Of a stretch of 29,493 bases of DNA, positions 1 through 29,493 are shown piece after piece; the first letter of the stretch is position 1; every line of letters begins with the position of its first letter. The stretch covers positions 1 through 29,493 of the IMG/VR virus record IMGVR_UViG_3300028592_000061; one strand, written 5' to 3'. The DNA is from a virus. The position numbers and the translations under genes were made by a program. The notes beneath the pieces were generated by a model. It was not told the DNA's origin. It did no database searches and saw only the letters and a program-made list of their open reading frames with translations.

Positions 1-25
1 GTTTAGTTGTTTAATTATTATAACG

Positions 26-57
26 TAAAGATAAGCTTTTTGTTTCGATATATCAAA
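26..57 (-). promoter_or_regulatory. Candidate leftward promoter overlapping an operator
   Basis: On the minus strand a TTTG box (54-57) is followed after 20 bases by TATCTTTA (26-33). This resembles the Bacteroidetes sigma consensus TTTG, about 19-21 bases, TAnnTTTG, with the last base off. The TTTG box lies inside the operator-like palindrome at 43-59. It would drive a gene to the left of the window, which cannot be seen. Pattern match only. Confidence 0.4.
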
Positions 58-59
58 AC
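43..59. promoter_or_regulatory. Operator-like palindrome, copy 1
   Basis: The 17-base word tttcgatatatcaaaac is identical to the copy at 283-299. Its core GATATATC is a perfect 8-base palindrome with partly symmetric TTT/AAA flanks, as expected for a dimeric HTH repressor site. It lies 5 bases past the end of the XRE gene and overlaps a candidate leftward promoter. I infer that the XRE protein (65-262) binds it. Confidence 0.55.
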
Positions 60-64
60 AAAAG

Positions 65-262
65 TTAATTTATTTTTATCTCTACCCTTAAAATTTCACA
101 AATACTTAAAATTTTGTCAATAGTGAAATTCTGAGATCCGCTTTCCATTAGGGAGATTTGCGCCTTCCTTAACCCTGTCAATTCAGATAATTGGTCTTGA
201 GTATATCCGGCATTCTGCCTGGCTTCTCTTAACTGCTTACCTATTTCTTGTCTTGTTTGCAT
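65..262 (-). CDS. XRE-family HTH transcriptional regulator
   Basis: A 65-residue protein that is essentially one Cro/C1-type helix-turn-helix domain. Residues 8-60 read as the five-helix XRE fold, with the recognition segment around GYTQDQLSELTGLRKAQISL and the typical IESG-like turn (here LMESGS). There is no second domain, so it is a minimal repressor or an antitoxin-like DNA-binding protein. It follows the terminator at 305-337, so it is a separate transcription unit from the lysis genes. Identical operator-like palindromes lie upstream (283-299) and just downstream (43-59), suggesting autoregulation plus control of the next gene to the left, outside the window. Whether it pairs with a toxin (HipB-like) or acts as a prophage control protein cannot be decided here. 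The fold is clear; the role is inferred. Confidence 0.85.
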   Translation of the reverse strand: MQTRQEIGKQLREARQNAGYTQDQLSELTGLRKAQISLMESGSQNFTIDKILSICEILRVEIKIN

Positions 263-267
263 AGCTG

Positions 268-297
268 TAAAAATAGTGAATATTTCGATATATCAAA
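268..297 (-). promoter_or_regulatory. Candidate promoter of the XRE gene
   Basis: On the minus strand TTTG (294-297) and TATTTTTA (268-275) are separated by 18 bases, close to the Bacteroidetes promoter pattern. The upstream box lies within the operator-like palindrome at 283-299, so bound repressor would block it. The -7-like box is only 5 bases from the ATG at 262, so the transcript would be almost leaderless. That makes this call tentative. Confidence 0.4.
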
Positions 298-299
298 AC
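283..299. promoter_or_regulatory. Operator-like palindrome, copy 2
   Basis: An exact copy of the 17-base word at 43-59, with the same GATATATC core. It lies 20 bases upstream of the XRE start codon, a normal place for an autoregulatory operator. Confidence 0.6.
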
Positions 300-304
300 G
301 CAAC

Positions 305-337
305 AAAAAACAAACCCTGACTTATTAGGCCAGGGTT
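305..337 (-). terminator. Rho-independent terminator of the lysis/late operon
   Basis: On the minus strand AACCCTG (331-337) and CAGGGTT (313-319) form a perfect 7-bp stem with an 11-base loop. A T-rich tract follows (TTT G TTTTTT on the minus strand, + strand 305-314). It lies 54 bases past the stop of the last lysis gene and before the XRE gene, which suits the end of the late transcript. Confidence 0.75.
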
Positions 338-390
338 CGCGAAAGAGTGATCAGAAAGTAAGAAACTCAGAGTTCAACAAGAATATAAAT

Positions 391-933
391 TTACCAAATT
401 CTCCGGCGTATTCCAAGAACCGGAGACTTATTAATTAAGTCGTAGCCTGCTGTATAGGACCAGCCTTTTTTATCAATATATTCGACTTCGGCCCTGATGG
501 AGTTAAGGCCAGCGCTCCCGCCTAAGTAAAGCCCTCTTTGGTTAACATATATAAGAGAGTCTTTTTTTTGAATTAATATTGGCCGAACTGCAGGTTTGCG
601 AATGATCGTTTTCTGCAGGAGAATTCCCTGAACCGAATCACGAACTATTAGCGCTGAATCTGAATATTCGTAAGTCCGGATGGAATCACATGGGCTGATC
701 GATTTCCTGGCATCAGGAAGATGGTCTGGTGTCCAGATTGTGGAGGTCAGGCTCTTTGCAGGACGTACCGATATTGCTTTTGGCTTATCAACAACTATAG
801 TTTCGCCAGGGACAAAAACGGTATCCTGGATGCATTCTACTTGTGCAACCGGCTTAATCATAATTGAACAAGCCCCCCAGGCACCAAGGAAAAAGAAAAC
901 TATTGCCGTTAATATGTAGGGCCAGACCTTCAT
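391..933 (-). CDS. Membrane-anchored lysis-cassette protein, possible spanin-like
   Basis: A 180-residue protein. Residues 5-25 form one hydrophobic segment (YILTAIVFFFLGAWGACSIM) followed by a long polar region, so it is anchored in the inner membrane with its body outside the cytoplasm. The last 50 residues (GLYLGGSAG, AEVEYIDKKGWSYTAGYDL, then a terminal RRRIW) alternate like beta strands. The start overlaps the stop of the 58-residue membrane protein (ATGA), and the gene is last in the holin-lysozyme group. Position and topology fit an envelope-disrupting or spanin-like role. It also resembles DUF6808-type proteins I recall from Bacteroides phages. Neither is proven from sequence; unknown function is the safe call. 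Confidence 0.7.
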   Translation of the reverse strand: MKVWPYILTAIVFFFLGAWGACSIMIKPVAQVECIQDTVFVPGETIVVDKPKAISVRPAKSLTSTIWTPDHLPDARKSISPCDSIRTYEYSDSALIVRDSVQGILLQKTIIRKPAVRPILIQKKDSLIYVNQRGLYLGGSAGLNSIRAEVEYIDKKGWSYTAGYDLINKSPVLGIRRRIW

Positions 934-1106
934 TTCTGAGCCTTAATATTTTTTGCAATTATTCCAATAAATGCAATCACACCAACTATAGCCTTAACCC
1001 AGTCAGGAATAAAATCAAGTCCGAAGAAGAAGTTTGACGATTCATAGACGGCAATGAACACAGCCAATGCGGTTACATGCCAGTTCCTTTTAATTATACT
1101 TTTCAT
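930..1106 (-). CDS. Small single-span membrane protein, holin-like accessory
   Basis: A 58-residue protein. It starts MKSIIKRNWHV, continues with a hydrophobic stretch around residues 12-20, and has a clear membrane segment near residues 36-50 (VKAIVGVIAFIGIIA) before a basic tail (KNIKAQK). Its ATG overlaps the lysozyme stop and its TGA overlaps the next ATG, both as ATGA, which strongly supports it as a real gene in the lysis operon. Similar short proteins beside phage lysozymes act as holins, antiholins or holin partners. The role is inferred from position and topology. Confidence 0.75.
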   Translation of the reverse strand: MKSIIKRNWHVTALAVFIAVYESSNFFFGLDFIPDWVKAIVGVIAFIGIIAKNIKAQK

Positions 1107-1549
1107 GAGAAATACATTTTAATCTCTTTCTTTCTTCTATTGGTAAGCCCTTGCATAACCTTACCACCGGCTTTATTCCACTTCAAAAACTCAGCTTCTA
1201 TTTCTTTCTTGGGAGCCTTCGCAATAACCTTTTTCAAAAGAGTAGATTTTGCCAAGGCAGACTCTCCCACATTGAACGCAAATGAAATAAGCGCATTAAA
1301 TTGTCCCTGTGTCAATTTCTTAACATCTACCAATTTCTTTAATGCGATTTCAAAAGTTCTGAGGTCTTGAAATAACAATGAATCTACATCAACATTGTCA
1401 AGCTCTGCAGTTAACAAGTGTTGCTCGTTCGGCTTAATGAGATGTCCTACGCCAATAGTCATAAATCCAGCCCCATCATCGTACGCCTTATACATTATTC
1501 CCTCAAGTTCCTTGAGAAAGTCTATAGTTGATCTATCTATCTGCGCCAT
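1103..1549 (-). CDS. Phage lysozyme (endolysin), glycoside hydrolase family 24
   Basis: A 148-residue T4-type lysozyme that cleaves the peptidoglycan glycan strand (N-acetylmuramidase) for host lysis. The T4 catalytic triad can be aligned with identical spacing: Glu16 (in ELEG), Asp25 and Thr31 (in the TIGVGHL signature), as in T4 E11/D20/T26. NVGESALAKSTLLKK and the GLTNRRKKEI end are also typical of the family. There is no signal peptide, so export should depend on a holin. A strong Shine-Dalgarno run (GGAGGAGGAGAG) precedes the ATG. Its start overlaps the upstream holin-like gene by 17 bases and its stop overlaps the next gene. Confidence 0.95.
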   Translation of the reverse strand: MAQIDRSTIDFLKELEGIMYKAYDDGAGFMTIGVGHLIKPNEQHLLTAELDNVDVDSLLFQDLRTFEIALKKLVDVKKLTQGQFNALISFAFNVGESALAKSTLLKKVIAKAPKKEIEAEFLKWNKAGGKVMQGLTNRRKKEIKMYFS

Positions 1550-1781
1550 CTCTCCTCCTCCATTTTATTATAATATCCACACACTTTAAAATCACAAACA
1601 GTATATTAACCCATACAAGCAATGCCGCCGGACTATTGACTTCAAAAGCCGTGATTATATTGAATACATTTTCAATCATTCCATTAATAGCTAGTACGGC
1701 CGCGCTAACACTTGGTATTGCTAACAGAGCGATAATCGGTTCAAACAGTTTTAAATTCATCAATTTTGCATTCATAGCCAT
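1533..1781 (-). CDS. Putative holin
   Basis: An 82-residue protein with two hydrophobic segments (about residues 13-31, PIIALLAIPSVSAAVLAIN, and 52-70, AALLVWVNILFVILKCVDI) and a strongly basic tail (IKWRRRDGADR). Small size, two membrane spans, a charged C-terminus and position directly before the lysozyme are the classic picture of a holin, which opens the inner membrane to release the signal-less lysozyme. The last 17 bases overlap the lysozyme start. Holins share little sequence, so the call rests on topology and context. Confidence 0.75.
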   Translation of the reverse strand: MAMNAKLMNLKLFEPIIALLAIPSVSAAVLAINGMIENVFNIITAFEVNSPAALLVWVNILFVILKCVDIIIKWRRRDGADR

Positions 1782-1800
1782 TGGCGGAGGCTGGTTTATT

Positions 1801-4383
1801 TTATTCTGGCTTAATAACTGATACAGTGAAAAACTGAGAAGTTAGATCAACGGTTTCTGACGTTCTATTAGTTGCTCTAACTGTAACAGTATTGGCAGAT
1901 GAAACAAATGCAGATAATGTAACGTCAACCCCAAGATCAGACTTAGGAGTAACTGAGCAGCCTAGCCCTGGCACCGCTTCATAAATTGTTAATGTTAAGT
2001 CTGCTGATGCGCCTGTCGCTATTGACGGGAAATCAAGAGTGAGTGTTCTTTGAATTATACCGTTCTCTCTTAATATTACTAAGTCACCCGCAAACTTACA
2101 TCCCGCATCATTTAAATGCAGAGTTTCGGCCATTAATGATGCTGGATTGCCAGTATCAATCATTGCCTGGTATAGATCAACAAACGGAACCCCAACCTCA
2201 ATAGCTGCCTGAGCTTGTGCATCTCTATACGCTGCCTGTTTTGTTGCATTGGCTAACGATGGGTCACAATATGGTATTCCAAGAACCAAGGTTAACCATC
2301 CATTATCTATAGCAGCCTGTAGTATCTCTTTGTATTTTGCCTTAAAGTCTGCAATTATTGTTGAGTTTCCGTCGGCTGAAACGTCTCCTGTTATCATGTC
2401 GTTTGTGCCATAGCATATTTGAAACTCAGATGCTGGAATAGTTAAGACTTGGCTTAACTTCTGATAGCCGCCAATAACGTTAACTGCTGTCTGTCTAAGT
2501 TGCGAAGATGGCGCACCAATATTGTATTCTGTCACTCCTTTCCTTCTACATATTACAGAACTAAATCTCGCTTTAGCAGTTGCATTCGCTTGACCAGAAG
2601 TATTTGAGTCGCCTAAGCAAATTCTGCGGCCTCCTAATATATTATCCCTGCCTATATCATAAATGAAATCTTCAACAGCTTTTGTGAAGGCATTGCCTTC
2701 TGCTGTTGTCATGCCTTTCCCTACCGCTATAAACCCTAATAGATCTGAGGCATATGCAGGTGTTCCTGTGCTACATCTATATAATGTAAATTCAGATGAT
2801 AGTGGAGTAGCTGGATTTGTAAATGATCTATCTTGAGACAAAACTTGGCCGAACCATGTTTTAGCGTTTGTGCCTACTATAGAACACAGCTTTACCCCTC
2901 TGCCTCGTCGTGTGCTATATGGCTGAAGTCCTGAAGCAAACAACCCTGTTCCAATGTCACCTATAAGTATGTTGGTTCCGCCTGAGTTGTTAGTTCCGTG
3001 CGCCCAGCCGCTTATACCACCTGTAGGAGCAGCATTGTTTGTTCTGTATGCCAATATTGACATATCAGCCGTTGTAATGCTATGGTTTTCTACAATTAAT
3101 CCAGTGGATAAGTATTTCCCACTTACTACAGTTCCGGTGTATCCAATACCTTTAATTAAAGAATAATCAGTTTCTGTCCATGTTCCGTTTGTCGTTAAAT
3201 AAGAGTTTAACCCTGCCGCAGTCTTCAGTTTTGTTAACGCAGCAGCCAAGTTTCCACCAGCAAATGGATACAACTCTACTATCTTGTTCCACCATCCGTT
3301 TAACTTACCATTAGCTACAAGCCTATCAATAGCCAGAAGGACCTCGTACTCCATTATACCACTCCTGGAAACTAAATCGTTATAGTACGCCACTGTTTCA
3401 GCTTGCAAGGCCGTTATAGAAACTGTGCCAAATAATGCGCTCAACTGTCCTTGGGTGTTTTGAAGGGCTTGCAAGACAGTATTAGATCCAGTTATAGGAG
3501 AGTTCGACCCTGCAACAAATCCTGTTAATTTAGCATCTCTAACTCTTGTCTCAGTGAAATACTTATTTGTTGTTCCTTCTGGAACTGCATCAGTAGAGCC
3601 AGGACTTGCGACAATTTCAACATAAGCAGAGCCTGACCATCTATAAACCTTGTTATTGTCAAGTGTAATATAAATTTTCCCAGCTTCTCCTGTTACTGGC
3701 AATGCTGCAAAATTTGCAACTTCAATAACATCATCAACATATGATGGCAATTGGGCTGAAGCAACCTTGCCTGAACTGTCCAAACCGGCATACCCATTTG
3801 CCTGATTTTTTTCAGAAGTGCTTTGTTTTCCCGAAAGATCTATTTCTTCAATAAGGGCATTTACTTGGCCTAAGTTAGGGGCTTCATTATCTTCTGTTGC
3901 ATCTGCTACAACTACAGGATTTGAGAATTCATTATTACCGCCAAAGGTGTAATCTGCATCAGGGTCGAAGTTGCCGCCTTCGCCTATAAGCGTTTTTAAT
4001 TCGCTGGCCGAAACTTCATTTTCTGTTCCCTCTGCAAGCTTAGTGTCAGTGTTTTGTCTGTGTGAAAATTCCCCCGCACTTACCAATTCCCATTTCGTTT
4101 CATCGGTGCCGGGTGTAACGCCAGTAGAAGAAGACGAGCCTATATATTTATAGGTATTTCCGTTGTATGATACATAAGTGTCAGGGTCAGTATTAGAATA
4201 GCTAACAGCAGGATTGTATTCATCAATGCCGCCTATGTTATTACCTGAAAGGTCTTTGATTGCATCAGCCAAAATGATAAAATTTTGATCCGTCTCAGAC
4301 CAAGTAAGTTCTGCATCTTTAACTATATATTCAGACGATGGGCCAATTCTAAGCTTAATCTGATTTAACTTATCTAAACTCAT
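1801..4383 (-). CDS. Tail fibre / receptor-binding protein with SGNH hydrolase domain
   Basis: An 860-residue modular virion protein. Residues about 50-110 look like a small carbohydrate-binding module (YNPAVSYSNTDPDTYVSYNG, then YKYIGSS and KWELV). The middle has tail-fibre linkers (GYAGLDSSGKVASAQLPSYV; EGTTNKYFTETRVRDAKLTG). The C-terminal half has an SGNH/GDSL esterase: block I GDSN with Ser near residue 591, block III YGTND, and a terminal ETLHLND with His near 756. The usual Asp three residues before His is Glu here. The last 100 residues resemble an Ig-like domain. Such domains deacetylate or de-esterify surface glycans, so this is probably a depolymerase-type adsorption protein. It lies between the connector and lysis genes, with an ATGA overlap at its start. 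Confidence 0.85.
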   Translation of the reverse strand: MSLDKLNQIKLRIGPSSEYIVKDAELTWSETDQNFIILADAIKDLSGNNIGGIDEYNPAVSYSNTDPDTYVSYNGNTYKYIGSSSSTGVTPGTDETKWELVSAGEFSHRQNTDTKLAEGTENEVSASELKTLIGEGGNFDPDADYTFGGNNEFSNPVVVADATEDNEAPNLGQVNALIEEIDLSGKQSTSEKNQANGYAGLDSSGKVASAQLPSYVDDVIEVANFAALPVTGEAGKIYITLDNNKVYRWSGSAYVEIVASPGSTDAVPEGTTNKYFTETRVRDAKLTGFVAGSNSPITGSNTVLQALQNTQGQLSALFGTVSITALQAETVAYYNDLVSRSGIMEYEVLLAIDRLVANGKLNGWWNKIVELYPFAGGNLAAALTKLKTAAGLNSYLTTNGTWTETDYSLIKGIGYTGTVVSGKYLSTGLIVENHSITTADMSILAYRTNNAAPTGGISGWAHGTNNSGGTNILIGDIGTGLFASGLQPYSTRRGRGVKLCSIVGTNAKTWFGQVLSQDRSFTNPATPLSSEFTLYRCSTGTPAYASDLLGFIAVGKGMTTAEGNAFTKAVEDFIYDIGRDNILGGRRICLGDSNTSGQANATAKARFSSVICRRKGVTEYNIGAPSSQLRQTAVNVIGGYQKLSQVLTIPASEFQICYGTNDMITGDVSADGNSTIIADFKAKYKEILQAAIDNGWLTLVLGIPYCDPSLANATKQAAYRDAQAQAAIEVGVPFVDLYQAMIDTGNPASLMAETLHLNDAGCKFAGDLVILRENGIIQRTLTLDFPSIATGASADLTLTIYEAVPGLGCSVTPKSDLGVDVTLSAFVSSANTVTVRATNRTSETVDLTSQFFTVSVIKPE

Positions 4384-4904
4384 CCTATAGCTGTGATTCT
4401 AGTTGTTCTATTATTGCTGTTTGTGCATTTCCAAATAGGATATTCGGCCTTGTTGTTGTTAAGAAATTCAATTACCTCATTCATATAAGCGGCTCCCGCA
4501 GACCTTGCCTGATCGGAAATCCTGCTTATTGATTTTTCAGAAATATTTTCTGAGTAATCGCTATTCTTTTGTTTGAATCCAGATGCGGTATTTGTAATCC
4601 CTGCATCAAGAGCATATCTGCTGTATGCGAAATAACATAACACAGGAATTAAACCGTTATGCGTGCGCTTGGAGCTTCCGCAAGTGTATGAAGAGCCATG
4701 GAATAAGTCGTAATATTTTACAAGACTTGGACTTTCATTAAAATCTTCAATCAAATCATAATACAATTCCTGTCCTAAGATAGGCTTAAGATCTAGCTCT
4801 TGCGCTTCAAGGATATAAGGATTAAGCTTTGAAAGGTCAACGTTCGTACTAATCTTCCTTATTGACTTAAAATCCTCTTTTGTGATTAAAATTGTATCAA
4901 CCAT
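4380..4904 (-). CDS. Head-tail connector-like protein (DUF6712-like)
   Basis: A 174-residue mainly helical protein. Its N-terminus (ITKEDFKSIRKISTNVDLSK, then EAQELDLKPILGQELYYDLI) matches a family I recall from Bacteroidetes phages (DUF6712), placed directly after the portal and thought to be a head-completion or connector protein. The middle carries YFAYSRYALDAGITNTASGF, also typical of that family. It overlaps the portal gene by 8 bases and its stop overlaps the fibre start (ATGA). Family recognition is moderate; the connector role is inferred from position. Confidence 0.65.
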   Translation of the reverse strand: MVDTILITKEDFKSIRKISTNVDLSKLNPYILEAQELDLKPILGQELYYDLIEDFNESPSLVKYYDLFHGSSYTCGSSKRTHNGLIPVLCYFAYSRYALDAGITNTASGFKQKNSDYSENISEKSISRISDQARSAGAAYMNEVIEFLNNNKAEYPIWKCTNSNNRTTRITAIG

Positions 4905-6018
4905 CTTGAGAAGTTCTATAGTTCAGCCAAAGAATTGTATAATCATTAGTCGGATTAATGGCTTGAGAGAATCGAGAGAAAATATCTCTGAAGATTTCTT
5001 CGATTATCAATCTATCGTCCTGAGTTATGTTGTTATAGTAACTATAAGCTTCTGTTATTTCATCGTTTGAAAACTTAACTCCTGAGCCGTCTTGTATATT
5101 AAGTAGGATAGCAGGTTGTAAGAACTGCTGAACAATGCTTTTCTTTGCCGTTGAATCTGTCCAGTCGAATATCTTGTCATTGTTCTGAAGCTCAATTTTG
5201 TGAATTCTAACAGGCTTGTCCTTAGAATCCTTATTTTCAATGATAACAAGCTTGTTGGCATTTTCAGTGCCTTGCATGTTGCCCCACATTTTCGACTCTC
5301 CTTCCCTTTCTTCTTCACTTTCAAACTCGTAAGGATATTCGATTATGTGCGAGGCCATGAATGAAGTTGTTACAGATCTTTTCCGGAAATTTTTTGTTCC
5401 TATATCTGTCTGGACATCTTCAATTACTGGATCTATTGGGGCCAATGGATAACAGTCACCATCGTTTGACCACCAATATATCTGGCCGTTATAATTTTCT
5501 ATGCCTCCACATGCTTCAATTTGCTTGGCAATAATCAAAGGGTCTGTATTGAACTTGTCAAAGTATTCAATCTTATCTCTGTTTATATTTTTTTTCTTGT
5601 GCTTTCCCCAGTCTTCATACACTGCAATCTTTCCAGGATGTTCGCTTTCTTCATCCGGGAGACGACACCAATCAAACGGCATATAATTAACCTCTGATAT
5701 TTCAAACATCAGATTGTAATTCACATGAATTGCAACTCCGTAATATTTGGCATAATCAGAGATTACCATTCTTGCAAGCTTATCAGCTGTTAGCCCTCTC
5801 CGATTAACTTTTGCCTTGTAAAACCCTTTATCCTTGAACCCTCCCCCTACAATGAATTTTGCAAACAATCGAGTACAAGACTTTGCTTGTCCTGAGGCGT
5901 TAACAAGAGTTGAAACCCTCTGAGGATAGGCATTATCTATGTCATAGTTAAGTATGCCATCTGTCTTAGAGGGTTTAATCTGTATACGCTGTGGAGCTTC
6001 AGGAACTGTACTCTTCAT
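4897..6018 (-). CDS. Portal protein
   Basis: A 373-residue protein. It matches the portal-like proteins of Bacteroidetes siphophages: an early NAYPQRVSTLVNAS segment, a conserved FAKFIVGGGF stretch, alternating strands and helices in the middle, and a C-terminal helical part (SIVQQFLQPAILLNIQDGSG, then DDRLIIEEIFRDIFSRF) typical of the portal stem/crown. The portal forms the dodecameric DNA channel at one capsid vertex and binds terminase. It is a little shorter than common portals (400-500 residues). Unusually it lies downstream of the capsid gene and far from the terminase. It starts 3 bases after the preceding gene. Confidence 0.75.
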   Translation of the reverse strand: MKSTVPEAPQRIQIKPSKTDGILNYDIDNAYPQRVSTLVNASGQAKSCTRLFAKFIVGGGFKDKGFYKAKVNRRGLTADKLARMVISDYAKYYGVAIHVNYNLMFEISEVNYMPFDWCRLPDEESEHPGKIAVYEDWGKHKKKNINRDKIEYFDKFNTDPLIIAKQIEACGGIENYNGQIYWWSNDGDCYPLAPIDPVIEDVQTDIGTKNFRKRSVTTSFMASHIIEYPYEFESEEEREGESKMWGNMQGTENANKLVIIENKDSKDKPVRIHKIELQNNDKIFDWTDSTAKKSIVQQFLQPAILLNIQDGSGVKFSNDEITEAYSYYNNITQDDRLIIEEIFRDIFSRFSQAINPTNDYTILWLNYRTSQDG

Positions 6019-6021
6019 GTA

Positions 6022-6678
6022 TTAAATTCTTGATTGAAGATATGCTTCTAATTCAGCTCTATTAAGATTAGACCATTCGTCCTTAGGAAAATTTCTAACA
6101 GTGGCTAATGTCTTAAGCTCTTGCTTGGTCATGTCTGCGATTGAACGCTCTTCCTTGGTAGCCTCTTCTTTCTGATCTTCTTCAGTTAATAGTACTTCCT
6201 CTTCCGTTTTAGATTCGTCCGTACTGATTTCGGAGCCATCTAATACAGGAGGAACAACTACAGGAGGCACAACTGGCGGAACTTCATCTTCTAGCTCTTC
6301 AACATCTTCAGGCTTTGGATTTCCAATAAAAAATTTCCCATAACCAGCCTTAATTAGCTTCACAGCAACTTCATCAGTGATGTTTGCATCTGTCCAATAG
6401 CCTGCTGGCAATATCTCGTTATAGTATAGATCAATGCCTCTTCCCTTGATCATTCTGTATTTCCTTGTCATCATCCTTGCGATTGTTTCAGGTGTAATTA
6501 ATTTGAATTCGAAATAGGCATCAATTAAGCAGGCCCCACAACCAACACGAAGAGCAATGCCTTTGTACTCCTTATAGGTCTTAACTATAAGATCAATCTC
6601 TTCGGGCTTTAAATTCTTTTTGTCCGTAATCCTTTCTCCTATAGAAAGTATTTTATCTATCTTTTCTTGAAAATTCAT
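6022..6678 (-). CDS. Structural-module protein with proline-rich linker and SAP/HeH-like tail
   Basis: A 218-residue protein of unknown function in three parts. Residues 1-130 are a helical domain with a Cys pair (VGCGACLIDAYFEF). Residues about 135-190 are a proline/valine stretch (PPVVPPVVVPPV) and then a very acidic linker (ESKTEEEVLLTEEDQKEEAT). The last 35 residues (MTKQELKTLATVRNFPKDEW, then LNRAELEAYL) read like a small SAP/HeH-type two-helix module, which often binds nucleic acid. It lies between the probable tail-tube gene and the portal and reads into the portal with a 3-base gap. A virion or assembly role is inferred from position only. Confidence 0.6.
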   Translation of the reverse strand: MNFQEKIDKILSIGERITDKKNLKPEEIDLIVKTYKEYKGIALRVGCGACLIDAYFEFKLITPETIARMMTRKYRMIKGRGIDLYYNEILPAGYWTDANITDEVAVKLIKAGYGKFFIGNPKPEDVEELEDEVPPVVPPVVVPPVLDGSEISTDESKTEEEVLLTEEDQKEEATKEERSIADMTKQELKTLATVRNFPKDEWSNLNRAELEAYLQSRI

Positions 6679-6734
6679 AGCGTTAAAAAGAAAGGGCAGG
6701 TTTTACGCTGCCACTTTCCGGAGAGATCAGGGAT

Positions 6735-7319
6735 TTATGAAATAAGAGCCGTAACTATTGCTTTGGTTGTGGCATAGTCTGTATCAAACAGAGTAGCCGG
6801 TAAATGTGGTTCTGGGTTTCTCTCAGGACTTCTAAGAGTAAGTACCCACGCCCCTTGCGTTTCCTGGTCAGACTTGTTGCTTTCGCACTCAACAAGCTCA
6901 AGTCCTATGTCGATTCCAAATATTTCAAAGGAGCTCACATCGCCTGTGCCTCTGAAGTTGTTTTCTACAACAGCAACCATGCGACCACCTCTCGCCATGT
7001 TTTCAATATTTTGTTTAATATCAGGCGAGTTGTCAAAGATTCTGAAGATACACTCGTGCGTGAACATCTCTGTGTATGTCTGCTTCACGAGTGCCGATCT
7101 TAGATCGTTTGATCCATTCTTACCTTCTACATAGTAAGCCTTAGCTTGTGGCGAAGAGACAAGAATAATATCTTCAATGATCTGAGGATTTGTGTTGTTC
7201 CTGATAATAGACTCAATATCGCTCATGTTAATGAGGATAAGGCGGTCTTTAACCCCTCCTACGATGGGTTTTTGACAGTTCTGTAAAATATCTATTGCAA
7301 ATTTTCCGCATACATCCAT
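6735..7319 (-). CDS. Probable virion structural protein (tail-tube candidate)
   Basis: A 194-residue protein with many short beta-type segments. The start (KFAIDILQNCQKPIVGGVKD) and the end (GAWVLTLRSPERNPEPHLPA, then TLFDTDYATTKAIVTAL) resemble hypothetical proteins I recall beside capsid genes in Bacteroidetes phages. Size, beta character and position after the major capsid gene fit a tail-tube or other abundant virion protein, but no diagnostic motif is visible. A strong Shine-Dalgarno (AAGGAGGG) 7 bases before the ATG suggests high expression. An alternative is a head decoration protein. Confidence 0.5.
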   Translation of the reverse strand: MDVCGKFAIDILQNCQKPIVGGVKDRLILINMSDIESIIRNNTNPQIIEDIILVSSPQAKAYYVEGKNGSNDLRSALVKQTYTEMFTHECIFRIFDNSPDIKQNIENMARGGRMVAVVENNFRGTGDVSSFEIFGIDIGLELVECESNKSDQETQGAWVLTLRSPERNPEPHLPATLFDTDYATTKAIVTALIS

Positions 7320-7333
7320 AGTTTCCCTCCTTC

Positions 7334-8425
7334 TTAGAATGCGGCCATCAATTTGTAATCTTCAATGATCTTTGCATCAATATTGAAGGCCATGTCAACA
7401 TTATATGTCTTCTTGTCTTCATTGTACCAAGGCTTAAGCTCAGTGAAATTTGACTCTTCTTCTGTTCCGATTTGGAAATTGTCTTTCGTCATCAGTACAG
7501 CTCTGTGAGGGAGATGAAGCTTAGTGCCGTTGTTAAAGTACTTAGCGATATATCTATCCCAGAAGCTAATAGGAACAACTGGAACACCCTCAAAGTATAA
7601 TGCATTGTATCCACCTTCAATTCTTTGGAAGGAAGAGTCAACATTTCTACTCCTTAGCTCTCTTGCATATTGATCAGCCAATGACTGAGTACATACAATC
7701 ATTTGACCTGAGTCACCTCTAAACCTGAAATCGGCCCCATAAACAAGCCCGTCGAATATACTTTCGGCAACCTTGTTTGAAATATCTGTTGGATCAAATT
7801 TTTGAGCCGCATAGTTTGCCCCCGAATTCTTAGAAATTGCAACCTTCTTAGTAGAGTCAGCAGCAACAATTGAATAAATCTGCTTCCAAAACCCATCTAT
7901 AGGATTAAAATAATCAACATCTGTTCCGGCTGTAATTGTTCCGGCAGGAGAGGCTGACACTAGAGCCGCATCTTTGTCTGAGAACCACACCAAACGCCAC
8001 ACCGTTTCTAGCAAAGCCTGTGTTATCCTTGTTTCAACAAAATCTGCGAAATCTGTTCCGGTAAGATCTGGCTTCTCTACTCCATTTTTTAATGAGTAAA
8101 TAAAGAAGCTTTCTTGAAGGTCTTTCCAACATTGGCTAAATCTGTCTTCGATGTATTCTGGATCCCAGAATTTTTGAGACATTCCAATCTGAGAAGGGTT
8201 ATTTTCCGGCGCACAGCCGTCTTGTTTCTTTCCAAGCAAGTCGAGCGCACCAAGTATTACAATCTGCTTCTTGGCTTTGATCCCCGTTACAATAGAATGT
8301 ATTGCATTAAGTGCTGGGTGCTGGAAGATATTTTCAAACACTGCTTCCGCAAGTGTCTTAATCTCTTCTCCGTTGAATGTTATATCTGTAGGGTCTATAA
8401 TTCCCCTCTTAAGAAGTTTTTTCAT
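7334..8425 (-). CDS. Major capsid protein
   Basis: A 363-residue protein directly after the prohead protease/scaffold gene, which is where HK97-fold capsid proteins lie. It resembles Bacteroidetes phage capsids: KFWDPEYIEDRFSQCWKDLQ, EDRF-type contacts, DFADFVETRITQALLETVWR (an axial-domain helix), WFSDKDAA, then FNPIDGFWKQIY and a beta-rich end (VPVVPISFWDRYIAKYF; HRAVLMTKDNFQIGTEEES). There is no clear N-terminal delta domain; scaffolding is probably supplied by the long coiled coil of the upstream gene. The start is 6 bases after the protease stop and has no Shine-Dalgarno. Confidence 0.85.
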   Translation of the reverse strand: MKKLLKRGIIDPTDITFNGEEIKTLAEAVFENIFQHPALNAIHSIVTGIKAKKQIVILGALDLLGKKQDGCAPENNPSQIGMSQKFWDPEYIEDRFSQCWKDLQESFFIYSLKNGVEKPDLTGTDFADFVETRITQALLETVWRLVWFSDKDAALVSASPAGTITAGTDVDYFNPIDGFWKQIYSIVAADSTKKVAISKNSGANYAAQKFDPTDISNKVAESIFDGLVYGADFRFRGDSGQMIVCTQSLADQYARELRSRNVDSSFQRIEGGYNALYFEGVPVVPISFWDRYIAKYFNNGTKLHLPHRAVLMTKDNFQIGTEEESNFTELKPWYNEDKKTYNVDMAFNIDAKIIEDYKLMAAF

Positions 8426-8431
8426 AGCTGG

Positions 8432-9616
8432 TTATTTCGAATTTTGTTTTTGACGTCTTTCTCTTGCAGCCTGGAATCTATTCTCAGGATCGGCCTCATC
8501 CCCCCTCCCAAATGTTTGTTGCCTCTGCTTCGGTTCTTTAGTAGAAGAAAGCTTTCTAAGCCTTCCTTCAAATTCTTGAAGCGCTTTCTTAAGTTCTTCA
8601 TTCTCGCTGCGCAGTTCACCATTCTCTTTCAATAGCCTTGTATTCTCAGAGAATAATCTTGCCTCTTCTTCAGAGCTTGTCTCTGCCTCTTCTTCTGATG
8701 CAGGTTTTATTTCTGTAATGATACCATCAACACAAACAATAGTACTACCATCAGGCAATACGAATTCACCGTTAGCAGGCTCCCCGCCAACTGTTGCCGA
8801 ATCTCCGACTTCAGGGTCGCCCTCTTCACGATCTACCTCTATTACAGTTCCGTCTTCTGCGGTTACTGTCATTCTTGATTTGCCATCCAGCTTATCAAGA
8901 AGGCCTCTTATGCCGGCAATGATAGAATTGCCGCCTTTTTTATTTTGCTTCATTATTATTGGGTCTGGTTTATTTACTGGGGTGGGATTCGCTTTACCTT
9001 CAAGCGACTTCAACACTTCACCTATAGACATTTTCTCAATATCCGCGAAGGAATGTCCTGGCATGTGGCCTTTAATGAAGACCATTGCCGCGGCGGTATT
9101 GCTTCTTAATTGTTTTTTGATTGCCTCAGGATTGGAAGGGATATTAACAACAGAGAGCTCGATTAACTCTTGACCTTCGAAGTAGTATGTTTCGTTTTCT
9201 GCTCCATAAGCCTCGTTACCTTCGCCATAACCACCGTTCCCAATTGGCAGGAAGCCAACTGATACGGCACGGAGAGTGCCGGCTAAAATCTTTCTGAATA
9301 TCTTTTCGGCCTTTGGGTTTACTTCTTTGCTTTCAAAAGTAACATCAACAAGAAGCATGTCGCCATCTACATAGGCACGGCCTGAGCCGATAACATTATC
9401 AGGATCATCTTCTTTGCAAGGGTCCCCATAAACGTTATGCTGGTATCCTATAACAGGATTATTGCTGAAGTTGTCAAGCTTCCAATTCTTTTGATTAAGA
9501 ACAGATCTGTGTCTATCTCTTGCAGGAGTAGAAGCGATAAACGTTATCGTTCTTGTCTCTTCAACATTGGACGGGATTTCTCTTACTTGACCATATGTTC
9601 TATTCTCTGAATGCAC
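8432..9616 (-). CDS. HK97-type prohead protease fused to scaffold-like coiled coil
   Basis: A 394-residue protein. Residues 1-165 are an S78/U35-type prohead serine protease: TITFIASTPARDRHRSVLN, GYQH with His60, LRAVSVGF with probable nucleophile Ser119, and ELSVVNIPSNPEA. It matures the capsid by cleaving scaffold and capsid proteins. Residues about 240-310 are acidic, and residues about 310-375 form a heptad-rich coiled coil (LFSENTRLLKENGELRSENE, then LKKALQEFEGRLRKL), a likely scaffold. The start is GTG at 9614-9616 because no in-frame ATG lies upstream before a TAA, and the family pattern begins here. That GTG lies in a perfect 9-bp stem (9613-9639). Confidence 0.88.
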   Translation of the reverse strand: MHSENRTYGQVREIPSNVEETRTITFIASTPARDRHRSVLNQKNWKLDNFSNNPVIGYQHNVYGDPCKEDDPDNVIGSGRAYVDGDMLLVDVTFESKEVNPKAEKIFRKILAGTLRAVSVGFLPIGNGGYGEGNEAYGAENETYYFEGQELIELSVVNIPSNPEAIKKQLRSNTAAAMVFIKGHMPGHSFADIEKMSIGEVLKSLEGKANPTPVNKPDPIIMKQNKKGGNSIIAGIRGLLDKLDGKSRMTVTAEDGTVIEVDREEGDPEVGDSATVGGEPANGEFVLPDGSTIVCVDGIITEIKPASEEEAETSSEEEARLFSENTRLLKENGELRSENEELKKALQEFEGRLRKLSSTKEPKQRQQTFGRGDEADPENRFQAARERRQKQNSK

Positions 9617-9639
9617 TATCTCGATTTTTTAGATAGTGC
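9613..9639 (-). promoter_or_regulatory. 9-bp hairpin covering the prohead-protease start codon
   Basis: GCACTATCT (9613-9621) and AGATAGTGC (9631-9639) are perfect inverse complements around a 9-base loop. The GTG start of the protease (9614-9616) is within the 3' arm on the minus strand. No T tract follows, so it does not look like a terminator; it may limit translation initiation of the protease. A smaller inverted repeat (TTAACA / TGTTAA, 9668-9685) covers the stop of the upstream gene. Confidence 0.5.
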
Positions 9640-9681
9640 TAAGTTGGCTAAGATCTACACGTGTTTATTAACAGAAGTTTG

Positions 9682-10371
9682 TTAATGAAAGGTGTATGGT
9701 TTAACAAACAGGTAGTCGTAGTTTTTAAAATCGTACTCGTGCGGAATGCGCGGGTATAAATGAATTTCTTTTGCATGAAGTTCCATTACTTCAAGCATGT
9801 AATTTATCGATGTACCCACGGTAAAAATGTTCTCTGCCTGCTCTATAACCTTTCCCCAATCAAGCAATGTATATCCAGGAATAAGACTCATATAAATATT
9901 TCTTAGTCCATTATCAGGATTAATATTTGATTGGCCTTTGAAGGATGTTAAAAAATTATTATTGACAAGATTATATCTTTCACCATCTTTAATGTTCAGT
10001 GTCGTACGAAGCCTTACTTCTGCTTCTGAATCTCTTGTCCATGTAAGCGTTCGCCATGTTTCACGTGGAAGATTAACAAGCATATACTTTGATGCCATAC
10101 ATAAGTAATACGGTACATTCATTAGCGAATCAGAAAACCTCATTGGTATAACAAGCGCATCTTTATGATAATAAAAATCTCGCCTGTCGTAATCTATCTT
10201 GAGATGATTCTTGTTGATGAATTCTATATCCGGGAAATGCTTTCCTATGTCAGCATATATTTCTTCCACAGGCCAAACAACCGAATACCCTTTGCTTATA
10301 TAATGCCTTGCGATGGGTACGATAAATAAAATATCGCCCAATCCTCTAAACTGGTTAATTATTATCTTCAT
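9682..10371 (-). CDS. Glycosyltransferase, family 9-like (GT-B)
   Basis: A 229-residue protein that starts with the N-terminal Rossmann pattern of heptosyltransferase-like GT9 enzymes (IINQFRGLGDILFIVPIARH), with the GxGD loop typical of the family. The second half has TVGTSINYMLEVMELHAKEI, which resembles the nucleotide-sugar-binding C-terminal half. It is shorter than cellular heptosyltransferases (about 320-350 residues), so it is a compact version. It overlaps the upstream GT2 gene by 17 bases and is the last of four co-directional sugar-modification genes. Substrate unknown: a virion protein, modified DNA or a host surface glycan are all possible. Confidence 0.7.
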   Translation of the reverse strand: MKIIINQFRGLGDILFIVPIARHYISKGYSVVWPVEEIYADIGKHFPDIEFINKNHLKIDYDRRDFYYHKDALVIPMRFSDSLMNVPYYLCMASKYMLVNLPRETWRTLTWTRDSEAEVRLRTTLNIKDGERYNLVNNNFLTSFKGQSNINPDNGLRNIYMSLIPGYTLLDWGKVIEQAENIFTVGTSINYMLEVMELHAKEIHLYPRIPHEYDFKNYDYLFVKPYTFH

Positions 10372-10996
10372 AGTCTAGTGCGACGTCTACATCATCGTAA
10401 TGTCTTTGAGTCGATGAAAATCCGATATGCTGAACTACCGAAGGTTTTGAAACAATAAAATATTTATCGTACGCCCTGCATACTTGCCAATCCCAGTTAC
10501 GATGCGAAAGGCAAGGCTCTACAATATCATATAATGATCTATCGAATAGCATGTTAATTCCTCCGATAGTATTCTTATAGTAACAGTCAGGCATTTCGTG
10601 AACAATGGCATGACGGCCTCCTGAGATTGTGTTGAATCCGGTTATAATTCGCTTCGGGTATTTAAGATACAGCTCAATGAGTTTTTGTTGCCAGTGTGGT
10701 TTTAGGTCAACGTCTGAATCAATATTAGAAAGAATCTCATACCCATTGTTGTAAAAATAATCCCAACCTTTCCGAAGCCCGTAAAACATATTCTTCCGGA
10801 TCGGATTTTTCTCCCGAATAATTTCAACTCCTGGCATATAGAATTCCTGAAATAACTTATTGGTTTTTTTGTCGAATGAAGCATCATTGACCAGGTAGAT
10901 AGTTGTATTGTGAAGCTTTGATTTTTTCAGGGACTCAAAAGTTCGCTTCAGATACTCAGGCCTATTGTGAATCGTAATAACTAAGCCTATCCTCAT
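10355..10996 (-). CDS. Glycosyltransferase family 2 (GT-A fold)
   Basis: A 213-residue compact GT2 enzyme. Its start (IGLVITIHNRPEYLKRTFES) is the classic GT2 opening, followed by YLVNDASFD and the metal-binding acidic motif DSDVD (ILSNIDSDVDLKPHW), the DxD equivalent that coordinates a nucleotide-sugar metal ion. The later NWDWQVCRAY segment fits the acceptor-side [DE]D/W region. There is no membrane segment, so it should work in the cytoplasm. It joins the upstream methyltransferase by an ATGA overlap. Acceptor unknown. Confidence 0.85.
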   Translation of the reverse strand: MRIGLVITIHNRPEYLKRTFESLKKSKLHNTTIYLVNDASFDKKTNKLFQEFYMPGVEIIREKNPIRKNMFYGLRKGWDYFYNNGYEILSNIDSDVDLKPHWQQKLIELYLKYPKRIITGFNTISGGRHAIVHEMPDCYYKNTIGGINMLFDRSLYDIVEPCLSHRNWDWQVCRAYDKYFIVSKPSVVQHIGFSSTQRHYDDVDVALDYEDNN

Positions 10997-11493
10997 ACTT
11001 TTTGAGCCATCACCATAAATGAACTATTCAGGTCAACCCCGGAAACAAAAACATTATTCCACATGTCCGGCTGATCTTTGAAATATGATTTCAATATTTC
11101 CGGAGTAAATGCGTTTACGTGCTTACGGTTATGATGCGGCCTCCAATATACCTGGGAGAAATCAGGCAGGTATAAAAATAATACTCCACTAGGTTTTAAA
11201 ACAGAATGCCAATAGTTCAAAACTCCCACCCAGTCATTCACATGCTCTAACATGTGGGATGAAAATATATAATCTACATTCAGCCACGGAAGATATAAAG
11301 CATGCCACTCAGGATTAATTGCCGGATCAATTATCATAGACTCAGGGAAAGACCAGTCTAGTCGGTTACAGCCTATATCGTATCCCCTGCCCTTGCAAAC
11401 CTCTTTAGCAAATGGAAAGGCAAACTTAGCCGCAAACCCTTGCGCCTGGAATGCCGGATAAACTTCTCCTTTGAATTGAATAGTGCTAATCAT
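10993..11493 (-). CDS. SAM-dependent methyltransferase (class I, type 11-like)
   Basis: A 166-residue protein with a shortened Rossmann methyltransferase core. Motif I is GRGYDIGCNRLD (the SAM-binding loop), followed by SMIIDPAINPE (motif II, acidic strand end), DYIFSSHMLEHVNDW (motif IV, with the SxxxLEH typical of methyltransferase type 11) and VLKPSGVLFLYLPD (motif V/VI). The end has FMVMAQK, the last strand. Enzymes of this type in sugar clusters methylate the hydroxyls of terminal sugars, but the substrate cannot be read here. It overlaps both neighbours by ATGA and lies between GT25 and GT2 genes, which suggests one pathway. Confidence 0.8.
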   Translation of the reverse strand: MISTIQFKGEVYPAFQAQGFAAKFAFPFAKEVCKGRGYDIGCNRLDWSFPESMIIDPAINPEWHALYLPWLNVDYIFSSHMLEHVNDWVGVLNYWHSVLKPSGVLFLYLPDFSQVYWRPHHNRKHVNAFTPEILKSYFKDQPDMWNNVFVSGVDLNSSFMVMAQKV

Positions 11494-12071
11494 AAAATAT
11501 TAAACTCTTTTAATCTATTAGAATAATCAACCGCCTTGCCAACATGATACGAAAAGCCTGGGGACTGAATTGCAATCATCGGATTGCAAACATAAGCGTT
11601 AAGCTTTCCTTCCTTGGAAAGCTTACCCAGGTGCCTATCAATATTTTTGATCTCATAACTGTTGTGAGATATAAAATGCTGATAAGCTTTCTTTCGTACT
11701 AACACGCAATGAAGGGCGCAAAAGTCTTCTACCTTATCGAGATATTCGTTGAAAGGATCTTTGCCATCTGTCCAGTAGATTCCCCCCAAGAGGATATCCC
11801 AATCGTCCGGAAGACTATCAATACACTTCTGAAATACTTCTATTGATTTTTCTGATTGAAAAAAAACATCGTCTTCGAAAATTAAAACACATTCCTCAGT
11901 CAGTGACCGAAGAACAACCCCCTTGAAAGAATCGCTAATCCCTTTATGAGTATCAGGATTCAGAACAGCCGGAAATATCTGAACGTCCGTAAATTTCTCC
12001 TGAAGATGCTTCAGACTCCTGTCTGAGTCCTTCAGGTGAATCACAACTTTTTTTACTTTCTCCAATTGCAT
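11490..12071 (-). CDS. Glycosyltransferase family 25-like protein
   Basis: A 193-residue protein. It begins VVIHLKDSDRSLKHLQEKF, like the conserved first strand of LPS-type GT25 enzymes, and has the diagnostic VLIFEDDVFF acidic motif (nucleotide-sugar/metal binding), then DDWDILLGG and CALHCVLVRKKAYQHF, all in family order. GT25 enzymes transfer galactose or glucose to LPS or proteins. The family N-terminus begins almost at residue 1, so the ATG at 12069-12071 is needed even though the first 119 bases lie in another frame of the HTH gene. It is the first gene of the sugar cassette. Confidence 0.82.
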   Translation of the reverse strand: MQLEKVKKVVIHLKDSDRSLKHLQEKFTDVQIFPAVLNPDTHKGISDSFKGVVLRSLTEECVLIFEDDVFFQSEKSIEVFQKCIDSLPDDWDILLGGIYWTDGKDPFNEYLDKVEDFCALHCVLVRKKAYQHFISHNSYEIKNIDRHLGKLSKEGKLNAYVCNPMIAIQSPGFSYHVGKAVDYSNRLKEFNIL

Positions 12072-12297
12072 GTGGATTCATTTTTTTAATGGCTCTTAAA
12101 ACAGTCATCCAGCTTAACCCATAATCTTCAGCTACATGATATAGCGCATCCCACTTGTCTCGCCCCTTCACCTTAACTGCAATATCCCACTGGTAATAAA
12201 TCTCTCTATCCCTAATGAGTGTAAGGTTTATTACACCACTTCTGTACAGCTCCGCAAGCGAGGCAACCGATTCCAACTTCTTCAATATCTCTATCAT
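11953..12297 (-). CDS. Small HTH protein following the tape measure gene
   Basis: A 114-residue protein. Residues about 48-73 (WDALYHVAEDYGLSWMTVLR, then AIKKM) look like a helix-turn-helix, of a kind I recall in short Bacteroidetes phage ORFs beside the tape measure. The start overlaps the tape measure stop (ATGA), supporting translation. The last 39 residues are low-complexity (Ser, Glu, Gly rich, ending SDISGCSES) and are read out of frame through the start of the GT25 gene. The function may be regulatory or structural; DNA binding is inferred from the motif only. Confidence 0.65.
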   Translation of the reverse strand: MIEILKKLESVASLAELYRSGVINLTLIRDREIYYQWDIAVKVKGRDKWDALYHVAEDYGLSWMTVLRAIKKMNPHAIGESKKSCDSPEGLRQESEASSGEIYGRSDISGCSES

Positions 12298-14645
12298 ACT
12301 GCTGCCCTTTCTTGAACTGTTGCAACTCTGTCCTGGCCACTGTTAATATCAGATACTCTAACATATATAGGAGGCTGAGACTCAATTATATTTTGAATGG
12401 TGTTCTGCTGCTCGAAGTTATTCAATACTGGTGCTGAGGCCATACGGGATGACATTCCTCCATCGTAATTTAAGATTCCCCCTGCGAATTTTGGCATTGA
12501 TCCGGAAGCCTGTTTCATTGCAAGTAATTCAGGATAGAACATTTGCGTTTCTCTTGCGGTCATTACTGATTCACCACGGGAAAGCATAGCAGGGATAGAA
12601 TCTGAAGTTCCATTCCCTGGCCCATCAAGATCAAGAACGCCATCTCGGAAGCTGTTTATTTTGGCAACGTTTGCCAAGCCAACTGCAACAGCAGTGGCAG
12701 CGGCAATATAGCCATAAACAGGAGTTGCGCCACTACCTGTTTTTAATGCTGCGTTAGCTGCTGCGTATGTGTCGATAAGAGCCTGAGCAGTTGCAAGAAC
12801 TTTATACTCCTTAGAACTCTCCTCAAACATTCCTGCCATAGTGCCAAGAAAGCTTGATGTTTCTTTTACTGTTCTCTTTCGATCACTATCTTCTAATTCT
12901 TTTTTAGCCTTTTCTAACTCTGCTATTTGCCCATAATACTTTTTATTTATATCTAATAGATTCGCCTTTTGCTCTTCTTCAATCATCGTTCTTTCTGCCG
13001 CAGCCAAAGAATCGTTTTCAAGCAGGGCAGCGTTTTTATCAATCTCTGCATTGACCTCGGCCTGATTAGCATCTTGTAACGCTTTAATTCTTTCCTCTGG
13101 CGATAAGCTAGGGTCATTTGCTCTATCGTTAGCCTCCTTCGCTCTCCTTTGTTGCCTTGATAAGCTCAATGCAAGTTCGGCAAGATCTAAAGCTTTAATT
13201 CTTTCCATCTCCGCCTTTGCCTCTTCTTCTCGCTTCTTCCTTTGTTCATCAAGCAATGCATTGATCTTATTATTGTTATCCTGTCTTAGTACAATGTATG
13301 TTTTTTCGGCCTCTATAATTTCGTTTCTGAGATCAGCTTCTTTCTGAAGATCCTCTTCTGAGGAGTCGCTTAATGCGTTTCTGGCTTCAAGATTGGCAAG
13401 CATGGCCCTCTTAAGATCAAGCTCTTTCTTTGCCGACTCTTCAAGCAATGCATTAGCCTTCACAAGAGCCTCCATCCTTCTTTCTTCAGAGGCTGTTGTA
13501 TCATCTGCAACCTTGATTAACAATTCCGCCTCAGCTCTTCGCTTTGCGTTTGCTGTTGAAAGTTCCCGCTCAATAGTAATGAGCCTTTGAAGTTGCGCCT
13601 GAAGCTCTGCCGCCTTCTTTCCTGCTTCAAGTGCTTGACTTCCTACATTAGCGATCTCCTCTCCTAACCTTTTCAGTTTATCAATAGGGTTTTCGATCCC
13701 AGTTCCAAACTGAGCAACTGCATTTGTTAAATCATAGAAGCCGTTTTTAAGATCACCTTGAAGTATTTTAACTATTGCCTTGCCTGCTAATCCTAATGCC
13801 CTGAACCTGTTAAGCACATTGTCAATTATAGCCTGTCCGAAGTCTTTAATTGTTTGAACCGGATCAGTGAAAGCCTTTTTAATTGTATCGAAAACAGCTC
13901 CTCCAAACTGCCCGATCTTATCGGTAAGCACTCCAACAATTCCCTCAAGGAACGCCATGCCCTGGGCCAGCTTCTTTGCGCCCTCGTTAGTCTTTGTGAA
14001 GTAAGTTACAAGAGAACCGAGTAAAACGATGAACGCTCCTATGCCAGTAGATATAATCGCAGCACGCAGAGAGCCGAATCCAAGATTGGCGGCTTTGATC
14101 GGGCCAGTTAAGCCGCTAAACTTTTCTGCTGCTCCCCCAAGGCTTTGCCCTAATATTCCAGTCCCGGCAATGGCGTCTTTGATTGATGCTGTGTAATTCC
14201 CTACATTCGTACGACCGTCTTTAATTCCCTGATCAAATTGAATGATTGCATTCTTAGCGGCCTCAACTTCTTCCTTCTGCCTGATGTACTCTTCGGTTAA
14301 TGCGAAGGTCCCGTCCTCGTTACGCTTTAATGTACCTTCAAGTAGCTTAAGTTGAGTCTGTGCTATTTGTTGTTGTCTAAGAAGTTGTTCATAACTTCCT
14401 TCTGCTGCATTGTTGGCGGCTGTAACAAGATCTATCTGCTTGGTAGTGTTAGAATACTCTTTCTGTAACTCACGAAGCTTTGAGGCGTTTTCCTGGAATT
14501 GAACAGAGTTCTCCTGACCAGAATCTTTAAGTTCCTTCTGTTGCTTCTTGATCTCATTAATAGACTTGGTAAGGTTTGCGGCCTTCTGATTTAAGTCTTT
14601 GATGTTAAGATCAATTTCAAGTAATATCTTCTTATTCTCTGCCAT
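12294..14645 (-). CDS. Tail tape measure protein
   Basis: A 783-residue protein. Residues 1-130 and about 340-560 are long coiled coils (for example KKQQKELKDSGQENSVQFQE). The centre has hydrophobic segments typical of tape measures (GFGSLRAAIISTGIGAFIVL, then LGSLVTYFTKTNEGAKKLAQ). The C-terminal third has a small-residue-rich, membrane-active-looking stretch (GATPVYGYIAAATAVAVGLA) followed by LDGPGNGTSDSIPAMLSRGE, a tape-measure signature. The protein sets tail length and probably enters the host envelope; 783 residues at about 1.5 angstrom each suggests a tail near 115 nm. It shares one base with the previous stop (TAATG). Confidence 0.93.
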   Translation of the reverse strand: MAENKKILLEIDLNIKDLNQKAANLTKSINEIKKQQKELKDSGQENSVQFQENASKLRELQKEYSNTTKQIDLVTAANNAAEGSYEQLLRQQQIAQTQLKLLEGTLKRNEDGTFALTEEYIRQKEEVEAAKNAIIQFDQGIKDGRTNVGNYTASIKDAIAGTGILGQSLGGAAEKFSGLTGPIKAANLGFGSLRAAIISTGIGAFIVLLGSLVTYFTKTNEGAKKLAQGMAFLEGIVGVLTDKIGQFGGAVFDTIKKAFTDPVQTIKDFGQAIIDNVLNRFRALGLAGKAIVKILQGDLKNGFYDLTNAVAQFGTGIENPIDKLKRLGEEIANVGSQALEAGKKAAELQAQLQRLITIERELSTANAKRRAEAELLIKVADDTTASEERRMEALVKANALLEESAKKELDLKRAMLANLEARNALSDSSEEDLQKEADLRNEIIEAEKTYIVLRQDNNNKINALLDEQRKKREEEAKAEMERIKALDLAELALSLSRQQRRAKEANDRANDPSLSPEERIKALQDANQAEVNAEIDKNAALLENDSLAAAERTMIEEEQKANLLDINKKYYGQIAELEKAKKELEDSDRKRTVKETSSFLGTMAGMFEESSKEYKVLATAQALIDTYAAANAALKTGSGATPVYGYIAAATAVAVGLANVAKINSFRDGVLDLDGPGNGTSDSIPAMLSRGESVMTARETQMFYPELLAMKQASGSMPKFAGGILNYDGGMSSRMASAPVLNNFEQQNTIQNIIESQPPIYVRVSDINSGQDRVATVQERAAV

Positions 14646-16912
14646 TATAAGCGTACTAATTCAAATGTTGTGCCTTCTCCACCAATCCCTTGAAACTCCT
14701 GTATCTTATTAATATAGAAGTACTCATTAAAATACTCTATCCAAACAGGAAGGAGTAGATCAAATGCATAATAATCTATTGCATTAATATCGAATTGCAC
14801 CTGAAGAATCTTGCAGTTGGTCAAACATTGTATCCACTCCTGGTAATAGTTTTCAATTAAACTTTGCCATCCTAAATCCTGCGGCTCTTCGCTATCAAGG
14901 AAATATCCAACCAATAGATTGTTACCGGCCCCTCCTGGTATTGCAGACCATTCAACTGAACCAGACGGGCCTTTAATAGTTGGAGAATAAAAAGTAACTG
15001 TTTTATTTTCTCCCCTAAGAGCCAATAGCCTCGGCTTAGAATCATATTGCACCTCTTGATTTTCCCAGATTGGAATTCTTGCAATCGTAAGCGTATCAAG
15101 AACCGTCTCAGTGTTTGATCCTGCATAGATTGACTCTATAACATCTTTCTCAACCTGTAACGCTTCATCTTCTATGTTAAAATAATAATCTCCGATAATA
15201 CCATCTTTGTTTTCATCATCCTTGTTTAAATCATCTTCCTGGTTGACAAAGTTATTTTTCTGGCCATAATCTTTAAATCGGAATGACAACTTAGGCCGCC
15301 TGTTAAGTATAAGCTTATCAGACAGATTGACGGCCTCGCCCATTGATTTGCCAAGAGCTTTGAATGTTTTAAACCGCAAATGATTTGCAACCGTATCCTC
15401 TTCAACTAACACGCAAAACCTTTGAAGGAAATCCTTCATTACGTCTTTCTGATTGAGCTCAGGCAGGTAGTCAATTGTATTGAACGAAGAGCCTGGAATA
15501 AGCTCTAACCTTGGAATAATCTCAAGCCTTGTGTTATCATTGGTTGGCGTATGTTCAAGAGACGGCTTATCTTCCGGCTGGATAAATATTTGTGCAATGC
15601 CTTCCCCTGGTGTATTTCTGAACTTAAGAAATACTTCTAATGTGTCTCCTGGCTCAAGAGTTACCGGATCTTTAGGGTTTCGTATTCCGAAATCTGCAAA
15701 GTCGAAGATCGTTCCTCCTGATGTATGATGTGTATTAAGATTGAAAATATCAACACCGTTCTTTCGTACGAACACAGTCGAATCACAAGATTGTGACCCT
15801 GTTACTCTGAACCATATCTTAACCTTAACATCAACTGAATAATAGTCGTCTGCGGTGTATACTTGCGTTACTGGATCCCAGCAACCTGCATCGCCATCTC
15901 CAAACATTCCTACGTCAAATTGAAGTGTTTGTGTTCCTGATTGAAGAGCTGGCTCAGACAGATAGATATTAGGGAATGGCAATGGAAGCGGTTCTATAGA
16001 TTCAATTACGGTATTCTTTGGAAGCCCCGGGGCTGTTACCTTCATTTGCGGATCAAGGAAATAAACGTTATTGGCCGTCATTCCTGTAACAGTTTTCGAA
16101 CCTGCGGTAAGTGTTCCAGGAAAGCCCATGTACTTACTGTACCTTGCGAATGGCACTTTGATTGTTTGCTCTTCACCATCATCAAGAGTCATCTGAACAG
16201 CAAATGTAGTTGTTCCAATAATTGCAGTTCTATCCTGTACAAACTTCTCTGTCTTGCCAAACGGGAGCGTTCCAGGAATAACGATGTTATTATAAAATGG
16301 ATCAGAAAATATATCCCCTGAATAGGTGTAACCCGCCTGAGTGATAATCCTGTCTATTGCCTCACGGAGGAACAGGGCTGGCGATTGGTAACGAACATCT
16401 ATACTCTGGCCTACGGAAGGAAGTTCACCATACTGAATAAGCGGGAATATTCTTTTCCTTGGCTTATTGAAGTAATATATGTCTTTCATAGACAGAGGCA
16501 TTGTTGCCACTTCCCAATTCTCTTCCATGTCAGACCAATCAAGATCAGCAAGAAGTTTATTTTCTATCCTTGAAAAGAATGAAACAATTCCGGAGTAGAC
16601 TGAAATATCAAAACTTTCCTCTTCTCTGGATGCTTCTATAATGGCATAACCATTAGGTATAACATCTATTCCGTCTATTACTACTTTGGCTGGAAGCTTA
16701 GTATATGCAGTTCGGCTAAGTGAATTAAGCATATCAGAAAAGCCGAACAGAAGACGATTCTCTTTTGTTGCTGGCACGGTGAACATGTTTGAAAAGTCTG
16801 CCTGTCTGTTCTTCATATCTCCAAGAGAATTAACCTGCTTAGTTAATGCTATTGCTTCTCTTTCGGATAAATGAACCCTTTGTCCTGATATGTATAATTT
16901 TACGTCTTGCAT
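14645..16912 (-). CDS. Large tail-tip structural protein
   Basis: A 755-residue protein immediately before the tape measure. The start (SLGDMKNRQADFSNMFTVPA, then TKENRLLFGFSDML) is a pattern I know from large tail proteins of Bacteroidetes phages. Residues about 340-460 contain what looks like an inserted jelly-roll (CWDPVTQVYTADDYYSVDV, then KIWFRVTGSQSCDSTVFVRK), similar to C1q/CBM-like beta domains that decorate tails. The end returns to the family pattern (YFYINKIQEFQGIGGEGTTF). Probably a distal-tail or hub component; the precise part is not clear. It follows the previous gene with no gap. Confidence 0.7.
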   Translation of the reverse strand: MQDVKLYISGQRVHLSEREAIALTKQVNSLGDMKNRQADFSNMFTVPATKENRLLFGFSDMLNSLSRTAYTKLPAKVVIDGIDVIPNGYAIIEASREEESFDISVYSGIVSFFSRIENKLLADLDWSDMEENWEVATMPLSMKDIYYFNKPRKRIFPLIQYGELPSVGQSIDVRYQSPALFLREAIDRIITQAGYTYSGDIFSDPFYNNIVIPGTLPFGKTEKFVQDRTAIIGTTTFAVQMTLDDGEEQTIKVPFARYSKYMGFPGTLTAGSKTVTGMTANNVYFLDPQMKVTAPGLPKNTVIESIEPLPLPFPNIYLSEPALQSGTQTLQFDVGMFGDGDAGCWDPVTQVYTADDYYSVDVKVKIWFRVTGSQSCDSTVFVRKNGVDIFNLNTHHTSGGTIFDFADFGIRNPKDPVTLEPGDTLEVFLKFRNTPGEGIAQIFIQPEDKPSLEHTPTNDNTRLEIIPRLELIPGSSFNTIDYLPELNQKDVMKDFLQRFCVLVEEDTVANHLRFKTFKALGKSMGEAVNLSDKLILNRRPKLSFRFKDYGQKNNFVNQEDDLNKDDENKDGIIGDYYFNIEDEALQVEKDVIESIYAGSNTETVLDTLTIARIPIWENQEVQYDSKPRLLALRGENKTVTFYSPTIKGPSGSVEWSAIPGGAGNNLLVGYFLDSEEPQDLGWQSLIENYYQEWIQCLTNCKILQVQFDINAIDYYAFDLLLPVWIEYFNEYFYINKIQEFQGIGGEGTTFELVRL

Positions 16913-17968
16913 TTAATTGCTTTGCGTGTATAGCCTTGGATAGTTTATTTGAAATGAAATTGAATGCCTGCTGTCTTTTGTTTCATAGGAAAAAGTTCCC
17001 GGCTCGATAGTTACTTCAATCTTATTATTATCCTTATCAACGATAATTACTTCAGGGCTTAAGGTTATCGTACGAATGTTTTGAAATTCGTTATCAGTAA
17101 GATTGTCAGCCCCCACAAGCAAACTAACCTCACCCTCTTTCCCCTTCGACCTCCTGTTCGTACTGGCGTCTTCCAGGTAAGTAACCGGAATGTCAAATAC
17201 TCCCAGCTCTGAAGATTTAAGTTGATCTGTTTGAGTGTGATGGAACAGCCATTGATCATAACCACCTAACAGGTTTTTCCACTTCAGATAAACTTTGTTC
17301 TTATAACATCTTCGATCTATCTTAATAGTAATAGGCTTAGTCAGGATTGCGCCATACTCCGGAGGTGTGAAGCCACATTCGGCGGAGTTCTGATAATCTA
17401 AGTTGGCTGTTGAAACACCACCACTATACTTAACCGTTTGCCCTGGATCAGGAATCCCGGCCCCTGCAAAATAAACCTCTCTCCGGGTCGTGCCTACACA
17501 ATAAGAATCAATAACTCCAACACTTCTAAGAAAGTATACTGTTGCCTCGTATTCGTATAATCCAGGCAAAAAATATGTTGTTTTACATTCAATAATACGA
17601 GACTCGACCGACCTTGTGCTTTTATTGTACAAATAAATCTTTCGGCTCATATCCTCTAGCCCTGAGTTGATAGGCCCTACCAGCTCAACCTTAAGAAGAA
17701 TTTTATTAGGCTCGTCAGCAATGTAATACGTTGGCGAATCAACACCGTCTCCTTTGGCATATACAAACCTTACTGAGCTGCCATTTTGATAACAATCAAG
17801 CAATAGGTCTTTGGAAACCTTAAACGACACATCCGCAGGGCTAGTAAACCATGGCTCCACAGGGGTCAAGACCCTTGTGTCATAATCGTACCATCCAATA
17901 CTGTTTGAATATTCAACAGGCGATGTTGTGTATATTGTCGACTTTTGGTAAAATATAACTAATGCCAT
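16913..17968 (-). CDS. Tail structural protein (Bacteroidetes-phage type)
   Basis: A 351-residue beta-rich protein. The conserved-looking core is VYLKWKNLLGGYDQWLFHHT, followed by ELGVFDIPVTYLEDASTNRR, a combination I recall from tail proteins encoded just before the tape measure in Bacteroides-type phages. The end (HSISFQINYPRLYTQSN) is also beta. It shares one base with the upstream gene (TAATG) and abuts the next one, so translation is probably coupled. No enzyme motif is seen; a role in the tail tip or baseplate is inferred from position. Confidence 0.65.
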   Translation of the reverse strand: MALVIFYQKSTIYTTSPVEYSNSIGWYDYDTRVLTPVEPWFTSPADVSFKVSKDLLLDCYQNGSSVRFVYAKGDGVDSPTYYIADEPNKILLKVELVGPINSGLEDMSRKIYLYNKSTRSVESRIIECKTTYFLPGLYEYEATVYFLRSVGVIDSYCVGTTRREVYFAGAGIPDPGQTVKYSGGVSTANLDYQNSAECGFTPPEYGAILTKPITIKIDRRCYKNKVYLKWKNLLGGYDQWLFHHTQTDQLKSSELGVFDIPVTYLEDASTNRRSKGKEGEVSLLVGADNLTDNEFQNIRTITLSPEVIIVDKDNNKIEVTIEPGTFSYETKDSRHSISFQINYPRLYTQSN

Positions 17969-19164
17969 TATTGTGTATATCCTGGTGCGACATATCCCAT
18001 TGACACATATCCTTCAGGCGTTGCTTCTCCTGCTTTCAAATACCAGTTAACATAAGCAACATTGTCAGGGTAGTTATCAATTAGGTTTAAATAATTAATT
18101 TTCTTTCCTTGTGATTCGTCAAGGTTATACTCGTGAATGCCGATCACATTCTTATTAATATCAAGGTATTCAACTACCTGTTTAATCTCTGCTCCGACAA
18201 TTAATTCAGAATATAAGAACGATATGCTGAACGGGTATCCTTCACAATATACAGGCTGATCAAACTTGGTAAGCCACATTGCACGAGCTTCCACATCTTC
18301 ACCTCCGCTTTCAAGAACCTTTCCGACCGGCACATACAATGCCATGTTCTGGCCGTATTGATCGCCTATTTGTTTTGCTGAGTTAGTGGCATAAAACGAA
18401 AACCCTTCGTCTGAAATCATTGTACCTGTTACAGCTGAAGTGTTCTCTGAGTATTTAATGAAGAAGCCTATTGAATCAGATTGGGATTTTGTGTTATACG
18501 AATCAACCGGATATCCATATTCATTCTTAAGCAATGGCTTAAGATATGTCGAAATGTCTATTTGGTAATTCTCTCCATACGGCTTATCCTTCTTCCGTGC
18601 GATTAGTTGCCCCGTCTCTTTGTTGTATATTTCAATAAGCACATAATAGGTTGGGTCTGTCAACCCCAAGACCTGAAACTCATATATGATTGGATTAAAT
18701 GCAGCTATCCAGTTAGATTTAATTTGGATGGGAGTATCACCAATTATTTCTTTCACTGAGAATTCTGAAACTATCGCCCCTGAAGATGCATTACCCCTTA
18801 ATTCGACCGGGTAAAACCCCACAGCCTGAACTCTAGTAAACGTAAATTCATGAGTACCTATTGAATTTATATTCCCAACACTTCCCGCATGTCTAACATC
18901 TAATGAGCCAGATGACAATGCAGTTACAACAATTCTAATTTTATATGTCTTTAAATATTCCGTGAATCCATTGCTAGTCAATAGTGTTTTACTAGATAGC
19001 GAATCTAAATTCACAGACCCAGAAGTAAATGTCTTCAGAGAACCATCTCCTTCCCACCAATCTCCACCAGTTGCAAGTGTGGGGTCATTTGTCAGCTCAT
19101 TCCCCAACAGGACAGTTGTTCCGGAAAGTAATAATACATCTGGCCGTTTAACAATTGCTATCAT
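17968..19164 (-). CDS. Tail structural protein with inserted CBM-like jelly-roll domain
   Basis: A 398-residue protein. Residues 1-20 and 140-398 fit tail proteins of Bacteroidetes phages (SNWIAAFNPIIYEFQVL; YGENYQIDISTYLKPLLKNE). Between them, residues about 22-138 form a separate module: NDPTLATGGDWWEGDG at its start, a strand pattern YKIRIVVTALSSGSLDVR, and the end IVSEFSVKEI. This is the layout of a phage carbohydrate-binding jelly-roll, which may help adsorption. The gene overlaps the upstream completion protein by 4 bases (ATGA) and the next gene by one base. The insertion call is from pattern only. Confidence 0.65.
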   Translation of the reverse strand: MIAIVKRPDVLLLSGTTVLLGNELTNDPTLATGGDWWEGDGSLKTFTSGSVNLDSLSSKTLLTSNGFTEYLKTYKIRIVVTALSSGSLDVRHAGSVGNINSIGTHEFTFTRVQAVGFYPVELRGNASSGAIVSEFSVKEIIGDTPIQIKSNWIAAFNPIIYEFQVLGLTDPTYYVLIEIYNKETGQLIARKKDKPYGENYQIDISTYLKPLLKNEYGYPVDSYNTKSQSDSIGFFIKYSENTSAVTGTMISDEGFSFYATNSAKQIGDQYGQNMALYVPVGKVLESGGEDVEARAMWLTKFDQPVYCEGYPFSISFLYSELIVGAEIKQVVEYLDINKNVIGIHEYNLDESQGKKINYLNLIDNYPDNVAYVNWYLKAGEATPEGYVSMGYVAPGYTQ

Positions 19165-19655
19165 CTTCTATTGACTTCTGCGTATACTTCTGATCTTATA
19201 TGAGCTGAGAACTTAGTTGCATAAGTTCTCAAGAACGCTTCAATTCTTTGATCTGTAATAACATTACTAACCACGCCGCTTCTTCCGCCCATTCTATATA
19301 GCCTCGTCCCCTCAGCATGTATCTTTCTTGTGATAATATATGCAAGCCTACTATTGTGCTTAGTACGCAATGGGATTTTAAATTTATACCACAGCCATTC
19401 TTTTATTTTTTCGAAAAGGGTAGATTCTTTTTTAACCCAAACTTTAGTTGGCCCCCTCCCGTTTTCGAGTGCCATTAAATGTGGTGCAGCCCTAAGTATT
19501 CCTCTATGGTCGTTAACTTCAACTTCAAAAGACTGAATAGTTTTACCAGAAGCAACCTGTCCTGCCTGAATGCTATTCTGAATTATTTCCTTTTCAAGCT
19601 GAAGAAGGAACTGCATCAACGCCTCACGGAATTCACCCTTAACACTTATAGACAT
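19161..19655 (-). CDS. HK97 gp10-like neck/tail-completion protein
   Basis: A 164-residue basic protein with the gp10-like layout: an N-terminal helix, then GQVASGKTIQSFEVEVND (the GxLrxSi-like region), HLMALENGRGPTK (equivalent to the YA.yvE.GT motif), a basic middle with KEWLWYKFKIP, and a C-terminal helix (IEAFLRTYATKFSAHIRSEV). Such proteins join head and tail as the neck or tail-completion component. It overlaps the upstream terminator-like gene by 10 bases and the next gene by 4. Confidence 0.75.
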   Translation of the reverse strand: MSISVKGEFREALMQFLLQLEKEIIQNSIQAGQVASGKTIQSFEVEVNDHRGILRAAPHLMALENGRGPTKVWVKKESTLFEKIKEWLWYKFKIPLRTKHNSRLAYIITRKIHAEGTRLYRMGGRSGVVSNVITDQRIEAFLRTYATKFSAHIRSEVYAEVNRR

Positions 19656-20104
19656 AATGAAGAATAATCTATTACTTCGATCTCTAATTCAAGAACAACC
19701 CCATCAAGAATGACATCATATTCATTGATAGCTTCAGTTGGTCTGACATTTGTAATGTTTGAAATAAGCTTCCGGCCGTCGTTATCTTCTAGCTCCTGAA
19801 GCCTTAACACAAACTCCTTCGCAATAGCTTTCATCCGCATTATTCCAGGCCGTCTTTGACTTGGAGACATGTCCGCCTCTGATTTAATAGCGAAGAACAT
19901 TTCAACTTGATAATATGGCCTAATTGTATTTGCCGGTGTTTTCCACCTCTCCACCAATGGCGTATAGAGAAATGCCGCACCATTAGTGAAATCAATATCA
20001 TCTCCCGCAAGGTTCTGATAAGCCTTTTCTCCATAAATGAACACTGGCCCACCTGACAGGCTTGCAACTATAGGCTCAATTACATCAGCAATAACATCAA
20101 TCAT
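19646..20104 (-). CDS. Tail terminator-like protein
   Basis: A 152-residue alpha/beta protein. An N-terminal helix (IADVIEPIVASLSGGPVFI) is followed by strands, a YYQVEMFFAIKSEAD strand, a long helix (MRMKAIAKEFVLRLQELEDN) and final strands (YDVILDGVVLELEIEVIDY). This fits the lambda gpU-type tail terminator, which caps the tail tube and docks to the head. It lies just before the gp10-like gene, a common pair order. The start codon overlaps the stop of the shifted chaperone frame (ATGA), which links their translation. Confidence 0.65.
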   Translation of the reverse strand: MIDVIADVIEPIVASLSGGPVFIYGEKAYQNLAGDDIDFTNGAAFLYTPLVERWKTPANTIRPYYQVEMFFAIKSEADMSPSQRRPGIMRMKAIAKEFVLRLQELEDNDGRKLISNITNVRPTEAINEYDVILDGVVLELEIEVIDYSSLCL

Positions 20105-20361
20105 TTCTTAGATAAGACTTTGTTTAACCTTCTCTGGAATCCTGAAAGTTCTTTTTCGTACCATAGCGTGAGGTAGACAGTATTGTAATCCATAAGTAGA
20201 ACTTCACTATAAGCCTTATTAAGGCTCTTCGCAAGGGCGTAAACCGTTGCAAATGCTCCGAACTTATCAAGGGCATCGACTCCTGCCCTGATCTCTTCTG
20301 AGCTTGGCTTTGTTGCCAGTGTCTTTGACTCTTGATCAATGATTTTTGCCAACTCCTTAAA
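20101..20361 (-). CDS. -1 frame extension of the chaperone-like gene
   Basis: An 86-codon reading frame entered if ribosomes slip -1 on the T9 run. It reads FKELAKIIDQESK, then IRAGVDALDKFGAFATVYAL (the AG(I/V)..LdkFG..(N/T)v..LA pattern I recall in the second domain of Bacteroidetes tail chaperones), YNTVYLTLWYEKEL and FQRRLNKVLSKK. It looks like normal helical protein and its stop overlaps the next gene's ATG (ATGA). No good independent start is seen at its head. The fusion product would be 255 residues. The alternatives are a fixed frameshift or a homopolymer sequencing error. Confidence 0.7.
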   Translation of the reverse strand, partial: FKELAKIIDQESKTLATKPSSEEIRAGVDALDKFGAFATVYALAKSLNKAYSEVLLMDYNTVYLTLWYEKELSGFQRRLNKVLSKK

Positions 20362-20867
20362 AAAAAAGTGGCAACTGGAATTACCTCGTACGCTTTGCAC
20401 TTGCCTATAATAGGTAATAGCTCCTCGACTTTTGTTTCGTCGAAAGAGCTATTGTCCATTGCTGGTTGGAAGTATAGGGCGACCGCATAGGTCATAATAT
20501 CAAATTCATCGCCTTCATTGTTTTGTACTTCAGATATCTTTCTTTGAAGTGCTAACTTCTGGCCGAATGTTTTTTGTCTAATATCAGGTATCGGATAAAA
20601 CTCTTCTCCTATCTTAATTTTATCCGGAAGTAGATATCCCGAGAAATCTATTTTCTTGCTTAAAAAATCAATTGCAGGGAGTAGCTTAACATCTAAATCT
20701 AAGTCAGTCATTCCTTTCCAAGTTGCTTCATCAACACCCGATAGTATAGAAAGCACCTCAATGATATTGCCAGTCGATTTCCTCAATGCAATAAATTGAT
20801 CAAAGCTTAATTCGTCGTACGACTGAGGGAGGTTGAATTTTATCTTTCCTAGTTTGAATGGAATCAT
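20124..20867 (-). CDS. Tail assembly chaperone-like protein (zero frame)
   Basis: A 247-residue zero-frame product. Residues 1-166 look like a normal folded domain: LGKIKFNLPQSYDELSFDQF, VLSILSGVDEATWKGMTDLD and FYPIPDIRQKTFGQKLALQR, a pattern I associate with Bacteroidetes tail-assembly chaperone N-domains. After residue 169 the zero frame turns into improbable sequence (SWQKSLIKSQRHWQQSQAQK) rich in Arg, Gln and Ser, while the -1 frame becomes protein-like. The switch coincides with nine consecutive T. It is the first gene of the tail block, with a terminator-like hairpin 10 bases before its ATG. Confidence 0.7.
   Translation of the reverse strand: MIPFKLGKIKFNLPQSYDELSFDQFIALRKSTGNIIEVLSILSGVDEATWKGMTDLDLDVKLLPAIDFLSKKIDFSGYLLPDKIKIGEEFYPIPDIRQKTFGQKLALQRKISEVQNNEGDEFDIMTYAVALYFQPAMDNSSFDETKVEELLPIIGKCKAYEVIPVATFFLRSWQKSLIKSQRHWQQSQAQKRSGQESMPLISSEHLQRFTPLRRALIRLIVKFYLWITILSTSRYGTKKNFQDSREG
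20359..20367 (-). other. T9 slippery run, candidate -1 ribosomal frameshift site
   Basis: On the minus strand the sequence is GCC ACT TTT TTT TTA AGG in the zero frame and CAC TTT TTT TTT AAG in the -1 frame. Both slipping codons re-pair perfectly. GTTGCCA just upstream can pair with TGGCAAC about 50 bases downstream, placing the run in a possible loop. Frameshifting in G/GT-type tail chaperones is established knowledge; use of this site is inferred. Confidence 0.6.
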
Positions 20868-20876
20868 AAGTGAAGT

Positions 20877-20906
20877 AAAAAAACCTGAGCAGTGTTAATG
20901 CTCAGG
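20877..20906 (-). terminator. Terminator or attenuator hairpin before the tail block
   Basis: CCTGAGCA (20884-20891) and TGCTCAGG (20899-20906) form a perfect 8-bp stem with a 7-base loop, followed on the minus strand by TTTTTTT (20877-20883). It has the full form of a Rho-independent terminator between the large terminase and the tail chaperone gene, ending only 10 bases before that gene's ATG. No clear promoter fits between them. Confidence 0.75.
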
Positions 20907-21027
20907 CCGATTCAAACAACATAACAATTAAATGGATGGCTATCCTTGCACACTACTAAGATACGAGGCTTGTATACTATGGTGCAAATTTTTTGATAGA
21001 AATCGTTCGTACGACGCTAAAGTATTT
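20907..21027. other. Short intergenic region after the large terminase
   Basis: About 120 bases without a gene, A+T rich. It contains one CGTACG palindrome (21008-21013). No convincing TTTG / TAnnTTTG promoter pair could be read, although a promoter for the tail block would be expected here if the hairpin at 20877-20906 stops upstream transcription. Confidence 0.5.
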
Positions 21028-22206
21028 TTATACGAATGTTGCTTTGGGTCTTGATGAAGGAGACTGAAGCTTGTTCAGTGCAACATAACGAAGCGCATCA
21101 ATAGCATGATTGAACGCATCAACAGGCTCATTAATAGTCTTGCCAGATATCTTATCAACCTTCCACTTGTAGCTACTCAGCTCTTTGCGAAGGTCAACCG
21201 ATCTCCTGGTTACGTTTATTTTATACCTCTTAAGGACGTCTATACTTGCGAGAACCGAATCAGGGCCTTTGTTTGCCCCTTCAATTCTTAATGCGGAATG
21301 TAACTCTTTAATAGACTTAGGCTCTGAGGAGTCTGCAACAATTTCTTTCCTTCGATCAAAGTTAACATCTTGAAGCTTCTTGATTATCTCAGGATTTGTA
21401 AGGCCTGTCTCATAGATCAATTGATCGATCCAAAGCTCTCCATCTTGTGTGTAAACGTCCAGTACCGCAGTTGGATCATTTGTAAAACCAAAGTCCAGGC
21501 CTGCCCCGATAAACTTTGCATCTTCTGGTATTGATTCACATATATGCCAATTCCTAAATATAAGACCTTCAATCCTTCCGGTTGCCCCTCTTGCATATAC
21601 TTTCCATAGCTCGTAATCTTTGTCCTTTAACGCCTCGATCTTGTCTCTTTGCTTCTGAGATATGAAAGGATTATGACGATGATCAGAGATAAACAACCTA
21701 ACTCTTCCCGATTCAATATTATCATGCGTTAATAATTTTTCATGAACCCAGAACTCAGCATTAGGATTATAGTCAATATACTCCTGCTCTTTCGTACGAA
21801 GGCTTAACTCTTCATATACAGGATAAGGAATTCCGTTTGCCTCGTTAACAAACAGATAATGCCTCTTGCCTGACTTAGCATCTTGTGGGCTATCGTAAGA
21901 CTTAAACTCTAAAACAGACCCGTTATAAAACGAAAAAATCCTATCAGTTTTATTATAATCCCGGACTAATCCTTGAAGAATCTCGGAATTGTTATAAATC
22001 TCTAATGCATCACGAAGCGCACCAGCCTTAAGATTGGGAATGTCCTGCCCTACAACTGTGCATATTTTATTCTCTTCTGCTGAAAGCTTTGCAAACAACA
22101 CCTGAAGAATACTATAGGTCTTCCCTGACGAGGTTCCGCCCTGGTGAATTATAACATCAGACTTGCAATTATAAGTAGCAGAAAATAAAACAGATGCCTG
22201 AAACAT
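21028..22206 (-). CDS. terL: Terminase large subunit
   Basis: A 392-residue packaging motor of the PBSX/Terminase_3 type. The ATPase half has Walker A GGTSSGKT (residues 23-30) and Walker B YLFVNEAN with probable catalytic Glu122. The nuclease half has GLDFGFTNDPTA (first acidic cluster), VADSSEPKSIKEL (second) and EPVDAFNHAIDALRY (third), the RNase H-like metal-binding residues that cut the concatemer. The length is on the short side of 400-450 but all motifs are present. It joins the small subunit gene by a one-base overlap. The portal, usually next, lies more than 15 kb downstream. Confidence 0.95.
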   Translation of the reverse strand: MFQASVLFSATYNCKSDVIIHQGGTSSGKTYSILQVLFAKLSAEENKICTVVGQDIPNLKAGALRDALEIYNNSEILQGLVRDYNKTDRIFSFYNGSVLEFKSYDSPQDAKSGKRHYLFVNEANGIPYPVYEELSLRTKEQEYIDYNPNAEFWVHEKLLTHDNIESGRVRLFISDHRHNPFISQKQRDKIEALKDKDYELWKVYARGATGRIEGLIFRNWHICESIPEDAKFIGAGLDFGFTNDPTAVLDVYTQDGELWIDQLIYETGLTNPEIIKKLQDVNFDRRKEIVADSSEPKSIKELHSALRIEGANKGPDSVLASIDVLKRYKINVTRRSVDLRKELSSYKWKVDKISGKTINEPVDAFNHAIDALRYVALNKLQSPSSRPKATFV

Positions 22207-22637
22207 TATAAATCAATATCCTTTTCCGAAGAAGCTAGCTTAACATCTGTATCCTTAACTTCAATCTCAGCCTTGACAAACGCCACCTTGCTTTCAGTTT
22301 CAGTCTTATCTTTCCAACCCATATTTTTTAATGCAAAGATGGCCCCGGTTGGCCTGTCAGTAAACAACTGATTCTCATAACAATTTTCAATAAACAGCCT
22401 TGCTTGCTTAATTATGTCGGTGAATGCTTCTTTCTTTTCATATTCATAAAACGTATCACGACTTTGAAATCCAAGATAGAAAGCGAGCCCTGATATAGTG
22501 GCTGAACACTTCCCTCGCTTATAACACTTCTGAAAATACTCAAGCATTAGCTTTTTCATTTCTTCCGGATCAGAGTACATTGGCTTACTCCCTAGCTTGG
22601 CTAACATCCAAAATTTATTTCCCTTAGGTGCTGGCAT
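22206..22637 (-). CDS. terS: Terminase small subunit (P22 gp3-like)
   Basis: A 143-residue protein that recognises phage DNA for packaging. The pattern MPAPKGNKFWMLAKLGSKP, GLAFYLGFQSRDTFYEYEKK (HTH-like), IIKQARLFIENCYENQLF and GAIFALKNMGWKDK is typical of gp3-type small terminases. The tail is acidic and probably contacts the large subunit. It shares one base with terL. There is no Shine-Dalgarno; the start is 33 bases from the divergent TM2 gene. Confidence 0.88.
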   Translation of the reverse strand: MPAPKGNKFWMLAKLGSKPMYSDPEEMKKLMLEYFQKCYKRGKCSATISGLAFYLGFQSRDTFYEYEKKEAFTDIIKQARLFIENCYENQLFTDRPTGAIFALKNMGWKDKTETESKVAFVKAEIEVKDTDVKLASSEKDIDL

Positions 22638-22670
22638 ACAATTACATTTATTGTTAAATTTACTCGTACG

Positions 22671-22946
22671 ATGAAACGATACAGAACTATAGCGCTTTTA
22701 CTTTGCTTCCTCTTCGGATGGTTCGGCATTCATCATTTTTATTTAAGAAGATATCTACTTGGTACTTTTTACTTCATATTCTGCTGGTCCTATATTCCTG
22801 CAATTCTCTCCTTCTACGATCTAATAAGACTCATTTTTATTAAACAACGAAAATTCTCAAATGCCCACAACAGAGATATTGAAGGCACTGAGAACCTTAA
22901 TGGCCTAATGGCACATGTTGAGAAGATAGAGAAGAAGTTTAACTAG
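22671..22946 (+). CDS. TM2-domain membrane protein
   Basis: A 91-residue protein and the only convincing plus-strand gene here. Residues 6-55 are a TM2 domain: two membrane segments joined by a short turn, with the signature LFGWFGIHHFYLRRYLLGTF followed by SFYDLIRLI. TM2 proteins are small inner-membrane proteins of mostly unknown role. The C-terminal 35 residues are polar (VEKIEKKFN). It is divergent from terS and convergent with the small gene 22939-23112, overlapping its end by 8 bases. Its orientation suggests an independent 'moron' expressed separately from the lytic genes, perhaps from the prophage. No promoter was clearly seen. Confidence 0.85.
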   Translation: MKRYRTIALLLCFLFGWFGIHHFYLRRYLLGTFYFIFCWSYIPAILSFYDLIRLIFIKQRKFSNAHNRDIEGTENLNGLMAHVEKIEKKFN

Positions 22947-23112
22947 GCGAATTGCCTGTTAACATCTTTAGCTTTTTCTTATAAAACGATATATGTCTTT
23001 TCGTCGCTCCAACCTCCTCTTTATGGCAAGAATGAGTTGAGGATCTTGTCAGGCTTACATTTTCTGAGGTTATCCATTTCACCTCTTTAAGGTTGTTTCC
23101 TATCTCTATCAT
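22939..23112 (-). CDS. Small protein of unknown function
   Basis: A 57-residue protein (MIEIGNNLKEVKWITSENVS, then an HSCHKEE segment and a basic FYKKKLKMLTG tail). Its ATG overlaps the upstream gene's stop as ATGA, which is the main support. The end overlaps the tail of the convergent TM2 gene by 8 bases. The alternating basic residues could suggest nucleic-acid binding, but there is no known motif. Confidence 0.5.
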   Translation of the reverse strand: MIEIGNNLKEVKWITSENVSLTRSSTHSCHKEEVGATKRHISFYKKKLKMLTGNSPS

Positions 23113-23306
23113 TCTTCAACCTCGCTTTCCTCTTTAGAGCTTGGCTTCCCAATGTCTCCGTTTTCATACAGACGGTTAATAATAAATTGTCCATAAGCAA
23201 CCATGTCAGCAAGTTTCTCACGATCAATCTTTCCATCATTGAATATTACCGCCAAAGAAACTAGCTGATTATCTGTTGGCATTTTAAATCTTTCTCCTGT
23301 TATCAT
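23109..23306 (-). CDS. Small protein of unknown function
   Basis: A 65-residue, partly helical protein (LADMVAYGQFIINRLYENGD) with an acidic Ser/Glu tail (KPSSKEESEVEE). A good Shine-Dalgarno (AAAGGAGAAAG) lies before the ATG, very like the leader of the gene upstream at 23584. It is part of the accessory run before the terminase genes. No family recognised. Confidence 0.65.
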   Translation of the reverse strand: MITGERFKMPTDNQLVSLAVIFNDGKIDREKLADMVAYGQFIINRLYENGDIGKPSSKEESEVEE

Positions 23307-23323
23307 ATTACTTTCTCCTTTCT

Positions 23324-23584
23324 CTACATATTAGCGGTTGAACAAAATACTTCAGGCCGCTTTGGCTCTGACATAAATTCTTCAAATGACATCAGAGGAG
23401 TATCGTCTTCATAAATATGAAAATTACCCCAGTTTTCTTGTGGTATCTGCCTAATGTCATAGGTGTGTTCCAGATCCTCGAATAACATATCATGCGTTTT
23501 TAACAATGTTTGAATTGCTTCTATAGCTGTATTAGCGCAAACGTATTCCTTCTCTCCGTTTAATTCGATTTGATAAATGTTCAT
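23324..23584 (-). CDS. Small protein of unknown function
   Basis: An 86-residue protein starting MNIYQIELNGEKEYVCANTA, then EDLEHTYDIRQIPQENWGNF and ending PEVFCSTANM. I chose the ATG at 23582-23584 instead of the longer start at 23659 because a clear Shine-Dalgarno (AGAAAGGAGAAAG) lies directly before it and the longer version would overlap the upstream gene by 56 bases. Beta then helix (AIEAIQTLLK) suggests a small alpha/beta fold. Function unknown. Confidence 0.65.
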   Translation of the reverse strand: MNIYQIELNGEKEYVCANTAIEAIQTLLKTHDMLFEDLEHTYDIRQIPQENWGNFHIYEDDTPLMSFEEFMSEPKRPEVFCSTANM

Positions 23585-23603
23585 ACTTTCTCCTTTCTTG
23601 TTT

Positions 23604-24077
23604 TTAAATAAAAAACTCTTGTCTTGAATATGACTCACAAACTTTTGGCATCGGTTCATTAAATTCCCCTAAATCAAAAGCATTTCCTTTATGCTCAACT
23701 TTTGGAGGATACAAAAACACATATTTTATTTTGCAGTAAAGGCAATTAACAGGTTTGTTTATTTCTCCGTATGGAGTCATCATACCTATGCTTGTTTCTT
23801 TTTTCTCCAAATTATCACACCCAAAGCAAGCCCTTTCGTTATCAGGATTCCTATGGCAAGCCCTTTCATGTCTTTCAGCCGCCCCTTTAACCTGATAAAG
23901 CTTATTGCAGTGGTCGCACTTATATATTTCTTTTACTTCTACTTTCATAAGTTTATTTTCTTTCCTTGAATCAATCATTTTACCCTTCTCATCATCCCAC
24001 TTTAAAATATACTCCTTTCCGTTCTGCCTGTGGGTTATCTCTCCATACTTTCGGCAGAGGCGTTCGAGGTCAGTCAT
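23604..24077 (-). CDS. Zinc-finger-like small protein
   Basis: A 157-residue protein. Residues about 54-75 have CDHC, then GAAERHERACH, a C2H2/C2HC-type zinc-binding pattern. A second set (CFGC near residue 84 and CLYC near 111) could bind another zinc. The end mentions KVCESYSRQEFF. This suggests DNA or protein binding. A shorter start at the internal Met44 (MKVEVKEIYKC, with AAGGAAAG before it) is possible, but the longer start overlaps the upstream gene by 8 bases and looks coding. Confidence 0.65.
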   Translation of the reverse strand: MTDLERLCRKYGEITHRQNGKEYILKWDDEKGKMIDSRKENKLMKVEVKEIYKCDHCNKLYQVKGAAERHERACHRNPDNERACFGCDNLEKKETSIGMMTPYGEINKPVNCLYCKIKYVFLYPPKVEHKGNAFDLGEFNEPMPKVCESYSRQEFFI

Positions 24078-24312
24078 ACGATTCTACACACTCTATTATC
24101 TTACCCTTATACCACTTGTCAAACTCTTCAGGCTTATCACGTGTCCAGTATATTGTATGATAATCGTAATCATCATCCCACTCGTGAACCTTATACCAAA
24201 TACCTCCGCTTCTCTTTCTATACCACTTCGTACGAATAAGCAAGGCTCCTATTGTTCCAATCACAAGAATGAATAAAACCAGATAGATGATTATATTTTT
24301 TATTGCCTCCAT
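24070..24312 (-). CDS. Small single-span membrane protein
   Basis: An 80-residue protein. Residues 5-26 are one membrane segment (KNIIIYLVLFILVIGTIGAL) followed by basic residues (RTKWYRKR) and a soluble tail rich in Trp, Tyr and Asp (HEWDDDYDYHTIYWTRD). The positive-inside rule places the tail in the cytoplasm. It lies next to another small membrane protein. Function unknown. Confidence 0.6.
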   Translation of the reverse strand: MEAIKNIIIYLVLFILVIGTIGALLIRTKWYRKRSGGIWYKVHEWDDDYDYHTIYWTRDKPEEFDKWYKGKIIECVESYD

Positions 24313-24313
24313 T

Positions 24314-24496
24314 TTATTTCGCTTTAATTAAAACTCTCCAACTTACCCAAGCACTTCCAAACATAACACCCGCCAGAAGCCACACCCACCAAGGAAAGCA
24401 GACAATTACAAGTATACCACAAGATACAAATATTACCACTACTAACCAAGAGGTTATCCATGAATGTGGAAAGAAATCATAGGTATATTTTGGCAT
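24314..24496 (-). CDS. Small two-span membrane protein
   Basis: A 60-residue protein, almost entirely two membrane segments (WLVVVIFVSCGILVIVCF and WVWLLAGVMFGSAWVSW) separated by a short PWW turn, with a basic end (RVLIKAK). It has one base of spacing from the next gene. It could be a superinfection-exclusion or accessory membrane protein; there is no sequence proof. Confidence 0.6.
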   Translation of the reverse strand: MPKYTYDFFPHSWITSWLVVVIFVSCGILVIVCFPWWVWLLAGVMFGSAWVSWRVLIKAK

Positions 24497-24498
24497 AA

Positions 24499-24744
24499 CT
24501 AAAATTGAATTTCTGTTTGATTTGGATCGATTTTTAAATCTTTAAACGTCCTGAACATAACACATCCTTTATCATCAACTATTGTATTAAGTACCTTCGA
24601 AGCTGTTTCGGTTTCGTCTTTACATTGATCGTAATTGTACTCCATTTGAGCAAGCGCAATCGGACAAGGCTTTTGACCATATTTACATCTAGAACACTGT
24701 GAATCTAAAATGTCACATTCTGAACTGTTTGAAAAATATGCCAT
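24499..24744 (-). CDS. Cys-rich small phage protein
   Basis: An 81-residue protein with a conserved-looking Cys set: ECDILDSQCSRCKYGQKPCP, a pattern I recall in short Bacteroidetes phage proteins, which may bind zinc. The rest is polar and ends IDPNQTEIQF. No enzyme motif. It sits 2 bases from its downstream neighbour. Confidence 0.65.
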   Translation of the reverse strand: MAYFSNSSECDILDSQCSRCKYGQKPCPIALAQMEYNYDQCKDETETASKVLNTIVDDKGCVMFRTFKDLKIDPNQTEIQF

Positions 24745-24749
24745 ATCTA

Positions 24750-25121
24750 TTAAGGTAAAATGTCTTCTTCGTCTAACTTACTTTTTAATCTCTCTACCTC
24801 CTTCTTGAGGGATTCGTTCTCCCTCCTAACCCTTTCCAGCTCCTTACTTGCTCTTCTCGCACATTCTGCAACCATGTTAGGATAGCGAAGACCCACATCA
24901 GCGAACTCATCTAACCACATATGTATAACCCTTGCTGCTGCTGGATAATCTAATATTACATCTCCCTTCTCATCTTTTAAGTATGGGGGAGGAGGTGCTG
25001 GAAGCGGTGGCGCAGGTAGGGGTAATGTATGTCCTTGCAGTCTTCTTTTTGGTCTTGGCGGAATCTCTCCTTTCCCCATTGCTTTCCGAACCCAGTGAAA
25101 CCATGACTTCTCTTTGCTCAT
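24750..25121 (-). CDS. Proline-rich protein with coiled-coil tail
   Basis: A 123-residue protein. Residues about 30-48 are a proline run (LPLPAPPLPAPPPPYL), residues 55-95 are a helical middle (AARVIHMWLDEFADVGLRYP) and the end is a charged coiled coil (ELERVRRENESLKKEVERLK). This suggests a protein-interaction adapter. A Shine-Dalgarno (AAAGGAGAG) precedes the start. It follows the upstream gene by one base. Function unknown. Confidence 0.65.
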   Translation of the reverse strand: MSKEKSWFHWVRKAMGKGEIPPRPKRRLQGHTLPLPAPPLPAPPPPYLKDEKGDVILDYPAAARVIHMWLDEFADVGLRYPNMVAECARRASKELERVRRENESLKKEVERLKSKLDEEDILP

Positions 25122-25122
25122 T

Positions 25123-25500
25123 TTATTTACTCTCCTTTCTAATTGCTTTTCCTTGACTTATTAAATTATCACAATCTACTCCTATAGAGCGAAGGTAGTT
25201 GATACACTTTGACATATCATTTACCTTATCCACTATTTTATAATAGTCATTATCAACAATGTTAATCTTTGCAAACACTTTAGATTCCTCTTCTGTCATA
25301 TCCTCTATTGATCGCAGGATGAGCTTGAATGGGTAATACATATGGTTTTTATCGTTTGTGCCTCCATAGTAAAAACTCAGCCATTTAGCGTCTAATTTAT
25401 TTTTACTCCACACACTTCCGTCTCTTAAAAAACTTATTATTTCACAGCCAATGTACCTTGCAGCCTCTTGGATGGTTAGTTTGTCTGATTTAGTTTCCAT
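25123..25500 (-). CDS. Conserved Bacteroidetes-phage protein of unknown function
   Basis: A 125-residue protein. The start (KLTIQEAARYIGCEIISF) is helical and the centre has YYPFKLILRSIEDMTEEESK, a segment I recall in many short Bacteroides phage proteins. The end (INYLRSIGVDCDNLISQGKA) is also typical of that group. It overlaps the YopX gene by 11 bases. No function is known to me. Confidence 0.7.
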   Translation of the reverse strand: METKSDKLTIQEAARYIGCEIISFLRDGSVWSKNKLDAKWLSFYYGGTNDKNHMYYPFKLILRSIEDMTEEESKVFAKINIVDNDYYKIVDKVNDMSKCINYLRSIGVDCDNLISQGKAIRKESK

Positions 25501-25924
25501 TTATCAAATGTTTATGCTCGTGAATATTGCCTATTACTTCGATATGTTTAACATCAAACTCGGCCATTCCATAGGCTTTAAACCCAGTAACAATATTCTC
25601 GAACTTTATTACTGTAGTCCTTCTTGGCTGTTTGTCTTCTCCTCCAAAAGAAAGTACTCCACCATTACTATAATCCTTATATTTAATAACGTCTCCTTCG
25701 TAAATCTCTTTACCGTTCTTATCTTTAAGTCCTGTGTATTGACCTATAGTCTCAGGCTTTACCTGAAACAATGTTTGAGTAACATTTGAAATATGCCTCG
25801 TAGTGTCTTCTTTTATATAATATGAATAACTACCATCATCTTCCTGAATTCTACCTAACCAACCATATACCCATTCATTATGGCTATCTAATGGCTTTCC
25901 TCTGAACTTTATCTCTCTTTCCAT
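25490..25924 (-). CDS. YopX-family protein
   Basis: A 144-residue protein of the YopX family, common in phages and of unknown function. The family opening (REIKFRGKPLDSHNEWVYGW), the central IGQYTGLKDKNGKEIYEGDV and the final IEVIGNIHEH are all present and in order. The length is normal for the family. It overlaps the next gene by 11 bases. Confidence 0.92.
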   Translation of the reverse strand: MEREIKFRGKPLDSHNEWVYGWLGRIQEDDGSYSYYIKEDTTRHISNVTQTLFQVKPETIGQYTGLKDKNGKEIYEGDVIKYKDYSNGGVLSFGGEDKQPRRTTVIKFENIVTGFKAYGMAEFDVKHIEVIGNIHEHKHLINGN

Positions 25925-25927
25925 ACC

Positions 25928-26098
25928 TTAATCTTTTAATTCAGACCATAAATTATAAAACTTAACATCGAGGTTCCTTAGCTCTAAATCTTCTTCATCA
26001 CTAAGGCCGACTGAGATTTGTTTTTTTCTTAAAGCTTCCAGTTTGTCGTGAGTCCCCCAAACTTCTTTTTCTAATTCTTCTCTTTTTTCAAGGCTCAT
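25928..26098 (-). CDS. Small coiled-coil protein
   Basis: A 56-residue protein, highly charged and helical (MSLEKREELEKEVWGTHDKL, then KKQISVGLSDEEDLELRNLD). A strong Shine-Dalgarno (AAAGGAGGAGAA) lies before the ATG and the start is one base from the stop of the upstream gene, so I consider it real. It leaves a 3-base gap to YopX. Function unknown. Confidence 0.65.
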   Translation of the reverse strand: MSLEKREELEKEVWGTHDKLEALRKKQISVGLSDEEDLELRNLDVKFYNLWSELKD

Positions 26099-26099
26099 G

Positions 26100-26294
26100 T
26101 TATTCTCCTCCTTTGTGTTTTTGAAGTGCTTCTCTTCCTATTTTTCTAATTTCAGAAATAGGAACTTCATATTGACTTTCGTACTGATAGGTCAAAGCTC
26201 CCATCTTTCTAATCGTCTCTACCAATTCTCTGTTAGCTTCTTTAAGCCCGGCAATAATATCTTCAGGCCCTGGTGTGTGTTTTGTCTCTTCCAT
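26100..26294 (-). CDS. Small helical protein
   Basis: A 64-residue protein (MEETKHTPGPEDIIAGLKEA, then a helix NRELVETIRKMGALTYQYES and a basic end). HTPGP-type starts are common in short phage proteins of unknown role. It lies 3 bases after the methyltransferase stop and reads into the next small gene. No function recognised. Confidence 0.65.
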   Translation of the reverse strand: MEETKHTPGPEDIIAGLKEANRELVETIRKMGALTYQYESQYEVPISEIRKIGREALQKHKGGE

Positions 26295-26297
26295 CGT

Positions 26298-27308
26298 TTA
26301 GTTGTTTAAGGTTATACTGTCTATTGATTTAAATATCTGTAATGCTACTTGTGGCACTATTGCATTTCCTCCGGCTTGTATAGATTCGTTTCTCCACTTT
26401 GAAAAGGCAATTCCGTCCAGTCTTTCGGAAAACCCATCATTTCCATTACAAACAGGGGAGACAGTTGGGAAGTCTTGCCAGTCTGAGCAAAGAAATCTGG
26501 AAGGCTGTTGCTCTGATTCCTTCCCGCTTTCTCCAACGCTTCTTTTGTTCTCGCTCCTTTGTAATCCCTTGTTGTTGTTGGTAGAAGAATCTTTGAATAT
26601 TCCGGCCTCTTGCTGCTGTGATATTTTGCCTGTTCGAAGTCTTGATATGTTACCATGCTGTTGGTTGGAGTTGGCAGCATCCCCATCCATAATAAATTCT
26701 GAAGTCCTTTCTGAACTACTCTCCCTGTCTCCTTCTGATAGAATCTCTGATTTGAATGTGCTGGTGTTTTGCCCTCTTTGTCCACTACTTCTATATGCTT
26801 CCATCCTGGTTCTTGCAATGTTGGAGTAGGCAACAATCCATATTCTGTATCTTTCATGGGGAGCCCCGACACCCGCAGCTGGAAGTAAAACCGGTTGTAC
26901 TTCGTACCCTTCAGCTTCCAATTCAGCCTGCACCTCTTCGAAGACCAGCCCGTCTGACCAATTAACAAGCCCGCGAACGTTTTCGCCCACGATCCAGGTC
27001 GGTTGAATTTCTCGAACTGCTCTAAGCATTTCCGGCCAGAGGTGACGGTCATCTTCTGTTCCCTGTCGCTTTCCTGCAACTGAATAGGGCTGGCATGGGA
27101 ACCCTCCTGTGAGTATGTCAATCTTTCCTCTGTGAATAGTGAAGTCTGTTGTCCGTATGTCTGAGTAACTGATTGCATTAGGCCAGTAGTATTTTAAAAT
27201 CGTTTGATTAAATTCTTTGAATTCACAATGAAACACGTTCTCCCATCCCATCCACTGAGCCGCGAGATCAAACCCTCCAATTCCTGAAAATAAACTTCCG
27301 TGTCTCAT
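26298..27308 (-). CDS. C5 cytosine DNA methyltransferase
   Basis: A 336-residue enzyme that methylates cytosine at carbon 5, probably to protect phage DNA from host restriction. Motif I SLFSGIGGFDLAA (residues 5-17) binds SAM, motif IV GGFPCQPYS carries catalytic Cys72, motif VI is GENV (Glu109), motif VIII is HERYRIWIV (residues 151-159), and motif X is GNAIVPQVALQIF near residue 320. The part between VIII and X, where the target-recognition domain should be, is hydrophilic and low in complexity (rich in S, N, E, Q, R), which is odd. It overlaps a second long reading frame for 274 codons (see 26357-27178). No partner restriction enzyme is seen in the window. Confidence 0.93.
   Translation of the reverse strand: MRHGSLFSGIGGFDLAAQWMGWENVFHCEFKEFNQTILKYYWPNAISYSDIRTTDFTIHRGKIDILTGGFPCQPYSVAGKRQGTEDDRHLWPEMLRAVREIQPTWIVGENVRGLVNWSDGLVFEEVQAELEAEGYEVQPVLLPAAGVGAPHERYRIWIVAYSNIARTRMEAYRSSGQRGQNTSTFKSEILSEGDRESSSERTSEFIMDGDAANSNQQHGNISRLRTGKISQQQEAGIFKDSSTNNNKGLQRSENKRSVGESGKESEQQPSRFLCSDWQDFPTVSPVCNGNDGFSERLDGIAFSKWRNESIQAGGNAIVPQVALQIFKSIDSITLNN
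26357..27178 (-). CDS. Nested reading frame in the methyltransferase gene
   Basis: A 273-residue open frame wholly inside the methyltransferase gene, in the +1 frame. It reads as protein, not noise: TSGRKCLEQFEKFNRPGSWA, then KTFAGLLIGQTGWSSKRCRL, NWKLKGTKYNRFYFQLRVS, three LLPTPT / MLPTPT / LLPTTT elements, and an end with SPLFVMEMMGFPKDWTELPF. The PTP...D and L.P.(F/W)V..(L/M)MGFP..WT.L patterns match a widespread phage family that I recall encoded alone or next to C5 methyltransferases. Its start has no clear Shine-Dalgarno. Function unknown; a role with the methyltransferase is a guess. Translation is unproven. Confidence 0.6.
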   Translation of the reverse strand: MQSVTQTYGQQTSLFTEERLTYSQEGSHASPIQLQESDREQKMTVTSGRKCLEQFEKFNRPGSWAKTFAGLLIGQTGWSSKRCRLNWKLKGTKYNRFYFQLRVSGLPMKDTEYGLLPTPTLQEPGWKHIEVVDKEGKTPAHSNQRFYQKETGRVVQKGLQNLLWMGMLPTPTNSMVTYQDFEQAKYHSSKRPEYSKILLPTTTRDYKGARTKEALEKAGRNQSNSLPDFFAQTGKTSQLSPLFVMEMMGFPKDWTELPFQSGETNLYKPEEMQ

Positions 27309-27322
27309 ATCTTTATCTTATA

Positions 27323-27344
27323 CCTCTGGGTATTATAACAGAGG
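27323..27344. promoter_or_regulatory. Inverted repeat before the methyltransferase gene
   Basis: CCTCTG (27323-27328) and CAGAGG (27339-27344) are perfect inverse complements around a 10-base loop, 15 bases upstream of the methyltransferase ATG. No T tract follows on either strand, so a protein-binding site or 5' leader hairpin is more likely than a terminator. C5 methyltransferases sometimes autoregulate, but nothing here proves it. Confidence 0.35.
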
Positions 27345-27352
27345 GTACTAGT

Positions 27353-27562
27353 TTAAAATTTTATCATCAATTGGCCTTTTTCTTCTACCTTAGGAATCTT
27401 ACAATAAGCGCAAATACTTTTCTTCTCTGTTACATTCCAAGCTTTATGATTTAGAGAAGGACCACACCGTACAAAACCATTTAAAACATAATGATCAACC
27501 CCTTCAATCACAACCCAACCTCTATCTGCTACACTATATCCGTTTTTGATTATGTACTCCAT
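27353..27562 (-). CDS. Small Cys-rich protein
   Basis: A 69-residue protein (IIKNGYSVADRGWVVIEGVD, then VRCGPSLNHKAWNV and CAYCKIPKVEEKG). The CAYC pair with an earlier Cys and His suggests a small zinc-binding fold. It is 16 bases from the next Cys-rich gene upstream, perhaps co-transcribed. Function unknown. Confidence 0.6.
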   Translation of the reverse strand: MEYIIKNGYSVADRGWVVIEGVDHYVLNGFVRCGPSLNHKAWNVTEKKSICAYCKIPKVEEKGQLMIKF

Positions 27563-27578
27563 TATCTCTGCCGGCTAT

Positions 27579-27785
27579 TTACCCGACTGTCGTTTGATCT
27601 TGACTTTCTACTAAAGTGCATAATTCGTGTCCATACAATCTAATTGCATCGGAATGATTCATTTCATTTATCAACATTGCACAAGCTGGACAATAGAACA
27701 TTCTTGTTGAATGATTATAGAAGACTGCCCCTTTTTTATTGCAGGCCGTCCGGTTACACTCTTGGTTAAATTTACCTTTCCCCAT
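27579..27785 (-). CDS. Small zinc-ribbon-like protein
   Basis: A 68-residue protein with two Cys pairs spaced as in zinc ribbons: ECNRTACNKKGAVFYNHSTR followed by FYCPACA. I recall the same pattern in small Bacteroidetes phage proteins. The rest is helical (MLINEMNHSDAIRLYG). The role is unknown; nucleic-acid or protein binding is likely for such folds. Confidence 0.7.
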   Translation of the reverse strand: MGKGKFNQECNRTACNKKGAVFYNHSTRMFYCPACAMLINEMNHSDAIRLYGHELCTLVESQDQTTVG

Positions 27786-27846
27786 TTTATTAAAGTATTT
27801 TAGTTCACCTAGTTCCGAACTTTCAGAACCTATTTAATTGTTTAAG

Positions 27847-27963
27847 TGGAGTAGCCTGGACTTGAACCAGGAGTTGACTGTATTTTATCGATTACGAATC
27901 GCTTATTAACCCAGTCTGTAGTTTATGAAACTAATTAGCGTCTACCAATTCCGCCACATCTCC
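27847..27963 (-). tRNA. Oversized tRNA-like gene 1 (class II, Leu-type D arm)
   Basis: 117 bases. Minus-strand reading: acceptor GGAGATG with CTACTCC (two mismatches, at pairs 5 and 6), D arm GCG GAATTGGTAGA CGC as in tRNA-Leu, and T arm CCTGG TTCAAGT CCAGG, perfect. The best anticodon hairpin is TTAGT TTCATAA ACTAC, which would give CAU with U33, odd for a Leu-type body. The variable arm is about 46 bases, with stems GACTG/CAGTC and CGATT/AATCG. No CCA is encoded. It may be functional, decayed, or not a tRNA in the strict sense. Confidence 0.55.
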
Positions 27964-27966
27964 TTA

Positions 27967-27990
27967 AAAGCCGGTTTCTTTCCTACCGGC
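27967..27990 (-). terminator. Possible weak terminator
   Basis: GCCGGT (27970-27975) and ACCGGC (27985-27990) form a 6-bp stem with a 9-base loop between the gene at 27999-28286 and tRNA-like gene 1. On the minus strand only TTTT follows, so termination may be partial. It could also be a processing hairpin. Confidence 0.45.
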
Positions 27991-27998
27991 AAAGCATT

Positions 27999-28286
27999 TT
28001 AAAAAGGAAGATCATCATCAATATTTACACTTTCTAAAATCCTCTCAGCCTCTTCTATCTGCGCAAGTGTATGATTCCTTTTGTCTGCCATTACTTCTCT
28101 TGATTTATTTATCATAAACTCAGAAGTCTTTTCTACGGCAACTCTTTTTTCTACAAAGGCTTTTGCAGCCTCATAAACTTGTTGAGCCTTTTCTCCTTCT
28201 TCTACTTCAAGAGAGATCTCAATTTTTACATTCTCATAATTGCCTTTTGAAATAAGGCGACTGTAGGTAATAGTTTTTGCTTTCAT
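27999..28286 (-). CDS. Conserved small phage protein of unknown function
   Basis: A 95-residue protein. The first 45 residues (ITYSRLISKGNYENVKIEIS, then LEVEEGEKAQQVYEAAKAFV) form a beta-then-helix unit I recall from many short phage and prophage proteins (the TYSrL.nlGnYEn pattern). The rest is a charged helix (NHTLAQIEEAERILESVNID) with an acidic end. It lies between two tRNA-like genes, 20 bases after one. Function unknown. Confidence 0.7.
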   Translation of the reverse strand: MKAKTITYSRLISKGNYENVKIEISLEVEEGEKAQQVYEAAKAFVEKRVAVEKTSEFMINKSREVMADKRNHTLAQIEEAERILESVNIDDDLPF

Positions 28287-28306
28287 AATTACTTTTAATT
28301 TGTTCG

Positions 28307-28465
28307 TGGATAGTGCCGGGATCGAACCAGCATTGCATTCTCTATGCTTGGCACATTCCTAAGAGCTTAAGAAGAAAGCTAAGGTTTGATTGAATCGCCA
28401 ATGCGTATATACATTTAATCTCACCCCCTGATAACCTTTCGGCTGTGCCTTTTCGCCAACTATCC
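28307..28465 (-). tRNA. Oversized tRNA-like gene 2
   Basis: 159 bases. Acceptor GGATAGT / ACTATCC pairs in all 7 positions with discriminator A. The T arm is GCTGG TTCGATC CCGGC (one G-U pair). The D arm is GGC GAAAAGGCACA GCC. Between the D and T arms are about 115 bases where 40-50 are usual: a possible anticodon stem AAGGT/ACCTT encloses about 45 bases, and a further AGCTT/AAGCT hairpin (loop TCTTCTT) and GCAT/ATGC hairpin follow. No standard anticodon loop can be assigned. No CCA is encoded. An inserted element, a decayed tRNA or a tRNA-like RNA are all possible. Confidence 0.5.
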
Positions 28466-28469
28466 CTGA

Positions 28470-29493
28470 TTACTCCTGATACAGTTGCTTAAATCGTGAC
28501 AATCCGTAAGCATTTGTTTTCTCAAGAAGCGGAACAAGATCTCTTGCTTTCATAGGCTTCAACTCAACTGTTTTATCATTTTCAACTTTAAATGCAATAT
28601 TATTTCTTTCCAAAAAATCACGCACTCCTAAATCACAGGCCCCTGTTACCGTTCTATAGTGATTAACTGTAATCTCTGTTTCTGGCGTGATTGGAGAATT
28701 CCTTAACCTATCTGCTACTATCTTGAATTGTAGATCTCCTATGGCCGACTTAACAGTGCTTCCGTGTGCGAAAAAACCATCTTTTTTGGCCACAAAACAC
28801 TCCTGTTTATTAATCTCCCCCTCTTCAATATCAACGAAATTATACCCTGTAAGAATTTTAATCCCCTTTGAAGTGTTTTCTCTTTTAACTACAAAACAAT
28901 ATCCGTCTACATTTATTACTGAAAGTTTATTTTTGCCAATGTGTAATCTTTCCATAGCAGCATTGTAGCTGAAACAATAAGAGCCACACTGAGCCAGCAC
29001 AGGAAGGTTAACTTCTGTCATAGCACCATTGGAGCTGAAGCAATCAGAGCCACACTGAGCTAATACAGGAAGATTAACTTCTGTCATAGCATCATTGTAG
29101 CGGAAGCAATAAGAGCCACACTGAGCTAATACAGGAAGATTAACTTCTGTCATAGCACCATTGGAGCTGAAGCAATCAGAGCCACACTGAGCTAATACAG
29201 GAAGATTAACTTCTGTCATAGCAGCATTGTAGCGGAAACAATCAGAGCCACACTGAGCCAGCACAGGAAGGTTAACTTCTGTCATAGCATCATTGTAGCG
29301 GAAGCAATCAGAGCCACACTGAGCTAATACAGGAAGATTAACTTCTGTCATAGCACCATTGTAGCTGAAGCAATCAGAGCCACACTGAGCTAATACAGGA
29401 AGATTAACTTCTGTCATAGCATCATTGTAGCGGAAGCAATAAGAGCCACACTGAGCTAATACAGGAAGATTAACTTCTGTCATAGCACCATTG
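28470..29493 (-). CDS. BspA-type leucine-rich repeat protein (partial)
   Basis: At least 341 residues; the reading frame is still open at the right window edge, so the start is missing. The N-terminal part seen is eight and a bit copies of a 22-residue LRR_5-like repeat (MTEVNLPVLAQCGSDCFRYN plus two residues). The variation is confined to positions 15, 18, 19 and 21. After a short cap (MERLHIGKNKLSVINVDGYC) comes a non-repeat C-terminal domain (KREN, KILTGYNFVDIEEGEINKQE, TVTGACDLGVRDFLERNN). BspA-like repeats usually form surface or adhesion ladders, but no signal peptide can be judged here. It lies 4 bases from tRNA-like gene 2. Confidence 0.85.
   Translation of the reverse strand, partial: NGAMTEVNLPVLAQCGSYCFRYNDAMTEVNLPVLAQCGSDCFSYNGAMTEVNLPVLAQCGSDCFRYNDAMTEVNLPVLAQCGSDCFRYNAAMTEVNLPVLAQCGSDCFSSNGAMTEVNLPVLAQCGSYCFRYNDAMTEVNLPVLAQCGSDCFSSNGAMTEVNLPVLAQCGSYCFSYNAAMERLHIGKNKLSVINVDGYCFVVKRENTSKGIKILTGYNFVDIEEGEINKQECFVAKKDGFFAHGSTVKSAIGDLQFKIVADRLRNSPITPETEITVNHYRTVTGACDLGVRDFLERNNIAFKVENDKTVELKPMKARDLVPLLEKTNAYGLSRFKQLYQE
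28956..29493. repeat. Tandem array of 66-bp repeats
   Basis: Eight complete 66-base units end at 29483, with a ninth cut by the window edge. Units differ mainly in a short block (cattg[tg]agc[gt]g region and ca[ag]taagag/caatcagag), and two units (near 28996-29020 and 29260-29284) share the variant cagcacaggaaggtt in place of taatacaggaagatt. Such near identity suggests recent expansion or gene conversion. It is entirely coding (LRR protein). Confidence 0.9.

Follow-up and report, generated by a model that had tools for sequence, protein, structure and literature searches.

The methyltransferase locus of the window (the whole stretch of 29,493 nucleotides analysed here, a tailed-phage contig with terminase, portal, head and tail genes) probably encodes, with a probability of about 0.8 from sequence comparison, a two-subunit phage C5-cytosine methyltransferase in which the specificity subunit would be nested in the gene of the catalytic subunit. 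The outer methyltransferase frame is named alpha and the nested +1 frame is named beta. The nested frame is real and under selection, and alpha and beta are very probably parts of a single enzyme. A preliminary description of this DNA had suggested that target recognition may be supplied by the second protein, and this is the best explanation of the results below.

Reading frames of the locus

The nested ORF had an ATG start and 273 codons without a single stop at an offset of +1, and was located wholly within the 336-aa C5 methyltransferase ORF on the minus strand, where it spanned Cys72 and all of the sequence up to alpha motif X (Table 1). These features agreed with the preliminary description, which had reported a stop-free +1 frame over the Cys72 motif and the recognition region, with three LPT(P/T)T elements and SPLFVMEMMGFPKDWTEL in the places where they were found again here. 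When the synonymous codons of alpha were permuted, the nested span acquired a mean of 8.4 stops and was open in none of 20,000 permutations, and resampling of codons from the window's own usage left the nested frame open at a P of about 1e-4. The converse test, with the beta protein fixed, gave an expectation of 19 stops in the alpha frame and likewise 0 of 20,000 resamplings were open. For 17 other genes of the window, the longest +1 runs were 28-95 codons. Family searches with an antisense ORF (26302-26829, plus strand) gave zero matches.

Two further features were observed in the window. A 66-bp tandem repeat in eight copies (92% match) was present at the contig end (28953-29493) and encoded MTEVNLPVLAQCGSxCFxxNxA units at the start of ORF 28470-29483. 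In addition, an Rfam tRNA match of 31.7 bits was found at 27847-27963 (minus strand), which at 117 bases was unusually long, and ARAGORN identified no tRNA there.

Table 1. Features of the alpha and beta frames, in window positions.
Feature	Position	Strand	Basis
Alpha, catalytic subunit, C5-cytosine methyltransferase ORF, 336 aa	26298..27308	-	PF00145, TIGR00675, phrog_363, model
Alpha motif I SLFSGIGGFDLA	27261..27296	-	Conserved in alpha alignment (52 sequences)
Alpha motif IV GGFPCQP with catalytic Cys72	27087..27107	-	Invariant in alpha alignment
Alpha motif VI GENVRG	26970..26987	-	Sequence and alpha alignment
Alpha motif VIII APHERYRIWIV	26832..26864	-	Sequence and alpha alignment
Alpha motif X GGNAIVPQ	26349..26372	-	G/N/A/V columns invariant in alpha alignment
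Alpha residues 182-274, predicted disordered, neutral, merely stop-free	26487..26765	-	pLDDT about 30; dN/dS 1.37 [1.04-2.00]
Beta, nested ORF, 273 aa, proposed target-recognition and motif IX subunit	26357..27178	-	phrog_1008, dN/dS, 160 loci
Beta N-terminal conserved domain (SGRKCLEQFEKF...YFQL)	26876..27040	-	Invariant columns; nested dN/dS 0.30-0.43 over most
Beta cassette 1 (LLPTPTLQEPGW...)	26681..26836	-	Unique among 432 cassettes
Beta cassette 2 (MLPTPTNSMVTYQDF...)	26588..26680	-	Type common to L008, L085, L087
Beta cassette 3 (LLPTTTRDYKGART...)	26462..26587	-	Commonest type, 23 loci
Beta motif-IX-like SPLFVMEMMGFPKDWTEL	26408..26461	-	Invariant S/L/P/F/MMGFP/W columns; weak alignment to Dcm LTPRECARLMGFE
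Candidate beta start ATG	27176..27178	-	Window ATG at -71 from GGFPC codon
Alternative candidate beta start TTG after AGAGGA	27119..27121	-	In 70/81 loci; position -14

The alpha frame

Database searches of both translations, proposed in the preliminary description, assigned alpha to PF00145 (E 4.3e-46), TIGR00675 (E 7.3e-42) and phrog_363 (E 1.6e-70), and beta to phrog_1008. Motifs I, IV (PCQ), VI (ENV), VIII and X of C5 methyltransferases were all present in alpha in the expected order, and these five motifs were kept across 52 aligned sequences. Alpha showed no motif IX in the stretch from motif VIII to motif X, nor was a folded target-recognition domain found in this chain, the region being predicted disordered with a dN/dS of 1.37. 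The AlphaFold model of alpha showed a confident large domain with M.HhaI as the best structural match (E 1.6e-12, 165 columns). The low complexity of the methyltransferase frame opposite the nested recognition region, already remarked on in the preliminary description, was evident as a stretch rich in S, R, E, G, Q and N with 22% hydrophobic residues compared to 44% in residues 1-160.

The beta frame

The match of beta to phrog_1008, a family labelled as DNA methyltransferase, had an E of 5.7e-17 and aligned protein residues 16-261 to profile positions 34-285. No Pfam or NCBIfam model covered beta, a PDB profile search with beta as query gave no significant match, and neither an HNH nor another known domain was found in it; no HNH was found in 54 relatives either. 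The N-terminal domain (SGRKCLEQF...YFQL) was doubly constrained together with alpha motifs VI-VIII. The motif-IX-like segment had the consensus LSPxFVMEMMGFPxDWT, of which S, L, P, F, MMGFP and W were invariant in 55 sequences, and a beta profile compared with the single-chain E. coli Dcm aligned motif IX in the right place at a non-significant E of 0.058. Modelled alone with AlphaFold, beta gave a poor model (pLDDT 55), which would be compatible with a domain needing a partner and proves nothing.

Of 81 loci, 63 had a start codon for the nested frame at -56 and 15 had one at -59, counted from the GGFPC codon, which is 12-15 nt downstream of the candidate ATG of the window. Among the 81 anchored viral loci, only in L082 was the nested frame interrupted well within its length, by a stop at +148 on the same count, representing either a sequencing error or a dead copy.

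Distribution and annotation of the family

A tblastn search with beta matched 71 phage records, and pattern scans showed relatives at 320 IMG/VR loci and 107 GTDB loci, the latter mostly from Bacteroidota. Loci picked by beta similarity were fetched (80 from IMG/VR and 80 from GTDB), and in all 160 the beta relative overlapped a methyltransferase frame, always at the same +1 offset, with a few of the alphas broken by frameshifts or in-frame stops. The same overlap was present in distant relatives, namely N15 (E. coli), SEN4 (Salmonella), BcepC6B (Burkholderia), PHB09 (Bordetella), Haboob (Pseudomonas), PhiXhv-28 (Xanthomonas), ABMM1 (Acinetobacter) and Tadhana (Paenibacillus). The real overprinting proposed in the preliminary description is supported by phrog_1008 membership, by the same register in 160 loci and by the two-frame dN/dS given below. 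Its statement that the family is usually encoded as a separate ORF near C5 methyltransferases was not borne out, since no free-standing beta homologue was found. Every relative checked, including N15 and the Paenibacillus, Acinetobacter, mycobacterio- and arthrobacterio-phages, had a full, partial or end-to-end overlap with a C5 methyltransferase frame. Rctr197k_201 was considered as a lone beta and rejected because an unannotated PF00145 frame overlaps it.

Both genes were annotated by the depositors in Tadhana (gp54 and the nested gp55) and in PhiXhv-28. The annotation of N15 contains the outer gene alone. In Rctr197k (KX853510.1, 169574-170059; L224/L226), the beta-like gene alone was annotated, as a conserved hypothetical, and the PF00145 frame was missed.

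Six Bacteroides loci (L140, L144, L147, L148, L150 and L151) had an intact beta and an alpha that was broken, before the terminal stop, solely by TGA. These TGA codons were mostly at conserved Trp positions (AAE-W-MGW, FSR-W-RQ), and the neighbouring genes were open in the standard code. Either these alphas are decaying, or translation of the alpha gene decodes TGA as Trp. If beta works solely with alpha, an interrupted alpha beside an open beta at these six loci is unexplained.

Selection in the two frames

Two-frame dN/dS was obtained from 25 disjoint sequence pairs by a simple pairwise count and not by a full codon model. Beta showed a dN/dS of 0.44 [0.37-0.51] in the first part of the overlap and 0.15 [0.11-0.20] over the cassettes, while the nested register outside beta showed 0.81 [0.67-1.04] upstream and 0.67 [0.24-1.70] downstream. 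The alpha dN/dS rose from 0.08 upstream of beta to 0.16 over the first part of the overlap and 1.37 [1.04-2.00] over the cassettes, and fell to 0.05 downstream of beta. In a finer count, selection on beta set in at around -45 nt relative to the GGFPC codon, with a beta dN/dS of 0.45 at -45..0, relaxation over motif IV and 0.30-0.43 at +90..+225 nt. Variation between close relatives was greatest at the alpha third position until ~300 nt past the GGFPC codon, at the alpha first position (equal to the beta third) from ~300 to ~600 nt, and then at the alpha third position again.

Overall, these counts show that constraint passes in relay, with the alpha frame constrained over motifs I-VIII and X and the beta frame between them. 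The codon-level test in both frames, another check suggested in the preliminary description, gave 0.15 for beta where alpha had 1.37. The view expressed there that one DNA segment serves two conserved proteins stands in so far as both frames are selected, but does not extend to the recognition stretch, where alpha is neutral and merely open.

Partial-overlap relatives

In the mycobacteriophages Wizard007 and Smooch, the arthrobacteriophage ArV1 and the loci L182, L196, L199 and L201, alpha ended right after motif VIII. A second ORF in the same seven loci, open from within alpha, contained cassettes, motif IX and motif X in a single chain, as in ArV1 (RLSPRFVEWMMG...LKALGNGVVPQQAVAAI). The window-type beta profile matched these second ORFs with an E of 4.9e-36. 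Against phrog_116, a single-chain methyltransferase profile, the tandem betas matched at about 424-494 and the window alpha at 208-374. The partial-overlap chains and the phrog_116 positions indicate that the nested frame corresponds to the recognition-domain and motif IX part of the enzyme, and the comparison shows that motif X falls in either frame depending on the gene architecture. A natural in-frame fusion was also observed in a Paenibacillus prophage (L185, 2311-3078), with alpha motifs I-VIII, one cassette and motif IX and no motif X.

Cassettes of the nested protein

A total of 432 cassettes were cut from 150 nested proteins and grouped into types at 60% identity. The cassettes start with (L/M)LPTP, have a median length of 43 aa and number 1-6 per protein, and they comprised 154 types in 118 distinct architectures. 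A given cassette type could recur at differing positions, with as many as 16 different neighbours, and shuffling of the cassettes between phages is evident. The type of cassette 3 of the window was invariably the last before motif IX. Every cassette also has to remain stop-free in the alpha frame. From sequence, we infer that the cassettes are recognition elements with one DNA specificity each. Neither this shuffled array nor the parallel with M.EcoHK31I described below had been noticed in the preliminary description.

Proposed enzyme and alternative explanations

In the proposed enzyme, alpha would form the large catalytic domain, with S-adenosylmethionine binding, catalysis at Cys72 and the C-terminal motif X helix, and its stretch between motifs VIII and X would be a mere flexible linker without stops. 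Beta, separately initiated from the +1 frame, would form the small domain on the DNA major groove and would be composed of an alpha-binding N-terminal part, 1-6 interchangeable (L/M)LPTP target-recognition cassettes and motif IX. The two chains would associate into an active methyltransferase, and phage DNA methylated at one site type per cassette may be shielded from host restriction. A wider reading, towards which the results lean slightly, is that such loci are widespread split multispecific C5 methyltransferases with a recombining cassette library in an overlapping frame of the catalytic gene. If so, selection on each cassette would act in both frames, for reading DNA in one of them and for a linker free of stops in the other, and neither subunit could be inherited separately.

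The explanation that the nested frame is a chance ORF, with its similarity a by-product of methyltransferase conservation, draws on the constant co-occurrence of the two frames, and for that reason homology alone cannot separate them. A chance open frame was nevertheless excluded by the synonymous permutations, none of which was open in 20,000, by a nested dN/dS well under 1 in precisely the stretch where alpha lacks constraint, and by homologues that persist where the alpha frame closes downstream of motif VIII. It is improbable, though clearly less so than a chance ORF, that +1 ribosomal frameshifting from alpha near motif VIII yields a single fused enzyme and that beta is not a separate protein. 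The register is always +1, the partial-overlap alphas end just past motif VIII where a shift would restore the complete motif order, and the Paenibacillus prophage fusion joins alpha in frame to a cassette and motif IX, all of which frameshifting would accommodate. It is disfavoured because beta is under purifying selection well upstream of motif VIII, in sequence that the fusion would leave unused; in addition, the start codons are conserved at -56/-59 and a shifted chain in nested-type loci would be without motif X.

Somewhat less probable again is that beta is overprinted but has another job (anti-restriction, regulatory or homing) and that alpha works alone. Unrelated overprinted proteins do occur in phage methylase genes, the ShiLan element with its HNH in another frame being one example (PMC11855218), and the lack of a Pfam match for beta would fit such a role. 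However, the missing motif IX of alpha and its neutral recognition region, which is also predicted disordered, disfavour this explanation, the tandem-locus homologues of beta carry motif X in the same chain, and beta is without HNH or another known domain.

Comparison with known systems

By analogy, M.EcoHK31I appears to be the nearest described enzyme. Lee, Kam and Shaw reportedly found in 1995 that its beta gene is nested in alpha in another frame; such nesting of the small-chain gene was observed in the window and is said to hold for M.EcoHK31I. M.EcoHK31I (YGGCCR) is a two-polypeptide C5 methyltransferase with motifs I-VIII and X in the large subunit and motif IX in the small one, and its predicted recognition domain was placed in the large subunit (PMC3404938). 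Judged by these features, the window locus resembles it in having motifs I-VIII and X in alpha and motif IX in the small chain (PMC3404938), but differs in that selection and cassettes place its recognition region in the small chain and not in the large subunit. In addition, M.EcoHK31I belongs to a restriction-modification system, whereas no restriction gene was noticed near the window locus. Plasmid searches with the nested frames of the window and N15 returned no record labelled EcoHK31I.

M.AquI (CYCGRG) has motifs I-VIII in alpha and the distal recognition region with motifs IX and X in beta (PMC3404938), which is the arrangement of the seven partial-overlap loci. The window differs from M.AquI in having motif X in alpha and beta wholly inside alpha. 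C5 methyltransferases split after motif VIII and before the recognition domain are known from nature and from engineering, and the natural ones reassemble (PMC5944983, PMC3404938). The proposed division between alpha and beta follows the same logic.

Bacillus temperate phages of the SPbeta and phi3T type have several target-recognition elements, in variable number, arrayed in one enzyme (PMC12707154). The window family likewise holds an array of exchangeable elements with a putative recognition role, but the SPbeta-type enzymes are single chains in one frame, whereas the window array is in a separate chain and an overlapping frame. The ShiLan element is a mobile insertion with an out-of-frame HNH endonuclease in actinophage methylases (PMC11855218) and is similar in placing a second out-of-frame protein inside a phage methylase gene. 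Unlike ShiLan, the window beta showed no HNH or other nuclease domain, and it overlies conserved motifs of the methyltransferase.

Tadhana gp54/gp55 and PhiXhv-28 have the same nested +1 layout with PHROG_1008, and both genes were deposited as DNA methyltransferases. The annotation of these pairs states no role, and the window beta is distant, with 26% identity to the Tadhana protein. A phage methyltransferase with a nested recognition subunit was not found described in the open-access literature, and a published description may have been missed.

Significance

To our knowledge, long same-strand overprinting with clear dN/dS evidence in both frames has rarely been documented in double-stranded DNA phages. 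The locus provides a testable model of shared constraint in overlapping genes, in which the frames alternate and the recombining cassettes are open in both. It also brings to light a gene overlooked in deposited annotations of classic phages, as in the gene 58 region of N15, and elsewhere, and a split enzyme of this kind would account for many phage C5 methyltransferases in which motif IX and a recognition domain seem to be missing. Were each cassette to read a single sequence, the family would amount to a large, naturally occurring collection of target-recognition elements and would help to explain broad protection against restriction.
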